Origin: Pseudomonas sp. PA15(2017)
GTDB lineage: Bacteria; Pseudomonadota; Gammaproteobacteria; Pseudomonadales; Pseudomonadaceae
Assembly (NCBI RefSeq): GCF_001945395.1
Contig: NZ_MSXV01000009.1
Coordinates: forward strand, 1-64,000
Length of the DNA: 64,000 nucleotides
Direction of reading: 5' to 3'
The notes under the pieces are model-generated. The model was given only the letters and a program-made list of their open reading frames with translations. It was not told the DNA's origin and did no database searches. A program made the position numbers and the translations under genes. This document shows positions 1 through 64,000 of the stretch, in pieces; positions within the stretch are counted from its first letter, which is position 1, and each line of letters begins with the position of its first letter.

Positions 1-99
1 GAGATGTTCTATAACCCTAAACGCCGGCACAGCAGCGCTATGCAGCTATCGCCAGTGGAGTTTGAGAAGCGATATATCCAGAGCTTGGAAAGTGTCTAG
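1..99 (+). mobile_element. IS3-family transposase, 3' end only
   Basis: Frame 1 is open from the window edge and encodes 32 residues that include YNPKRRHSS and LSPVEFE, followed by a TAG stop at 97-99. That is the C-terminal signature of IS3-family OrfB (DDE/rve integrase) transposases. Only the tail is visible; the catalytic D,D,E core would lie outside the window. About 18 bases after the stop the sequence GCCGGGGCGATTCA (about 104-117) looks like the terminal inverted repeat of this IS group, whose other end is usually TGAACCGCCCCGG-like. The element therefore probably ends near base 117, next to the broken aldolase gene. Confidence 0.75.
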
Positions 100-103
100 G
101 AAA

Positions 104-117
104 GCCGGGGCGATTCA
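104..117. repeat. probable right terminal inverted repeat of the IS
   Basis: GCCGGGGCGATTCA follows the transposase stop and ends in CA. Read on the other strand it is TGAATCGCCCCGGC, close to the TGAACCGCCCCGG ends of IS3-group elements in pseudomonads. The left end is not in the window, so the target duplication cannot be checked. Confidence 0.5.
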
Positions 118-174
118 CCATAAGTCCTAGAGCCTTACAGTCAACTCGCGCCTCTTAAGATATATCCAGACACA

Positions 175-480
175 GCACCCTGGGTGGGCATCCTGCAGGA
201 CGATGCCTGGCTGCACTACGCCAACCACGCCAATCACTGCGCCCAGCTGCTCGCCAAGCTGGTGCAAGACGTGCCCGGCGTCAGCCTGATGTTCCCGGTG
301 GAAGCCAACGGCGTATTCCTGCAGATGTCCGAACCGGCCATCGCCGCCCTCACCGCCCGCGGCTGGCGCTTCTACACCTTCATCGGTGCCGGCGGCGCGC
401 GCTTCATGTGCTCCTGGGATACCGAGGAAGCACGAGTACGCCAGCTGGCTCGGGATATCCGCGAAGTCATGACCGCTTGA
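175..480 (+). pseudogene. ltaE: low-specificity L-threonine aldolase, C-terminal remnant
   Basis: The last ~100 codons encode APWVGIL, then HANHCAQLLAKLV, EANGVFLQM, GWRFYTFI and ARFMCSWDT. I recognise this as the C-terminal domain of pseudomonad PLP-dependent low-specificity threonine aldolase (about 345 residues when whole). The frame is open back to base 121, but aldolase-like sequence is only recognisable from about 175 (APW). The PLP-lysine domain is absent and an IS end lies about 58 bp upstream. In other pseudomonads ltaA lies near gbcAB, where it interconverts threonine and glycine, the end product of betaine breakdown. Here the gene is almost certainly dead. The origin of bases 118-174 is unclear. 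Confidence 0.75.
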
Positions 481-1614
481 GCAAAACCCTGGGCCGGCAG
501 CACGCTGGCCTTCATCCACAGCCTCGGCAACGCCCTCCCCGCCGCATCACTTCCTCTTTGTGGATAACCCGTTCCACTCAGCACAAAACCACCATGAAAC
601 CCGGCATGGGCAAAACATGGCTGTGCGCTATGCCTTGCCTGCCGGTGAGCAATGGTGGACCGCATCCCCAGATTCCGTGGAAAGCGCTGTGCATAAGCTG
701 TCGCCACATGGCTACGGCCCAGCACCCACAAGGGTTCCCGACCATCGTACAAAAAACGTTCTATACCAATTAGTTGTGAATCAGGTTACGCACAATCACT
801 GTGCAGGAGCGCCTTCACAAGCTGTGCATATGTGGCCTCAGGCCCTGTCATCAAAGGCCTACAGCAAGCTGATCATATTTTATCCAGCGCCTTTGGGTGC
901 AAAGTAATCCACAGAGCCAACCGGGTACGATTATCCCTTGTGGACATCCATCCCCAGCAACCGGGGACGATAATGGGGATAAGCTGTCGGAAAAGTTCTG
1001 AAAGCCCTGCTATCAAAGGGATCTAGCCAATCGAACAAAAAATGATCGGCAGGCGCGCCTTGGCAACTTATCTACACACAGAAACTGTGCGCGCTTCTGT
1101 GCATAAGTTGTAGTAAATGGTCTGGAGGCCTTGATGCATGCGGCATTGACAGCTATGATCATTTTTTGATCAAGCATCTGTGCGCATGATTTACCGGGTG
1201 GCAGCGCCATGAGACCTGCAGCATGGTGAATAGACCTCTGCCCATTTTCCCCAGACTTCATGGATCACGCTGTGTACAAGCTGTCGCCACCAGGCTGAAA
1301 GCCTCGTGAATAGCCACCTTCAGCCAACTGAGCAAAAAACATACAGGCGATCGAGCCGACGCTCAGGCAGCGCGCTGTGCAGGACTGCATAATGCTGTGA
1401 ATAGTGCTGTGGATAAACTGTTCAAGTCTACGCTCTTGAGCGAATAGCTCATCATCCGTCCGTTCAAAAACAGCTGCTAGAAAGGGTTAGCGAGAGATAT
1501 TGCCCGCCTTGCACACAATTGCTGTGCGCCGGGCTGTGGACAAACTGTTGGATAGCCGCCACAGCGCCCGTAATCCGGGCGACGCAGCGGTCTGATCAAA
1601 TTTTGATCGGCAAG
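481..1614. repeat. 1.1-kb gene-free region with regularly spaced DnaA-box-like repeats
   Basis: No credible gene is seen. Eight motifs of the form TGTGSATAA followed by CTGT lie in one orientation at 559, 688, 823, 974, 1098, 1271, 1408 and 1535, with spacings of 124-173 bp. Copies at 559-567 and 1408-1416 match the DnaA box exactly (TTATCCACA on the other strand). Others differ by one or more bases (TGTGCATAA, TGGGGATAA, TGTGTACAA, TGTGGACAA). Opposite-strand near matches occur at 905-913 (TAATCCACA) and 1068-1076 (TTATCTACA). Several copies are preceded by a GCACA...TGTGC inverted repeat, for example 1511-1528. Two further copies occur at 17.6-17.8 kb. Confidence 0.7.
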
Positions 1615-2715
1615 TCAGTAATCGATGCTCACGTCGTTACGCGGCACGCTGCAGCAGGACAGGATGTAACCCTCTGCCACGTCCTCGTCGGTGATCCCGC
1701 CGTTGTGTTCCATGTCCACGTCGCCCGCCGTCTTGAGTACCTTGCAGGTACCACAGATGCCCATACCGCAGGCCTTGGGAATGTGCAGGCCGAGCTTGGC
1801 AGCCGCTGCGTGCACGGTTTCGCCGGGGCCGACCTGGATACTCTTGCCGGTACTGGTGAAGGCCACCTGATTGCGTTCTGCAGCCGGAACCTCCGGGGCA
1901 TCGGCGGCCAGTTCGGCCAGCTCCTTGACCTCCTGCCGCACTTCGGCCGGCACCGGGCCAAAGGCCTCCTCGTGGTAGCGGCTCATGTCGAAGCCCTTGG
2001 CCTCGAGCAGACGCTTGACCGCGCTCATGTAGGGCGTCGGGCCGCAGCAGAAGATTTCCCGCTCCAGATAATCCGGGGCCATCAGCTCCAGCATCGGCTG
2101 GTTGAGGTAGCCCCGGTAGCCCGACCAGGACTCACCCAGGCCGTGCTTCTCGCAGATCACGTGCAGGTTGAAGTTGGAGATCCGCGCGGCCATGTGCTCC
2201 AGCTCGCGCTGATAGATGATGTCCTTCGGCGAACGGGCGCTGTGCACGAACACCATGTCGACATTGGCGTTGGTGTCGTAGAACCAGCGCGCCATCGACA
2301 TCACCGGGGTGATGCCCACCCCGCCGCTGAGAAACAGCACCTTGTCGGCCGGAAAGTCGATGGCATTGAACAGCCCGACCGGGCCATGCACCGCCAGCTC
2401 CTGGCCCTCCGACAGGTTGTCGTGCAGCCAGTTGGAGACCTTGCCGCCCGGCACCCGCTTGATGGTGATGGAGAAGCTGTAAGGCACCGAAGGCGAGCTG
2501 GAAATGGTGTACGAGCGCATTACCGGCTGGCCATCGATCTCCAGCTCCAGGGTGACGAACTGCCCCGGCTTGAAGAAGAACAGCACGGGCTGGTCGGCCA
2601 TGAAACAAAAGGTGCGGACGTCCCACGTTTCCTGGATGACCTTGACGCAGCGCACCAGGTGGCGGCCGTTACTCCAGGTCTGGGTGGTGACGGGATAGAG
2701 GAAGTCGTTCGACAT
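1615..2715 (-). CDS. gbcB: glycine betaine monooxygenase, reductase subunit
   Basis: This is the 366-residue electron-transfer partner of GbcA. It passes electrons from NAD(P)H through FAD and a plant-type [2Fe-2S] centre to the Rieske oxygenase that demethylates glycine betaine to dimethylglycine. The N-terminal FAD domain shows RSYTIS, and the NAD-binding domain shows LSGGVGITP and CCGPTPYM. The C-terminal ferredoxin domain has the ligand pattern ACGMGICGTC followed by a distal cysteine in the LSCCSV segment. I chose the ATG at 2715 (MSNDFLYP) rather than 2733 because it has a GAGAG ribosome site and gives the usual family length. It is transcribed divergently from gbcA across a 354-bp gap. 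Confidence 0.95.
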   Translation of the reverse strand: MSNDFLYPVTTQTWSNGRHLVRCVKVIQETWDVRTFCFMADQPVLFFFKPGQFVTLELEIDGQPVMRSYTISSSPSVPYSFSITIKRVPGGKVSNWLHDNLSEGQELAVHGPVGLFNAIDFPADKVLFLSGGVGITPVMSMARWFYDTNANVDMVFVHSARSPKDIIYQRELEHMAARISNFNLHVICEKHGLGESWSGYRGYLNQPMLELMAPDYLEREIFCCGPTPYMSAVKRLLEAKGFDMSRYHEEAFGPVPAEVRQEVKELAELAADAPEVPAAERNQVAFTSTGKSIQVGPGETVHAAAAKLGLHIPKACGMGICGTCKVLKTAGDVDMEHNGGITDEDVAEGYILSCCSVPRNDVSIDY

Positions 2716-3069
2716 GTCGGTTCTCTCGCGCACGCAGGCCGCTCACCGGCCCATTCTTTGCCGCGATTGTGCGCAACGCCTCTGGGCCTCATTTACCTGC
2801 CAGCGACATCGGCATGCTAACGGCGACCTGCCCCGTAGACACTGGCGTACCCAGTCGGGAAATGATTCGGCCATGTCGCCCATGGATAAGGTTCGCGCCG
2901 CGCCGGGCTCCACACTCGCCCCCAAGCCGAACAGGATAAGAGCGTCCGCCGCAACCCCTGAGCAATGCGCCACTCGGCAGGCGATCCGGGCCAGGCGACG
3001 CCACCTTGCGTCAACCGCATCAGCCTATTTCATAGCGGCCGCAGCGCGTCCGCCACGAGGAGCTTCCCG
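2716..3069. promoter_or_regulatory. gbcB/gbcA divergent promoter region
   Basis: This 354-bp gap separates the divergent gbcB and gbcA starts and must hold both promoters. GbdR is the established activator of gbcA and gbcB in P. aeruginosa, so an operator is expected. One candidate lies at 2798-2827, beginning TGCCAGCGACAT and ending GGCGAC; a related TGCCAG...GCGAC string lies upstream of cbcV at 19739-19755. This is a visual match only. No other gene is seen here. Confidence 0.45.
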
Positions 3070-4362
3070 ATGACCGTCACCTCTACACTGAGCCTTGGCG
3101 ACCCGCTGGAACCGGCCCGCGCCGCTGCAGCCGAAATGCTGCAGAGCCGCGAGCGCACCTTTTCCCTGCCGCAGCCGTTCTACAACGACGAGCGGGTGTT
3201 CCAGCTCGACATGCAGGAGATTTTCCACAAGGAATGGCTGATCGCCGGCATGACCTGCGAGGTCCCGGCCAAGGGCAACTACCTGACCCTGCAGATCGGC
3301 AACAACCCGATCATCGTCATCCGCGGCGCCGAGGGTGCCGTGCATGCCTTCCACAACGTCTGCCGCCACCGCGGCTCGCGCCTGTGCACCAGCGACAAGG
3401 GCAAGGTCGCCAAGCTGGTCTGCCCGTACCACCAGTGGACCTACGAAGTGGACGGTCGCCTATTGTTCGCCGGCACCGAAATGGGCACCGACTTCAACCT
3501 GGCCGACTACAATCTCAAGCCGGTCAACTGCAAGACCGCTGGCGGCTACATATTCATCTCCCTGGCCGAGAACCCACCGGCCATCGACGAGTTCCTCGCC
3601 ACCCTGGCGCACTACATGGAGCCGTACGACATGGAGAACGCCAAGGTGGCCGTGCAGACCACCCTGATGGAAAAGGCCAACTGGAAGCTGGTGCTGGAAA
3701 ACAACCGCGAGTGCTACCACTGCAACGGTTCCCACCCGGAACTGCTCAACACCCTGCTGGAATGGGACGACACCCATGATCCCCGCGCGACCCAGTCGTT
3801 CAAGGATCACGTGGCCGAATCCGCCGCCAAGTGGGAAGCCGAGAAGATCCCCTATCTGCACGCCGGCTTCGGCCTGCGCAACCGTATCGTGCGCATGCCG
3901 CTGCTCAAAGGCACCGTATCGATGACCATGGACGGCAAGCAGGGCTGCAAGAAACTGATGGGCCGCATCCAGAACCCGGACCTGGGCTCGATGCGCATCC
4001 TGCACCTGCCACACTCCTGGAACCACTGCATGGGCGATCACCTGATCGTATTCACCGTGTGGCCGATCAGTGCCCAGGAGACCATGGTCACCACCAAGTG
4101 GCTGGTGCGCAAGGACGCCGTGGAAGGCGAGGATTACGACGTCGCCCGCCTGCGCGAAGTCTGGGACGCCACCAACGACCAGGACCGTCGCCTGGCCGAG
4201 GAAAACCAGCGCGGCATCAACTCCACCGCCTACCAGCCCGGCCCGTACTCGAAAACCTACGAGTTCGGCGTGGTCAACTTCATCGACTGGTACAGCGAGC
4301 GCATGCTCAGCAACCTGGGTGCGGCGCCAGCGCCGTATCTGCGGGATGTGAAGACGCAGTAA
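3070..4362 (+). CDS. gbcA: glycine betaine monooxygenase, Rieske oxygenase subunit
   Basis: This 430-residue protein is the terminal oxygenase that oxidatively removes one methyl group from glycine betaine, giving dimethylglycine and formaldehyde. The Rieske [2Fe-2S] ligands are visible as CRHRG (C98, H100) and CPYHQW (C118, H121). The mononuclear iron site follows in NNRECYHCNGSH (H217 and H222, spaced H-x4-H). The frame is open upstream to 2965, but the ATG at 3070 follows a GAGGAGC ribosome site and starts the family-like MTVTSTLSLGDPLE. It ends just before a strong hairpin terminator. Electrons should come from divergent GbcB. Confidence 0.95.
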   Translation: MTVTSTLSLGDPLEPARAAAAEMLQSRERTFSLPQPFYNDERVFQLDMQEIFHKEWLIAGMTCEVPAKGNYLTLQIGNNPIIVIRGAEGAVHAFHNVCRHRGSRLCTSDKGKVAKLVCPYHQWTYEVDGRLLFAGTEMGTDFNLADYNLKPVNCKTAGGYIFISLAENPPAIDEFLATLAHYMEPYDMENAKVAVQTTLMEKANWKLVLENNRECYHCNGSHPELLNTLLEWDDTHDPRATQSFKDHVAESAAKWEAEKIPYLHAGFGLRNRIVRMPLLKGTVSMTMDGKQGCKKLMGRIQNPDLGSMRILHLPHSWNHCMGDHLIVFTVWPISAQETMVTTKWLVRKDAVEGEDYDVARLREVWDATNDQDRRLAEENQRGINSTAYQPGPYSKTYEFGVVNFIDWYSERMLSNLGAAPAPYLRDVKTQ

Positions 4363-4375
4363 GCGGCTGAGAACA

Positions 4376-4411
4376 AAAAGCCCCGCCAGCTAAACCTGGC
4401 GGGGCTTTTTC
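4376..4411. terminator. bidirectional intrinsic terminator between gbcA and cdhB
   Basis: A perfect stem GCCCCGCCAG / CTGGCGGGGC with a short loop is flanked by A5 on the left and T5 on the right. It can therefore stop transcripts from gbcA (+) and from the convergent cdh operon (-). Confidence 0.9.
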
Positions 4412-4427
4412 GCGTCACGAGGAAGGC

Positions 4428-4898
4428 TCAGGGCAAGCCGATCACCCGTCCGACATAAACAGAACGCGGCGCTCCATGCTGCGCCTCGACCAGCTCAGCA
4501 ATTCGCCCGGCCACCTCACCATCGAACGGCGCCGAACGACCATTGGCCGTGTCGATATTCATCAGCATCTGCTCGCTCTCGGCCATGATCTGCCCATCGT
4601 CGCAGCGTTCGACAACATGATGGATATGCAGGCGCTTACGGTCATGGCCAAGCAGTTGGGTGCGCACCTGAACCTCGACGCCAAGCTTCACCTCGGCGAG
4701 AAAGTTCAGATGACACTCCAGCGTATAGAGCGTGTGTCCGGTACGCGCCCTGCCCGCCTGGTCGAGGCCGATGAGGTCCATCAGCCCGTCGGTGGCGAAG
4801 CTGCAGATCAGCAGGTAATAGGCATCACGCAGGTGGCCGTTGTAGTCGACCCAATCGGCCTGCACCGCGGTTGTATAGGTAACCGGCAGCATGCTCAT
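4428..4898 (-). CDS. cdhB: betainyl-CoA thioesterase (carnitine catabolism)
   Basis: This is a 156-residue hotdog-fold acyl-CoA thioesterase. The early motif [13 protein letters not shown] matches the D-x-N-G-H catalytic signature of the 4HBT/FcbC-like group. The context sets the role. It is the last gene of a cdhC-cdhA-cdhB series, and in P. aeruginosa this thioesterase hydrolyses betainyl-CoA, formed when dehydrocarnitine is cleaved, to glycine betaine and CoA. Its ATG overlaps the cdhA stop codon in an ATGA (4895-4898), implying translational coupling. Longer reading frames upstream are out of register with homology. The glycine betaine product would feed gbcAB next door. Confidence 0.88.
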
Positions 4899-5860
4899 TC
4901 CTCGAAGGCGAAACCGTGGCGGGCCTTGGTTTCGCGGATCGCGCCGAGCACCGCCAGCAGGCAATCGTCCCGGTAGCGCTCCAGCTCGGCGAGGCTGCGC
5001 TGGCCCTGCTGAACCGATGTGCCGGCGACCACGTCGTCGATCAGTTGGTCGGTCAGCTCGGGCGCCTGCAGGTAGGTCCAGGGCAGTTTCAGCGCCGGGC
5101 CGAACTGGGCCATGAAGTGGCGCATGCCGGCGTCGCCGCCGGCCAGGGTATAGGTCAGGAAGGTACCCATGAACGACCAGCGCAGCCCGGCGCCGAAGCG
5201 GATCGCGTCGTCGATCTCGCCGGTGGTCGCCACACCGTCGTTGACCAGGTGCAGCGCCTCGCGCCACAGCGCTTCGAGCAGGCGATCAGCGATAAAGCCC
5301 GGCACCTCCTTGCGCACGTGCAGCGGGCGCATGCTCAGCGCACTGTAGATGCTCATGGCCGCCTGCACAGCCTCGGCCGCGGTGCGTTCACCGCCAACCA
5401 CCTCGACCAGCGGCAGCAGGTACACCGGATTGAACGGGTGACCGACCACGCAGCGCTCCGGGTGCTGCGCCTCGGCGTAGAACTCACTGGGCAGCAGGCC
5501 CGACGTGCTGGAGCCGATGATCACGTCGGCCCGCGCCGCGGCGCTGATGCGCGCATGCAGCTCGAGCTTGAGGTCGAGCCGCTCGGGCGCGCTCTCCTGG
5601 ATGAAATCGGCATCGCGCACACAAGCATCGAGATCAGCGAAAAAGCGCAAGCGCTGCACCGACGCCCCCGGCGCCAGGCCGTGCTTTTCCAGTGCCGGCC
5701 AGGCATTGGCGATGCGCGTGCGCAGGGCCGCTTCGGCGCCGGGCGCCGGGTCCCAGGCATGCACGTCCAGGCCATGGGCCAGGGCGCGAGCGATCCAGCC
5801 GGCGCCGATCACGCCAGTGCCCAGGGCGGCGAAAATCTTGATATCGGTAATGAAGGTCAT
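4895..5860 (-). CDS. cdhA: L-carnitine 3-dehydrogenase
   Basis: This 321-residue enzyme belongs to the 3-hydroxyacyl-CoA dehydrogenase superfamily and oxidises L-carnitine to 3-dehydrocarnitine with NAD+. The N-terminal Rossmann motif [14 protein letters not shown] is clear. It is followed by the [15 protein letters not shown] segment typical of the family and a C-terminal helical domain. The start at 5860 gives [14 protein letters not shown] and the length usual for pseudomonad CdhA; the open frame upstream runs into unrelated sequence. It overlaps cdhB by 4 bp. A 143-bp gap with a REP fragment separates it from cdhC. Confidence 0.93.
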
Positions 5861-5940
5861 GCTTGAACTCCGATGGCCCCGACGCAGGCCGGGGAATGGC
5901 GTTAGGGAATGCTCCGGGATTACATCCGGGCTACCGCTGT

Positions 5941-5961
5941 CGCGGCTAAAGCCACTCCCAC
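5941..5961. repeat. REP-like element between cdhC and cdhA
   Basis: CGCGGCTAAAGCCACTCCCAC has the shape of pseudomonad REP elements (GTGGGAGCGGCTTTAGCCGCG), with one mismatch in the stem. It lies inside the cdhC-cdhA operon spacer and could fold in the mRNA. The rest of 5861-6003 shows no gene. Confidence 0.6.
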
Positions 5962-6003
5962 GAGAGCAACGCAAATCTGTGAAGGGCCGGGCGGCGTACC
6001 GCT

Positions 6004-6891
6004 TTAGTCGCGGCGCTCGAGCTTCATCTTCGCCCGGCCTTCGGCTGGGCTGAGTACGCGGCCACCGAGGCGCTCGATGATTTCCACCGCCCGCGCCACC
6101 AGCGAGGCATTGCTGGCCGGCACGCCCTTGTCCAGCCAGATGTTGTCTTCCAGCCCCACGCGCACGTTGCCGCCCAGCAGCATGGCCTGGACTAGCATCG
6201 GCATCTGCATGCGGCCGATGCCGAAGCCGGCCCAGGTCAGGCCCGGCGGCAGGTTGTCGACCATCGCCTTCATGGTCGCGGTATCGGCCGGCGCGCCCCA
6301 CGGAATGCCCAGGCACAGCTGGATCAGCGGATCCTCCAGCAGGCCTTCCTTGAGCATCTGTTTGGCGAACCACAGGTGGCCGGTGTCGAAGATTTCCAGT
6401 TCGGCCTTCACGCCCAGCTCGGTGATGCGCTTGGCGCCCGCGCGCAGTTGCGCCGGGGTGGAAACGTAGATGAAATCGCCATCGCCGAAATTCAGCGTGC
6501 CGCAATCCAGGGTGCAGATTTCCGGCCGCAGCTCCTCGATATGGGCCAGACGCGCCAACGGCCCGACCAGATCGGTGCCGGCACCGAACTCCAGCGGTTG
6601 CTCGCCCTTGCCGATCTCCAGGTCGCCGCCCATTCCGGCAGTGAGGTTGATGATCACGTCGGTATCGCTCTCGCGAATGCGCTCGACCACCTCGCGATAC
6701 AGCGCCACGTCACGGCTCGGCTTGCCGGTGAGCGGATCACGTACGTGGCAGTGGGCAACGGTGGCGCCAGCCTTGGCGGCCTCGATGGCGGCCTCGGCGA
6801 TCTGTCTCGGTGTGACGGGAATGGCCGGGTGGCGGCCAACGGTGTCGCCGGCGCCGGTGACCGCGCAGGTGATGATGACTTCATGGTTCAC
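6004..6891 (-). CDS. cdhC: 3-dehydrocarnitine cleavage enzyme (BKACE family)
   Basis: This 295-residue protein is a beta-keto acid cleavage enzyme (old name DUF849). In carnitine breakdown this enzyme moves the trimethylammonio-acetyl half of dehydrocarnitine onto CoA, using acetyl-CoA and releasing acetoacetate. The zinc-binding pair HCHVRD (H47, H49) and a late glutamate in [11 protein letters not shown] fit the BKACE active site. The start is a GTG at 6891, 8 bases after a clear AGGAG; the nearby ATG at 6884 is out of frame. It lies between caiX and cdhA on the same strand. Confidence 0.92.
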
Positions 6892-6958
6892 GGTCGTGCT
6901 CCTTTATCGAGGACGAACGCCACCCCCGCGCAGAGCACGGTGGCAGCGAGGGTTCTGG

Positions 6959-7894
6959 TTACTGGCTGAGTTTCAGGGCCTGGGCGGCCGGCTTGCCGTC
7001 GCGGCTGGTAACACCTTCGAGCCACCCGGCAACCACCTCGGGGTTGGCCGCGATCCACTCGCGCGCCACCTTGTCGGGCGCCTGGCGATCCATGATCGGC
7101 TGCATCAGTTCGGCCTCCTGCTCGCTGGTGAAGCGCAGACTGGTGAGCAGGCGATTGGCGTTGGCGCAGCGCTGGGCGTAGTCCGGCGCCGTCACGGTGG
7201 ACACCGTCGCGGCGCCGTCGTTGGGGCCGAACACGTCCTCGGTACCGGACAGGTAGGTGATCGGCATCTGCAGGTTCATCGGATGGGGTTTCCAGCCGAA
7301 GAACACCACCGGCTTCTCGTTGCGCACCGCTCGGCCAACGGCAGCGAGCATGCCAGCCTCGCTGGATTCGACCAGCTTGAACTCGCCAAGACCGAACTGA
7401 TTGCTGTCGATCATCTTCTGGATCGCCGTGTTGGCGCCCGAGCCGGCCTCGATGCCGTAAATCTTGCCGTCGAGCTGATCCTTGAAACGGGCGATGTCGG
7501 CAAGGGTCTTGATGCCCTGCTCGGCCGCGTAGGTCGGCACGGCGAGTGCCGCCACGGCATCGTCCAGCGACGGTTTGTCGGCCACTTTCACGGCGCCAGC
7601 ACCGAGAAAGGGTTTGATGTTGTCGTCCATGATCGGCTTCCAGTAGCCGAGAAAGGCATCGACCTGGCCCTTCTGGATGCCGGCGAAGATGATCTGCTGC
7701 GAGGCCTGGGTCTGGGTGGTTTCATAGCCCAGGCCTTGTAGCAACTGGTTGGCCACGGCGGTGGTGGCGACCACATCGGTCCAGCCGACGGCGCCGAGGC
7801 GGACGGTCTTGCAACTGGCATCTTCGGCGGCCAGCAGGGGCGCACTGAACAGGGTGACGGCGCAGCAGGCTGCGAACGCGGTAAGCGTTTTCAT
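6959..7894 (-). CDS. caiX: carnitine-binding periplasmic protein
   Basis: This 311-residue ABC substrate-binding protein is of the ProX/OpuAC-like quaternary-amine class. A signal peptide (about residues 1-22, ending LLAAEDA) leads into LGAVGWTDV and AFLGYWKPIMDD. The conserved tryptophans and tyrosines would form the aromatic cage for the trimethylammonium group. There is no permease or ATPase next to it. In P. aeruginosa CaiX delivers carnitine to the CbcVW core, and cbcVW lies about 13 kb away here. It heads the cdh operon, 67 bp before cdhC, and diverges from cdhR. Confidence 0.92.
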   Translation of the reverse strand: MKTLTAFAACCAVTLFSAPLLAAEDASCKTVRLGAVGWTDVVATTAVANQLLQGLGYETTQTQASQQIIFAGIQKGQVDAFLGYWKPIMDDNIKPFLGAGAVKVADKPSLDDAVAALAVPTYAAEQGIKTLADIARFKDQLDGKIYGIEAGSGANTAIQKMIDSNQFGLGEFKLVESSEAGMLAAVGRAVRNEKPVVFFGWKPHPMNLQMPITYLSGTEDVFGPNDGAATVSTVTAPDYAQRCANANRLLTSLRFTSEQEAELMQPIMDRQAPDKVAREWIAANPEVVAGWLEGVTSRDGKPAAQALKLSQ

Positions 7895-8057
7895 AAGCGG
7901 GGCTCCTCAACGGTTTAGTCTGGTTTTTAGTACCGTGTGACCGGAACAGCGGGATTCCGATGGCGCCACCTTACGCAGTTACTCGATCGACGATTCCCAC
8001 AATATCGACACAAAACCAGAGCATAACGACTTGAAGCTAGCACCACGTTGCCGTTAG
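7895..8057. promoter_or_regulatory. caiX/cdhR divergent promoter region
   Basis: This 163-bp gap separates the caiX start from cdhR. CdhR is known to activate caiX-cdh expression in response to carnitine, so the operator is expected here. I could not identify a convincing palindrome or direct repeat by eye. The GAGGAGCCCC ribosome site of caiX lies at its left edge. Confidence 0.45.
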
Positions 8058-9041
8058 ATGGAGCGCTACGCAGCGAGCACCGCCATGCCTGATCACTTCT
8101 GTTTTCTACTGTTGCCCGGCTTTTCGATGATGGGCCTGATGTCGGCCATCGAGCCGCTACGGGTCGCCAACCGTTTTCATGCGCCCCATTACCACTGGCG
8201 GCTGCTCAGCGCCGACGGCCAGGCCGTGCCGGCCAGCAATGGCATGTCGCTCAATGTCGATGGCGCTCTGGATGACGACCTGACCGACACCAGCCTCTTC
8301 GTGGTAGCCGGCTTCGAGCCACTGGCGGGTTTCGGGTCGCAGCTAGCCGCCCGCTTGCGGCGTGCCGAACGTGAATGCCGGGTGCTGGGCGCCATCGACA
8401 CCGGCAGCTTCGTGCTCGCCGAAGCTGGGCTGCTGGATGCCTGGCAGCGCTTCACCCTGCACTGGGAGGCGCTGGATGCCTTTCGTGAGCGTTATCCACA
8501 GCTGCAACCGACCCAGGAGCTGTTCGAGATCGATGGCCGGCGCATCACCAGTGCCGGGGGCACCAGCAGCCTGGACCTGATGCTCGGGCTGATCGGTCGC
8601 GACCATGGCGAGGCGCTGTCGATCCGCGTGTCCGAGCAGTTCGTGCTGGGCCGCATCCGCACCCGGCTGGATCACCAGCGCATGCAGGTCAGCAGCCGCT
8701 ACGGTATCCACGACAAGAAGTTGGCCCTGGTAATCGGGGAAATGGAGCGCTGCACCGAGGAGCCGCGCAGCCCGCAACAACTGGCCGACATCGTGGGCAT
8801 CACCACCCGCCAGCTGGAGCGGCTGTTCCGCACGCACCTGGGCACCACGCCAGTCACCTTCTACCTCGCCCTGCGTCTGGACAAGGGCCGCCAACTGCTG
8901 CGTCAGAGTGACCTGAGCGTGCTGGAAGTGGCCCTGGCCTGCGGCTTCGACTCGGCCTCCTACTTCGCCCGTCGCTATCGCGCGCGGTTTGCCGTCAGCC
9001 CGCGGCAGGATCGGCATGAGGGAACGAGCGAGCGGTCGTAA
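8058..9041 (+). CDS. cdhR: carnitine catabolism transcriptional activator, GlxA/AraC family
   Basis: This protein of about 327 residues has an N-terminal DJ-1/PfpI-like amidotransferase domain (PGFSMMGLMSAIEPLRVANR...GSFVLAEAGLLD) and a C-terminal AraC helix-turn-helix pair (QQLADIVGITTRQLERLF, then VLEVALACGFDSASYFARRYR). This architecture and its place beside caiX-cdhCAB identify it as CdhR, the carnitine-responsive activator. The first ATG at 8058 has no clear ribosome site, and the ATG at 8085 (MPDHFCF) is a plausible alternative. It is a paralogue of gbdR at 17.9 kb. Confidence 0.9.
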   Translation: MERYAASTAMPDHFCFLLLPGFSMMGLMSAIEPLRVANRFHAPHYHWRLLSADGQAVPASNGMSLNVDGALDDDLTDTSLFVVAGFEPLAGFGSQLAARLRRAERECRVLGAIDTGSFVLAEAGLLDAWQRFTLHWEALDAFRERYPQLQPTQELFEIDGRRITSAGGTSSLDLMLGLIGRDHGEALSIRVSEQFVLGRIRTRLDHQRMQVSSRYGIHDKKLALVIGEMERCTEEPRSPQQLADIVGITTRQLERLFRTHLGTTPVTFYLALRLDKGRQLLRQSDLSVLEVALACGFDSASYFARRYRARFAVSPRQDRHEGTSERS

Positions 9042-9086
9042 ACCTCACAAAGAGCAGCCTTTCTTGGAGCGCGCTTTGCGCGCGAT

Positions 9087-9110
9087 TTCGCGGGCATGGC
9101 CCGCTCCCAC
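9087..9110. repeat. REP element
   Basis: TTCGCGGGCATGGCCCGCTCCCAC is a standard pseudomonad REP unit with a GCGGGCATGGCCCGC palindromic core. It lies downstream of cdhR in the gap before the dipeptidase gene (9042-9310), which otherwise shows no gene. Confidence 0.8.
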
Positions 9111-9310
9111 AGCTAGTGCAGTGAATCTCCACGACCACCCCTGCCCCGCAACAGGGCAGATCCAAGCGGCGTATCCACCCACGACCTCGGCTTGACGCTT
9201 TCGGCAATCCCCCCGTCGTTTTTGCATCGGGTCGCCCGGGCGTCGAGGCATATGCTGCCCACAAAGCGCCAGCAGCGAATCTGGTGCATTCATTCAAGGG
9301 GAGCCGCCTG

Positions 9311-10288
9311 ATGAGCCCAGCCGAATTGCACGCCGACAGCATCGTCATCGACGGTCTGATCATCGCCAAATGGAACCGTGAACTCTTCGAGGACATGCGC
9401 AAGGGCGGCCTGACCGCGGCCAACTGCACCGTGTCGGTATGGGAGGGTTTTCAGGCCACCGTCAACAGCATCGCCGCCAGTAGCAAGCTGATCCGCGAGA
9501 ACGGCGACCTGGTGATGCCGGTACGCACCACCGCCGATATCCGCAAGGCCAAGGAGCTGGGCAAGACCGGCATCATCTACGGCTTCCAGAATGCCCATGC
9601 ATTCGAAGACCAGCTCGGCTACGTCGAGGTGTTCAAGCAGCTCGGCGTGGGCATCGTGCAGATGTGCTACAACACCCAGAACCTGGTGGGCACCGGCTGT
9701 TACGAGCGTGACGGCGGGCTGTCCGGCTTCGGTCGCGAGATCGTCGCCGAGATGAACCGGGTGGGCATCATGTGCGACCTGTCCCACGTCGGTTCGAAGA
9801 CCAGCGAGGAAGTCATCCTCGAGTCGAAGAAACCGGTCACCTACTCTCACTGCCTGCCTTCGGGCCTGAAAGAGCATCCGCGCAACAAGTCCGACGAGGA
9901 ACTGAAGTTCATCGCCGACCACGGCGGCTTCGTTGGCGTGACCATGTTCGCGCCGTTCCTGGCCAAGGGCATCGACTCGACCATCGACGACTACGCCGAA
10001 GCCATCGAGTACGTGATGAACATCGTCGGTGAAGACGCCATCGGCATCGGCACCGACTTCACCCAGGGTCACGGCCAGGACTTCTTCGAGTACCTGACCC
10101 ACGACAAGGGCTACGCCCGTCGCCTGACCAACTTCGGCAAGATCATCAATCCGCTGGGTATCCGTACCGTCGGCGAATTCCCCAACCTTACCGAAACCCT
10201 GCTCAAACGCGGCCACTCCGAAAGCGTGGTGCGCAAGATCATGGGCGAGAACTGGGTGCGCGTACTCGCCGACGTCTGGGGCGAATAA
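9311..10288 (+). CDS. M19-like (membrane dipeptidase) family protein of the betaine locus
   Basis: This 325-residue protein is related to renal/membrane dipeptidases (peptidase M19, TIM-barrel amidohydrolase). Conserved blocks include YSHCLPSGLKEHPRN with the usual two histidines, DHGGFVGVTMF, and IGIGTDFTQG near the C terminus. The N-terminal zinc motif of classical M19 enzymes (DGHND) is here DGLIIAKW, so two metal ligands appear to be missing. The ATG at 9311 follows AGGGGAGC; the upstream GTG at 9284 is less likely. It sits just before dgcAB, as its homologue does in P. aeruginosa. The substrate is unknown; a role in betaine metabolism is inferred from position only. Confidence 0.75.
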   Translation: MSPAELHADSIVIDGLIIAKWNRELFEDMRKGGLTAANCTVSVWEGFQATVNSIAASSKLIRENGDLVMPVRTTADIRKAKELGKTGIIYGFQNAHAFEDQLGYVEVFKQLGVGIVQMCYNTQNLVGTGCYERDGGLSGFGREIVAEMNRVGIMCDLSHVGSKTSEEVILESKKPVTYSHCLPSGLKEHPRNKSDEELKFIADHGGFVGVTMFAPFLAKGIDSTIDDYAEAIEYVMNIVGEDAIGIGTDFTQGHGQDFFEYLTHDKGYARRLTNFGKIINPLGIRTVGEFPNLTETLLKRGHSESVVRKIMGENWVRVLADVWGE

Positions 10289-10308
10289 GCCCGTCCATCT
10301 CAATTTCC

Positions 10309-10382
10309 GTAGGAGCGGCTTCAGCCGCGATCAGCCCCAAGGGGCGACGTGCCTTGAAGCTCACGGCTAAAGCCGCTCCTAC
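10309..10382. repeat. inverted pair of REP elements (BIME-like)
   Basis: GTAGGAGCGGCTTCAGCCGCGA and, about 50 bp later, the opposite arm ACGGCTAAAGCCGCTCCTAC form a facing REP pair between the dipeptidase homologue and the next gene. Confidence 0.85.
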
Positions 10383-10406
10383 CATTCGAATTCAGGAGTT
10401 ACACAC

Positions 10407-10937
10407 ATGGCCACCCACGCCCCCGAAATGCCCATCCAGGTCGACGACGAAACCGGCGTATGGACCACCGATGCGCTGCCGATGCTGTACGTGCCGCGGC
10501 ATTTCTTCGTCAACAACCACCGCGGCATCGAGGAAGTGCTCGGCGCCGACAAGTACGCCGAGATCCTCTACAAGGCCGGCTACAAATCCGCCTGGCACTG
10601 GTGCGAGAAGGAAGCCGAGTGCCATGGCCTGCAGGGCGATGCGGTGTTCGAGCACTACATGAAGCGCCTGTCGCAGCGTGGCTGGGGCCTGTTCGAGATC
10701 CACAAGCTGGACATCGATGCCGGTCACGCGCAAGTGAAGCTCAAGCACTCGGCCTTCGTGTACGTGTACGGCAAGGTCGGCCGCAAGGTGGACTACATGT
10801 TCACCGGCTGGTTCTCCGGCGCCATCGACCAGATCCTGTCCGCCAAGGGCAGCAGCCTGCGCACCGTCACCGTGCAGGAATACGGCGGCTCGGAAGAAGG
10901 CCACGACGATGGCCTGTTCGTGACTCGCCCGCTCTAG
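10407..10937 (+). CDS. V4R/DUF5943-type protein of unknown function, upstream of dgcA
   Basis: This 176-residue soluble protein starts MATHAPEMPIQVDDETG, 8 bp after an AGGAG. I recognise it as the conserved hypothetical protein that precedes dgcA in pseudomonads (DUF5943, 4-vinyl-reductase-like fold). The V4R fold usually binds small ligands or porphyrin intermediates. Segments such as YKAGYKSAWHWCEKEAEC and a histidine/cysteine-rich middle could bind a metal or ligand, but no catalytic motif is certain. Its position between the dipeptidase homologue and dgcA suggests an accessory role in dimethylglycine use. Confidence 0.75.
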   Translation: MATHAPEMPIQVDDETGVWTTDALPMLYVPRHFFVNNHRGIEEVLGADKYAEILYKAGYKSAWHWCEKEAECHGLQGDAVFEHYMKRLSQRGWGLFEIHKLDIDAGHAQVKLKHSAFVYVYGKVGRKVDYMFTGWFSGAIDQILSAKGSSLRTVTVQEYGGSEEGHDDGLFVTRPL

Positions 10938-10947
10938 CGGTTATCGC

Positions 10948-10971
10948 GTGGGAGCGGACCGTGCCCGCGAA
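10948..10971. repeat. REP element upstream of dgcA
   Basis: GTGGGAGCGGACCGTGCCCGCGAA is a REP unit with two stem mismatches, placed 80 bp before the dgcA start. Confidence 0.65.
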
Positions 10972-11052
10972 TGCGTCGATCGCAGGTACTGCCCGCTGCC
11001 ACCTATAAAAACAGAACCGTGAACGCTTAGCCGTCGAATCGAGGAGAAGGTC

Positions 11053-13113
11053 ATGGCCTTCGAAGCAATGTTCCAGCCGATCCAGATCGGCAAACTGACC
11101 ATCCGTAACCGCGTACTCAGCACGGCTCACGCCGAGGTGTACGCCACCGACGGCGGCATGACCACCGAGCGTTACGTCAAATACTACGAAGAGAAGGCCA
11201 AGGGCGGCATCGGCCTGGCGATCTGTGGCGGCTCATCGGTCGTGGCCATCGACAGCCCGCAGCAGTGGTGGAGTTCGGTGAACCTGTCCACCGACCGCAT
11301 CATCCCGCACTTCCAGAATCTCGCTGACGCCATGCACAAGCACGGCGCCAAGATCATGATCCAGATTACCCACATGGGCCGCCGCTCGCGCTGGGACGGC
11401 TTCCACTGGCCGACCCTGATGTCGCCGTCCGGAATCCGTGAACCGGTACACCGCGCCACCTGCAAGACCATCGAGGTCGAGGAAATCTGGCGCATCATCG
11501 GCAATTACGCCCAGGCCGCGCGCCGCGCGAAGGAAGGCGGCCTGGACGGCGTCGAGCTGTCCGCCGTGCACCAGCACCTGATCGACCAGTTCTGGTCGCC
11601 ACGCGTGAACAAGCGTACCGACGAATGGGGCGGCACCTTCGAAGGCCGCATGAAATTCGGCATGGAAGTGCTCAAGGCGGTGCGCGCCGAAGTCGGCGAC
11701 GATTTCTGCGTGGGCATGCGCATCACTGGTGACGAGTTCCATCCCGACGGCCTGTCCTTTGATGACATGAAGCAGATCGCCGCCTATTACGACGCCACCG
11801 GCATGCTCGACTTCATCGGCGTGGTCGGTTCGGGCTGCGACACCCACAACACCCTGGCCAACGTCATTCCCAACATGAGCTTCCCGCCGGAGCCGTTCCT
11901 GCACCTGGCGGCCGGCATCAAGGAAGTGGTCAAGGTGCCGGTGCTGCACGCGCAGAACATCAAGGACCCGAACCAGGCCACGCGCATCCTCGAAGGTGGC
12001 TACGTCGACATGGTCGGCATGACCCGCGCGCACATGGCCGACCCGCACCTGATCGCCAAGATCAAGATGGGCCAGATCGACCAGATCAAGCAGTGCGTCG
12101 GCGCCAACTACTGCATCGACCGCCAGTACCAGGGCCTGGACGTGCTGTGCATCCAGAACGCCGCGACCAGCCGCGAATACATGGGCGTGCCGCACATCAT
12201 CGAGAAGACCACCGGCGCCAAGCGCAAGGTGCTGATCGTCGGCGGTGGCCCGGCTGGTATGGAGGCCGCCCGCGTGGCCGCCGAGCGCGGTCACGACGTG
12301 ACCCTGTTCGAGAAGCAGGACAGCCTCGGCGGGCAGATCAGCATCGCCGCCCGCGCTCCGCAACGCGACCAGATCGCCGGCATCACCCGCTGGTATCAGC
12401 TGGAAATCGCCCGCCTGGGCGTCGACCTGCGCCTGGGCACGGCGGCCGATGAAGCGACCATCCTCGACCTGCGCCCGGACATCGTGGTACTGGCCAACGG
12501 TGGCCATGCCTTCCTCGAGCAGAACGAGCACTGGGGCGCCGCCGAAGGCCTGGTGGTCAGCGCCTGGGACATCCTCAGCGGCAAGGTGGAGCCCGGCAAG
12601 AACGTGCTGGTGTACGACACCATCTGTGAATTCACCGGCATGTCGGCGGCCGACTACCTGGCCGACAAGGGCAGCCAGGTGGAGATCGTCACCGACGACA
12701 TCAAGCCCGGCGTGGCCATGGGCGGCACCACCTTCCCGACCTACTACCGCAGCATGTACCCCAAGGAAGTGGTCATGACCGGCGACATGATGCTGGAAAA
12801 GGTCTACGCCGAGGGCGACAAGAAAGTCGCGGTGCTGGAGAACGAATACACCGGCGCCCGGGAAGAGCGGGTGGTCGACCAGATCGTCATCGAGAACGGC
12901 GTGCGCCCGGACGAGGGCCTGTACTACGGGCTCAAGGACGGCTCGCGCAACAAGGGCCAGATCGACGTCGAGGCGCTGTTCGCGATCAAGCCGCAGCCGT
13001 GCCTCGCCGAGGCGGGCGCCGGCTACCTGCTGTTCCGTATCGGCGACTGCGTGGCCCAGCGCAACGTGCACGCGGCGATATACGACGCCCTGCGCCTGTG
13101 CAAGGACTTCTGA
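11053..13113 (+). CDS. dgcA: dimethylglycine demethylase flavoprotein subunit
   Basis: This 686-residue protein has an N-terminal old-yellow-enzyme TIM barrel (FMN; FQPIQIGKLTIRNR) and a C-terminal FAD/NAD-binding half (VLIVGGGPAGMEAARVAAERGHDV). This is the trimethylamine-dehydrogenase architecture. In P. aeruginosa dgcA is required to demethylate dimethylglycine to sarcosine. The cluster-binding stretch CVGANYCIDR...VLCIQN, near residues 348-367, has three cysteines where trimethylamine dehydrogenase has four; the second position is alanine. The start is preceded by GAGGAGAAGG. dgcB follows after a 111-bp gap carrying a palindromic repeat. Confidence 0.93.
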   Translation: MAFEAMFQPIQIGKLTIRNRVLSTAHAEVYATDGGMTTERYVKYYEEKAKGGIGLAICGGSSVVAIDSPQQWWSSVNLSTDRIIPHFQNLADAMHKHGAKIMIQITHMGRRSRWDGFHWPTLMSPSGIREPVHRATCKTIEVEEIWRIIGNYAQAARRAKEGGLDGVELSAVHQHLIDQFWSPRVNKRTDEWGGTFEGRMKFGMEVLKAVRAEVGDDFCVGMRITGDEFHPDGLSFDDMKQIAAYYDATGMLDFIGVVGSGCDTHNTLANVIPNMSFPPEPFLHLAAGIKEVVKVPVLHAQNIKDPNQATRILEGGYVDMVGMTRAHMADPHLIAKIKMGQIDQIKQCVGANYCIDRQYQGLDVLCIQNAATSREYMGVPHIIEKTTGAKRKVLIVGGGPAGMEAARVAAERGHDVTLFEKQDSLGGQISIAARAPQRDQIAGITRWYQLEIARLGVDLRLGTAADEATILDLRPDIVVLANGGHAFLEQNEHWGAAEGLVVSAWDILSGKVEPGKNVLVYDTICEFTGMSAADYLADKGSQVEIVTDDIKPGVAMGGTTFPTYYRSMYPKEVVMTGDMMLEKVYAEGDKKVAVLENEYTGAREERVVDQIVIENGVRPDEGLYYGLKDGSRNKGQIDVEALFAIKPQPCLAEAGAGYLLFRIGDCVAQRNVHAAIYDALRLCKDF

Positions 13114-13115
13114 CC

Positions 13116-13207
13116 TAGCTGCAGGCTGCAGACATCAAGCTACAGGCTAGACGCCAGGGTTTCGTCCTTGCTCTTTCCTGCAGCCTGTAGCCTGCGGCCT
13201 GCAGCCC
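13116..13207. repeat. extragenic palindromic repeat, GCAGGCTGCAG type
   Basis: GCTGCAGGCTGCAG and CAAGCTACAGGC on the left face CTGCAGCCTGTAGCCTG and CGGCCTGCAGC on the right, making a long imperfect hairpin between dgcA and dgcB. The same repeat recurs around phoU/pstB/pstA at 47213-47313 and 48178-48235. This is a dispersed family distinct from the REP elements. Confidence 0.75.
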
Positions 13208-13224
13208 CACTCAGGTAAGCTGCG

Positions 13225-15183
13225 ATGCTCGACATAATTCTTCCCATCCTGCTGTTCGCCGCCCTGGCCCTCGCGGTCATCGGCGCGGCCAGGCGCTTCT
13301 TCATGTGGCGCCGCGGCCGCCCGGCCAAGGTCGACTGGGTCAAAGGCCTGGTGAAGATGCCGCGGCGCTATCTGGTGGACCTGCACCACGTGGTCGAGCG
13401 CGACAAGTACATGTCCAAGACCCACGTAGCCACTGCTGGCGGCTTCGTACTGGCAGCGATGCTGGCCATCGTCGTGCACGGTTTCGGTCTGCACCACCGC
13501 ATCCTCGGCTTTGCCCTGCTGGCTGCCACGGTGCTGATGTTCACTGGCGCCCTGTACGTCGCCAAGCGCCGCCTGAACCCACCCTCGCGCCTGTCGAAAG
13601 GCCCGTGGATGCGCCTGCCGAAAAGCCTGCTGATGTTCGCTGGCAGCATCTTCATCGCCACCCTGCCGGTGGCCGGGATTCTGCCCGCCGGCTTTGGCGG
13701 CTGGGTACTGGCGGCGATCCTCGCCGTTGGCGTGGCCTGGGGCGTGTCCGAGCTGTTCTTCGGCATGACCTGGGGCGGGCCGATGAAGCACGCCTTCGCC
13801 GGCGCCCTGCACCTGGCCTGGCACCGCCGCAGCGAACGCTTTGGCGGGGGTCGCTCCACTGGCCTGAAAGCGCTGGACCTGAACGACCCGAAAGCCCCGC
13901 TGGGCGTGGAAAAACCCACCGACTTCACCTGGAACCAGTTACTTGGTTTCGACGCCTGCGTGCAGTGCGGCAAGTGCGAAGCCATGTGCCCGGCCTTCGC
14001 CGCCGGCCAGCCGCTGAACCCCAAGAAGCTGATCCAGGACATGGTCATTGGCCTGGCCGGTGGCAGCGACGCCACGTTCGCCGGCTCACCCTATCCAGGC
14101 AAACCGCTCGGTGAACACAGCGGCGGCCCGCACCAGCCGATCGTCTCCCTGCAGGACAAGGCTCTGGTCGATGCCGACACGCTGTGGTCGTGCACCACCT
14201 GCCGCGCCTGCGTCGAGGAGTGTCCGATGATGATCGAGCACGTCGATGCCATCGTCGACATGCGTCGCCATCTCACGCTGGAAAAGGGCTCGACGCCGAA
14301 CAAGGGCGCCGAGGTGCTGGAAAACCTCATCGCCACCGACAACCCTGGAGGCTTCGCCCCGGGCGGCCGCCTGAACTGGGCGGCGGACCTGAACCTGCCA
14401 TTGATGGCCGACAAGCGCAACGCCGAGGTGCTGTTCTGGGTTGGCGACGGTGCCTTCGACATGCGTAACCAGCGCACCCTGCGCGCCTTCGTGAAGCTCC
14501 TCAAGGCAGCCGGCGTCGACTTCGCCGTGCTCGGCCTGGAAGAACGCGACAGCGGCGACGTCGCCCGCCGTCTCGGTGACGAAGCGACCTTCCAGCAACT
14601 GGCCAAGCGCAACATCGCCACCCTGAACCAGTACCGCTTCAAGACCATCGTCTCCTGCGACCCGCACAGCTTCCACGTACTGAAGAACGAGTACGGCGCC
14701 CTGGGTGGCAACTACCAGGTCATGCACCACAGCACCTTCATCGAAACGCTACTGCAGCGCGGCACCTTGAACCTAGGCCAACACAAGGGCGGATCGGTCA
14801 CCTACCACGACCCCTGCTACCTGGGCCGCTACAACGGCGAGTACGAGGCGCCGCGGGCGGTGCTCAAGGCCATCGGCATCGAGGTCAAGGAAATGCAACG
14901 CTCCGGCTTTCGCTCGCGCTGCTGCGGTGGTGGTGGTGGCGCGCCGATCACCGACATCCCCGGCAAGCAGCGGATTCCCGACATGCGCATGGAAGACATC
15001 AAGGAAACCGGTGCCGAACTGGTCGCCGTCGGCTGCCCACAGTGCACCGTGATGCTCGAAGGCGTGGTCGAACCGCGCCCGCAGATCAAGGACATCGCCG
15101 AGCTGGTGGCCGAGGTGTTGATCGAAAGCGAAGTGCCGCAGAAGAAACCCGTCGCGCAACCCACTGCCGTGGAGGTGGCCTGA
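13225..15183 (+). CDS. dgcB: dimethylglycine catabolism iron-sulfur membrane protein
   Basis: This 652-residue protein has about four N-terminal membrane segments (residues 1-185) and two 4Fe-4S motifs (CVQCGKCEAMCP and CTTCRACVEECP). A heterodisulfide-reductase-like CCG domain follows, with DPCYLGRYN and SRCCGGGGG. It probably carries electrons from DgcA, with the adjacent ETF, toward the quinone pool, as GlpC- and HdrD-like proteins do. In P. aeruginosa dgcB is required together with dgcA for growth on dimethylglycine. Its TGA is followed at once by the ATG of etfA, a tight operon junction. Confidence 0.92.
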   Translation: MLDIILPILLFAALALAVIGAARRFFMWRRGRPAKVDWVKGLVKMPRRYLVDLHHVVERDKYMSKTHVATAGGFVLAAMLAIVVHGFGLHHRILGFALLAATVLMFTGALYVAKRRLNPPSRLSKGPWMRLPKSLLMFAGSIFIATLPVAGILPAGFGGWVLAAILAVGVAWGVSELFFGMTWGGPMKHAFAGALHLAWHRRSERFGGGRSTGLKALDLNDPKAPLGVEKPTDFTWNQLLGFDACVQCGKCEAMCPAFAAGQPLNPKKLIQDMVIGLAGGSDATFAGSPYPGKPLGEHSGGPHQPIVSLQDKALVDADTLWSCTTCRACVEECPMMIEHVDAIVDMRRHLTLEKGSTPNKGAEVLENLIATDNPGGFAPGGRLNWAADLNLPLMADKRNAEVLFWVGDGAFDMRNQRTLRAFVKLLKAAGVDFAVLGLEERDSGDVARRLGDEATFQQLAKRNIATLNQYRFKTIVSCDPHSFHVLKNEYGALGGNYQVMHHSTFIETLLQRGTLNLGQHKGGSVTYHDPCYLGRYNGEYEAPRAVLKAIGIEVKEMQRSGFRSRCCGGGGGAPITDIPGKQRIPDMRMEDIKETGAELVAVGCPQCTVMLEGVVEPRPQIKDIAELVAEVLIESEVPQKKPVAQPTAVEVA

Positions 15184-16413
15184 ATGAGTGACATCATCCG
15201 CCGTGACCCGCGTGCCGAGCGTATCGCCCGCAACCGCCTGCATCCGCTGCACGCCGCCCTGCAACCCCAGCAGATTCAATGGATGGGCCCCAACGGCATC
15301 GTCCGCAAGAACCCTCATGCGGCAGCTGCGGGCTTTATTGGCCCGGCCGGCATCAAGCGCATCGACCGCAGTGGCGCCCAACAGGGCGGCAGCGGCAAGC
15401 GCCAGAGCGGCAGCGCCCAGGTACAGCTGCCGCTGCATGTGGTCGAGCAGCCGGCCTTCATCATCGCCGTGGTGCCGGATATGGTCGGTGGTCGCCTGAG
15501 CAGCCACGACAAGGATCTGCTCGGCCTCGCCCATCAACTGGCCGGCAAGGATGGCGCCGTGCTGGCCGTGGTGTTCGGCGAGCACAAGGAATCCGCTTTC
15601 GACAACGTGGGCGTCGATCGTCTGCTGCAACTCGAAGGCGACGAATACAGCGGCTACTCACCCGAGCAGCGCGTGTTGGCGCTGCGCGCCGTGGAGAGTC
15701 AGTTCGACCCGCGCCACTGGCTGTTGCCGGACAGCCGCACCGGCGGCGGCGAACTGGGCCGCCGCCTGGCTTCTTGCCTGGGCGAGCGACCGGCCACCCG
15801 TGTCTGGCAGGTCAAGGATGGGCAGAGCACGGGCCGCGCCGGTGCCGGCCGCGAAGACATCGCGCGGGCCGCACCGCGGCTGATCCTGGCCGCTGCCGAG
15901 TGCGCCGAGCCGGTCAGCGAAACCCGCCATGAAGCACGCCAGGTCGAGCTGTCGGCGCAGGTCCCGCGCAATCTGCCACGCATCGAAGACCTGGGCTCGG
16001 TCGCCGTCGACCCGGCGCAGATTCCCATGGCCGAATCCGAATTCATCCTCTCCGGCGGTAACGGCGTGAAGGACTGGGAGCTGTTCCACCGCGCCGCCGT
16101 GGCCCTGGGCGCCACCGAAGGCGCCTCGCGGGTGGCGGTCGACGACGGCCACATGCCGCGGGCCCGCCAGGTCGGTGCTACCGGCACCTGGGTTACCGCG
16201 CGGGTCTATGTGGCGGTAGGCATTTCCGGCGCGATCCAGCACCTGCAGGGCATCGGTGCCTGCGACAAGGTGGTGGCGATCAACCTGGATCCGGGTTGCG
16301 ACATGATCAAACGCGCCGACATGGCGGTGATCGGCGACGCGGCGGCGATCCTCCAGGCCTTGATCGAGCGCGTGGAAGCACACCGCAACGGAGCCAAACG
16401 CGATGCCGCATGA
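15184..16413 (+). CDS. etfA: electron transfer flavoprotein, alpha subunit
   Basis: This 409-residue ETF alpha subunit has the C-terminal FAD domain, including ILSGGNGVKDWELF, GATGTWVTARVYVAVGISGAIQ and VVAINLDPGCDMIKRADM. It is longer than housekeeping EtfA (about 310 residues) because of an N-terminal extension (about residues 1-75, ending near GGSGKRQSGS) and is not the general ETF. It starts directly at the dgcB stop codon. It should accept electrons from dimethylglycine or sarcosine oxidation with EtfB and pass them to DgcB or the quinone pool; this route is inferred from gene order. Confidence 0.88.
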   Translation: MSDIIRRDPRAERIARNRLHPLHAALQPQQIQWMGPNGIVRKNPHAAAAGFIGPAGIKRIDRSGAQQGGSGKRQSGSAQVQLPLHVVEQPAFIIAVVPDMVGGRLSSHDKDLLGLAHQLAGKDGAVLAVVFGEHKESAFDNVGVDRLLQLEGDEYSGYSPEQRVLALRAVESQFDPRHWLLPDSRTGGGELGRRLASCLGERPATRVWQVKDGQSTGRAGAGREDIARAAPRLILAAAECAEPVSETRHEARQVELSAQVPRNLPRIEDLGSVAVDPAQIPMAESEFILSGGNGVKDWELFHRAAVALGATEGASRVAVDDGHMPRARQVGATGTWVTARVYVAVGISGAIQHLQGIGACDKVVAINLDPGCDMIKRADMAVIGDAAAILQALIERVEAHRNGAKRDAA

Positions 16414-16431
16414 CTCTCTCGGTCGCTTCTG

Positions 16432-16455
16432 GTGGGAGCGGGCCATGCCCGCGAA
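16432..16455. repeat. REP element inside the etfA-etfB spacer
   Basis: GTGGGAGCGGGCCATGCCCGCGAA is a perfect REP unit in the 68-bp gap between etfA and etfB. Because the two subunits should be made in equal amounts, a stable hairpin here could affect mRNA stability or polarity. Confidence 0.85.
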
Positions 16456-16481
16456 ATCGCACACACAACGGGAGATCCGGC

Positions 16482-17255
16482 ATGGCTGATCTGAACGTCG
16501 TCACCCTGGTCTCCATCGGCTCGCACCCCGCCTCGGGCCGCCCGCGGCGCGCTGAACAGGATGCCCGCGCCGTCGAGCTGGGCCTGCGCCTGGCCGGTGA
16601 AAAACTCAACGTGGTGCATGCTGGCGACCCGCAGGAGGACACCCTGCGCGCCTACCTGGGCATGGGTTTGCCGGGTCTTACCGTACTCGAGCAGAGCCGC
16701 GAGACCGATGCCCTGCCGGCCCTTGTCGAACACCTGCAACTGGCCAAGGCGCAGCTGGTGCTGACCGGCAGCCAGGCGGAAACCGGCGAAGGCTCGGGCA
16801 TGCTGCCCTATCTGCTCGCAGAGTGCCTGGGCTGGCCGCTGATCGTCGGCCTGGCGGAAGTGGAGAGCATCGACGGCGGCAGCGCCCAGGTGCTGCAGGC
16901 CCTGCCCCGCGGGCAACGGCGGCGGCTGAGGGTGCGCCTGCCCTTCGTCGCCAGTGTCGATAGCGCCGCGCCGGCAGCCCGGCAGAGCGCATTCGGCCCG
17001 GCACGGCGCGGCACCCTGGAGCGTGAAGCGGTGGAGCTGGTCGACGACCCGCTGTATGCCGACGCGCAATGGCAGCCGGCCCGACCGCGCCCCAAGCGCT
17101 TGAAAGTGATCAAGGCCAAGACCGGTGCCGAGCGCATGAAGGCGGCGACCGCGAAAGCGGCGAGCGGTGGTGGCCAGGTGATCACCGGCGTCTCGCCACA
17201 GGAAGGTGCAGAGGCTATCTTCAAGCTACTGCTGGATGAAGGCGTGCTGCGCTGA
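16482..17255 (+). CDS. etfB: electron transfer flavoprotein, beta subunit
   Basis: This 257-residue ETF beta-like protein has the adenine-nucleotide alpha-hydrolase fold, with VVTLVSIGSHPASGRPRRAEQDARAVE and LAKAQLVLTGSQAETGEGSGMLPYLLAE. It matches the divergent beta subunit paired with the dgc-locus ETF alpha. The ATG at 16482 follows GGGAGATCC. The C-terminal tail is rich in Lys/Ala (KRLKVIKAKTGAERMKAATAK). It acts with EtfA as electron carrier for the Dgc pathway; a REP hairpin precedes it. Confidence 0.85.
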   Translation: MADLNVVTLVSIGSHPASGRPRRAEQDARAVELGLRLAGEKLNVVHAGDPQEDTLRAYLGMGLPGLTVLEQSRETDALPALVEHLQLAKAQLVLTGSQAETGEGSGMLPYLLAECLGWPLIVGLAEVESIDGGSAQVLQALPRGQRRRLRVRLPFVASVDSAAPAARQSAFGPARRGTLEREAVELVDDPLYADAQWQPARPRPKRLKVIKAKTGAERMKAATAKAASGGGQVITGVSPQEGAEAIFKLLLDEGVLR

Positions 17256-17294
17256 CGGAACGCCGAATTCGAACTTGCCACGAGGACGCCCACG

Positions 17295-17543
17295 ATGATG
17301 CATACCGAACTGATCGACCAGGAAGATCTGCGCGAACGCCTGGTCGCCCTTGGCTTCAGCGTTCCCAGCGGCGCCAGCGCCGAGCAGGCCTGCGAATACG
17401 CGGTGACCGGCCTGTGCCCGGAACGCGCCCTTGCCCTGCGCCATATGGTCGAAGACATCCTCGCTGGCAGCGCGACCGTGCTGCCGACCGTGCGCGAAGC
17501 CATTTCCCGCACATTACTGCCGGCACTGGTGCCGCGCAGCTGA
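17295..17543 (+). CDS. small conserved hypothetical protein, end of dgc operon
   Basis: This 82-residue soluble ORF (MMHTELIDQEDLRERLVALGF...) begins 39 bp after etfB with a CGAGG ribosome site. It has the codon use of its neighbours and is predicted mostly helical. There is no signal peptide, membrane segment or cysteine pair. I recall a small ORF in this place in other pseudomonads but know no function. The second ATG at 17298 is equally possible. Confidence 0.6.
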   Translation: MMHTELIDQEDLRERLVALGFSVPSGASAEQACEYAVTGLCPERALALRHMVEDILAGSATVLPTVREAISRTLLPALVPRS

Positions 17544-17895
17544 ACGACCCGAACATGCCACCTGCCTGATCGTTCGGGCACGGGCATTCGACGCACAAAT
17601 ACTGTGTGCAGGCCTGTGGATAAACTGTTGGATAACCGCGCTACGCTTTTTATTCACGGGCCGCCTGGCAGGCTGACCATTTTTCGTTCGACGGCGGCAT
17701 CACGCCTGCCACGAAAGGCCCGAAACAACGCGCTTTCAGCCTTGAATCAATGATTGGCCTGACGGCATTCTGCCCACTGACGTTTTGCGCACAAATACTC
17801 TGTGCATAACTGTGGATAATCTGTGAAAGACGGCGCAGACGCCACGGTTCTCGGGCGTCTGCGGGAATTGAGCAGTTTTTGTGCGATGCGGAAAA
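17544..17895. repeat. gap with two more DnaA-box-like repeat units
   Basis: No gene is seen in these 352 bp. Two units like those at 559-1543 occur. One contains CGCACAAATACTGTGTGC and then TGTGGATAAACTGTTGG, with the exact box at 17615-17623. The other contains GCGCACAAATACTCTGTGC and then TGTGGATAATCTGTG, with the exact box at 17811-17819. The first is nearly the same as the unit at 1535 beside gbcB. The gap lies between the convergent dgc operon and gbdR, so it carries no promoter for either. Confidence 0.65.
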
Positions 17896-18996
17896 TCAGA
17901 TGATCCGCACGCTGGCGAACGTCGACTCGCCCTGGGCACGGCTCAGCGCCGCCATGGCCGATGACGACTCGGGCAGCAGCTCATCGTGTACCGGCACCAG
18001 TGCCACGACGTTGGAGCTGCTGCCAGCACGCTCGTCACGCGGTGGAATGCCGAAGTACTCGCGGTAGCACTTGGAGAAGTGCGGCGTGGACACGAAGCCG
18101 CAGACCGAGGCCACCTCGATGATCGACATGGACGTCTGCTTGAGCAACTGGCGAGCACGAATCAGGCGCAGCTTCAGGTAGTAGCGCGACGGCGAGCAGT
18201 GCAGGTACTTCTGGAACAGTCGCTCAAGCTGACGACGCGATACGTCGACGTAGAGCGCCAGCTGGTCCAGATCGATCGGCTCCTCGAGGTTGGCCTCCAT
18301 CAGCGCGACGATTTCCTGCAGCTTCGGCTGATTGGTGCCGAGCATGTGCTTGAGCGGCACACGCTGGTGATCCTGCTCGTTGCGAATACGCTCGTAGATG
18401 AACATTTCGGAAATCGCCGCCGCCAGTTCACGGCCATGCTCGCGGCCGATCAGGTGCAGCATCATGTCCATTGGCGCAGTACCGCCGGATGAGGTGTTGC
18501 GGTTACGGTCGATGGAAAATAGGCGCGTGGTGATGGCGGCACGGGGGAAGGCCTCCTGCATGGCAGCGAGAAACTCCCAATGCACACTGCAATCGTAGCC
18601 GTCGAGCAGGCCGGCCTTGGCCAGCGCCCAGCTGCCGGTACATACCGCGCCCATTTGCCGGCCCTGGCGAGCCTGGGCCTGCAGCCACTGCACATGATCG
18701 CGGGTAACGCTGCGCTGAATATCCACACCACCACAGACGATCACCGCGCTCAGTGCCGGGGCGCTCGCCGTGCTGGCGTCAGGGGTGATTTTCAAACCGT
18801 CGCTGGCGCAAACCGGCTGGCCGTCGAGGGTCAGGGTGTGCCAGCGATACAGTTCCTTGCCGGAGAGCTGGTTGGCCATGCGCAGGGGTTCCACCGCAGA
18901 GGCCAGGGAGATCAGGGTGAAGTTGTTCAACAACAGAAAGCCGATGGACTGTGGAACGCGACTCTGGAGCTGCGTTCCCTGATTGAACTGGGACAT
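17896..18996 (-). CDS. gbdR: glycine betaine/dimethylglycine-responsive activator
   Basis: This 366-residue GlxA-type AraC regulator has an N-terminal PfpI-like domain (IGFLLLNNFTLISLASAVEPLRMANQ, AVCTGSWALAKAGLLDG, SSGGTAPMDMMLHLIG) and a C-terminal double helix-turn-helix (LYVDVSRRQLERLFQKYLH, IIEVASVCGFVSTPHFSKCYREYFG). The length and sequence fit P. aeruginosa GbdR, which senses glycine betaine and dimethylglycine and activates gbcA, gbcB, dgcA, cbc and plc genes. A serine-rich C-terminal tail follows the DNA-binding domain. It lies between its targets on both sides. Confidence 0.94.
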   Translation of the reverse strand: MSQFNQGTQLQSRVPQSIGFLLLNNFTLISLASAVEPLRMANQLSGKELYRWHTLTLDGQPVCASDGLKITPDASTASAPALSAVIVCGGVDIQRSVTRDHVQWLQAQARQGRQMGAVCTGSWALAKAGLLDGYDCSVHWEFLAAMQEAFPRAAITTRLFSIDRNRNTSSGGTAPMDMMLHLIGREHGRELAAAISEMFIYERIRNEQDHQRVPLKHMLGTNQPKLQEIVALMEANLEEPIDLDQLALYVDVSRRQLERLFQKYLHCSPSRYYLKLRLIRARQLLKQTSMSIIEVASVCGFVSTPHFSKCYREYFGIPPRDERAGSSSNVVALVPVHDELLPESSSAMAALSRAQGESTFASVRII

Positions 18997-19409
18997 CGAT
19001 GAACCCTCACGCTAACCAGGTTATGAGCCTTCATGGCGAGGCTCTGTTTTCTTGTAATAACGCCCGACTGGCAGTCAAGCAGATGGCCTATATAACGCAA
19101 AGGCCATGCCGACATTGAACGCCCGTTCAAACAAGAACCGACGGCAGCTGGAAAGGCCGATTGCTGGGCCTTGGAGACACCCTGAAATGGTGTGGGGAAA
19201 ACGGCGCAATGTGCCATGCCACAAGGGCTTGAGCATTTTCGTAGCAGTAGTTGGCGTAACGGTGTTTCCGCACAGTCTGCAGGGGTAACCGAGCAGCCCG
19301 AAGAGAATATGACTGACCGGTCACACAGGCGACATATCGGCCAGATCCCCCATGCACCAAAAATTGGCGATAGCCTGCTGTGCTGAGCAGAAAATGCTCA
19401 CTGCGGTAA
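18997..19409. other. non-coding stretch upstream of gbdR
   Basis: The gbdR promoter must lie here (reading leftward). I see no ribosome site plus codon pattern that would support a gene on either strand, and no clear terminator or operator. Confidence 0.4.
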
Positions 19410-19668
19410 GAGCCTGTTCACGATCTTGATGCGCCTGAAGCGGCAACTACGAGGTAGTTCGCCGACCTGCTGTGGGCGCCCCCACTTGGCTGCCAGATCG
19501 CCGAATCTCGGCTTGAAGACCCTAAGAACCTGTTCACGATCTTTTGCGCCTGAAGCGGCAACTACAAGGCAGAAGCGGTCGTTCGCTGATCCACTGTGCG
19601 ATGGCCGCTCCCGCCACTTAGCTGCCAGAAACGGCGAGCCTGGGCTGTAAGATCATGAACAGGTTCTA
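19410..19668. repeat. MITE-like element, tandem copies bounded by inverted repeats
   Basis: Two direct copies (19410-19523 and 19524-19668) begin GCCTGTTCACGATCTT or ACCTGTTCACGATCTT and share TGCGCCTGAAGCGGCAAC. The right end reads GATCATGAACAGGTTCT, the inverted form of the left end. The element has no ORF. Related inverted-repeat elements with AGAACCTG...GATCGT ends lie at 52368, 58521 and 59852. Confidence 0.7.
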
Positions 19669-20515
19669 AGGGCATCTGCGCATTTTTATCTGCTGGCCGA
19701 TCGGCCGTCAGTCGCAGTCGGTATCGGAGTGCGACAGATGCCAGAAAGCGGCGACGAGCAAACGAAATCGGCGGCCAGTTATCCGTCCCGCAAAAGCGGA
19801 AGACCGCGTCGAACGGTCGGAAAACGACCGAAACCGATACGTTTTTTGCTCGCTACCAACAGCTTTACATACGTTTTTTAAATCTGCTGTAGCCCGCATG
19901 CCCCCTGGCCTTCACCCGCCATGAAGGCTGAAAACCGCGTCATGCGCGGCCTCCAGCCTTGGCCAAGTACAGAAGTAATCTGTTATGGTTTTTTTAGGCG
20001 AGGGCTTCGTGTCGTCGCCCAACACGTCAGGGTCGTAATTCGATAATTGCCACGACCGCAAGACTATATCGTTGAGTCAGCCGATTTCGTCGCTGCCACT
20101 CTTGACCAGAGAGGCAGACTGGGGCCCACCGCCCTGGACCGAAGAACAGATAAGTGCTGGCTACCGCAACAGGGCGCCAGCCCAACAAGAAATTTCGGAT
20201 GTACGCGCATCTCGGATGAGGTGTGAATACCCAAAGGACTGGGCTTCGTAACACTGCCAGAGGGTTTGGAAAGCAGTTTGCAGCACGGCCACGCATTACA
20301 TCATTCGTCACGTTCACCTATTGCGCTTGCCTCGGCGACCGCTCTGGGACGCGCTCGAGTGCCTGCAGAACGCCTTGTGACAGAACGCTGTCCAAACCCA
20401 GGAACCGTGTATATACCCACAAGCAAGAACAGTCTGCATCGCATGACGGACGCCCGGTGGGCGCTCGGCAAACTGCGTGTGACTGCTCTGATGTCTACTG
20501 AAGGGGAACCATCCC
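19669..20515. promoter_or_regulatory. cbcV upstream region
   Basis: No gene is supported in these 847 bp. A short hairpin GGTCGGAAAACGACC lies near 19816. TGCCAGAAAGCGGCGAC at 19739-19755 resembles a string upstream of gbcA and may be a GbdR site. A GGCGA...TCGCC hairpin after a T-run lies near 19990-20020. The long leader suggests the cbc promoter is well upstream of the start codon. Confidence 0.4.
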
Positions 20516-21712
20516 ATGCAGTCTGGAAAAATCGTCGTCGAAAACCTCTACAAGGTGTTCGGCGACAAGCCGCAAGAAGCCATCGACCTGCTCAAGCAGG
20601 GCTGGAGCAAGGACAAGATCCTCGCTGAAAAAGGCGCCGTGATCGGTGTCAGTGACGTGTCGTTCAGCGTCGAAGAGGGCGAGATCTTCGTCCTGATGGG
20701 CCTCTCGGGCTCGGGTAAATCCACCCTGATCCGCCTCATCAACCGGCTGGTCGAACCCACCGCCGGCAATGTCTACATCGACGGCCAGAACGTCGCCAAA
20801 CTGCCCAAGGATCAGCTCATCGACCTGCGTCGTCGCGACATGAGCATGGTCTTCCAGTCCTTCGCCCTGATGCCCTCGCGCACCGTGCTCGAAAACGCCG
20901 CCTTCGGCCTCGAGGTCGCTGGCAAGGGCCGCAAGGAACGTGAAGAACGCGCCATGCAGGTGCTCGCGCAGGTCGGCCTGGACACCTTCGCCAACAAATT
21001 CCCCCACGAGTTGTCCGGCGGCATGCAGCAACGGGTCGGCCTGGCCCGCGCGCTCTCCGTGGACCCGTCGATGATCATCATGGACGAAGCCTTCTCGGCC
21101 CTCGACCCGCTCAAGCGCCGTGAGATGCAGGACATCCTGCTGGAGCTGCAGAAGACCCATCGTCGCACCATCATCTTCGTGTCCCACGATATCGAAGAAG
21201 CCATGCGCATCGGCAACCGTATCGGCATCATGGAGGGCGGCAAGCTCGTCCAAGTCGGCACGCCGCAGGAACTTATCGACAATCCTGCCAACGAATATGT
21301 GCGCAACTTCTTCGATACGGTCGACACCAGCCGCTATCTAACCGCTGGCCAGTTGAAAGCCAACAGTGTTCCGGTCTACGTGCACAACGGCAAGGCGCCC
21401 GATGCGCAGACCGTGTGCCGCGAATTGCAGGCACAGGACAAGCACTACGCCTTCATCGTCGACGAAGACAACAAGTTCCGCGGCTCCATCAGCCTGGAAA
21501 GGATCGCCCTGCTGGTCGAGGGCGGCGACTCCCCGGCACTCGATGGCGACGTGCTGAAAGCCATCAGCCCGGTTCCCGAAGACCTGCCTCTGGATCAGGT
21601 GATCAACCGCCTGGTGGACAACGAGGGTCCGATCCCGGTGGTCGACCAGGATGGCCACTACAGCGGCGCCATCAGCAAGGGCCGCCTGCTGACCCGCCTG
21701 CAGGGAGAATGA
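20516..21712 (+). CDS. cbcV: choline/betaine/carnitine ABC transporter ATPase
   Basis: This 398-residue ATPase belongs to the ProV/OpuAA type. It has the N-terminal extension PQEAIDLLKQGWSKDKIL, Walker A GLSGSGKST, signature LSGGMQQRVGLAR, Walker B IIMDEAFSALD and H-loop VSHDIEEAM. The C-terminal ~120 residues form a CBS pair, which in this family senses ionic strength. It powers CbcW with substrate-binding proteins CbcX, CaiX and BetX in pseudomonads. The ATG follows AAGGGGAACC. cbcW starts 1 bp after its stop. Confidence 0.93.
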   Translation: MQSGKIVVENLYKVFGDKPQEAIDLLKQGWSKDKILAEKGAVIGVSDVSFSVEEGEIFVLMGLSGSGKSTLIRLINRLVEPTAGNVYIDGQNVAKLPKDQLIDLRRRDMSMVFQSFALMPSRTVLENAAFGLEVAGKGRKEREERAMQVLAQVGLDTFANKFPHELSGGMQQRVGLARALSVDPSMIIMDEAFSALDPLKRREMQDILLELQKTHRRTIIFVSHDIEEAMRIGNRIGIMEGGKLVQVGTPQELIDNPANEYVRNFFDTVDTSRYLTAGQLKANSVPVYVHNGKAPDAQTVCRELQAQDKHYAFIVDEDNKFRGSISLERIALLVEGGDSPALDGDVLKAISPVPEDLPLDQVINRLVDNEGPIPVVDQDGHYSGAISKGRLLTRLQGE

Positions 21713-21713
21713 C

Positions 21714-22595
21714 ATGAGCGAGAAACTGGATCTGGGTAGCTGGGTCAACGACGCGGTTCAGCACATGCTGGACAACTACAGCGGCGTGTTCGACAGCATG
21801 GGCAGCGTGGTCAGCGGCTTCTCCGAAGCGATCGAGAACGTGCTGATGCTGCCACCGGCGTGGCTGCTGATCGCCATCTTCGTGGCCTTGGGCCTGTGGC
21901 GCATCGGTTTTCGCTTCGCGGTGTTCACCACCGTGGCGTTCGTGCTGATCGTGATGACCGGCTTCTGGGAACAGACGGTGGTGACCCTCGGCCTGACCTT
22001 CTCGGCGACCCTGATCAGCCTGCTGATCGGTATTCCGCTGGGTATCTGGGCAGCCAAGAGCGAGCGCGTATCGACCATCATCCGGCCGATACTGGACTTC
22101 ATGCAGACCATGCCAGCGTTCGTCTACCTGATTCCGGCGGCCATGCTGTTCGGCCTCGGCCGCGTGCCCGGCATCATCGCCACGGTGATCTTCGCCATGC
22201 CGCCGGCCGTGCGCCTGACCAGCCTGGGCATCCGCCAGGTCAACAAGGAAATCGTCGAAGCGGGCCAGTCGTTCGGCTGCAACAGCCGCCAGTTGCTGTT
22301 CAAGGTGCAACTGCCCAATGCGATGCCGTCGATCATGGCGGGCGTCAACCAGACCATCATGATGGCCCTGTCGATGGTGATCATCGCCTCGATGGTCGGT
22401 GCCGGCGGCCTGGGCAACGACGTGCTGGCGAGTATTCAGCGTCTGGACATCGGCCTGGGCTTCGAAAGCGGCATGGCCGTGGTGCTGCTGGCGATCATTC
22501 TCGACCGCATCACCGAAAGCTTCGGTACACCGCAGACCACCGCAAACCGCGCGGGTTGGCTGAACTGGCTGAGTGCGCGACTGCAGCGCCAGTAA
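21714..22595 (+). CDS. cbcW: choline/betaine/carnitine ABC transporter permease
   Basis: This 293-residue inner-membrane permease is of the ProW type. Six to seven hydrophobic helices are visible, with the cytoplasmic EAA loop in VEAGQSFGCNSRQLLFKVQLPNAMPSIMAGVNQ. It forms the channel with CbcV. The start codon overlaps the cbcV stop region, indicating coupled translation. It is followed 43 bp later by the binding protein cbcX. Confidence 0.93.
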   Translation: MSEKLDLGSWVNDAVQHMLDNYSGVFDSMGSVVSGFSEAIENVLMLPPAWLLIAIFVALGLWRIGFRFAVFTTVAFVLIVMTGFWEQTVVTLGLTFSATLISLLIGIPLGIWAAKSERVSTIIRPILDFMQTMPAFVYLIPAAMLFGLGRVPGIIATVIFAMPPAVRLTSLGIRQVNKEIVEAGQSFGCNSRQLLFKVQLPNAMPSIMAGVNQTIMMALSMVIIASMVGAGGLGNDVLASIQRLDIGLGFESGMAVVLLAIILDRITESFGTPQTTANRAGWLNWLSARLQRQ

Positions 22596-22638
22596 AAGGC
22601 CATACTCGACTTCCTCTCAATCACACAAGGATTCGCGG

Positions 22639-23583
22639 ATGAACATATTTCACAAGGCAGCGGGTGTCGGCCTGTTGTCCTGCGCCCTGGTGCAGGGCGC
22701 CTGGGCCCAGGAGCCGGCCAGTTGCAAACAGGTACGCTTCGCCGAAATCGGCTGGGCCGACATCGCCGCCACTACCGGCGTGGCCATGACCCTGACCGAA
22801 GGCCTCGGCTATACGCCGCGCAAGACCATGGCCTCGGTGCCGATCGCCTTCACCGGGGTGAAGAACAAGCAGATCGACGTGTTCCTCGGCTACTGGGCAC
22901 CCTCGATGGATTCGGTGATCGAGCCATTCACCAAGGACAACAGCGTCAAGGTGCTGCCCAAGGCCAACCTGGAAGGCGCCAAGTACACCCTGGCCGTGCC
23001 GACCTACGCGGCCGAGGCGGGCCTTAAAAGCTTTCAGGACATCGCCAAGTTCAAGGATCAGCTGGGCGGCAAGATCTACGGCATCGAGCCGGGTAACGAC
23101 GGCAACCTGCTGATCGACGGCATGATCAAGGAAAACAAGTTTGACCTGGGCGAGTTCAAGATGGTCGAGTCCAGCGAAGCCGGCATGCTGGTGCAGGTGC
23201 AGCGCGCGATCCGCAAGAAGGAGCCGGTGGTGTTCCTCGGCTGGGCTCCGCACCCGATGAATACCCAGTACGACATGACCTACCTGTCCGGCGGTGATGA
23301 CGTGTTCGGCCCGGACTACGGTGCGGCCAAGGTCTACACCGTGGTGCCTACCGACTACGAGGCGCGTTGCGCCAACGTCGGCAAGCTGCTGAACAACCTG
23401 CAGTTCAACGTCGAGATGGAAAGCCAGTTGATGGAGAAAGTCCTTGAGAAAAAGGACCCCGCCGACGTTGCCAAGCAATGGATCAAGGCCAACCCGCAGG
23501 TGCTCGACGCCTGGCTGCAGGGTGTGACCACCTTCGACGGCCAGGACGGTGCGGCCGCCGTGAAGAAATTCGTCGGGCTCTGA
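22639..23583 (+). CDS. cbcX: choline-binding periplasmic protein
   Basis: This 314-residue substrate-binding protein has a signal peptide ending near GAWAQEP. Its mature part is closely like CaiX (FAEIGWADIAATTGVAM, FLGYWAPSMDSV, VFLGWAPHPMN). The aromatic residues of these motifs would cage the quaternary ammonium headgroup. In P. aeruginosa CbcX serves choline. The ATG at 22639 was chosen because it begins a normal signal sequence; the longer frame to 22573 runs into cbcW. Confidence 0.9.
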   Translation: MNIFHKAAGVGLLSCALVQGAWAQEPASCKQVRFAEIGWADIAATTGVAMTLTEGLGYTPRKTMASVPIAFTGVKNKQIDVFLGYWAPSMDSVIEPFTKDNSVKVLPKANLEGAKYTLAVPTYAAEAGLKSFQDIAKFKDQLGGKIYGIEPGNDGNLLIDGMIKENKFDLGEFKMVESSEAGMLVQVQRAIRKKEPVVFLGWAPHPMNTQYDMTYLSGGDDVFGPDYGAAKVYTVVPTDYEARCANVGKLLNNLQFNVEMESQLMEKVLEKKDPADVAKQWIKANPQVLDAWLQGVTTFDGQDGAAAVKKFVGL

Positions 23584-23791
23584 GCCCGCTCTCACCGCGA
23601 CCCGCCCGCACCTGGGCGGATCAGGTACAGCAGGCGAGGCGCCACGCATCGCCTGCCAGCCGGGGGCCCAGGCCCCCTGCGCCGGTGCCAACAGGGCCAT
23701 GCCCTGCTCTGCACAGCTGGTGCCGCAAGGCCCGCGATCAGAACGAGCCAGTAAACCATCTGAACTGCCACTCACTGACGGAGCAAGACCT

Positions 23792-24652
23792 ATGCACAAT
23801 TTCAAACGCCTCTGCCTGCAGAGCCTCGGTGCTGCTGCCCTGGCCCTGGGCATGTCCGGCGCCATGGCCGCCGACAAGCCGGCCCTCAAGATCGGCTACG
23901 TGAACGGCTGGGACGACAGCGTTGCCGTCACCCATGTCGCCGGTGAAATTCTCAAGACCAAGCTCGGTTACGACGTGACCCTGCAACCGGTCGAGCCGGC
24001 CATCATGTGGCAGGGCATCGCCCGCGGCGACCTCGATGCCACCCTCTCCGCCTGGCTGCCCGCCACCCACGGCGAGTACTACGAGAAACTCAAGGACAAG
24101 GTGACCGTATTGGGCACCAACTACGACGGCGCCAAGATCGGCCTGATCGTTCCCGAATACGTTGAAGCCAAGACCATCGCCGACCTGGAGAAGTACGCCA
24201 AGGACTTCGATGGCAAGATCACCGGTATCGACGCCGGCGCCGGCGTGATGCGCCGCACCGAAGACGCGATCAAGGAATACGATCTCAAGAGCATCAAGCT
24301 GATGCCAAGCTCCGGCCCGGCCATGACCACCGCCCTGACCCGCGCCGAGAAAGCCCAGAAGCCGATCGTGGTGACCGGCTGGATCCCGCACTGGATGTTC
24401 GCGCAATGGAAACTGCGTTTCCTGGAAGACCCCAAGAACGTCTTCGGTGAAGCCGAGCACGTCGACACCGTGGCCAACCCAGGCCTGGAAGCCAAGGCAC
24501 CGGAAGCGGCAGCTTTCCTGAAGAAGATTTCCTGGAGTGCCGAGGAAGTCGGCTCGGTGATGCTGTCCATCCGCGACGGCGTGAAACCGGACGAAGCGGC
24601 CAAACAGTGGATCGCCAAGAACCCGGATCGCGTGGCCGAGTGGCTGAAGTGA
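23792..24652 (+). CDS. OpuAC-type glycine betaine-binding protein
   Basis: This 286-residue periplasmic binding protein has a signal peptide ending MSGAMAADKP. The mature part shows IGYVNGWDDSVAVTHV, QPVEPAIMWQGIARGDLDATLSAWLP and IVVTGWIPHWMFAQWKL. These motifs fit the OpuAC branch that binds glycine betaine or proline betaine, rather than the ChoX/CaiX branch of its neighbour. It lies 208 bp after cbcX, before a strong terminator, so it likely belongs to the cbc transcription unit and shares CbcVW. The ligand is inferred. Confidence 0.8.
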   Translation: MHNFKRLCLQSLGAAALALGMSGAMAADKPALKIGYVNGWDDSVAVTHVAGEILKTKLGYDVTLQPVEPAIMWQGIARGDLDATLSAWLPATHGEYYEKLKDKVTVLGTNYDGAKIGLIVPEYVEAKTIADLEKYAKDFDGKITGIDAGAGVMRRTEDAIKEYDLKSIKLMPSSGPAMTTALTRAEKAQKPIVVTGWIPHWMFAQWKLRFLEDPKNVFGEAEHVDTVANPGLEAKAPEAAAFLKKISWSAEEVGSVMLSIRDGVKPDEAAKQWIAKNPDRVAEWLK

Positions 24653-24681
24653 TCTGAGCGTTCGCCAGCGCGACCTCCCGC

Positions 24682-24715
24682 AAATGCCAGTCAGCCACCT
24701 GACTGGCATTTTTTC
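24682..24715 (+). terminator. intrinsic terminator of the cbc operon
   Basis: ATGCCAGTCAG and CTGACTGGCAT form a perfect 11-bp stem with a 4-base loop, followed by T6. It closes the cbcVWX-opuAC unit. Confidence 0.9.
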
Positions 24716-24762
24716 GTTCTGTGCCTCTCGCGACTGCCTGCCCGATCAAGTTAGGCTTCCCT

Positions 24763-24790
24763 ACCGCCATATATTTTTGTATATAGCGGT
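24763..24790. promoter_or_regulatory. ModE operator upstream of modA
   Basis: ACCGCCATATA-N6-TATATAGCGGT is an 11-6-11 palindrome with one mismatch. The E. coli ModE consensus has the same shape (CGnTATATA arms around N6). It ends 45 bp before modA, so molybdate-bound ModE should repress modABC here. No modE gene is in the window. Confidence 0.85.
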
Positions 24791-24792
24791 AG

Positions 24793-25593
<801 letters not shown>

Positions 25594-25670
25594 AGAGCCT
25601 GTAAAAGGTATCCTGCGGGGTGGTGCGGCAAAGGCTGCTAGGTGGCGCAAGCGTTCGTTAACATACCTCG

Positions 25671-25735
25671 CAGGAGGGGCTTTAGCCCCGAGCTCTTTGC
25701 ACCCTCATAAAGCTCGGAGCTAAAGCGCCTCCTAC
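25671..25735. repeat. REP-like hairpin pair between modA and modB
   Basis: CAGGAGGGGCTTTAGCCCCGAGCT and the facing AGCTCGGAGCTAAAGCGCCTCCTAC form a long cruciform of two REP-like arms. It sits within the mod operon and could set the ratio of binding protein to membrane components by protecting the modA mRNA 3' end. Confidence 0.75.
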
Positions 25736-25863
25736 AAGAGCGGCGGCGCGTGATGTCCGCTTCTGCTTTTCACAGCCCTCCATTTGCAATGCCGGAACCT
25801 GCGTCGCAAGATCGGCAGCCTGCTGTGGCCCCGTCTTACCACCAATTCTTGAAAGGCCACCGA

Positions 25864-26547
25864 ATGCCCCTGGGCCCCAATGACTTCGCTGCCATTCTCC
25901 TCACCCTGGAGCTGGCCACCCTGACCACGGTGCTGTTGCTGCTGGTCGGCACGCCCATCGCCTGGTGGCTCGCGCGCACCGGCTCCTGGCTGAAGCGGCC
26001 AATCGGCGCCATCGTCGCCCTACCGCTGGTGCTGCCGCCGACGGTGATCGGCTTCTACCTGCTGATCAGCATGGGGCCCAACGGTTTCTTCGGCCAGATG
26101 ACCCAGGCGCTTGGCCTGGGCACCCTGACCTTCACCTTCGCCGGGCTTCTGATCGGCTCGGTGTTCTATTCCCTGCCGTTCGTGGTGCAGCCACTGCAGA
26201 ACGCCTTCGAGGCCATGGGCCGCGCCCCGCTCGAGGCCGCCGCCACGCTACGCGCCGGGCCGTGGGATACCTTCTTCAGCGTGGTACTGCCGCTGGCCAG
26301 GCCGGGCTTTCTCACCGCGGCGATTCTCGGCTTCGCGCACACCGTCGGCGAGTTCGGCGTGGTGTTGATGATCGGCGGCAATATTCCCGGCAAGACCCAG
26401 GTGGCCTCGGTACAGATCTACAACCATGTGGAAACCATGGAATACGCCCAGGCCCACTGGCTGGCCGGCGGCATGGTGGCGTTCTCGTTTCTGGTGCTGC
26501 TGGCGCTCTACTCCAGCAACCGCCGCGCGCAGAAGGCCTGGACATGA
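25864..26547 (+). CDS. modB: molybdate ABC transporter permease
   Basis: This 227-residue permease has about five membrane helices and the EAA loop [25 protein letters not shown], followed by [25 protein letters not shown], which is typical of ModB. The start at 25864 ([11 protein letters not shown]) follows AAAGG and gives the normal family length; a longer frame to 25750 crosses REP-flanking sequence. Its stop overlaps the modC start in an ATGA. Confidence 0.93.
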
Positions 26548-27638
26548 ACGACCTGCAGATCCACGCCCGCTTCACCCTCAGCCATCCTGGCTTCACGCTG
26601 GACGTCGACCTGCAACTGCCCGGCCGCGGCGTCAGCGCACTGTTCGGCCACTCCGGTTCGGGCAAGACCACGGTACTGCGCTGCGTCGCCGGGCTGGAGC
26701 GATCTGGCAGCGGTTACCTCAAGGTCAACGGCGAAACCTGGCAGGACAGCGCCAACGGCATCTGGCTGCCCGCCCACCAGCGCCCGGTCGGCTACGTGTT
26801 CCAGGACGCCAACCTGTTTCCCCAACTTTCGGTGCGGCGCAACCTGGAGTTCGGCTTCAAGCGCATCGCCAAAGCCGCGCGACGCGTGCCTTTCGAGCAA
26901 GCGGTCGAATTGCTAGGCATCGGTCACTTGCTCGAGCGCCTGCCCGATCGCCTCTCCGGTGGCGAACGCCAGCGCGTCGGCATGGCTCGCGCCCTGCTCA
27001 CCAGCCCGCGCCTGCTGCTGATGGACGAGCCTTTGGCAGCGCTGGATCTCAAGCGCAAGGGCGAGGTGCTGCCCTATCTGGAGCGTCTGCACGACGAGCT
27101 GGACATTCCGATTCTCTACGTCAGCCACGCGCCGGACGAGGTGGCGCGCCTCGCCGATCATCTGGTGGTGCTCGACGAAGGTAGCGTCACGGCCAGCGGG
27201 CCGCTCAAGGAAACCCTGATCCGCAATGACCTGCCATTCATCTTCGAGGACGAAGCCGAAGCGGTGATCGACGGGCTCGTCGCCCACCATGACGGCCACT
27301 ATGACCTGCTCGGCATCGACCTTGCCGGCACCACGGCCAGCCTGCGATTGGCACACGCACCACTGCCAGCGGGGCGCTCGGTGCGTATCAAGATCAAGGC
27401 CCGCGATGTCAGCCTGAGCCTCGAGCAGGCCCGCGACAGCAGCGTACTGAATCTACTGCCGGTGACGGTGCAACGCTGGTTCGACCTGCCAAACCCGGCG
27501 CACCGCCTGGTGGAGCTGCAACTGGGCGAACAGCGCATCATCGCGCGCATCACTCGCTATTCGTTCGATCAGTTGGGCATCCAGGCCGGCCAGGCGTTGT
27601 GGGCACAGGTGAAGTCGGTGTCGCTGCTGGCTTCATAG
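26544..27638 (+). CDS. modC: molybdate ABC transporter ATPase
   Basis: This 364-residue ATPase has Walker [11 protein letters not shown]-loop VFQDANLF, signature [13 protein letters not shown], Walker [13 protein letters not shown] and H-loop VSHAPDEV. The C-terminal ~110 residues form a TOBE/Mop oxyanion-sensing domain ([18 protein letters not shown]). The start at 26544 overlaps the modB stop by 4 bp. It drives molybdate import with ModA and ModB. Confidence 0.94.
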
Positions 27639-27685
27639 CGCGCGCCTGAGCAACCCTGCGTGGCAGCGGGCGGGGCGCCTGGTCC

Positions 27686-27725
27686 ATGCCCGCGGAGCGG
27701 TCGCGTGCACGACGCGCTCCCGCGT
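27686..27725. repeat. degenerate REP element after modC
   Basis: CATGCCCGCGGAGCGGTCGC followed by GCGCTCCCGCG resembles a REP unit with an insertion. The gap 27639-27855 between the convergent modC and the AAA+ gene has nothing else recognisable. Confidence 0.4.
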
Positions 27726-27855
27726 GATCGCCACGCGGCTCGCTGGCGAAGTCGGGCGGGTGGCGCCAGGGTCGTGCCGATGGTGGGTTATGCCGCGACG
27801 AAACCTGAAACGTGCCTTCCTACGTGACAGGCGCCATCCCCCACCCTGCGACCCA

Positions 27856-28782
27856 TCAATCTGCCAGCCGCTGTTCGGCTCGCCGCAGCAAATCGCGTAG
27901 CGCTGCAAGCTGTCCAGCATCCCCCTCATCCAGGAGCTGCTCGATGCGCTTGAGCGGTGGCGCAGCCGGCAGGTTGAGGTGCCGCGCCTCGATCTGCTCG
28001 GCCCCGCACACCAGCAGGGCAAAGTGCACCACGTTTTCCAGCTCCCGCGTATTGCCCGGCCAGTCATGCCGTTCCAGCACCTTCTGGGCGGCCAGGCTGA
28101 TGTTCGGCAACGGCAGGCGCAAGCGCTGGGTGTAAATACCCAGGAAGTACTCGGCCAGGGGCAGCACATCGCCGACCCGCTCACGCAGCGGCGGCAATTG
28201 CAGATGGCCGTCGCTGAGGTAATGGGCCAGGCGCTCGTCGAACTTGCCGGCCTCGACCGCCCGCCAAAGATCGATGCTGGTGGCGGCGACCAGCCGCACG
28301 TCCACCGGTGTCGGTGCCGATGCCCCGACACGCCAGGCCTCGCCGGTTTCCAGCGCGCCCAGCAGCTGCGCCTGCAACGCCAGGGGCAGGTCGGCGATCT
28401 CGTCCAGATACAGGGTGCCGCCATTGGCCGAGCCCAACCAGCCGGCGCGGCTGCTTGGCGCTCCCTGATGGGCGCCAGCGGTGTAGCCGAACAACTCGGC
28501 CTCGCCATGGTTGGGGCTCAGGCCGCTGCAACTCAGGGCCACGAACAAACCGGGGCGCTCGCTGGAGCGATGAATGTGACGGGCCAGTAGCTCCTTGCCG
28601 GTACCGGTTTCACCCTCGATCAGAATCGGTACCGGCAAGCCGGCGAGGCGCTCGACCTCCTCGCGCAACCGTCGGGTACGCGGGTCGATGAATACCAGCG
28701 CCTTGGCACGAATGCTCAGCGGGCTCTTATCGGCGTCGGGAAAAATCAGCAGCGACGGATCGGCTGCCGTAGACAGGCTCAT
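27856..28782 (-). CDS. sigma-54-activator-like AAA+ protein without HTH, degenerate GAFTGA loop
   Basis: This 308-residue protein consists of a bacterial enhancer-binding AAA+ domain with Walker A GETGTGKE (57-64), Walker B GGTLYLDEIA (121-130) and the sensor-II region WPGNTRELENVV. The loop that contacts sigma-54, normally GAFTGA, reads GAHQGA (103-108). After the AAA+ domain only about 35 charged residues follow, with no Fis-type helix-turn-helix. No N-terminal sensor domain is present. It shares the sulfur-starvation neighbourhood of oscA, where SfnR-like activators occur in pseudomonads, but whether it can activate sigma-54 is doubtful. It lies 52 bp after the hydrolase gene. Confidence 0.8.
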   Translation of the reverse strand: MSLSTAADPSLLIFPDADKSPLSIRAKALVFIDPRTRRLREEVERLAGLPVPILIEGETGTGKELLARHIHRSSERPGLFVALSCSGLSPNHGEAELFGYTAGAHQGAPSSRAGWLGSANGGTLYLDEIADLPLALQAQLLGALETGEAWRVGASAPTPVDVRLVAATSIDLWRAVEAGKFDERLAHYLSDGHLQLPPLRERVGDVLPLAEYFLGIYTQRLRLPLPNISLAAQKVLERHDWPGNTRELENVVHFALLVCGAEQIEARHLNLPAAPPLKRIEQLLDEGDAGQLAALRDLLRRAEQRLAD

Positions 28783-28834
28783 AGATGACTCTCCATGACG
28801 GTCGGGCCGCGAAAGGCCAGGCAGCGGCTACCGA

Positions 28835-29416
28835 TCAGGCACGCAGGCGCAGCTGCTGTTCGATGCGGCTCTGCAGGCGGAACAGGTAAGCGAAACCCTG
28901 ATCCCAACGCTGGTGACCGGATTTCACATTGATATGCCCGGCACCGCTGAGAATGGCGATCTCGCTGCCCCAGTCGCGGGCCAGTTCGATGGCGCGTGCG
29001 GCGCTGGCGGCCGAGTCGTTGTCGGAGCCCACCAACTGGCTGGGAAATGGCAGTGCCTGACGTGCGATCGGCGCGAAGTTGCGCAGGGCCTCCGGGCAGT
29101 TGGGACGCTCCACGTCGGCCGGCGCCACCAGCAGCGCGCCGCGCACGCGGCGTATGGAGGCCGTCGATGCCCGAGCAGCCCAGCAGGCGACGGTGACGCA
29201 GCCCAGGCTGTGGGCAATCAGAATCGCTGGGCGCGGATCGTCGGCAATCTGCCGTTCCAGCGCAGCGACCCAGTCCTCTCGGCGTGGCGCCAGCCAGTCC
29301 AGCTGCTCGACCCGCGCACTATTGGGCAGGCTGCGTTGCCAGTGGCTCTGCCAATGGTCATCCGCCGAGCCCTGCCAGCCTGGGACGATCAGGTAGCGAA
29401 CAGCTTCACTGCGCAT
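28835..29416 (-). CDS. RBBP9/YdeN-family serine hydrolase
   Basis: This 193-residue cytosolic alpha/beta hydrolase begins with YLIVPGWQGSADDHWQSHW, the signature of the RBBP9/YdeN family. The triad can be proposed as Ser in IAHSLGC, Asp in VGSDNDSAAS and His in GAGHINVKSGH. The substrate is unknown. It is the first gene of a two-gene unit with the AAA+ protein and diverges from oscA across an AT-rich, palindrome-rich gap, suggesting sulfur-linked expression. Confidence 0.85.
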   Translation of the reverse strand: MRSEAVRYLIVPGWQGSADDHWQSHWQRSLPNSARVEQLDWLAPRREDWVAALERQIADDPRPAILIAHSLGCVTVACWAARASTASIRRVRGALLVAPADVERPNCPEALRNFAPIARQALPFPSQLVGSDNDSAASAARAIELARDWGSEIAILSGAGHINVKSGHQRWDQGFAYLFRLQSRIEQQLRLRA

Positions 29417-29475
29417 AGGGCGCCCTCCGTATCTACATGACCTGCAGTGTACGAGGGCAAAATACGATCTAAAAA

Positions 29476-29499
29476 GAATAAGAACTTATTTACTTATTC
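29476..29499. promoter_or_regulatory. palindrome in hydrolase/oscA intergenic region
   Basis: GAATAAG-N10-CTTATTC is a perfect inverted repeat 60 bp upstream of the hydrolase start in an AT-rich gap (29417-29669). TTATTC arms are reminiscent of CysB-type sites at sulfur-starvation promoters, but the factor is not established. Confidence 0.5.
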
Positions 29500-29564
29500 C
29501 CTAACCCAGTTTTCTCGACAGCTAAAGTGAAAACACCCATATATTCTATAAAGATATATAAATG

Positions 29565-29587
29565 TTCTTAAACAGTATTTTTAAGAA
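29565..29587. promoter_or_regulatory. second palindrome upstream of oscA
   Basis: TTCTTAAA and TTTAAGAA form a perfect 8-bp inverted repeat around a 7-base centre, about 83 bp before oscA. Its relation to the GAATAAG palindrome (90 bp away) suggests two operator or promoter elements for the divergent units. Confidence 0.45.
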
Positions 29588-29669
29588 TATTTCAAGCTGC
29601 TTAGTATCCGCTCCACGCCCCGCCACCGACAGCCGTCGCACCACGATTCGAGGGCAAGGAGCCATAACC

Positions 29670-29852
29670 ATGACCGCCACGCTTCGCAATCTGGAAGGCC
29701 AGGATGACGCCACCATCCTGCGCGAAATCCAAAGCGCCCTGAACGGCCTCAAATTCGGCTCGGTGGAAATCACCGTGCACAACGGCCAGGTGGTGCAGAT
29801 CGAGCGCAAGGAAAAATTCCGCCTCCAGCAGCCTGGCAGCAAGAACGCCTGA
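29670..29852 (+). CDS. oscA: OscA, small sulfur-starvation protein
   Basis: This 60-residue protein (MTATLRNLEGQDDATILREI...FGSVEITVHNGQVVQIERKEKFR) belongs to the DUF2292/YezD family. In P. corrugata, oscA was linked to use of organosulfur compounds and chromate tolerance through sulfur supply. The DNA-like fold VEITVHNGQVVQIER is the conserved core. The ATG follows AAGGAGCC. It precedes sbp, as in other pseudomonads, and is likely part of the sulfate-starvation response. Confidence 0.9.
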   Translation: MTATLRNLEGQDDATILREIQSALNGLKFGSVEITVHNGQVVQIERKEKFRLQQPGSKNA

Positions 29853-29996
29853 GCGCATTTCGCCAACCCGACCACGGGCAGCCCGCATGAACCGCTACCA
29901 GTACTGCCGATGTAACCCGCGAATGCCGGCCTAGAGAGCAGACATCGCACCGCCCGACACGCACAGCACCGACTTTCAGTATCAAGGAGCTTCACC

Positions 29997-30998
29997 ATGT
30001 CCATCCGCCGTTTCGCACTCGCTGCACTTGCCAGCGCCCTGGTTGCCGGCCCGGTAGCAGCCCAGACGCTGCTCAACGTGTCCTACGACCCGACCCGTGA
30101 GCTGTATGTGGAATTCAACAAGGCCTTCAACAAGCACTGGCAGGAACAGGGCAACGAGCCGCTGACCATCCAGCAGTCCCACGGTGGTTCGGGCAAGCAG
30201 GCTCGCGCGGTAATCGACGGCCTGCAGGCCGACGTGGTGACCCTGGCGCTGTCCGGCGACATCGATGCGATCAACCTCAACCAGCCGCTGATCGACAAGG
30301 ACTGGCAGAAGCGCCTGGCCGACAACAGCACGCCGTACACCTCGACCATCGTGTTCCTGGTGCGCAAGGGCAACCCGAAGGGCATCAAGGACTGGGATGA
30401 TCTGGTCAAGGATGGCGTCGAAATCATCACCCCGAATCCGAAAACTTCCGGCGGCGCACGCTGGAACTTCCTCGCTGCCTGGGCGTACGCCAAGAAGAAG
30501 TACGGCAGCGACGAAAAGGCCCTGGAATACGTGACCGAGCTGTACCGCCACGCACCGGTGCTCGACACCGGTGCCCGCGGCGCGACCATCAGTTTCGTAC
30601 AGCGTGGCCTGGGTGACGTGCTGTTGGCCTGGGAGAACGAGGCCTACCTGTCGCTCGCCGAAGAAGGCGGTGACCAACTGGAGATCGTCACTCCGTCGCT
30701 GTCCATCCTCGCCGAGCCGCCAGTCGCCGTCGTCGACAAGAACGTCGACCGCAAAGGCACTCGCAAGGCCGCCGAGGCCTACCTGCAATACCTGTACAGC
30801 GAAGAAGGCCAGCGCATCGCCGCGAAGAACTTCTACCGCCCGCGTGACGCCAAGGTGGCGGCCGAATTCAAGGATCAGTTCAAGGACCTGGAGCTGGTCA
30901 CCATCGACAAGGACTTCGGCGGCTGGGCCAAGGCTCAACCCAAGTACTTCGATGATGGTGGTGTGTTCGATGACATTTTCAAGAAGATCAACCAGTAA
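29997..30998 (+). CDS. sbp: sulfate-binding periplasmic protein
   Basis: This 333-residue binding protein has a signal peptide ending GPVAAQT. Its Sbp/CysP landmarks are [45 protein letters not shown] and [16 protein letters not shown]. It binds sulfate or thiosulfate for the CysTWA importer downstream. The ATG follows AAGGAGC. A strong hairpin separates it from cysT, so binding protein should exceed membrane components. Confidence 0.93.
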
Positions 30999-31016
30999 GT
31001 TCAGCTGATCGATCTG

Positions 31017-31050
31017 GCCCGCCATTGCGCAACTCAATGGCGGGCTTTGT
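31017..31050 (+). terminator. attenuating terminator between sbp and cysT
   Basis: GCCCGCCATTG and CAATGGCGGGC form a perfect 11-bp stem followed by TTTGTTG. The broken T-run suggests partial termination, letting a fraction of transcripts continue into cysTWA. Confidence 0.8.
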
Positions 31051-31076
31051 TGTGGACCTGATCAAAAGGACTCTCC

Positions 31077-31889
31077 ATGTCTCGTCGAACTTCCTCGGTC
31101 ATACCCGGCTTCGGGCTGACTCTGGGCTTCACGCTCACCTACCTGGCGTTGATCGTGTTGATCCCGCTGGGTGCGATGTTCCTGTTTTCCCTGCAGCTCT
31201 CCGCTGATCAGTGGTGGGCGCTACTCAATAATCGCCAGCTGCAGTTCTCTCTGAAGCTGTCGTTCGGCACTGCCCTGGCCGCCGCGCTGCTCAATGGCAT
31301 TCTCGGCACCATCATCGCCTGGGTGCTGGTGCGCTACACCTTTCCCGGCCGCCGCATCATCGATGCCATGGTCGATATGCCGTTCGCCCTGCCCACTGCC
31401 GTGGCCGGTATCGCACTGACCGCGCTGTACGCGCCCAATGGCCTGATCGGCTCGCTGTTCCCATTCAAGATCGCCTATACGCCACTGGGCATCACCCTGG
31501 CGCTGGTATTCGTGACGCTGCCGTTCGTGGTGCGCACTCTGCAGCCGGTGCTGGCCGACATCCCCAAGGAAGTCGAAGAAGCCGCTGCCTGCCTGGGCGC
31601 AAAACCGTTTCAGGTGTTCCGCCACATTCTCGTGCCAAGCCTGCTACCCGCCTGGCTGACCGGCTTTGCCCTGGCCTTCGCCCGCGGCGTGGGCGAGTAC
31701 GGCTCCGTGGTGTTCATCGCCGGTAATATCCCGATGAAGACCGAGATCCTGCCGCTGCTGATCGTCTCCAAGCTGGACCAGTACGACTACCCCAGCGCCA
31801 CGGCCATTGGCGTGATCATGCTGGTGGTGTCGTTCATTCTGCTGCTGCTGATCAACATCCTGCAGCGCCGTATCCAGCCGCAACTCTGA
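31077..31889 (+). CDS. cysT: sulfate/thiosulfate ABC permease
   Basis: This 270-residue inner-membrane permease (CysT/CysU) has about six helices and the EAA loop [29 protein letters not shown], with [16 protein letters not shown] in the second helix pair. It forms a heterodimer with CysW. cysW begins 10 bp after its stop. Confidence 0.93.
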
Positions 31890-31899
31890 GGAGCCCGTC

Positions 31900-32760
31900 A
31901 TGAGCCTTGCAACCCTTGGCAAGAACGCGGCCCGCCCAGTGCGCCGCTCCCCCGGCGCCATCGCCCTGATCGTCGTCGCCTGGGCGGTGTTCGCGGCGAT
32001 TCTCGTGCTGCCGCTTTACATCGTCGTCACTCAGGGCCTGAGCCGCGGCCTGGAATTCTTCTGGGAGGCGATCCGCGAACCTGACGCCATCTCCGCGCTC
32101 AAGCTGACCCTGCTGGCCACCGCCATTTCGGTACCGCTGAACCTGGTGTTCGGCGTCGCGGCCGCCTGGGCGGTGACCAAGTTCGAGTTCCGCGGCAAGA
32201 GCATCCTGGTCACCCTGATCGACATGCCCTTCTCGGTGTCGCCAGTGGTCGCCGGCCTGATCTACGTGCTGCTGTTCGGCGCGCAGAGCAAGCTGGCGCC
32301 GTACCTGCAGGACCACAACCTGCAGATCATCTACGCCGTGCCGGGCATCGTGCTGGCGACCATCTTCGTGACGTTTCCCTTCGTCGCCCGCGAGCTGATC
32401 CCGCTCATGGAGGAACAGGGCACCAACGAAGAGGAAGCCGCGCGCCTGCTTGGTGCCAATGGCTGGCAGATGTTCTGGCATGTCACGCTGCCTAACGTAA
32501 AATGGGCGCTGGTCTACGGTGTGGTGCTGTGCACCGCCCGGGCGATGGGCGAGTTCGGGGCGGTGTCGGTGGTTTCCGGGCATATCCGCGGTTACACCAA
32601 CACCCTGCCGCTGCATATCGAGATTCTCTACAACGAATACAACATCGTCGCCGCGTTCAGCGTGGCCATCCTGCTGCTGGTGATGGCCCTGGTCGTACTG
32701 CTGCTGCGCCAATGGAGCGAAGCGCGGCTTAGCCGCCAGCTCAAAGGCCAGGACGATTGA
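31900..32760 (+). CDS. cysW: sulfate/thiosulfate ABC permease
   Basis: This 286-residue permease shows the CysW features [20 protein letters not shown] and [26 protein letters not shown] (EAA loop), with about six membrane helices. It is the partner of CysT in the sulfate channel. The ATG follows GAGGAGCCC. Confidence 0.93.
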
Positions 32761-32820
32761 ACCCTTTTTGCCGGCGCCGCGCCCTCTCGCGAACCGGCCA
32801 GACAGACACAGGTGTATCCC

Positions 32821-33813
32821 ATGAGTATCGAAGTCAGCGGCATCAACAAGCACTTTGGCCAATTCAAGGCGCTCAACGACATCAACCTCAACATCCAGAG
32901 CGGCGAACTGGTCGCCCTGCTCGGCCCATCCGGCTGCGGCAAGACCACCCTGCTGCGCATCATCGCCGGCCTGGAAACCCCGGATAGCGGCAACATCGTG
33001 TTCCACGGCGAAGACGTTTCCGAGCATGACGTGCGTGATCGCAAGGTCGGCTTCGTGTTCCAGCACTACGCCCTGTTCCGCCACATGACGGTGTTCGACA
33101 ACGTCGCCTTCGGCCTGCGCATGAAGCCCAAGAGCGAGCGCCCCAACGAAAGCACCATCAAGAAGAAGGTCCACGATCTGCTTGGCCTGGTGCAGCTCGA
33201 CTGGCTGGCCGACCGCTACCCGGAACAGCTATCCGGTGGTCAGCGCCAGCGTATCGCCCTGGCCCGTGCCCTGGCGGTCGAACCCAAGGTGCTGCTGCTC
33301 GACGAACCCTTCGGTGCCCTCGACGCCAAGGTGCGCAAGGAACTGCGTCGCTGGCTGGCGCGCCTGCACGAGGAGGTGCACCTGACCAGCGTGTTCGTGA
33401 CCCACGACCAGGAAGAAGCCATGGAAGTGGCCGACCGTATCGTGGTGATGAACAAGGGCGTGGTCGAGCAGATCGGTTCGCCGGCCGAGGTCTACGAAAA
33501 GCCGGCCAGCGACTTCGTCTACCACTTCCTCGGTGATGCCAACCGCCTGTACGTCGGTGACGACCACCATGTGCTGTTCCGCCCCCACGAAGTGAGCCTG
33601 TCCAGCGAGGCGCTGGAAGGCCATCAGGCCGGCGAGGTGCGTGATATTCGCCTGCTCGGCGCCATCACCCGCATCACCCTGAAGGTCGAGGGGCAGGACG
33701 AGCTGATCGAAGCCGAAGTGGCCAAGGATCACCTCAGCCTGGACAACCTCGCCCGTGGCACCACCCTGTACTTCAAGCCCAAGGGCGGCAAGCCGGTAAG
33801 CACCGCGAGCTGA
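32821..33813 (+). CDS. cysA: sulfate/thiosulfate ABC ATPase
   Basis: This 330-residue ATPase has Walker [10 protein letters not shown], signature [13 protein letters not shown], Walker [13 protein letters not shown] and H-loop [11 protein letters not shown], with a C-terminal TOBE domain. The ATG at 32821 ([13 protein letters not shown]) matches family starts better than 32812. It energises CysTW. A large GC-rich hairpin follows the stop. Confidence 0.94.
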
Positions 33814-33818
33814 GCGAT

Positions 33819-33855
33819 CCGCGGGCGCCCCGCACCTGATGCGGGACGCCCGCGG
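33819..33855. terminator. GC-rich hairpin after cysA
   Basis: CCGCGGGCGCCCCGCA and TGCGGGACGCCCGCGG form a 16-bp stem with one mismatch. There is no T-run, so termination may rely on Rho or the hairpin may only protect the mRNA end. Confidence 0.55.
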
Positions 33856-33941
33856 CCAACTCCATGGCTGATCGGCGGAAGCCGCAAGCTCGGGCAAATG
33901 CAGTATCCTGCGCATCGTTCTAGACGACTGCCAGAACTGCC

Positions 33942-35183
33942 TTGACCCTAATCGCCTCCAGCAAGAATCTCGTGTTCCGGATCATCGCGCTGATGCAGCG
34001 CCATCCGGGCGCGATCGCCATTTTCGGATTTCTTTCCGGTGTCGCCAGCTTCGTGCTGGTCGACCGCCAGGCCGGGCTGGCCAAGGTGCTGGCCCTGGTG
34101 CTGCTGGTCAGCTGGCTGTGGCTGATTCTGGAAAACGTGCTGCGCGAACGCATCGCCGCGCGTTTCGGCTTCGAGCTGCCCAGGCCGCTGCTGCGCTATG
34201 CCACGCAGATGATTCACCAGGAAAGCCTGTTCTTCGTCCTGCCGTTCTTCTTCATCACCACCACCTGGAACAGCAGCCAGGCGTTGTTCAGCGGCTTGCT
34301 GGCCGCCGCCGCTCTGGTATCGATCACCGACCCGCTTTACTACAAGTGGCTGGCGCCGCGGCGTTGGATCTTTCTCGCCTACCACACTTTGGCCCTGTTC
34401 GCGGTGATGCTCACGGCGCTGCCGATCATCTTCAAGCTCAACACCACCCAGAGCTATCAGTATTCGCTGGCCGCAGCGGTGGTGCTGTCGTTTCCCAGCC
34501 TGTTCACCATCATCACCGTACGCAAATGGTGGCGTGGCCTGCTGCTGGCCGGCCTGACCCTGGCCATCGGCGCCTTCGGCTGGGTGACCCGCACCTGGGT
34601 ACCGCCGGCCACGTTGTGGCTGACCGAGGTGGCGATCACCACTGAATTCGACGACCAGAACCGCTCACCCGGCAAAGGCATCGATCAGCTGACCGTCAGC
34701 CAGTTACGCAGCACCGGCCTCTATGCCTACACGGCGATCAATGCGCCGCGCGGGCTGGACGAGCGCATCTATCACGTCTGGGAACACAACGGCCAGGAGC
34801 TGGAGCGCATCGCACTGGACATCCACGGCGGCCGCGAGAAAGGCTACCGCGCCTGGACGCACAAGCAGAACTTCCCACGGGACGTGGAAGGTGACTGGCA
34901 GATTCAGGTACTGACCGACGCCGGGCAGTTGATCGGCATACTGCGCTTCGAGGTCACTCCGGATGCTGGTGCGGCGCCGAATCCCGAACCGACTCAGGAT
35001 GAGCCCTTGCAGGAGCCCGAGCAACCAGACGCCAGGCCGCAAACCGCGCCTGAGTCGTCAGCCGATACCGCTCCTGAACCTGCCGAGCAGGCCGCCCCGT
35101 CCGCCAAGCCCGGCGCGGAGCCGGCGGGTCAACTCTCAGGCCCGCCAGATGGCCAGCCCGCCGCTCAACCGAAAAACCAGTAG
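33942..35183 (+). CDS. DUF5924/DUF2914 membrane protein
   Basis: This protein of about 413 residues has seven or so hydrophobic helices in the first ~235 residues. A soluble DUF2914-like domain follows (VTRTWVPPATLWL, YAYTAINAPRGLDERIYHVWEHNG, FPRDVEGDWQIQVLTDAGQLIG). The last ~75 residues are Pro/Glu/Ala-rich and low complexity. Its start is a TTG at 33942; an ATG at 33993 (MQRHPGAIA) is an alternative, and neither has a strong ribosome site. Function unknown. Its 3' end overlaps the convergent next gene by 19 bp. Confidence 0.8.
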   Translation: MTLIASSKNLVFRIIALMQRHPGAIAIFGFLSGVASFVLVDRQAGLAKVLALVLLVSWLWLILENVLRERIAARFGFELPRPLLRYATQMIHQESLFFVLPFFFITTTWNSSQALFSGLLAAAALVSITDPLYYKWLAPRRWIFLAYHTLALFAVMLTALPIIFKLNTTQSYQYSLAAAVVLSFPSLFTIITVRKWWRGLLLAGLTLAIGAFGWVTRTWVPPATLWLTEVAITTEFDDQNRSPGKGIDQLTVSQLRSTGLYAYTAINAPRGLDERIYHVWEHNGQELERIALDIHGGREKGYRAWTHKQNFPRDVEGDWQIQVLTDAGQLIGILRFEVTPDAGAAPNPEPTQDEPLQEPEQPDARPQTAPESSADTAPEPAEQAAPSAKPGAEPAGQLSGPPDGQPAAQPKNQ

Positions 35184-36394
35184 CACACGGCGATCGCGGC
35201 AACCACGCCGGAGAACTCGGCCAGCAGCGCACACCCCACCGCGTGCCGGGCACGCTGGATCCCTACCGCACCGAAATATACGGCCAGCACGTAAAAAGTG
35301 GTTTCGGTACTGCCCTGGATGATCGCTGCGGCCAGGGCCGGGAAGCTGTCGACGCCTTGGGTCTGCATGGTTTCGATCAACATCGCCCGCGCCGCGCTGC
35401 CGGAGAACGGCTTGACCATCGCGGTGGGCAGCGCATCGACGAAGCGGGTATCCCACCCGCCCCACGCGACGATCCAGCGGATACCGTCCAGCGCCAATTC
35501 CAGGGCACCGGATGCACGCAGCACGCCCACCGCGCAGAGCATCGCCACCAGATAAGGCAACAGGCTCTTGGCGACGTCGAACCCTTCCTTGGCGCCCTCG
35601 ATGAACTGCTCGTAGACCTGCACCTTGCGTAACGCACCGATCACCAGGAACGCGATGATGATGCCGAACAGCGTCAGGTTGCCGAGCAGCGAAGAAAGCG
35701 CCGCCAGCGCCGTGGCGGACATGCCGGCAAGCATGGCCATGAATCCGCCGAGCAGCAGCGCACCGGGAATCATGTAGGCCAGTACCACCGGGTCCCAAAG
35801 ACGCAGGCGCTGCATGATGGCCACGGAAAACAGGCCGACCAAGGTCGATACGCTGGTGGCCAGCAGAATCGGCAGGAACACCAGGGTAGGATCAGGCGCA
35901 CCCTGCTGGGCGCGATACATGAAGATGGTGACCGGCAGCAGCGTCAGCGACGACGCATTGAGCACCAGAAACAGGATCTGCGCATTGCTCGCCGTGGTGC
36001 TGCTGGGGTTGAGCTCCTGCAGCGAGCGCATGGCCTTGAGGCCGATGGGCGTGGCCGCGTTGTCCAGGCCCAGGCCATTGGCCGCGAAGTTCATGGTGAT
36101 CAGCCCAAGGGCGGGGTGACCGCGTGGCACTTCCGGCATCAAGCGTGAGAACAGCGGCCCGAGCACGCGTGCCAGCGCGTCCACCAGGCCAGCCTTCTCG
36201 GCAATGCGCAACAGCCCCAGCCAGAGAGTCAGCGTGCCGAACAGCAGCACCATCACTTCGACGGACAGCTTGGCCATGGCGAACAGGCTTTCCACCATTG
36301 CGCCGAATACGGCCGGGTCGTCAGCCAACAGCCAACGGCTGAGCCCTGCTACCGCTGCCACTATGAAAAAGCTCAGCCACAAGCCATTGAGCAT
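35165..36394 (-). CDS. SpmA-SpmB-type fused nucleoside-recognition membrane protein
   Basis: This 409-residue polytopic protein carries two Gate/nucleoside-recognition units. The first holds GLVDALARVLGPLFSRLMPEVPRGHPALGLITMNFAANGLGLDNAATPIGL. The second begins near residue 235 and contains STETTFYVLAVYFGAVG. The two match SpmA and SpmB of Bacillus, fused in many proteobacteria. The family is thought to move small substrates, but none is established here. It overlaps the converging DUF5924 gene by 19 bp. Confidence 0.85.
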   Translation of the reverse strand: MLNGLWLSFFIVAAVAGLSRWLLADDPAVFGAMVESLFAMAKLSVEVMVLLFGTLTLWLGLLRIAEKAGLVDALARVLGPLFSRLMPEVPRGHPALGLITMNFAANGLGLDNAATPIGLKAMRSLQELNPSSTTASNAQILFLVLNASSLTLLPVTIFMYRAQQGAPDPTLVFLPILLATSVSTLVGLFSVAIMQRLRLWDPVVLAYMIPGALLLGGFMAMLAGMSATALAALSSLLGNLTLFGIIIAFLVIGALRKVQVYEQFIEGAKEGFDVAKSLLPYLVAMLCAVGVLRASGALELALDGIRWIVAWGGWDTRFVDALPTAMVKPFSGSAARAMLIETMQTQGVDSFPALAAAIIQGSTETTFYVLAVYFGAVGIQRARHAVGCALLAEFSGVVAAIAVCYWFFG

Positions 36395-36524
36395 ACGTCA
36401 CCCCCTAGAACATGGCGGCGATGATAACGCGGGGAGACGGGGAAAGAGGAAGGGCTTGAGGAACACAGAACGATTTAGTAACTGTCGGACGGAGCAACGG
36501 CGCCAGAAGGCGCCGTCAGTAGTA

Positions 36525-36986
36525 TCAGTACCAGTTGGAGTCTTTCTTCAACTGCTCTTGCAGCAACTGCTTGACCCCGTCGTCCGGCCCACCGAGCCAA
36601 CGCAGATCAGCGTGCTTGCTGGGTGCCTTGTCCTGCGGCAGGCCATCGGGCACCTGAACCCAGAGGGCGTAGGCATCATCCCTGTCTGGCGTAAAAGCGA
36701 CGTAGAGGCGCTGATTGAAACAATTGGAGGTTTCGCACAACTGCCCGACCAGGTATTGGTCGCCGTCTTCTTCCAGAGTCTTCATCGGAGTGGCGACGCC
36801 GCTGAGATTGATCACCCATTCAGGTAATCGCTCCTCATCCCGGATCAGATCCTGCCAGGCTTCACGATAGTCCGGGTTACTCCCGAGCAGTTCGTTCAAG
36901 CGGAACTCGCCATCCGTATTGGCGGCCAAGGCCGCCGCGCTACCGCCCAGCATGAGGGCAGCAGCGAGCGTCTTGAATCGATTCAT
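36525..36986 (-). CDS. Ivy-family lysozyme inhibitor
   Basis: This 153-residue secreted protein has a signal peptide (MNRFKTLAAALMLGGSAAALAA). The mature part has the Ivy C-type lysozyme inhibitor pattern, with a CETSNC disulfide motif (the Ivy active loop is CKPHDC-like) and the LYVAFTPDRDDAYALWVQVP strand. It should protect peptidoglycan in the periplasm from host or own lysozyme-like enzymes. I prefer the ATG at 36986 over 36992 because the AGGCGAGG ribosome site is then about 7 bases away and the length equals P. aeruginosa Ivy. Confidence 0.85.
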   Translation of the reverse strand: MNRFKTLAAALMLGGSAAALAANTDGEFRLNELLGSNPDYREAWQDLIRDEERLPEWVINLSGVATPMKTLEEDGDQYLVGQLCETSNCFNQRLYVAFTPDRDDAYALWVQVPDGLPQDKAPSKHADLRWLGGPDDGVKQLLQEQLKKDSNWY

Positions 36987-36999
36987 CGTCATGCCTCGC

Positions 37000-37164
37000 C
37001 TAGCCCCGTGGGCGACGACCCATGATGAACGAAACGATGAACATGACCAGGAACACCACGAAAAGGATTTTCGCGATACCTGTGGCAGTGCCTGCGATAC
37101 CACCGAAACCCAGTACAGCGGCAACAATGGCGATGATCAGAAAGGTAATGGCCCAACTCAGCAT
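37000..37164 (-). CDS. DUF1328 small membrane protein
   Basis: This 54-residue ORF ([22 protein letters not shown]...) has two short hydrophobic helices and a RRPRG tail. It is clearly the DUF1328/YtjA family of tiny inner-membrane proteins. An AGGAGA ribosome site lies 7 bases before the ATG. The function is unknown; members are common in stress-induced gene sets. Confidence 0.9.
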
Positions 37165-37229
37165 GGCGTTTCTCCTTGGTTTTTTTGGGGTCTAACGGGT
37201 GTAACACTTGAAAAATCGTTCACGGGGTC

Positions 37230-37526
37230 TCAGAACACCCAGCGGGTCTGCTTGGCAGGCGCTTCGACGAAATCGGCGCGTACCCAGTCGCTGTCGCTGT
37301 GCGCTTTGGGTGCACCGACGATCTGCAAGGTGGCCGGTACCGCCTGGATGGCTGCGGCGCGTGCCTCGGTAGGCGCTTGCATGGACACCGGCACCACCGC
37401 CTGGCTCGAAACCTGTGGCGCCACGACCTGCTGCACGGGGGCTTTGGTCGCCACGCTCACCAACAGGACCATCACAGCAGCGACTGCAAGAATCAGGATC
37501 TCGGTGTGGGCGCGGTGAAGGTTCAT
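37230..37526 (-). CDS. small membrane-anchored hypothetical protein
   Basis: This 98-residue ORF has a cytoplasmic start (MNLHRAHTE), one membrane helix (ILILAVAAVMVLLVSVA) and then an Ala/Pro/Val-rich periplasmic tail ending WVF. A GAGGAG ribosome site precedes the ATG. I do not recognise a family. It lies in a run of small minus-strand envelope genes. Confidence 0.65.
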   Translation of the reverse strand: MNLHRAHTEILILAVAAVMVLLVSVATKAPVQQVVAPQVSSQAVVPVSMQAPTEARAAAIQAVPATLQIVGAPKAHSDSDWVRADFVEAPAKQTRWVF

Positions 37527-37728
37527 GCTGGGCTCCTCAAGATCATCGTCGAACGGCTCGGCGTTCAGTTCATGCGAAGATAATTGCAGCCTGCGTGCCA
37601 GCTTTTCGAAAAAATAAAATCGTTATAAATCAATAAGTTAAATGATGTAAAACAAATGCCATCATTGGCATCCTGCACGATGGCCGCCTGCGGCTCGGGC
37701 GTTCTGCACGACGCCGCAGACGCTGCGA

Positions 37729-38157
37729 TCAGGCGCTCTTGAGCTCGCGCATACGCTGGTGGCATGCGCGTACCTTGGGCATTTCCACGGCCAGCAGCGC
37801 GCGGACGTCGGGCTGAGCGGATTCCATGGCATCCTCGAAAGCCTCGAGAATGCGGTCCTCGGCCTCTTCGAGCTGCGCGATGTAAGTCGCCTCTTCGTCA
37901 CTCGACAGCGTGGCACGTGCGTCGGCATAGGCCTGGCGCAGCTTGCCGACCAGGGTTCCGCTGCTGGTGGGCTCCTCGTGATTGGCGGCGACCTTGACGG
38001 CCAGCGCCTGAATCACCTGATGTTTGGCCTGCGCCATGTCGCGGAACAGGGCCTGCAGGCGTACATCCTCGATCTCGTCGTGGGCATGCTCATAGAAGCG
38101 CTGGCCATCGCGGATGATGGCGATCAGTTCGTTGAGTTGCTCGGTCTTGTAGCTCAT
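37729..38157 (-). CDS. PA2169/DUF2383-family four-helix-bundle protein
   Basis: This 142-residue soluble, all-helical protein (NELIAIIRDGQRFYEHAHDEIED..., KHQVIQALAVKVAANHEEP, LEEAEDRILEAFEDAM) fits the ferritin-like DUF2383 family (PA2169 type). Glu and His residues are spaced as in a possible di-iron bundle. No function is established. An AGGAGAG ribosome site precedes the ATG. Confidence 0.8.
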   Translation of the reverse strand: MSYKTEQLNELIAIIRDGQRFYEHAHDEIEDVRLQALFRDMAQAKHQVIQALAVKVAANHEEPTSSGTLVGKLRQAYADARATLSSDEEATYIAQLEEAEDRILEAFEDAMESAQPDVRALLAVEMPKVRACHQRMRELKSA

Positions 38158-38240
38158 GGTGGCTCTCCTGAAGAGGTTGGCAGCGCCGATGACGCTACCG
38201 GAACGCGGCAGACCGGGCGGCCTGCCTTGTCGTAACGGCG

Positions 38241-39092
38241 TCAGCCGGCGATGCGCAGGGCGTCGGCATCGACACCACGTACGCCACGGATGTTGCGTGC
38301 GGTCTCCACGGCGAGGCGTTTTTCGGCATTGCTGAGCACCGTGCCGCTGAGGCTGACGAAACCCTCGCGGGTATCGACCTTGATATTCAGGGCGTCGAGG
38401 TTGCGGCTATAGAGGAAGCTGGCCCTCACCTTGTTGGTGATCCAGCTGTCGCTGATCGAGGCCGCTGCATCGTTGGCCGCGTTCTGCGCCTCGGCAGTGG
38501 CGCTGTCGGCGGTGTTGATGCTCAGATGGTTGTGCACCTCGCGTACGCCGTCGGTATTGGTGACCAAGTCACCGGCGAGCTCCTTGGCGGCCGGCGTTCC
38601 GGCATTGCCGCTGAGGCTGACCACGCCGTTCTCGGCACGCACCTGGATATCGAGCCCCTCGGTGTTGCTGTTCCACAGCAGCTTGGATTTCACCGTGGCA
38701 GCCAGTGTCGCGTCGTCGAAGCGTTGGGCCAGAGTCTTGTCAGTGACGAGCCTGGCCTGCTCCTCGATGACCGGCGGGGCCAGGTCGGGATCGATCTGCA
38801 GCTTGTTGTCGACTTCACGAACACCTTCGATGCTGCCAGCCAGTTCACTGGCCAACTCGTGTTCGGCAGTGTTCTCGACCGCACCACTCAAGGTGGCGAC
38901 GCCATCCTCCACGGACACCTGGATATCGAACGGATCCAGATGCCGATTGAGCGCGAATGCAGTGTCGATGGCCCCCTGCTGGCAGGCATCGCTCAATTGC
39001 CGCGACAGATCGCCTTCGGCTGCCTGCACCAGCGGAGCCAGGGTGATCAGACCGGTAATGGCCATGGCCAACGTGGATTGTCTCAACAGCAT
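38241..39092 (-). CDS. periplasmic BON-domain protein
   Basis: This 283-residue protein has a signal peptide (MLLRQSTLAMAITGLITLAPLVQAAEG). Three BON domains follow, each with the hallmark IQV..GVATLSG or IKV..GFVSLSG motif (near residues 55-95, 135-190 and 225-280). BON proteins of the OsmY type are osmotically induced and bind membranes. The start at 39092 follows AGGAGGCG. A short terminator-like hairpin sits in its leader. Confidence 0.88.
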   Translation of the reverse strand: MLLRQSTLAMAITGLITLAPLVQAAEGDLSRQLSDACQQGAIDTAFALNRHLDPFDIQVSVEDGVATLSGAVENTAEHELASELAGSIEGVREVDNKLQIDPDLAPPVIEEQARLVTDKTLAQRFDDATLAATVKSKLLWNSNTEGLDIQVRAENGVVSLSGNAGTPAAKELAGDLVTNTDGVREVHNHLSINTADSATAEAQNAANDAAASISDSWITNKVRASFLYSRNLDALNIKVDTREGFVSLSGTVLSNAEKRLAVETARNIRGVRGVDADALRIAG

Positions 39093-39112
39093 GTAACGCC
39101 TCCTTCTTCGCC

Positions 39113-39133
39113 AAAAAAGCCGCTCAAGAGCGG
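39113..39133 (-). terminator. hairpin with T-run in the BON-gene leader
   Basis: Read on the minus strand, CCGCTCTTGAGCGG forms a 6-bp stem and is followed by CTTTTTT, just 15-20 bases before the AGGAGG ribosome site of the BON gene. It looks like an intrinsic terminator or attenuator in the 5' leader, unless the promoter lies between it and the gene. Confidence 0.5.
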
Positions 39134-39317
39134 ATCGGTTAAGGTCGCAAGTGGTATGCCAGCCGCCTGTAAAAATAAAAACCAACTAAAATCAGCTGGT
39201 TAAATCCAATGCCTGGCTAATGACCGCTTGCACGATGCAAGATCGCGCCATACTAGCCGTGCAACTTGCACGAAGTTTTATAGATAATCTCTGCCATTCA
39301 CCCCATGGAGCATGTAA

Positions 39318-40661
39318 ATGGAAGCAACAGGTCAGAGCGGGCGCATCCTATTGGTCGACGACGAAGCGGCTATCCTGCGTACCTTCCGCTATTGCCTGGA
39401 GGACGAGGGCTATCAGGTCACGACCGCCAACAGCGCCGCGCAAACCGAATCGCTGTTGCAGCGCCAGGTATTCGACATGTGCTTTCTCGATTTGCGCCTG
39501 GGTGATGAAAATGGCCTGGACGTGCTCGCCCAGATGCGTGTCCAGGCACCGTGGATGCGCGTGGTGATCGTCACGGCGCACTCGGCCATCGACAGTGCGG
39601 TCGATGCCATGCAGGCCGGCGCCGCCGATTATCTGGTCAAGCCGTGCAGCCCCGATCAGCTGCGCCTGGCTGCCGCCAAGCAGCTCGAAGTGCGCCAGCT
39701 CTCCGCGCGCCTCGAGGCCCTGGAAGGTGAAGTGCGCAAGCCCAGCGACGGCATCGACTCGCACAGCCCAGCGATGATGGCGATTCTGGAAACCGCGCGG
39801 CAGGTGGCCACCACCGACGCCAATATCCTGATCCTCGGCGAATCGGGTACCGGCAAGGGCGAACTGGCGCGCGCCATTCACGGCTGGAGCCGACGCGCGA
39901 AAAAGTCCTGCGTGACCATCAATTGCCCGTCGCTGACCGCCGAGCTGATGGAAAGCGAATTGTTCGGCCACAGCCGCGGCGCGTTCACCGGCGCCAGCGA
40001 AAGCACCCTGGGCCGGGTCAACCAGGCGGACGGCGGTACCCTGTTCCTCGACGAGATCGGCGACTTCCCGCTGACCCTGCAGCCCAAGCTGCTGCGTTTC
40101 ATCCAGGACAAGGAATACGAGCGTGTCGGTGACCCGGTGACCCGCCATGCCGACGTGCGCATCCTTGCCGCGACCAACCGTGACCTCAACGAGATGGTCA
40201 GGGAGGGTCACTTCCGCGAGGACCTCCTGTATCGCCTCAACGTCATCACCCTGACCCTGCCGCCGCTGCGCGAACGGGCCGACGACATACTTACCCTGGC
40301 CAACCGTTTTCTGGCCCGCTTTGTCAAGGACTACGCCCGTCCGGCCCGTGGCTTCAACGAGGACGCCACCAAGGCGCTGCTCGCCTACCAGTGGCCTGGC
40401 AACATCCGCGAGCTGCGCAACGTCATCGAGCGCGCCAGCATCATCTGCCCAGGCGAATGGGTGGATGTCGCCCACCTGGGCATGAGCACGCCGGCAACCA
40501 ACAGCGCGCCGCGGGTCGGCGCCGACCTGAGCCTCGAGGAGCTGGAAAAGGCCCATATCGCCGCCGTGCTGGCCAATAGCGACACCCTTGACCAGGCGGC
40601 CAGAACCCTGGGCATCGACGCCTCGACCTTGTATCGCAAACGTAAGCAGCTCGGCCTATGA
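39318..40661 (+). CDS. algB: NtrC-type response regulator AlgB
   Basis: This 447-residue protein has a REC domain (VDDEAAILRTFRYCLEDEGY, phosphoacceptor D58) and an AAA+ domain with Walker A GESGTGKGE, an intact GAFTGA loop (SRGAFTGAS) and Walker B GGTLFLDEIGD. A Fis HTH ends in TLGIDASTLYRKRKQLGL. It is nearly identical in pattern to P. aeruginosa AlgB, which controls alginate and light/quorum-linked genes with kinase-phosphatase KinB. The stop overlaps the kinB start by 4 bp. Confidence 0.95.
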   Translation: MEATGQSGRILLVDDEAAILRTFRYCLEDEGYQVTTANSAAQTESLLQRQVFDMCFLDLRLGDENGLDVLAQMRVQAPWMRVVIVTAHSAIDSAVDAMQAGAADYLVKPCSPDQLRLAAAKQLEVRQLSARLEALEGEVRKPSDGIDSHSPAMMAILETARQVATTDANILILGESGTGKGELARAIHGWSRRAKKSCVTINCPSLTAELMESELFGHSRGAFTGASESTLGRVNQADGGTLFLDEIGDFPLTLQPKLLRFIQDKEYERVGDPVTRHADVRILAATNRDLNEMVREGHFREDLLYRLNVITLTLPPLRERADDILTLANRFLARFVKDYARPARGFNEDATKALLAYQWPGNIRELRNVIERASIICPGEWVDVAHLGMSTPATNSAPRVGADLSLEELEKAHIAAVLANSDTLDQAARTLGIDASTLYRKRKQLGL

Positions 40662-42442
40662 AGCTACGCAGCAAGCTGTTTCTCAGCACCAGTGCGCTGC
40701 TTACCGTTGCCTTGCTGGGGCTGAGCCTGGGGATATTCAGCGTGCTGCAGTTGACCCAGTCTCAAAGCCGTTCGCTGGCGCACAACCTGGAAGTCATCAG
40801 CACCAGCCTGGATTTGCGTCAGGAGGTGGGTAAGCAACTGCTCATGATGCTCAGCGAGGACTTCGACGAGCGCACCGTGCAGAGCCTGCAGGACTCCGAC
40901 CGGCGTATTCGCGGCTGGCTCGACGACAGCCTGACCGGCAGCGTGAATGAGGGTGACCGCCAGGCGGTCCTGGAAATCCAGGCGGCCTATCAGCAATTCA
41001 GCAGCCTGCTCGAAGACCCCATGACGGTTCGCCACGAGTTGCTGACCAATGACGACTTCGCCAATACCATCGAGACCGTTCGCGACCGCCTCAACGCTTT
41101 GCAGGTCCGTTACGTGTCCGCCGTCAAGGATGCGGAAGTGCAATCCCAGGAGCGTGCCTGGCTGATCGCCGGGCTGCTGGGCCTGGTCGGTCTGGCGGTG
41201 CTGGTGATCGGCTTCATCACCGCGCACACCATCGCCCGCCGCGTCGGCCAGCCGATCGACGCCCTGGCTCGGGCCGCCGACCAGATCGGCCGCGGCGATT
41301 TCCAGGTCACCCTGCCGATCACCCCGGTTGCCGAGCTGTCGGCGCTGAGCCGCCGCTTCGGCCTGATGGCCGAAAGCCTGCGCCAGCTCAAGAGCAGCAA
41401 CGTCGAAGCGCTGATGTCCGAGCAACGTCGCCTGCAGGCGGTGCTCGACAGCATTGACGATGGCCTGCTGATCTTCGGCCGCGATGGCCTGCTGGAGCAC
41501 TTCAATCCGGTCGCTCAGCGCCAACTGGGCTGGGACGACCAGCCGCTCGGCCAGCGACCCAGCCAGGCGCTTGGCCGCCCCGAGTTGGACGAGCAGCTGC
41601 AGCACGTTCTGCAGGGCCACAACCTGGAGCAGCGCCTGGCGGATCTGCAGGTCGAGGCCAATGGCGAGACGCGCCTGCTCAACTACAGCCTAACACCGGT
41701 AAGTCACAGCCAGGGGCACATCCTCGGAGCGGTGATGGTGCTGCATGACGTGACCGAGCAGCGCGCCTTCGAACGGGCGCGCAACGAGTTCGTGCTGCGC
41801 GCCTCCCATGAGCTGCGCACGCCGGTGACCGGCATGCACATGGCCTTCGGTCTATTGCGCGAACGCAGCAAGTTCGCCGAAGAATCCCGCGAAGCCGATC
41901 TGGTGCGCATCGTCGATGAAGAGATGGAAAGGCTGGTGCACCTGATCGAGGACCTGCTGAACTTCTCGCGCTATCAGAGCGGCGTGCAGAAACTCGAGCT
42001 GGCGCCCTGCGACATCCCGGAGCTGCTCGAAAACGCAGCCAGGCGTCATGTCGGCAAGGCCCAGGCCAGCAAGATTCACATGGAGCTGGAAGTGGCCGAC
42101 GGCTTGCCACGCACCCACCTGGATCGGGCGCAGATCGAGCGCGTGCTCGATCATCTGATCGACAATGCCCTGCGCCACAGCCCGCAAGGCGGCACGGTGC
42201 GCCTATCCGCCCAGCGCCAGGATGAACGCCTGCTGATCAGCGTCGAGGACGAAGGGGAAGGCATCGCCTACGGCCAGCAAGCCCGCCTGTTCGAGCCGTT
42301 CGTGCAGATCGGCCACAAGAAAGGCGGTGCCGGCCTGGGCCTGGCGCTGTGCAAGGAGATCGCCCAACTGCACGGCGGTCGCATCGGCGCCGAGTCCCAG
42401 CCGGGCCAGGGCGCACGCTTCCACCTCGCCCTGCCGCTCTGA
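40658..42442 (+). CDS. kinB: sensor histidine kinase KinB
   Basis: This 594-residue membrane kinase has two membrane segments (near residues 7-29 and 165-190) around a helical periplasmic sensor, a HAMP segment, a PAS domain (VLDSIDDGLLIFGRDGLLEHFNPVAQRQLGW), HisKA with H384 in ASHELRTPVTG and HATPase_c with DNALRHSPQGG and GAGLGLALCKEI. In P. aeruginosa KinB phosphorylates and dephosphorylates AlgB. It overlaps algB by ATGA, indicating coupling. Confidence 0.95.
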   Translation: MKLRSKLFLSTSALLTVALLGLSLGIFSVLQLTQSQSRSLAHNLEVISTSLDLRQEVGKQLLMMLSEDFDERTVQSLQDSDRRIRGWLDDSLTGSVNEGDRQAVLEIQAAYQQFSSLLEDPMTVRHELLTNDDFANTIETVRDRLNALQVRYVSAVKDAEVQSQERAWLIAGLLGLVGLAVLVIGFITAHTIARRVGQPIDALARAADQIGRGDFQVTLPITPVAELSALSRRFGLMAESLRQLKSSNVEALMSEQRRLQAVLDSIDDGLLIFGRDGLLEHFNPVAQRQLGWDDQPLGQRPSQALGRPELDEQLQHVLQGHNLEQRLADLQVEANGETRLLNYSLTPVSHSQGHILGAVMVLHDVTEQRAFERARNEFVLRASHELRTPVTGMHMAFGLLRERSKFAEESREADLVRIVDEEMERLVHLIEDLLNFSRYQSGVQKLELAPCDIPELLENAARRHVGKAQASKIHMELEVADGLPRTHLDRAQIERVLDHLIDNALRHSPQGGTVRLSAQRQDERLLISVEDEGEGIAYGQQARLFEPFVQIGHKKGGAGLGLALCKEIAQLHGGRIGAESQPGQGARFHLALPL

Positions 42443-42471
42443 CCACCGCCGGCTCGCGCCTGGCCAGTGGC

Positions 42472-43254
42472 TCAGCCTTTGGCCAGGCGGTTGACCTCCA
42501 GCAGCAGGGCCGCGGTTTCCGCGTCCGGCTGCCCATCGTAGAGCGCCTGCCGGTACTTCATCTGGAAGGCGCGGATCACGTTGCGCGTGGCTTCGTCGAG
42601 CACGCCCGTGTTCGGCACGCTATAGCCCTGCTCCGCCAGTTGCGCCTGGAACCAGGCCACGCTTGGCAGGCTGGCGCTGAACACCGCCTGCTGGCGAGCG
42701 ACCACCTCGGCATTCGGCCATGGCATCAACCCCGCGTCGGCCAGTTGCTTCCAGGGAAACAGCGGGCCTGGATCGACCTTGCGCTGCGGCGCGATATCGC
42801 TGTGCCCGATGATGCTGCCCGGCGGCAGGTCGTGGCGCTGCATGATGTCCTTGAGCAGCACGATCAGCGTATCGATCTGCGCCTGGGCATAAGGCTGCCA
42901 GTAGCGGCCCTTGGGCGTATCGAAATAACCCTGGTTGATCAGTTCGATACCGATGGTGGTGCCATTGAGCCAGGTACGCCCCTGCCACTCGCTGACCCCG
43001 GCGTGCCAGGCGCGGCGGTTTTCGTCGACCAGTTGGTAGACGGTCGGCGGCACGGCGTTGATCAGATAATGGGCGCTGACTTCCTCCTTGGTCAGCAACT
43101 CCAGCGAGCGCGGCAGATCGGCCGAGGTGTAGTGCACCACGATGTACTGCACGCGGCTGCTTTGCCCGCTGGCCGTGTAGCTGTGGTCGATGCGCAGGCC
43201 ACTGCTGCAGCCGGCGAGAAGGAAGGCGAACAAGGCAAGGCTGAGAACTTTCAT
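42472..43254 (-). CDS. ampDh2: N-acetylmuramoyl-L-alanine amidase AmpDh2
   Basis: This 260-residue lipoprotein has a lipobox LAGC (Cys16) and an amidase_2 domain, with VHYTSADLPRSLELLTKEEVSAHYLI, GIELINQGY and IIGHSDIAPQRKVDPGP supplying zinc histidines. A C-terminal peptidoglycan-binding domain follows (YSVPNTGVLDEATRNVIRAFQMKYR). It cleaves stem peptide from MurNAc in the periplasm and contributes to muropeptide recycling and AmpC control. Its neighbours algB-kinB are the same as in P. aeruginosa. It overlaps the MarC gene by 4 bp. Confidence 0.93.
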   Translation of the reverse strand: MKVLSLALFAFLLAGCSSGLRIDHSYTASGQSSRVQYIVVHYTSADLPRSLELLTKEEVSAHYLINAVPPTVYQLVDENRRAWHAGVSEWQGRTWLNGTTIGIELINQGYFDTPKGRYWQPYAQAQIDTLIVLLKDIMQRHDLPPGSIIGHSDIAPQRKVDPGPLFPWKQLADAGLMPWPNAEVVARQQAVFSASLPSVAWFQAQLAEQGYSVPNTGVLDEATRNVIRAFQMKYRQALYDGQPDAETAALLLEVNRLAKG

Positions 43255-43844
43255 GGCTGGATATGCAATACGCTCTGAATGTTGTCCAACAGCATGTCGA
43301 CGCTGAGCATGATCAACAACATGCCCATCAATCGCTCCACTGCGGTCAGCCCGCGAGGGCCGAGGAACCGCTGCAGGAAAGACGCCTGCAGCAGGATGAA
43401 TGCGGTCGCGGCCCAGGCCATGATCAATGCCAGGTAAAGCTCCCAGATCGCGCCTTCATGAGTGTTGCGCAAGGTCATCAGCACCGCCAGCGCGGATGGC
43501 CCAGCCACTGCCGGCGTGGCCAACGGTACCAGCATCGGCTCGCCGTCCGGCACGTCGCCCAGGACGCCTTGAGGGCTGGGAAAGATCAAGCGCATGGCGA
43601 TGACGAACAGAATGATACCGCCGGCAATGGCCGTTGCCTCTCGCGACAAGCCCAGCGCGCTGAGCACTTTGTCACCAAAGGTAAGGAACAGCAGCAGCAA
43701 CGCCAGGGCGAACAGCAGTTCGCGCGCGGCCACCCACAGGCGTCGCTCGGGCGCGACGTTCTTCAAGGCGGCGATGAAGATGGCGATATTGCCGAACGGG
43801 TCGGTGACCAGAAACAGCAACACGGCGATGCTGAAGATATCCAT
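43251..43844 (-). CDS. MarC/YhgN-family membrane protein
   Basis: This 197-residue protein has six membrane helices, with the family motifs LVTDPFGNIAIFIA and LATPAVAGPSAL. MarC-type proteins are of unknown transport function; the original link to antibiotic resistance was withdrawn. It is upstream of and coupled to ampDh2 through an ATGA overlap at 43251-43254. Confidence 0.9.
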   Translation of the reverse strand: MDIFSIAVLLFLVTDPFGNIAIFIAALKNVAPERRLWVAARELLFALALLLLFLTFGDKVLSALGLSREATAIAGGIILFVIAMRLIFPSPQGVLGDVPDGEPMLVPLATPAVAGPSALAVLMTLRNTHEGAIWELYLALIMAWAATAFILLQASFLQRFLGPRGLTAVERLMGMLLIMLSVDMLLDNIQSVLHIQP

Positions 43845-43989
43845 TGTGCAAGGGCTCCTGAAAACAGCGGCGCAGTTTAGAGGTTACGGGCCGTCACGTC
43901 AGTGCTACGACCTTTGATCGCCGCCGGACGGCGCTGAACTTGTCATATCGCTACACGATCCAAATGCGGTCACTACGAGGGAACATGCC

Positions 43990-45408
43990 ATGCGCGCGCT
44001 GCTCTGGTTCAAACAGGATCTTCGTCTCGATGATCACCCTGCCCTGCAGGCCGCACTCGCGTCCAACTGCCTGCTGCCGCTCTATGTGCTCGACCCGGCG
44101 CTGCTGCAGTTCGACCAATTCGGTAGCCGGCGCATCGGCGTGCATCGCGTGCGCTTCCTGCTGGAAAGCCTGACCGCCCTGGACAGTGCGCTGCGTCAGC
44201 GCGGCTCCAAGCTGCTGGTGGTGAGCGGCAAGCCGGAAGAAGTGATCGTGCAACTGGTCGGCCAGTTCGACATACGCCAGGTGCTGACCCTCGACGAAAT
44301 CGCCCCTCAGGAACGCGCCGTGCTTGCCCGCGTGCGTGACAGCCTGGGCACGGTGCCGCTGCGCACTGCCCAAGGCAATGGCCTGTTCAGCGAAGCGGAA
44401 TTGCCGTGCACGCTCGATCAGCTGCCCCAGGTCTACAGCCAGTTCCGTGCGCTGATCGACGCCCGCCAGTACCTGTTTCAGCCGCAGCCGGCTCCCGAGC
44501 AACTGCCGCCGTTGCCGGAAGGCCTGGACGCCCAGGCATACGTGCTGCCGACCCAGTCGCAGATGGGCCTGGGCGATGCCCTGAGCCTGACGCCAAGCGC
44601 CTTCCCGTTTTCGGGTGGCGAAACCGCCGCCCTGGCGCGCCTGCGCGATTATCTGTGGGACAGCCAGAGCGTGCGCACCTACAAGGAAACCCGCAACGGC
44701 ATGATCGGCAGCGAGTACTCGTCCAAGTTCTCGCCATGGCTGGCCAACGGTTCGCTGTCGCCACGCCGCACCGCCGCCGAGCTGCGTCGCCACGAAGCAC
44801 TTCATGGCGCCAACGAGTCCACCTACTGGCTATGGCTGGAACTGCTGTGGCGCGAATTCTTCCGCTGCACGCTGCAGCGCTACGGCCAGGCGCTGTTCGA
44901 GGCCGGGGGCCTGAGAGCCACCGAGCGAGCACCGCAGCAGGTCGACGAGCGGTTCGAGCAGTGGACCCAGGGCCGCACCGGCATGCCGCTGGTGGATGCC
45001 AACATGCGCGAGCTGATCGCCACCGGCTACATATCCAACCGCGGTCGCCAGGTGGTCGCCAGTTACCTGGTCAGTGACCTGCAGCAGGACTGGCGCCACG
45101 GTGCGGCCTGGTTCGAGGAGCACCTGATCGACTACGACCCGTCGAGCAATTGGGGTAACTGGGCCTATCTGGCCGGAGTCGGCAGCGACCCACGGCTCAA
45201 GCGCACTTTCAACGCGCTCAAGCAAGCACGTGAATACGATCCTCAGGGTGAATACGTAAGCTTGTGGATACCGGAGCTGCGTGCCCTACCCGAGCACCTG
45301 CGGCATACGCCGTTCCTGTTGCAGGCGCAGCAGCTCGATGCCATCAACTACCCGCGGCTGGAGCGGATTCCGGACTCATGGCAGCGCCATCTCAACGAAG
45401 TGGCCTGA
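43990..45408 (+). CDS. DASH-family cryptochrome/photolyase
   Basis: This 472-residue photolyase-superfamily flavoprotein has an N-terminal Rossmann domain (LLWFKQDLRLDDHPAL) and a FAD domain. Cry-DASH features are ETRNGMIGSEYSSKFSPWLANGSLSPR, TGMPLVDANMRELIATGYISNRGRQ and DPSSNWGNWAYLAGVGSDPRLKRTFN. DASH enzymes repair cyclobutane dimers in single-stranded DNA and may act as light receptors. A GAGGGAACATGCC sequence precedes the ATG. Confidence 0.9.
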   Translation: MRALLWFKQDLRLDDHPALQAALASNCLLPLYVLDPALLQFDQFGSRRIGVHRVRFLLESLTALDSALRQRGSKLLVVSGKPEEVIVQLVGQFDIRQVLTLDEIAPQERAVLARVRDSLGTVPLRTAQGNGLFSEAELPCTLDQLPQVYSQFRALIDARQYLFQPQPAPEQLPPLPEGLDAQAYVLPTQSQMGLGDALSLTPSAFPFSGGETAALARLRDYLWDSQSVRTYKETRNGMIGSEYSSKFSPWLANGSLSPRRTAAELRRHEALHGANESTYWLWLELLWREFFRCTLQRYGQALFEAGGLRATERAPQQVDERFEQWTQGRTGMPLVDANMRELIATGYISNRGRQVVASYLVSDLQQDWRHGAAWFEEHLIDYDPSSNWGNWAYLAGVGSDPRLKRTFNALKQAREYDPQGEYVSLWIPELRALPEHLRHTPFLLQAQQLDAINYPRLERIPDSWQRHLNEVA

Positions 45409-45457
45409 AGGCGAGCCGGGCCTGCCCCGCGACTGCTCGGCACCCGGCGGCGCCTGA

Positions 45458-46360
45458 TCAGGCCCCGGGTGTGAAATGCTTCTGGGTGGTGCCGCGGGCG
45501 ATCAGGCGGGACAGATAGTCCAGCTTCTGCGGGTCGCGATCGACGAAGCGAAACACCACCTGCAGCCATTCGCTGTCCGGCTTCGGTTCGAACGCCGCGA
45601 CGCTGTGCAGGTAGCCGTTGAGGCGAGCCACTTCCGAGACCTCACCCTGCTCGAGGTCGAGCACCGCGCTTTCCAGCACCTGGGGCAGCAGCTCGCCGCG
45701 TTTGACCACCAGCAACGCTTCCTTGATGCTCAAGGCCTTGACCACACAGGCCATCATACCGCCCGGCAAGCGCAACTGGCCCTGGCTGCGGCCCACCGGT
45801 GCCGCCGTGGTGGCCTTGGCAGGCGCTGCGGCCGGAGCGGGTGCCGCGGTTGGCTGCGCCGGCGCGGTCGGGCGGACCACCTCGGTCTTGCCACCCGTCA
45901 GGGCGGCCAGGGAATCATTGGCGAAAGCACCGGTGCTAAGCATTTTCGGCGGAGCGGCCGACATCAGCGCTGCCAACTTGCCGGCACGCTGCAGGGCTTT
46001 CTTGACCTTGGTGATCAGTTGCTCGTTGGAGAACGGCTTGCCGATGAAATCCGAGACGCCGGCCTGAATGGCCTGCACCACGTTTTCCTTGTCACCACGG
46101 CTGGTGACCATGATGAACGGCACGCCCTTCAGCGCTTCCTGCTCACGGCACCATTGCAACAGCTCGAGGCCGGACATTTCCGGCATTTCCCAATCACAGA
46201 GAATCAGGTTGATCGGATTTCGGCCGAGAATCTGCTGGGCCTTGCGCCCATTGACCGCTTCCTCGATCTGGATACCGGGAAGGTGGTCACGCAGCCCCTT
46301 CTTCACCAGATCGCGGATAAAGGTGGCGTCGTCCACCACCAGTACACTGACTTTGCTCAT
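45458..46360 (-). CDS. response regulator next to phoU (PA5364-like)
   Basis: This 300-residue protein has a REC domain (VVDDATFIRDLVKKGL, phosphoacceptor D56, SRGDKENVVQAIQAGVSDFIGKPF). An Ala/Pro-rich linker follows (about 160-195), then a C-terminal domain of about 105 residues that may be PilZ-like (SQGQLRLPGGMMACVV). No DNA-binding or GGDEF/EAL motif is seen. The same gene lies beside phoU in P. aeruginosa. The cognate kinase is unknown. Confidence 0.85.
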   Translation of the reverse strand: MSKVSVLVVDDATFIRDLVKKGLRDHLPGIQIEEAVNGRKAQQILGRNPINLILCDWEMPEMSGLELLQWCREQEALKGVPFIMVTSRGDKENVVQAIQAGVSDFIGKPFSNEQLITKVKKALQRAGKLAALMSAAPPKMLSTGAFANDSLAALTGGKTEVVRPTAPAQPTAAPAPAAAPAKATTAAPVGRSQGQLRLPGGMMACVVKALSIKEALLVVKRGELLPQVLESAVLDLEQGEVSEVARLNGYLHSVAAFEPKPDSEWLQVVFRFVDRDPQKLDYLSRLIARGTTQKHFTPGA

Positions 46361-46467
46361 CGACCACTCCCTCGAATGGCCATTAGCATAGACGTGTGCC
46401 CCGGCTCATTGCCAACACTAAAGCACAACCCTGCGGGACCGAGCACAGTGCGCCGCAGGGCCGGGCG

Positions 46468-47196
46468 TCACTGCTTGGCGCCGCCCTGAACTTCTTCCTG
46501 CATGCGGGTCAGACCGATGTGTTTGACGTCGGTGCCGCGCACCAGGTAGATCACCAGCTCGGCGATGTTGCGCGCGTGGTCGCCGATGCGCTCCAGCGAG
46601 CGCAGCGCCCAGATCACGTTGAGCACACGGGAGATCGAGCGCGGGTCTTCCATCATGAAGGTGACCAGTTCACGCAGGGCGGTCTTGTACTCGCGGTCGA
46701 CGGTCTTGTCGTACTGGGCGACCGACAGCGCCAGATCGGCGTCGAAACGGGCGAAGGCGTCCAGCGCTTCCTGCACCATCTTGCGGACCTGGTCGCCGAT
46801 ATGACGGACCTCCACGTAACCACGCGGCGACTCGCCTTCCTCGGTCAGCAGGATCGCGCGCTTGGCGATCTTGGTAGCTTCGTCGCCGATACGCTCGAGA
46901 TCGATCACCGATTTGGAGATGCTGATGATCAGACGCAGGTCCGAAGCGGCCGGCTGGCGGCGGGCGAGAATGCGCACGCATTCCTCGTCGATGTTGCGCT
47001 CCATCTGGTTGATCTGGTCATCGATCTCGCGCACCTGCTGGGCCAGCCCGGAGTCGGCCTCGATCAGCGACGTGACCGCGTCGTTGACCTGTTTCTCGAC
47101 CAGGCCGCCCATGGCCAGCAGGTGGCTGCGCACCTCCTCCAGTTCGGCGTTGAACTGCTGGGAAATGTGGTGAGTCAGGCTGTCTTTGTTAATCAT
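46468..47196 (-). CDS. phoU: phosphate-specific transport regulator PhoU
   Basis: This 242-residue all-helical protein has two PhoU repeats, with metal-binding DQINQMERNIDEECVRILA and DLERIGDEATKIAKRAI in the first and ALRSLERIGDHARNIAELV in the second. It couples the Pst transporter to the PhoR kinase and prevents Pho activation when phosphate is plentiful. I chose MINKDSLTHH at 47196 over the upstream GTG at 47217. A palindromic repeat separates it from pstB. Confidence 0.93.
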   Translation of the reverse strand: MINKDSLTHHISQQFNAELEEVRSHLLAMGGLVEKQVNDAVTSLIEADSGLAQQVREIDDQINQMERNIDEECVRILARRQPAASDLRLIISISKSVIDLERIGDEATKIAKRAILLTEEGESPRGYVEVRHIGDQVRKMVQEALDAFARFDADLALSVAQYDKTVDREYKTALRELVTFMMEDPRSISRVLNVIWALRSLERIGDHARNIAELVIYLVRGTDVKHIGLTRMQEEVQGGAKQ

Positions 47197-47212
47197 CGGG
47201 TTCGCTCCGCGA

Positions 47213-47313
47213 GCCACAGGCTGCAGGCTACAGGCCGCAGGCTGTCGGTAATTGTCTGTACCATCGAGTCAGTGCCTCCGGCTTACAGCCTGTAGCCTGA
47301 AGCCTGAAGCTGG
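47213..47313. repeat. extragenic palindromic repeat between pstB and phoU
   Basis: CACAGGCTGCAGGCTACAGG faces TACAGCCTGTAGCCTGAAGC across about 50 bp. It belongs to the same family as 13116-13207 and 48178-48235. The hairpin lies in the pst mRNA between pstB and phoU. Confidence 0.75.
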
Positions 47314-47328
47314 CATGCAACGCTTGCC

Positions 47329-48162
47329 TCAACCGTAGCGGCCGGTGATGTAGTCTTCGGTCTGCTTCTTGGCCGGATTGGTGAACAACGCGTCGGTGTC
47401 ACCGAATTCGATCAGTTTGCCCATGTACATGAACGCCGTGTAGTCGGAAACCCGCGCCGCCTGCTGCATGTTGTGGGTCACGATGACGATGGTGTACTTG
47501 GACTTCAACTCGTAGATCAGCTCTTCGACCTTCAGCGTGGAGATCGGGTCGAGCGCCGAGCACGGCTCGTCGAGCAGCAGCACTTCCGGCTGTACCGCAA
47601 CGGTACGGGCGATCACCAGGCGCTGCTGCTGGCCGCCGGACAGGCCCAGGGCCGACTCATGCAGGCGGTCCTTCACTTCGTCCCACAGGGCGGCGCTCTT
47701 CAGGCCCCACTCGACAGCCTCATCGAGCACGCGCTTCTGGTTGATGCCCTGGATACGCAGGCCATAGACCACGTTCTCGTAGATGCTCTTGGGGAATGGA
47801 TTGGGCTTCTGGAACACCATGCCCACACGGCGACGCAGCTCGGCGACATCCTCGCCCTTGCGGTAGATGTTGCGCCCGTCGATATTGATTTCGCCCTCTA
47901 CACGGCAACCGTCGACCAGGTCGTTCATGCGGTTGAACGTGCGCAGCAGGGTCGACTTGCCGCACCCCGATGGGCCGATGAAGGCCGTCACGCGCTGCTT
48001 GGGAATGTTCATCTTGACGTCGTACAGCGCCTGCTTGTCACCGTAGAACAGGTTCAGGCCGGGTACTTCGATGGCGACGGTTTCATTGGCCAGGTTCAGG
48101 CTCTGCCTGTCACGGCCCAGGGCGGAAATGTCGATGCCGTGGGTAGCGGTTTCGTTTTGCAT
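47329..48162 (-). CDS. pstB: phosphate ABC transporter ATPase
   Basis: This 277-residue ATPase has Walker [10 protein letters not shown], signature [13 protein letters not shown], Walker [14 protein letters not shown] and H-loop [11 protein letters not shown], all typical of PstB. It powers phosphate uptake through PstCA. It starts at 48162, 75 bp after pstA, across a palindromic repeat. Confidence 0.94.
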
Positions 48163-48177
48163 ACCAGTCTCCTTCGG

Positions 48178-48235
48178 AGGCTATAGGCTTCAAGCTGCAG
48201 GCCGGCTCTTGCTTGCAGCCTGCGGCCTGCAGCAA
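48178..48235. repeat. extragenic palindromic repeat between pstA and pstB
   Basis: GGCTTCAAGCTGCAGGCCGG faces CTTGCAGCCTGCGGCCTGCAG. It is the third copy of the GCAGGCTGCAG palindrome family in the window and the second within the pst operon. Confidence 0.7.
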
Positions 48236-48237
48236 AT

Positions 48238-49914
48238 TTAGTGATCCAGGGCCTTGTACTTCTCGCGCAGTCGGTTGCGCAGGTAGACGGCCGTCAGGTT
48301 GAGAGTCGCGATGACCATGACCAGCAGTAGCGCAGTGGCGTACACCAGCGGGCGAGCAGCCTCGACGTTGGGGCTCTGGAAGCCGACGTCATAGATGTGG
48401 AAGCCCAAGTGCATGATCTTCTGATCCAGGTGCAGATAAGGATAGTTGCCATCCACCGGCAAGCTCGGCGCCAGCTTGACCACGCCGACCAGCATCAGCG
48501 GTGCCACTTCACCGGCGGCACGGGCCACGGCGAGAATCAAGCCGGTCATCATCGCCGGGCTGGCCATCGGCAGCACCACCCGCCACAGGGTTTCCACCTT
48601 GGTCGCACCGAGCGCCAGGGAACCCTCGCGCAGCGAGCGCGGAATCCTCGCCAGGCCTTCCTCGGTGGCGACGATCACCACCGGCACGGCGAGCAGCGCC
48701 AGGGTCAGCGAGGCCCACAGCAGGCCCGGCGTGCCGAAGGTCGGCGCCGGCGCGGCCTCCGGGAAGAACAAACGGTCGATCGAGCCACCCAGCACGTAGA
48801 CGAAGAAGCCCAGGCCGAAGACGCCGTAGACGATCGCCGGCACGCCGGCCAGGTTGTTCACCGCAATGCGGATCACCCGGGTCAGCGGCCCCTGCTTGGC
48901 GTACTCACGCAGGTAGATAGCCGCGATCACGCCGAACGGGGTGACGATCACCGCCATGATCAGGGTCATCATGATGGTGCCGAAGATTGCCGGGAAGATG
49001 CCGCCTTCGGTATTCGCCTCACGCGGGTCGTCGCTGACGAACTCCCACAGTTTGCTGCCGTAGAACCCGAGTTTGTCCAGGGTCGACATGGCGTTCGGGC
49101 GATAGGCGCGCACCACCTTGCCGAGGCTGATCTCCTGCTCGCGGCCATCGGCCGAGCGCACGGTCATGCTGTCGCGGTTGAACTGCTGGTAGCGGGCGTT
49201 GAGCTCGGCTTCCAGTTCCTTGTACTCGGCGTCCCAGCGGGCGCGCTCGGCGGCCAGGTCGGACTGCGCGGCGTCGGTCAGTTGGCCGTCGAGTTCCAGC
49301 TTGCGGGTTTGCAGGCGCACACGCTCCAGGCCTGCGTTGATACGGCCGATGTCGCGCTTCTCGAGTTGCACGATCTGGCTGTGCAGATCGTCGACGCGAT
49401 CCAGGCGCTTCTGCAGTTCCGACCAGGCGGCGTCACCCTCGGCAACCAGGCGGCCTTGTTCCTTGACGTTGATCAGGTAGCCGTAGAAGTTGCCCCACTC
49501 GCGCCGCTCGAAGGCGGTCAGGTCGGCCGGCTTGCGCTGCTCGCCGAGCCACTCGCCGACCACCCAGGAGAAATCGGCGCCGTACAGGTCACGGTTACCA
49601 ACCTTGAGCAGTTCGCGGGTCATGAACTCGCCGCCCTCGACGTTCACCGGCAGCCCGGCGGACGCCAGGCGAGCGCGGGGAATCTCTTCCTTCTGCACCA
49701 CTTCGCCGGCCATCACCTTGGCCTGCTCGCCGGGAATCTGGTAGCTGGCTTCGATGATGTCGGCCGGCCAGAAGTGACCCAGGCCGCGCACGGCGATGAC
49801 CGCCAACAGGCCAACGGTCATGATGATGGCGATGGACACCGCACCGGCGTTCATCCAGATCCACGGCGAGCCGCTCTTGAACCAGGATTTCAGATTGTGC
49901 TGTTTCACGGACAT
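48238..49914 (-). CDS. pstA: phosphate ABC transporter permease PstA (long form)
   Basis: This 558-residue permease has one membrane helix near the N terminus and a long periplasmic insert with a predicted coiled coil (about residues 150-245, LQKRLDRVDDLHSQIVQLEKRDIGRINAGLERV). Five C-terminal helices follow, with the EAA loop EGSLALGATKVETLWRVVLPMASPAMM. E. coli PstA is about 296 residues; the long form is normal for pseudomonads. It pairs with PstC. Confidence 0.92.
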   Translation of the reverse strand: MSVKQHNLKSWFKSGSPWIWMNAGAVSIAIIMTVGLLAVIAVRGLGHFWPADIIEASYQIPGEQAKVMAGEVVQKEEIPRARLASAGLPVNVEGGEFMTRELLKVGNRDLYGADFSWVVGEWLGEQRKPADLTAFERREWGNFYGYLINVKEQGRLVAEGDAAWSELQKRLDRVDDLHSQIVQLEKRDIGRINAGLERVRLQTRKLELDGQLTDAAQSDLAAERARWDAEYKELEAELNARYQQFNRDSMTVRSADGREQEISLGKVVRAYRPNAMSTLDKLGFYGSKLWEFVSDDPREANTEGGIFPAIFGTIMMTLIMAVIVTPFGVIAAIYLREYAKQGPLTRVIRIAVNNLAGVPAIVYGVFGLGFFVYVLGGSIDRLFFPEAAPAPTFGTPGLLWASLTLALLAVPVVIVATEEGLARIPRSLREGSLALGATKVETLWRVVLPMASPAMMTGLILAVARAAGEVAPLMLVGVVKLAPSLPVDGNYPYLHLDQKIMHLGFHIYDVGFQSPNVEAARPLVYATALLLVMVIATLNLTAVYLRNRLREKYKALDH

Positions 49915-49927
49915 GGTCTTGCAGTCC

Positions 49928-52213
49928 TCAGAGCGAAGCGTACTTGACGCGCAGGCGCTGCCGCACCAGCTCGGCCAACGTATTCATGACGAAGGTGAAC
50001 GACAGCAGCACCAGGGCAGAAAGGAACAGCACCCGGTAATGGGTACCGCCAACTTCAGATTCGGGCATTTCCACCGCCACGTTGGCCGCCAGGGTACGCA
50101 GGCCTTCGAAGATGTTCATGTCCATGATCGGCGTGTTGCCGGTGGCCATCAGCACGATCATGGTCTCGCCGACGGCACGGCCCATGCCGATCATCACTGC
50201 CGAGAAGATGCCCGGGCTGGCCGTCAGGATCACCACCCGGGTCAGGGTCTGCCACGGCGTGGCACCGAGCGCCAGGGAGCCGAAGGTCAGGCTCTTGGGC
50301 ACGCTGAACACGGCGTCTTCGGCGATCGAGTAGATGTTCGGGATCACCGCGAAGCCCATGGCCAGACCAACCACAAGAGCGTTGCGCTGGTCGAACGGGA
50401 TGCCGAGGTCGTTGCTCAGCCAGGCACGCATGTTGCCGTCGAACAGCCAGTTCTCCAGGTGGCCGCTCATGCTCAGCGACAGGCTGCCGACCAGCAGGAT
50501 CACCGGAATCAGCAGTGCGGCTTCCCAACCGTCCGGCACACGCAGGCGAATCGACTCGGGCAGGCGGCTCCACATGAAACCGGCCAGCAGGATGCCGATT
50601 GGAGTGAAGATCAACAGGCTGAAGATTCCCGGTAGATGACCTTCCACATAAGGCGCCAGGAACAGGCCGGCGAAGAAGCCGAGGATCACCGTCGGCAGCG
50701 CTTCCATCAGCTCGATCACCGGCTTGACCTTGCCGCGCATGGCCGGGGCCATGAAGTACGCGGTGTAGATCGCCGCGGCAATGGCCAGTGGCGCCGCCAG
50801 CAGCATGGCGTAGAAGGCGGCCTTGAGGGTACCGAAGGCCAGTGGCGCCATGCTCAACTTGGGCTCGGCATCGGTGCTGGCCGAAGTCGACTGCCAGACG
50901 TAGGCCGGCTTGTCGTAATTCTCGTACCAGACCTTGCCCCACAAGGAACTCCAGGAAATTTCCGGGTGCGGGTTATCGATCAGGATGCGCTCGAGCTTGC
51001 CATTGGCTTCGACCAACGCGCGGTTGGCGCGCGGCGACAGCGCGGCGATGCTGAAGCCCTCGGCAACCGGTTCGACCAGCAGGGTACGGTGCGCGGTGCT
51101 ATGGAAGATGCCCAGGTTACCCTCGGCATCCAGGGCGATGAAGCCCTTGCGGCGTTCTTCGGAGATGATCTGGCTGATCGGGCCACCGGCCATCTTGAAT
51201 TCGCGCACCTGCTTGAGCGACGACTTGCCGTCCTCGTCGCGCACCATGAACCACTGGGCGATGCCGCCGGTGCTGTCACCGGTGAGCAGGGAGATACCAC
51301 CCAACAGCGAAGTGGCGTAGGTGATTTCCCGCGCGCCATCATTGAGCAGCTTGTAGCGACCGTTGAGCGCCTTGGTGCGCAGGTCGAAGACGTCGGCGGT
51401 GGCGCGGCCGTTGATCACGAACAACCAGTGCTGGCGCGGCTCGATGATCAGTTCCTTGATTGGCTCGGCGATCTGCGGCAGCGCCAGGCGATCCTCGCTG
51501 ACCTCCACTTCGCCGGTCATCATGTTCTCTTCGCGGCTCAGGCTCAGCACCTGCAACTCGCTATCCACGGAACCGGCGAGCAGCAACGTACCGCTGTTCA
51601 CGCTGATACCCATGTGCTCGAGCGGGCGGCCTTGGGGATCGATGGTCAGCGGCGTTTCACCGAACGGGTAAACGATGGACGGCGTGATGGTCTTCACGTC
51701 GTTCGGATAGGTGATGCGATAAGTGTGTTCGAACACCAGCGCCTGGCCGTTGGACAGGCCGAGGGCGACACGGTGGCTGCCCGGCTGGTCTTCACCGACC
51801 GACACCACCTCGCTGCCGGCTGGCAGGGGCAAATCGACCGTGGTCAGGGCCTCCATGCTCTTGGCGTCGAAGAACTGGATCTTGCCTTTGCTGGCCAGGC
51901 GCATACCAACCTGGTTCTGCTCCTCCAGCGCCATCAGCAGCGGCTTGCCGGCATCGGCCAACCAGGCCGGCTGCACGGCATCACGCTTCTCGATATCGGC
52001 GCCCTGGAACATCGGCAGTACGACATAGGCAAGATAGAAGAAGATCAGGGTGATGGCACCCAGTACGGCCAGCCCGCCGATGGATACGCACCAGCGCGCC
52101 AGGCGATCCTTGAAAGCACGTATACGGCGCTTACGCTTCAGGGCCGGGGTATTGAAGTCCAGCCCGAGGGAATTTGGGGAGGCGGTCATGGGGTCACTTG
52201 CCAAGTCTTTCAT
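49928..52213 (-). CDS. pstC: phosphate ABC transporter permease PstC (long form)
   Basis: This 761-residue permease has an N-terminal helix (VLGAITLIFFYLAYVVLPMF), then about 390 mostly beta-rich periplasmic residues that could form a propeller. The C-terminal permease has FGSLALGATPWQTLTRVVILTASPGIFSAVMIG as its EAA loop. E. coli PstC is about 319 residues, but the long insert is usual in pseudomonads. The start is uncertain: 52213 (MKDLASDPMT) is chosen by resemblance to family starts, with ATGs also at 52225 and 52189. Confidence 0.9.
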   Translation of the reverse strand: MKDLASDPMTASPNSLGLDFNTPALKRKRRIRAFKDRLARWCVSIGGLAVLGAITLIFFYLAYVVLPMFQGADIEKRDAVQPAWLADAGKPLLMALEEQNQVGMRLASKGKIQFFDAKSMEALTTVDLPLPAGSEVVSVGEDQPGSHRVALGLSNGQALVFEHTYRITYPNDVKTITPSIVYPFGETPLTIDPQGRPLEHMGISVNSGTLLLAGSVDSELQVLSLSREENMMTGEVEVSEDRLALPQIAEPIKELIIEPRQHWLFVINGRATADVFDLRTKALNGRYKLLNDGAREITYATSLLGGISLLTGDSTGGIAQWFMVRDEDGKSSLKQVREFKMAGGPISQIISEERRKGFIALDAEGNLGIFHSTAHRTLLVEPVAEGFSIAALSPRANRALVEANGKLERILIDNPHPEISWSSLWGKVWYENYDKPAYVWQSTSASTDAEPKLSMAPLAFGTLKAAFYAMLLAAPLAIAAAIYTAYFMAPAMRGKVKPVIELMEALPTVILGFFAGLFLAPYVEGHLPGIFSLLIFTPIGILLAGFMWSRLPESIRLRVPDGWEAALLIPVILLVGSLSLSMSGHLENWLFDGNMRAWLSNDLGIPFDQRNALVVGLAMGFAVIPNIYSIAEDAVFSVPKSLTFGSLALGATPWQTLTRVVILTASPGIFSAVMIGMGRAVGETMIVLMATGNTPIMDMNIFEGLRTLAANVAVEMPESEVGGTHYRVLFLSALVLLSFTFVMNTLAELVRQRLRVKYASL

Positions 52214-52327
52214 AAGGGAGAGCATCTCTGCGCGGCCATGAGCGCGCCTTATTTTTTCGCCTATTTCGCGAGCCTCGCCAATCTAGCTCGCCTGTATGAC
52301 AGAAAAGTTACAGAGCGGTGACGCGCC

Positions 52328-52356
52328 AAAGCCCACCTCTCAAGAGAGGCGGGCTT
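52328..52356 (-). terminator. hairpin upstream of pstC
   Basis: GCCCACCTCT and AGAGGCGGGC form a stem (with a C-A mismatch) between A3 and TT, about 115 bp before pstC on the minus strand. After the MITE-like element it could act as a partial terminator for transcripts from pstS. Confidence 0.5.
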
Positions 52357-52367
52357 CGGGATCGCCT

Positions 52368-52525
52368 AGAACCTTTTTACGATCTTGCGAGCTAGCGCGA
52401 TACAAGGCAAAAACAAGCGAGGAAGCGGACTGGGCTCGCACGCGAGTTTACAAGTGGTAAATGAGCATTCCGAGCTTGTTTTTAACGCAGTAGCGCCGAC
52501 GCGCAGCAGATCGTAAACAGGTTCT
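52368..52525. repeat. MITE-like inverted-repeat element between pstS and pstC
   Basis: AGAACCTTTTTACGATCT at the left and AGATCGTAAACAGGTTCT at the right are terminal inverted repeats around about 120 bp that include GCGAGCTAGCGCGATACAAG and AACGCAGTAGCGCCGACGCG. There is no ORF. The same family occurs at 58521-58715 and 59852-59932, with a relative at 19410-19668. It places the pstS stop codon (52539) 13 bp from its end. Confidence 0.8.
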
Positions 52526-52538
52526 TACTGCGGTCGGC

Positions 52539-53507
52539 TTACAGACCCAGTTCCTTGCGGGTCTTCTCGATGACCTTCAGCGGCAGCGGGATGTAACCGT
52601 CCTTGACCACGACGTCCTGGCCCTGCTTGGACAGGATCAGCTTCAGGAACTCGGCATCCAGCGGGCTCAGCGGCTTGTTGGGCGCCTTATTGACGTAGAT
52701 GTAGAAGAAGCGAGCCAGCGGGTATTTGCCCGACAGTGCGTTGGTTTCATTGGCTTCTTCGACTTCGCCCTTTTTGTTGACCAGGGGAACGGCGCGCACG
52801 CTGGCGGTGCGGTAGCCAATGCCCGAGTAACCGATGGCGTTGACGGTGCTGGAGATCGACTGCACCACGGAAGCCGAACCCGGCTGCTCGTTCACGTTGG
52901 CTTTGAAGTCGCCTTTGCACAGGGCTTCTTCCTTGAAGTAGCCGTAAGTGCCGGATACCGAGTTACGCCCGAACAGCTGCACCGGCTTGCTGGCCCACTC
53001 CCCGGTCAGGCCGATATCGCCCCAGGTTTTCAGATCCTTGGCTTCGCCGCACAGACGAGTGCTGGAGAAGATGGCATCGACCTGCTGCATGGTCAGCTGC
53101 TTGATCGGGTTGTCCTTGTGCACGAACACAGCCAGGGCGTCGATGGCGACCGGAACGGCGGTCGGCTTGTAGCCATACTTCTGTTCGAAGGCCTGGATTT
53201 CGCTGTCCTTCATGGCGCGCGACATCGGACCGAGGTTGGCGGTGCCTTCGGTCAGCGCGGGTGGCGCGGTGGAGGAGCCGGCAGCCTGAATCTGGATGTT
53301 CACGTTCGGGTAGGACTGCTTGTAGCTCTCGGCCCACAGGGTCATCAGGTTGGCCAGGGAGTCGGAGCCAACGCTGGACAGGTTGCCCGACACGCCAGAG
53401 GTCTTCTCATAGGTCGGCAGAGCCGGATCGACAGCGGCAACCGCGTTGGCAGTGGCGACGCCAGCGGCGACAAACGTCATGGCCGCCATCAAACGCTTCA
53501 GTTTCAT
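52539..53507 (-). CDS. pstS: phosphate-binding periplasmic protein
   Basis: This 322-residue binding protein has a signal peptide ([25 protein letters not shown]). Its PstS landmarks are [68 protein letters not shown] and the [11 protein letters not shown] phosphate loop. It is the high-affinity receptor for PstCAB. A Pho box lies 136 bp upstream. A MITE-like element and a hairpin lie between it and pstC. Confidence 0.94.
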
Positions 53508-53642
53508 GCCTTGCTCCTAGCAGAGTGGTAATCATCGAGAGGCCGGCGTGCCGTGGTCGTAGCGCCCAGTTGCGACCTGCTCACGATTGGGGTCGTGTTG
53601 GTTGGAACGGGGCTCAGTATCATCAGCCTATGTGAACACTCT

Positions 53643-53671
53643 ATGTAATCAATATGACAGTTGGATGACGG
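53643..53671 (-). promoter_or_regulatory. Pho box of pstS
   Basis: On the minus strand CCGTCAT-CCAA-CTGTCAT-ATTG-ATTACAT gives three 7-bp half sites spaced by 4. The first two match the CTGTCAT consensus 6/7 and 7/7. PhoB should bind here and activate pstS under phosphate limitation. Confidence 0.85.
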
Positions 53672-53801
53672 CGCAAACAGGCATGTCGAGTTCGGCAAAT
53701 GCACGTGCGCAAGCGTCTGCAACGCGCTAAGGTCGCGGTGTAGACACCCAGTCGGTATACTGCCCGACCGGGCCCACCACTGCGCCGCGAGCCGTGAACA
53801 G

Positions 53802-54200
53802 ATGAAAGACCTCGAACAGGAAGACCCGATACCGCAAGGCGACCTGGCACTGCAAATCACTGCGCTGCCACGCGAAACCAATGGCTTCGGTGACATTTAT
53901 GGCGGCTGGCTGGTTTCGCAGATGGATCTGGCAGGCACCGCCATGGCCAGCAAGGTGGCCGCAGGGCGCGTGGCGACCGTGGCGATCGATCGCATGGCCT
54001 TTCTGGTGCCGGTACCCGTTGGCGCGCAGTTGTCCTTCTATACCCAGGCGCTGGAAATCGGCCGCAGCTCGATCCAGATGCTGGTGGAAGTCTGGAGTGA
54101 CGACCCGCTGTCCAGCGAGTGGCGCAAGGTCACCGAAGCGGTGTTCGTGTTCGTGGCCATCGACGCCAGCGGTCGCACGCGCGCCGTACCACGCCGCTGA
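53802..54200 (+). CDS. YciA-type acyl-CoA thioesterase
   Basis: This 132-residue single-hotdog protein has the family motif NGFGDIYGGWLVSQMDLAGTAMA and VATVAIDRMAFLVPV, as in YciA acyl-CoA hydrolases. The substrate range is probably broad. The ATG at 53802 (MKDLEQEDPIPQ) follows a GTGAACAG stretch; the ribosome site is weak. It diverges from pstS. Confidence 0.88.
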   Translation: MKDLEQEDPIPQGDLALQITALPRETNGFGDIYGGWLVSQMDLAGTAMASKVAAGRVATVAIDRMAFLVPVPVGAQLSFYTQALEIGRSSIQMLVEVWSDDPLSSEWRKVTEAVFVFVAIDASGRTRAVPRR

Positions 54201-54230
54201 GTCAGTGCCGCGCCTGGTGCGCGGCAGCCC

Positions 54231-54824
54231 CTAATTACCCTGCCCGAGCAACTGGCCGACTCGTGCACGATCGGCGGTGAAGCTGTTCTGCGCCTGGGTG
54301 CGGGTTGCCTGGTAGCGTTCGATATCCTTTCTGATGCGCACCTGCTCGTCACGCTGGCTGGTAATCTGGTCGAGCAGCGGCTTGGGCACCTCCCGCCCCG
54401 CACGTTCCTGATCCGCCGCCTGTTTCTGCAGGTTGGCCTGCTGCTGACGTACCGACTGCAGGTTGCCCTTGGCCACGCCGATCAGGCCGTCGAGTTCGGC
54501 CAGCTTGCGTGCCTGGGCCCGATCGACATCTTCCAGGCTGCTGTACAAACGCAGCAGCTGCGCATCGGATTTGGCCCGTTCGCGATCGGCAAGGATCTTC
54601 TGCATTTCTTCGGCGCTAGGCGCTGGCGGCACTACACGCACCACGCGCCCCTGCTCGTTGAGCACCTCGTAGCCCTTGGCGATGAACTCGCTGGGCACGC
54701 CCTGCCGGTCGATCACCGTGATGCCCTGGGCATTGGTGTAGCGGTACATCTCCGCCGCGTTCACCCATAACGGCAGCAGCAGACCAAGCCAGAGGGTACG
54801 GCGCATCAGGGGCAAGGTGGACAT
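54231..54824 (-). CDS. DUF4124-domain secreted protein
   Basis: This 197-residue protein has an N-terminal signal peptide (LWLGLLLPLWVNAAE) and a DUF4124 domain (MYRYTNAQGITVIDRQGVPSEFIAKGYEVL). A long coiled-coil follows (AKSDAQLLRLYSSLEDVDRAQARK...). DUF4124 is common in periplasmic proteins of unknown role. The ATG at 54824 has a GAGAG ribosome site; GTG 54830 and ATG 54806 are alternatives. It lies after pyrE. Confidence 0.75.
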   Translation of the reverse strand: MSTLPLMRRTLWLGLLLPLWVNAAEMYRYTNAQGITVIDRQGVPSEFIAKGYEVLNEQGRVVRVVPPAPSAEEMQKILADRERAKSDAQLLRLYSSLEDVDRAQARKLAELDGLIGVAKGNLQSVRQQQANLQKQAADQERAGREVPKPLLDQITSQRDEQVRIRKDIERYQATRTQAQNSFTADRARVGQLLGQGN

Positions 54825-54851
54825 AGGCACGTTCTCTCGGCGAACCGTCGG

Positions 54852-55493
54852 TCAGATGCCGAATTCGGCTCGGTAGGCTTCCACGGCGGGCAGGTGTTGT
54901 TTCAGTTCAGCATCATCGGCCAGATATTCCAGCACCTGCTGCAGGGAAACGATGCTGACCACCGGAATGTTGAAGTCGCGTTCGACTTCCTGGATCGCCG
55001 ACAGCTCGCCGCGGCCACGCTCCTGGCGGTCCAGGGCGATCAGTACGCCAGCGGCCTGGGCACCCTGGGCCTGGATGATCTGCATCACTTCGCGGATCGC
55101 CGTACCGGCGGTGATCACGTCATCGATGATCAGCACGCGGCCGTTGAGCGGCGCACCGACCAGGGTGCCACCCTCGCCGTGATCCTTGGCTTCCTTGCGG
55201 TTGAAGCACCAGGGCGTATCCACGTCGTGGTGCTCGGCCAGGGCCACGCCGGTGCTGGCCGCCAGCGGGATGCCCTTGTAAGCCGGGCCGAACAGCACGT
55301 CGAAGGAAATGCCACTGTCCACCACGGCTGCCGCGTAGAAACGCCCCAGCTTGGCCAGTGCAAGCCCACTGTCGAACAACCCGGCATTGAAAAAATACGG
55401 GCTGACGCGACCGGACTTGAGGGTGAACTGACCGAAGCGCAGAACGCCTCGCTCAATGGCAAATCGAATGAAATCGCGCTGATACGTTTGCAT
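54852..55493 (-). CDS. pyrE: orotate phosphoribosyltransferase
   Basis: This 213-residue enzyme of pyrimidine synthesis converts orotate and PRPP to OMP. The PRPP loop [17 protein letters not shown] and the [13 protein letters not shown] segment are diagnostic, with the catalytic loop [10 protein letters not shown]. It is divergent from crc, as in other pseudomonads. Confidence 0.95.
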
Positions 55494-55586
55494 GAATGAC
55501 CTTGAGGCAGCACTGGATGTGGCTTTGAATTACTAAACGGCGTCTAGCTCAGGTATCATACACGCACGTGTTTTTGGGGGCCATTT

Positions 55587-56366
55587 ATGCGGATCATCAG
55601 TGTGAACGTGAATGGTATTCATGCTGCAGTCGAGCGCGGTTTGCTCAGTTGGCTGCAAGCACAGAATGCCGACGTGATCTGCCTGCAGGATACCCGTGCC
55701 TCCGCCTTTGAACTGGACGACCAAGCCCTCCAACTGGATGGCTATTTCCTCTATGCCTGCGATGCAGAAGTACCAAGCCAGGGTGGCGTGGCGCTTTACT
55801 CGCGGTTGCAACCCAAGGCGGTAATCAGCGGGCTCGGCTTTGAAACGGCCGATCGCTACGGGCGCTACCTGCAGGCTGATTTCGACAAGGTGAGTATTGC
55901 CACGCTGCTGCTGCCATCGGGCATGGGCGGTGACGAGAACCTGAATCAGAAATTCAAGTTCATGGACGATTTCTCCAAGTACCTGGACAAGCAACGCCGC
56001 AAGCGCCGCGATTACATCTATTGCGGCTCGCTGTACGTCGCCCATCAGAAGCTGGATGTGAAGAACTGGCGCGACTGCCAGCAATCACCCGGCTTCATGG
56101 CGCCCGAGCGCGCCTGGATGGACGAAGTCACCGGCACCATGGGCTACGTCGATGCCGTGCGCGAGGTCAATCGCGAGGCCGACCAGTTCAGCTGGTGGCC
56201 GGATAACGAGCAGGCGGAGATGCTCAACCTGGGCTACCGCTTCGACTACCAACTGCTCACGCCCGGCATGCGCCGCAGCGTGCGCAGTGCACGCCTGCCA
56301 CGCCAGCCGCGCTTTTCGCAGCACGCGCCACTGATCGTCGACTACGACTGGACGCTGACCGTCTGA
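55587..56366 (+). CDS. crc: catabolite repression control protein Crc
   Basis: This 259-residue protein of the exonuclease III (EEP) fold begins MRIISVNVNGIHAAVERGLLSWLQAQNADVICLQDTRA and matches pseudomonad Crc over its whole length. Crc acts with Hfq to repress translation of mRNAs for non-preferred substrates and lacks nuclease activity. A terminator follows. It could repress betaine or carnitine genes in this window, but no CA motif was tested. Confidence 0.96.
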   Translation: MRIISVNVNGIHAAVERGLLSWLQAQNADVICLQDTRASAFELDDQALQLDGYFLYACDAEVPSQGGVALYSRLQPKAVISGLGFETADRYGRYLQADFDKVSIATLLLPSGMGGDENLNQKFKFMDDFSKYLDKQRRKRRDYIYCGSLYVAHQKLDVKNWRDCQQSPGFMAPERAWMDEVTGTMGYVDAVREVNREADQFSWWPDNEQAEMLNLGYRFDYQLLTPGMRRSVRSARLPRQPRFSQHAPLIVDYDWTLTV

Positions 56367-56383
56367 TCCCATCGTCGCCAGCC

Positions 56384-56412
56384 AAAACGCCCCGACCCGT
56401 TCGGGGCGTTTT
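56384..56412. terminator. intrinsic terminator of crc
   Basis: AAAACGCCCCGA and TCGGGGCGTTTT form a perfect stem with a 5-base loop and a T4 tail. The flanking A4 and T4 make it symmetric. Confidence 0.9.
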
Positions 56413-56519
56413 CGTTTCTACGCCGCTGTATGGGGAAAAACGCCGGTAACTGTGGCGTGTCAGCGGTGGCCATCCGCGCTAGCCTGCCCGTCCGCATACC
56501 ACCACCCGAGGCCGCGCCC

Positions 56520-57404
56520 ATGACACCCAAGGACATCCTTCTGGCCGCTGTGGTGATCGTCGCCTGGGGCGTGAACTTCGTGATCATCAAGGTCGGCCTC
56601 GACGGCGTGCCACCCATGTTGCTCGGCGCCTTGCGCTTCATGCTCGCCGCCTTTCCCGCGATTCTCTTCATCCGCCGCCCGGACATGCCGCTGCGCTGGC
56701 TGCTGGCCTACGGCCTGACCATTTCCCTGGGGCAGTTCGCCTTTCTGTTCTCGGCCATGTACGCCGGCATGCCGGCAGGTCTGGCGTCGCTGGTGTTGCA
56801 GGCCCAAGCGTTCTTCACCCTGGGTTTCGCCGCGCTGTTCATTGGCGAGACGGTGCGGCGCAGCAGCCTGATCGGCCTGGTGGTGGCCGCGGCGGGCCTG
56901 CTGCTGATCGGCAGCGAAAGCGGACGCGCCTTCACCCTGGCCGGTTTCGTGCTGACGCTGTGTGCAGCAGCGATGTGGGGGCTGGGCAACGTGGTCACCA
57001 AGCGCATCGGCAAGGTCAACCTGGTCAGCCTGGTGGTCTGGGGCAGCCTGATCCCGCCGCTGCCGTTCCTGGCCCTGTCGTTGATACTGGAAGGCCCGGC
57101 GCAGATCGAGACGGCGCTGCGCGGCATTTCCCTGAACTCGGTGCTGGCCATCGCCTACCTGGCCTTCGTCGCCACGCTGCTCGGCTACGGCCTGTGGAGC
57201 CGCCTGCTGTCGCGCTATCCGGCCAGCCAAGTGGCGCCATTCTCGCTGCTGGTGCCGGTGATCGGCCTCAGCTCGGCATGGTTGTTCCTCGGCGAAGCAT
57301 TGAGCGCCGTGCAGTGGCTCGGCGCTGCCATCGTCATGCTCGGTTTGTTGATCAACGTGTTCGGCCCGCGCCTGCTCCAGCAACTGCGCGGCGCCACGGC
57401 CTGA
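56520..57404 (+). CDS. EamA-family (DMT) exporter
   Basis: This 294-residue protein has ten predicted membrane helices in two EamA repeats, with VVIVAWGVNFVIIKVGLDGVPPMLLGALRF at the start and ASQVAPFSLLVPVIGLSSAWLFLGE in the second repeat. It is of the metabolite exporter type (O-acetylserine/cysteine-like), substrate unknown. The ATG at 56520 follows CCCGAGGCC; the longer frame to 56430 is not needed. Confidence 0.85.
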   Translation: MTPKDILLAAVVIVAWGVNFVIIKVGLDGVPPMLLGALRFMLAAFPAILFIRRPDMPLRWLLAYGLTISLGQFAFLFSAMYAGMPAGLASLVLQAQAFFTLGFAALFIGETVRRSSLIGLVVAAAGLLLIGSESGRAFTLAGFVLTLCAAAMWGLGNVVTKRIGKVNLVSLVVWGSLIPPLPFLALSLILEGPAQIETALRGISLNSVLAIAYLAFVATLLGYGLWSRLLSRYPASQVAPFSLLVPVIGLSSAWLFLGEALSAVQWLGAAIVMLGLLINVFGPRLLQQLRGATA

Positions 57405-57749
57405 TCAGCGCTGGCGCGACATGCGCCAGCAGAACCACCCAGCCCCGGCCAGGGCGAAAGCGATGACGGCGTGCAACAGCAGCGTCAGCACGTAACCCAG
57501 CGGGTGGGTAGCGAAGGGATAAAAGGTCGCCGGGCCGATTCTCGACGGTGAGATGGCTACGCCGCTGTACAGCGCCTGCGCCACCGTGAACAGCAGGGTA
57601 GCGGCGCAGAGCACCATGACCGTCGCGGTCAGTGGCAACAGCAGGCGTGCCGCCCAGGCCGCACGGGCGCTGGGTGGTGGCATCTGCCATTGCGGGCGAT
57701 TGCGCGCGTGGCCGGCGCGGCGAGCCTGGCGCCTGGACAGGCGAGTCAT
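57405..57749 (-). CDS. hypothetical membrane protein
   Basis: This 114-residue protein has an Arg-rich N terminus (MTRLSRRQARRAGHARNRPQ) and two membrane helices (ARLLLPLTATVMVLCAATLLF and GYVLTLLLHAVIAFALAGAGWF). No family is recognised. It starts 5 bp from the end of trmB, so it is co-transcribed, and it abuts the EamA gene. Confidence 0.65.
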   Translation of the reverse strand: MTRLSRRQARRAGHARNRPQWQMPPPSARAAWAARLLLPLTATVMVLCAATLLFTVAQALYSGVAISPSRIGPATFYPFATHPLGYVLTLLLHAVIAFALAGAGWFCWRMSRQR

Positions 57750-57753
57750 CGGC

Positions 57754-58470
57754 TCAGTCGACGCGCCCGAACTTGAGGTCCCAGACGCCATGGCCGAGGC
57801 GCTCGCCGCGGCGCTCGAACTTGGTCACCGGGCGCTCGGCCGGCCGCTCGACGCAGCGACCGTCAGCGGCGAGGTTACGATAGCCCGGCGCCACGTTCAT
57901 CACTTCCAGCATGTATTCGGCGTAGGGCTCCCAATCGGTGGCCATGTGCAGCACACCGCCGACCTTGAGCTTCTGGCGCACCAGCTCGGCGAATGCCGGC
58001 TGCACGATACGGCGCTTGTTATGACGCGCCTTGTGCCAGGGATCGGGGAAGAACAGCAGCACGCGATCGAGGCTGGCATCGGGCACGCACTGACGCAGTA
58101 CTTCCAGCGCATCGCAGCTGTAGACGCGCAGATTGGTCAGGTTCTGCGTCATCACGCCATTGAGCAGTGCGCCCACGCCCGGTCGGTGCACTTCAACGCC
58201 GATGAAGTCCTGCTCAGGCGCTGCGGCGGCCATTTCCAGCGTGGAGTGGCCCATGCCGAAGCCGATTTCGAAGGTCCGCGGCGCCTGGCGCCCGAATACC
58301 GCATCGAAATCCTGCATGCCATCGCTCAGCTCCAGGCCGAACTTCGGCAGGCCCAGGTCGAAGCCGCGCTGCTGCCCTTCGGTCATGCGCCCGGCACGCA
58401 TCACGAAACTCTTGATGGCGCGCATGTGTCGCGGGTTTTCTTCGGCTGGGGTTTGTTCGATATCGCTCAT
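57754..58470 (-). CDS. trmB: tRNA (guanine-N7)-methyltransferase
   Basis: This 238-residue SAM-dependent enzyme methylates G46 of tRNA. The SAM motif [26 protein letters not shown] and [14 protein letters not shown] are typical of TrmB. It is preceded by thiG and a MITE-like element on the same strand. Confidence 0.93.
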
Positions 58471-58520
58471 GGGGGCACTCGGCAACGCAGGTATTAAATG
58501 GATAAAGGAAAAGCAGCGTA

Positions 58521-58715
58521 ATAACGATCTTGCGAGCTAGAGCCATGCAAGGCCTAGGCGGCCCCACAAAAACAGGCGATGAAGCGGAGTGTACTGTTGT
58601 ACATGAGCATTACTCGCTCCGCTCGCCCCTTCGGGGCGTACTAAAGTGCGTTAGCCGCAAGCGGCTTTCCGAGCCTGTTTTCAACGCAGCAGGGCCGACG
58701 CGCAGCTGATCGTGG
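58521..58715. repeat. MITE-like element between thiG and trmB
   Basis: AACGATCTTGCGAGCTAGAG at the left resembles the start of 52368-52525, and AACGCAGCAGGGCCGACGCG CAGCTGATCGT at the right resembles its end. It has a longer interior with GCCCCTTCGGGGC and TTAGCCGCAAGCGGC hairpins. The AGAACCTG terminal tip is worn away on both sides. Confidence 0.7.
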
Positions 58716-58719
58716 AGAG

Positions 58720-59514
58720 TCAGCGGATCAGGCCGTCTAGCGGCGACGAGGCACTGGCATAAAGTTTCTTCGGCATGCGCCCCGCCAGGTAGGCCAGGCG
58801 ACCGGCCTCGATGGCGTACTTCATGGCCTGGGCCATCAACACCGGTTGCTGGGCATGGGCGATGGCGCTGTTCATCAGCACCGCCTCGCAACCCAGCTCC
58901 ATGGCGATGGTGGCATCAGACGCGGTGCCCACACCGGCATCCACCAGCACTGGAACGGTCGCCTCTTCGAGGATGATGCGCAGGTTGTAGGGGTTGCAGA
59001 TGCCCAGCCCGGTGCCGATCAGGCCGGCCAGCGGCATGACGGCGATACAGCCCATCTCGGCCAACTGGCGGGCGATGATCGGATCATCGCTGGTGTAGAC
59101 CATCACGTCGAAGCCTTCCTTGACCAGCACTTCGGCGGCCTTGAGGGTTTCGATCACGTTGGGAAACAGGGTCTTCTGGTCGGCCAGCACTTCCAGTTTC
59201 ACCAGCTTGTGGCCATCGAGCAGCTCACGGGCCAGGCGACAGGTACGCACGGCCTCGACGGCGTCGTAGCAGCCAGCGGTGTTCGGCAGGATGGTGTAGC
59301 GATCCGGCGAAATCACGTCGAGCAGATTCGGCTCGCCCGGGTTCTGGCCGATATTGGTACGGCGCACCGCCACGGTCACGATCTCCGCGCCCGATGCCTC
59401 GATGGCGTCGCGGGTCTCGTCTAGATCCTTGTACTTACCGGTGCCGACCAGCAGGCGCGACTGATAGGTGCGGCCAGCCAGGATAAAAGGCTTGTCGTTG
59501 GCTGCGTGGCTCAT
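58720..59514 (-). CDS. thiG: thiazole synthase
   Basis: This 264-residue TIM-barrel enzyme forms the thiazole phosphate of thiamine from DXP, dehydroglycine and ThiS-thiocarboxylate. Landmarks are [35 protein letters not shown] with the Schiff-base lysine, and [22 protein letters not shown]. It follows thiS by 42 bp. Confidence 0.94.
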
Positions 59515-59556
59515 GGAAATTCCTCTGCAGAAAGTTGGAAGGGCGCGGCGCCGGGT

Positions 59557-59757
59557 TCAACCGCCGCCGATGGCATGGACCACTTCGAGGCGGTCGCCGT
59601 CGGCCAGCGCCGTGCTGCCGTACTGGCTGCGCGGGACGATATCGAGGTTACGCTCGACCGCCACGCGGCGCCCGGTCAGTTCCAGACGCTCGATCAGATC
59701 GGCGACGCTGGCGCCCTCGGGCAGCTCGAGGGTTTCACCGTTCAACTGGATATGCAT
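59557..59757 (-). CDS. thiS: sulfur carrier protein ThiS
   Basis: This 66-residue ubiquitin-like protein ends in the required Gly-Gly (VVHAIGGG). The core [25 protein letters not shown] is typical. It carries the sulfur as a C-terminal thiocarboxylate to ThiG. Confidence 0.93.
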
Positions 59758-59851
59758 GGCGACCCGTCATGACAGGAGAAAGGGCCGGCATTCTAGCCCG
59801 ATCCCCGGCGATGACCAAGGCGCAGCCCCGCCGTTGGTCTCGCGCAATCTC

Positions 59852-59932
59852 AGCACCTGTTCACGATCTCGCGCGCTGGAGCCCGTACTTAGCACCGTAG
59901 CGCCGCCGCACAGCAGATCGTGAGCAGGTGCT
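59852..59932. repeat. short MITE-like element
   Basis: AGCACCTGTTCACGATCT and AGATCGTGAGCAGGTGCT are near-perfect 18-bp terminal inverted repeats around about 45 bp that include TAGCGCCGCCGCAC. It is the smallest member of the family at 52368 and 58521. It ends at the stop of the DUF423 gene. Confidence 0.8.
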
Positions 59933-60303
59933 CAGGCCATGCGCCAGGCCAAAACACCCAGACACGCCCAGCCGGCCAGAAAGGCCAGGCCGCCGAACGG
60001 GGTGATGATGCCCAGCTTGCCGATACCGCTGAGGGTCAGCGCGTAGAGGCTGCCCGAAAACAGCAGGATACCGGCAGCGAAGAACCCCCCGGCCAGGTTG
60101 ACCAGGCGCCCTGGTGCGACCAGCGCCAGAATGGCCACGCCCAGCAGGGCCAATGCGTGGATCAGCTGGTAATGGGTGCCGGTCTGAAACACGGCCAGGT
60201 ACTCGGCGCTCAACCTGCTCTTCAAACCATGGGCCGCGAACGCGCCCAACGCGACCCCGGAAAAGCCGGCGAGAGCCGACAGCAACAACCACAGGCGAAC
60301 CAT
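59932..60303 (-). CDS. DUF423-family membrane protein
   Basis: This 123-residue protein has four helices and the DUF423/YgdD motif LGAFAAHGLKSRLSAEYLAVFQTGTHYQLIHALALL, with ITPFGGLAFLAGW near the end. Function unknown. The ATG at 60303 fits the family; the longer frame to 60324 adds only seven residues. Confidence 0.85.
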   Translation of the reverse strand: MVRLWLLLSALAGFSGVALGAFAAHGLKSRLSAEYLAVFQTGTHYQLIHALALLGVAILALVAPGRLVNLAGGFFAAGILLFSGSLYALTLSGIGKLGIITPFGGLAFLAGWACLGVLAWRMA

Positions 60304-60454
60304 AGCGCTCTCACCGATAGCCAACAGAGAGGCGCAGTTTACGCCGCCATTCGCCCGGCCGCGCCTCCCCGATTGCCGCAGTGGGCCGCTGCATTGCCCG
60401 CAATGGTGCCAGGCGCCTTATACTAAGCGGCCAATCAAGCCCGGCTCCCTGCGC

Positions 60455-61177
60455 ATGCTCCGATCCCTTCGCCGCCTCCTGCTGAAGTTGCTGCTCTGGT
60501 TCATCGCCGGCTCCTTCCTGCTGGTGCTCGCCCTGCGCTGGGTACCACCACCGGGCACGGCGCTGATGGTCGAGCGCAAGATCGAGTCCTGGGTCGACGG
60601 CAAGCCCATCGACCTGCAGCGCACCTGGCGCTCCTGGGACGCGCTGCCGGATGACCTGAAGATCGCCGTGATCGCCAGCGAAGATCAGAAATTCGCCCAG
60701 CACTGGGGCTTCGACGTGGACGCGATCAAGGCGGCGCTGTCGCACAACCAGCAGGGCGGCTCGGTGCGTGGCGCCAGCACCCTCAGCCAGCAGGTGGCCA
60801 AGAATTTGTTTCTGTGGTCCGGTCGCAGCTACCTGCGCAAGGGTATCGAGGTGTGGTTTACCGGGCTGATCGAACTGCTGTGGCCCAAGGAGCGCATTCT
60901 CGAGGTGTACCTCAACAGCGCGGAATGGGCCGACGGCGTGTTCGGCGCGGAAGCGGCCGCACAGCATCACTTCAATATCGGCGCGTCCTACCTGTCAGCC
61001 CGCCAGGCCAGCCTGCTCGCAGCGGTGCTGCCCAATCCGCGGCAGTACGATGCGGGGCGGCCCAGCGGCTACGTCAACCAGCGCGCCAACTGGATTCGCC
61101 GACAGATGCGCCAACTGGGTGGCAGTCATTACCTGAACCAGCTGCAGGCGCCGCGGCCGGCCTGGTGGGCGAAGTAG
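60455..61177 (+). CDS. mtgA: monofunctional peptidoglycan glycosyltransferase
   Basis: This 240-residue enzyme has one N-terminal membrane helix (LLLKLLLWFIAGSFLLVLALRW) and a GT51 domain, with the catalytic Glu in IASEDQKFAQHWGFD, then RGASTLSQQVAKNLFL and LNSAEWADGVFGAEAAAQ. It polymerises lipid II into glycan chains. It is convergent with rpoH. Confidence 0.95.
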   Translation: MLRSLRRLLLKLLLWFIAGSFLLVLALRWVPPPGTALMVERKIESWVDGKPIDLQRTWRSWDALPDDLKIAVIASEDQKFAQHWGFDVDAIKAALSHNQQGGSVRGASTLSQQVAKNLFLWSGRSYLRKGIEVWFTGLIELLWPKERILEVYLNSAEWADGVFGAEAAAQHHFNIGASYLSARQASLLAAVLPNPRQYDAGRPSGYVNQRANWIRRQMRQLGGSHYLNQLQAPRPAWWAK

Positions 61178-61216
61178 GCAGATTGAAAAGCTAGAGAAGC
61201 CGGCATTCTGCTGTCC

Positions 61217-61286
61217 GCGGGAGCGGGCCATGCCCACGAACTCCACGTTCAGGGAGCCCATTTCGCGGGCATGGCCCGCTCCCACA
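61217..61286. repeat. facing pair of REP elements between mtgA and rpoH
   Basis: GCGGGAGCGGGCCATGCCCA and, 40 bp on, TTCGCGGGCATGGCCCGC form a BIME-like pair at the 3' ends of the convergent mtgA and rpoH. Confidence 0.85.
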
Positions 61287-61322
61287 ACAGGTAAACCTCG
61301 GTAGTTCCAGGTCACCCAAACG

Positions 61323-61351
61323 AAAACGCCCCGAACAGGTCGGGGCGTTTT
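61323..61351. terminator. intrinsic terminator between mtgA and rpoH
   Basis: AAAACGCCCCGA and TCGGGGCGTTTT form a perfect stem with a 5-base loop. It serves rpoH (minus) and probably mtgA (plus), and has the same stem as the crc terminator. Confidence 0.9.
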
Positions 61352-61367
61352 GACGTTACGAGCCAGA

Positions 61368-62222
61368 TCAGGCGGCGATGGAGCCTTTGAGCTTGTTCAT
61401 CGCATTCTTCTCCAGCTGACGGATACGCTCCGCCGAGACGTTGTACTTGGCCGCCAGCTCATGCAGCGTGGCCTTCTCTTCGGCCAACCAGCGCTGCTGC
61501 AGGATATCGCGGCTACGCTCGTCGAGCGCTTCGAGCGCCTCGTGCAGATTGGCACTGGAGGTGTCGCTCCAGTCCTCGTCTTCCATCTGTCGGGCTGGAT
61601 CGTAGCGATGGTCTTCCAGGTACTGAGCCGGCGACTGGAACGCGCTGTCATCGTCAGCATCGGCAGCCGGGTCGAAGGCCATGTCCTGGCCGGTCAGGCG
61701 GCTTTCCATCTCGCGCACTTCACGGGCTTCGACACCCAGGCTTTCGGCCACGGCTTTGACTTCGTCATTGCTCAACCAAGCCAGGCGCTTCTTCTGACTG
61801 CGCAGATTGAAGAACAGCTTGCGCTGGGCCTTGGTGGTGGCGACCTTGACGATCCGCCAGTTCTTGAGGATGAACTCGTGGATTTCCGCACGAATCCAGT
61901 GCACGGCGAAAGACACCAGGCGCACACCCATTTCCGGGTTGAAACGCTTGACCGCCTTCATCAGGCCGACGTTGCCTTCCTGGATAAGGTCGGCCTGGGC
62001 CAGGCCGTAGCCGGAGTAACTGCGCGCGATATGCACGACGAAACGCAGGTGGGCCAATACCATCTGGCGAGCCGCGTCGAGGTCCTGCTTGTAGAAGAGG
62101 TTACCGGCCAGTTCACGCTCCTGCTCGGGCGTCAGCAGCGGAATGCTGTTAACGGCATGCACGTAAGCTTCCAGGTTGGCGCCTGGAACCAGAGCATGAA
62201 CAGGTTGCAAAGAAGTGGACAT
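61368..62222 (-). CDS. rpoH: heat-shock sigma factor RpoH
   Basis: This 284-residue sigma-32 has region 2 ([40 protein letters not shown], then [32 protein letters not shown]), the RpoH box [14 protein letters not shown] and a region 4 HTH ([27 protein letters not shown]). The ATG at 62222 gives the standard length. It follows ftsX after a 132-bp gap. Confidence 0.95.
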
Positions 62223-62354
62223 TAGAATCCTCCGATTCACGAAACGTACGCAGTGTAGCACTGCGCAATATGACCGGAAGCCACCATCCTGGTTCCCCGG
62301 TCAATAGTCAATATCAACCAAATCAATATGTTAGCGAAGCATCAAACTGGCGAC

Positions 62355-63371
62355 TTAGCGGGGAGCAAGCTCCCTCAGATGTCGCGCCACCGCCAGCCAC
62401 GCACCGATATACCCCAACAGCACCGCTCCCAGCAATAGGGAGAAGCCGTCGCCAATGGGTACGCCGGCCAGGGCGAAATCGCTGCCATACAATCCGGACA
62501 GACGCACCACGGCATCGTTCAACCAGTTCAACCCAAAGGCCAGCACCAGCCAGGACAGCACACCGGCGCCCAGGCCATACAGCGCGCCCATGTAAAGGAA
62601 AGGGCGACGCACGTAGCTGTCGGTACCGCCGACCAGCTTGATCACCTCGATCTCGGTACGGCGATTCTCGATATGCAGTCGAATGGTGTTACCGATCACC
62701 AGCAGCAGCGCCATGATCAGCAAAACCGTGAGGCCAAAAACGAAACGGTCGCCCAACTTGAGGATTGCGCCCAAACGCTCGACCCAGACCAGGTCCAGCT
62801 GTGCCTGCTCAACGCTGGGCAGCTCTGCCAAACGCAAACGCAACGCCTCAAGGGTGGCTTTGTCGACTTCCTTGGGTGTTACCAGCACAGTGCCAGGCAA
62901 TGGATTGCTAGGCAATTCCTTGAGGGCTTCGCCCAACCCGGACTGTTGCTGAAACTCTTCCAGGGCCTTTTCGCGACTGATCCATTCGGCTTCGGCCACG
63001 TCGTCCATGCCCGCGATTTCTTCGCGCAGGGCCTGGCCCTGACTATCGCTGGCGTCGATCTTGAGGAACACAGAGATCTGCGCAGCACGCTCCCAGGTGC
63101 CGCCAAGACGCTCGACGTTGCCTAGCAGCAGCGACAGGCCCATGGGCAAGCTCAGTGCCACGGCCATTACCAGGCAAGTAAAGAAGCTGCCGATCGGGTG
63201 CTTTCCAAGGCGGCGCAGGCTGTCGACCAGGCTGGCGCGGTGGCTTTCCAGCCAGGCGCGGGTCAGGGTGCGAAAATCCGGTTCGTTGTCCGGCCCCTGT
63301 GGCTCGGCGTTCTTGGGTGCCGCGCCGACGCGCTGAGACGGCTGCGGTGGCGGGATGCGGGAAGCACTCAT
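62355..63371 (-). CDS. ftsX: cell-division protein FtsX
   Basis: This 338-residue membrane protein has a Pro/Ala-rich cytosolic N terminus, four helices and an extracytoplasmic domain (about residues 95-205). The FtsX motif LVGGTDSYVRRPFLYMGALYGLGAG is present. With FtsE it forms the ABC-like complex that controls septal amidases. It overlaps ftsE by 4 bp. Confidence 0.94.
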   Translation of the reverse strand: MSASRIPPPQPSQRVGAAPKNAEPQGPDNEPDFRTLTRAWLESHRASLVDSLRRLGKHPIGSFFTCLVMAVALSLPMGLSLLLGNVERLGGTWERAAQISVFLKIDASDSQGQALREEIAGMDDVAEAEWISREKALEEFQQQSGLGEALKELPSNPLPGTVLVTPKEVDKATLEALRLRLAELPSVEQAQLDLVWVERLGAILKLGDRFVFGLTVLLIMALLLVIGNTIRLHIENRRTEIEVIKLVGGTDSYVRRPFLYMGALYGLGAGVLSWLVLAFGLNWLNDAVVRLSGLYGSDFALAGVPIGDGFSLLLGAVLLGYIGAWLAVARHLRELAPR

Positions 63372-64000
63372 TCGCCGGCCTCCCCGTCACCAATCAGGCG
63401 GCCGCGTTGCAAGGTGAGCATGCGGTGGCGCATGCGCGCGATCAGCGCCAGGTCGTGACTGGCGATCAGTACGCTGGTGCCGAGGCGGTTGATGTCTTCG
63501 AATACGCCCATGATTTCCGCCGCCAGACGCGGGTCGAGGTTACCGGTGGGTTCGTCGGCCAGCAGCAGGGCCGGACGATGGACGATGGCGCGGGCGATGC
63601 CGACGCGCTGTTGCTGCCCGGTGGACAGGTCACCGGGAAACTGCTCGGCCTTGTCGCTCAGCGAGACCCGCTCCAGCGCCGAACCGACGCGGCGGCCGAT
63701 ATCGCTCTTGGACAGGCCGAGGATCTGCAGCGGCAGGGCCACGTTGTCGAACACGCTGCGGTCGAACAGCAGCTGGTGGTTCTGGAACACCACGCCGATC
63801 TGCCGGCGCAGGAAGGGAATCTGCGCGTTGCTGATCTGCCCCAGGTCCTGCCCGGCCAGCAGCAGCTTGCCCGAGGTCGGGCGCTCCATGGCCAGCAGCA
63901 GGCGCAGCAGGGTGCTCTTGCCGGCGCCGGAGTGGCCGGTGACGAACAGGAACTCGCCGCGCCGCACGCGGAAACTCAACTCATGCAACCCGACATGACC
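63368..64000 (-). CDS. ftsE: cell-division ATP-binding protein FtsE (5' end outside window)
   Basis: The visible 210 residues begin at GHVGLHELSFRV, so roughly the first dozen codons are beyond base 64000. Walker A is GHSGAGKST, signature LSTGQQQRVGIAR and Walker B ALLLADEPTGNLD, followed by SHDLALIARM. It is the ATPase partner of FtsX and joins ATP hydrolysis to septal peptidoglycan splitting. Confidence 0.95.
   Translation of the reverse strand, partial: GHVGLHELSFRVRRGEFLFVTGHSGAGKSTLLRLLLAMERPTSGKLLLAGQDLGQISNAQIPFLRRQIGVVFQNHQLLFDRSVFDNVALPLQILGLSKSDIGRRVGSALERVSLSDKAEQFPGDLSTGQQQRVGIARAIVHRPALLLADEPTGNLDPRLAAEIMGVFEDINRLGTSVLIASHDLALIARMRHRMLTLQRGRLIGDGEAGE

Follow-up and report, generated by a model that had tools for sequence, protein, structure and literature searches.

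Why do DnaA-box-like motifs recur at positions 481-1614 of the window, the 64,000-nucleotide stretch of Pseudomonas sp. PA15(2017) DNA analyzed here, in a region where the ORFs in an ORF listing are short and mutually overlapping? All eight motifs reported in a preliminary description of this DNA were recovered at 559, 688, 823, 974, 1098, 1271, 1408 and 1535, on a single strand and 124-173 bp apart. With at most one mismatch, TTATCCACA occurs 18 times in the 64-kb window, compared with 4.62 expected occurrences (maximum of 10 in 100 shuffles), and 9 of these 18 9-mers fall within 512-1543. Nor is the motif equally dense elsewhere: a loosened 14-mer, TGTGNAYAARCTGT, searched with 1 mismatch, has 16 matches in the 5.5-Mb genome, 8 of them in the window (the reversed-pattern control gave 9). 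We propose that the region is probably a tandem array of DARS-type (DnaA-reactivating) elements that would also titrate DnaA; the reactivation and titration readings are not mutually exclusive.

A rigid module with three DnaA boxes

The layout and rigidity of the repeated unit can be read directly from the sequence. It is a module of ~100 bp that consists of three DnaA boxes, a pair of inverted arms and a palindrome, with all offsets counted from C0, the C of CTGTGGATAA:

-25 to -17, reverse: box I, consensus TTATCCACA
5-bp gap between boxes I and II
-11 to -3, forward: box II, in which GTG is strongest
3-bp gap between boxes II and III
+1 to +9, forward: box III, consensus TGTGGATAA
+10 to +14: conserved GCTGT
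+25 and +45: inverted arms, CTGCAGGCC at +25 and GGCCTGCAG at +45
+60 to +74: palindrome, GATCAWWWWTTGATC

The consensus comes from an ungapped alignment of 45 units, of which 44 (one unit with an extra base was dropped) make up alignment A1 and the sequence-only model R1, built without E. coli and yielding rough E-values. The conserved GCTGT accounts for the extension of the motif beyond the 9-mer that had been noticed earlier. The GCACA/TGTGC inverted repeat seen upstream of some copies is also real but consists of box I plus box II of the unit. The box offsets of -25, -11 and +1 represent a three-box core with boxes I and II opposed at a set spacing, as in DARS. For 42 sites chosen solely on box III, scores for a reverse box were highest 26 bp upstream of it, and those for a forward box 12 bp upstream. 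In the array units both box I and box II are weak, most units having 2-6 mismatches in each.

The palindrome conforms to GnnYAnnnnnTRnnC, the Fis consensus of PMC8682772. Within 1 mismatch, this consensus is found in 39 of the 45 units, a count that is biased because these units were picked by hand, partly for the palindrome at +60; among units of six arrays picked by the core alone, it is present at +60 (with at most 1 mismatch) in 25 of 31, and at any other offset in no more than 6. Apparent palindrome variants at +49 and +72/73 were register errors and, once re-registered, lie at +60 or +61. No IHF site was found at a fixed place in the 45 Pseudomonas units, except for 4 at +77.

The array in the window

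Six full units occupy 662-1608 (C0 at 687, 811, 973, 1097, 1270 and 1534), accompanied by a double box and a lone box, and a second cluster of two units lies farther along the window:

559..567, +: lone exact DnaA box TGTGGATAA, C0=558 (R1 only 7.7 bits, E 0.29)
662..761, +: unit 1, type A, C0=687 (R1 59.9 bits); box I 662-670, box II 676-684, box III 688-696, arms 712-720 and 732-740, palindrome 747-761 (1 mismatch to the Fis consensus)
786..885, +: unit 2, type B, C0=811 (R1 38.6 bits); box I 786-794, box II 800-808, degenerate box III 812-820, arms 836-844 and 856-864, palindrome 871-885 (0 mismatches)
948..1047, +: unit 3, type A, C0=973 (R1 53.9 bits); box I 948-956, box II 962-970, box III 974-982, palindrome 1033-1047 (0 mismatches)
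1072..1171, +: unit 4, type B, C0=1097 (R1 64.9 bits); box I 1072-1080, box II 1086-1094, box III 1098-1106, palindrome 1157-1171 (0 mismatches)
1245..1344, +: unit 5, type A, C0=1270 (R1 54.5 bits); box I 1245-1253, box II 1259-1267, box III 1271-1279, palindrome 1330-1344 (1 mismatch)
1396..1416, +: core-only double DnaA box, C0=1407 (R1 18.2 bits, partial); box II 1396-1404, box III 1408-1416
1509..1608, +: unit 6, type B, C0=1534 (R1 66.9 bits); box I 1509-1517, box II 1523-1531, box III 1535-1543, arms 1559-1567 and 1579-1587, palindrome 1594-1608 (0 mismatches)
17589..17689, +: second cluster, first unit, C0=17614 (R1 43.0 bits); one extra base, palindrome at +61
17785..17884, +: second cluster, second unit, C0=17810 (R1 50.8 bits); box I 17785-17793, box II 17799-17807 (poor), box III 17811-17819, palindrome 17870-17884

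Two kinds of unit alternate in the array: type A has a box I ending in CCCCA and an A-rich palindrome, and type B a box I ending in CACA and a T-rich palindrome. The spacings between successive units are 124, 162, 124, 173 and 264. Three of the eight original motifs are reassigned under this register. The motif at 559 is an exact box but not a regular array member, with no box I or II, arms or palindrome in register; the one at 1408 is DnaA-box-like, being box III of the core-only double box, which has no palindrome at +60; and the one at 823 lies 11 bp out of register with the true unit at C0=811, whose box III is degenerate. Both units of the second cluster are conserved in the sister genome G001.

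No Rfam family was found in the array at gathering thresholds; the sole match in the window is a proV RNA motif (RF03045, 136.7 bits) at 20088-20232. The start of the window has two copies, at 71 and 159, of a 12-bp direct repeat, GATATATCCAGA, next to a short ORF (184-480). Pfam gave no match in 1-480; the arrangement is presumably the end of an insertion sequence adjoining a gene that resembles a truncated threonine aldolase.

Conservation of the array among relatives

A simple tandem repeat, with copies alike over their full length, was rejected: Tandem Repeats Finder gave only two short arrays, with periods 9 and 12, and the identity between units of the same array outside the motif is 0.17-0.47, mostly near 0.3. 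The unit spacing is conserved, with 124/162-163/124 kept in eight arrays. In seven relatives, the spacings are 124, 162-163, 124, 172-185 and 282-350, and in L022, 123, 162, 123, 161, 225 and 225 (L015 and L030 were left out of this comparison). Across 11 orthologous arrays, the mean identity is 0.714 in motif columns versus 0.498 in the others, and none of 109 rotated masks scored as high. For the seven nearer arrays, the values are 0.787 and 0.617, a difference of 0.171 that exceeds the best rotated mask (0.165) by a thin margin.

The earlier suggestion of a decayed ~135-bp tandem repeat thus survives in part: the functional columns are common to the units, and a distance of 123-124 bp separates A from B in the first two A-B pairs. 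Nevertheless, because the motif columns are kept between species and the non-motif columns have diverged within an array, selection fits better than decay. Judging by these alignments, the array is maintained and not merely decaying.

Distribution in Pseudomonas and position relative to dnaA

The array adjoins gbcB, and 80 named gbcB loci were taken with flanks of up to 6 kb on each side. R1 (E<=1e-5) yielded 206 matches in these flanks, distributed over 50 of the 80 loci; no units were found in the gbcB flanks of the other 30, including all five of Stutzerimonas. All 10 loci of the window's group, which includes P. flavescens, P. argentinensis, P. punonensis, P. seleniipraecipitans, P. daroniae and P. 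cuatrocienegasensis, contain 6-7 units, and the remaining 40 contain 1-4, among them those of P. mendocina, P. putida, P. fluorescens, P. syringae and P. aeruginosa PA7. Restriction of the array to a single clade is wrong: it is absent from other species in that one gap only. A whole-genome search with R1 (E<=0.01, weak matches counted) produced 6-21 matches in each of 21 Pseudomonas genomes.

Cluster positions were counted in 13 complete genomes (G057 and drafts were left out) for clusters of >=35 bits. This resulted in 59 strong clusters with 122 units; because the clusters are partly orthologous, a binomial p computed from them does not represent a true probability, and many of the dropped matches below 35 bits are farther from dnaA. 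Most of the strong clusters (49 of 59) are located 0.3-1.0 Mb from dnaA; 51 lie within 0.35 of the half-chromosome from dnaA and 2 within 0.1. They occupy both arms or one in 12 of the 13 genomes, G014 having a single cluster, and in 7 of the 13, a cluster of four units is found 34-46 kb from a cluster of two. Both the distances from dnaA and the units in the gbcB flanks point to a conserved placement away from oriC, which is characteristic of DARS. Stray clusters occur in G003, G012, G018 and G020. G029 departs from the other genomes: its five strong clusters are all to the same side of dnaA, 0.8-2.4 Mb off, perhaps due to a rearrangement or an assembly problem.

As had been pointed out, dnaA is not in the window: it is encoded on contig C10, and the window is on contig C1. 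In G001, where the two share a contig, the array is ~331 kb from dnaA, consistent, together with the concentration of unit clusters around dnaA in the complete genomes, with the DnaA-related, origin-linked role envisaged in the preliminary description. The array is not oriC, because it does not adjoin dnaA, and loci spanning the dnaA upstream region (L102 and L112) had no R1 match at E<=10.

Two further observations concern single units. Weak ones (~26-30 bits) are found 17-23 kb from a second DnaA-family gene, which we take to be probably hda, in several Pseudomonas genomes (for example, G010:C1:4854331 and G019:C1:1927672). Besides their array-type units, G000 and G001 have single units in which boxes I and II are strong (L106 and L097), the layout encountered beyond Pseudomonas.

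Sites matching TTATNCACA crowd around dnaA, with 30 of 103 in G000 on the 130-kb contig C10 and 32 of 96 in G001 at about 240-410 kb of contig C4. The former count would suit a DnaA titration sink, whose boxes hold DnaA and lower free DnaA once the region is copied, as would the accumulation of E. coli DnaA boxes near oriC described in PMC12371093. The core layout would then reflect the general preference of DnaA for double boxes 2-3 bp apart (PMC11317965). We consider this reading unlikely, if worth weighing: a sink needs neither an opposed box I at 5 bp nor a fixed palindrome at +60/+61, yet both are kept, and it should favor strong boxes, whereas boxes I and II are weak in the array units.

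The module beyond Pseudomonas

With R1 (E<=0.001), matches were found in 167 of 274 gammaproteobacterial genomes, representing 145 of 222 genera. A model-independent pattern with free gaps, TTATCCACA-N(0-25)-TGTGGATAA-N(0-25)-TGTGNA, was detected in 136 of 369 Gammaproteobacteria genomes, with 0 matches to the reversed-pattern control among the rows listed. Out of 676 possible gap pairs, a single one, (5,3), accounts for 136 of the 147 matches listed (three nested, longer readings of sites already counted were left out). In the genome from which the window comes, the strict pattern is not matched, owing to the weakness of boxes I and II in the array units.

Selection by the core alone gave 24 class-level loci (the usable part of 30 listed free-gap matches, several from close relatives); in 19 of them, the 15-mer most like a Fis site lies at +61. 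In the same loci, 11 of the 19 IHF-consensus matches (at most 1 mismatch) over all offsets start at +95/+96. The elements lie off dnaA in the compared complete genomes, at about +1.03/-1.00 Mb in G137 and +0.17/-0.13 Mb in G179.

Outside Gammaproteobacteria, R1 has matches in 68 genomes, and all 14 fetched loci (L244-L257, chosen by R1 from the best-scoring ones listed) contain the core or a close copy. Some of these out-of-class genomes also carry a palindrome near +61. Fis has been described as restricted to Gammaproteobacteria; since R1 matches genomes outside the class, the palindrome may serve a protein other than Fis.

Could the whole unit be the site of another protein or of a chromosome-organizing complex, resembling DnaA boxes by chance? 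The +60 palindrome and the arms at +25 and +45 are not DnaA boxes, and the out-of-class palindromes are compatible with this view. However, it would leave unexplained the consensus sequences of boxes I and III, the often exact sequence of all three boxes in elements outside Pseudomonas and the clustering around dnaA, and no Rfam family occurs in the array. We regard such a chance resemblance as quite improbable.

Proposed mechanism and novelty

In the mechanism that we infer for DARS-type units, DnaA would occupy the II-III double box, a second DnaA would meet the first head-to-head across boxes I and II, and Fis, binding at +60, would bend the DNA 60 bp away and so stabilize the DnaA complex. 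The stabilized complex would let ADP leave, whereupon DnaA could rebind ATP. Several units per cluster would supply recharging capacity and, at the same time, a DnaA sink, and fork passage would double the copy number of the cluster, with the predicted dosage effects.

The DARS-like clusters on both sides of the origin hint at an unrecognized replication-timing system. More tentatively, Pseudomonas could possess a distributed DnaA-recharging system, in which tandem DARS-type clusters lie on both arms, forks double its capacity at a fixed interval after initiation and one cluster has been enlarged to 6-7 units in the P. flavescens/argentinensis group; the core-plus-palindrome might then be an ancient, mostly uncharacterized replication-control element of Gammaproteobacteria, and probably of a wider range of bacteria.

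According to a review (PMC10380432), many proteobacterial species have conserved sequences that resemble DARS1 and DARS2, so a wide distribution of the core is by itself no novelty. In the open-licence literature, we came across neither DARS elements nor tandem DARS arrays described for Pseudomonas, and in searchable papers, nothing on how the genus resets DnaA from one replication round to the next; the tandem DARS-type arrays look new. The exact unit definition (I-5-II-3-III, arms, +60 palindrome) makes the proposed reading directly testable, and R1 supplies candidate elements in each of the sampled gammaproteobacterial genomes where it matched.

Comparison with oriC, double boxes, datA and DARS

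The Pseudomonas oriC shares TTATCCACA boxes with the array but adjoins dnaA. On the E. coli oriC stretch, R1 reached at most 7.2 bits. The double DnaA boxes of nrdA, polA and purH are direct pairs 2-3 bp apart, like boxes II and III of the unit, and such E. coli double boxes are bound by DnaA in vivo (PMC11317965); their definition includes no opposed box I, arms or palindrome.

The element datA is a hydrolysis site that uses IHF. A DnaA-titrating, datA-like cluster had been put forward in the preliminary description; a datA-like element would promote hydrolysis of DnaA-bound ATP and thereby prevent re-initiation. Like datA, the array is a DnaA-box cluster away from oriC, and its many boxes in the same orientation and its link to the origin would agree with such a role. 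It is not the best match, however: the box layout is that of the DARS core, R1 gave <=5.8 bits on the E. coli datA stretch upstream of yjeV as against 19.4 bits on DARS1, and the Pseudomonas units lack an IHF site at a fixed place. We therefore consider a datA-like function very improbable.

The E. coli elements DARS1 and DARS2 have a common three-box core with boxes I and II opposed (PMC8682772, PMC4245941), and the gap between boxes II and III is given as 3 bp in DARS1 and 2 bp in DARS2 (PMC11317965). With our division into boxes, DARS1 reads TTATCCACT-ATTCC-TGTGGATAA-CCA-TGTGTATTA and DARS2 reads TTATCCCAG-CTTTC-TGTGGATAA-CAT-GGTGTAAGA.

Several points count against the DARS reading: the weakness of boxes I and II, the failure of R1 to find DARS2, the absence of a Fis consensus at +60 in both DARS1 and DARS2, the lack of a fixed IHF site in the Pseudomonas units, and the clusters of G029 together with the stray ones. 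DARS2, located upstream of mutH, is described as requiring IHF and Fis at set places (PMC4245941), and the Fis-consensus palindrome of the Pseudomonas units sits elsewhere than the Fis site used in DARS2. An IHF consensus at +94 of DARS2 was set aside, as it could not be placed inside the published 455-bp element. R1 scored 7.9 bits on the DARS2 core and 8.7 on another part of the stretch; DARS2 nevertheless shares with the array unit the opposed boxes I and II 5 bp apart, and differs in being a single copy.

The closest likeness is to DARS1, upstream of uvrB, which has the same I-5-II-3-III layout. R1 aligned with it ungapped over 85 positions (E 6.7e-5 in 138 kb), with the arms at about the same place. 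DARS1 is a single copy and combines strong boxes I and II with a weak box III, the reverse of the array units. If the arrays are DARS, Pseudomonas has many copies, at conserved positions, of a type of element whose study has centered on two single sites in E. coli.
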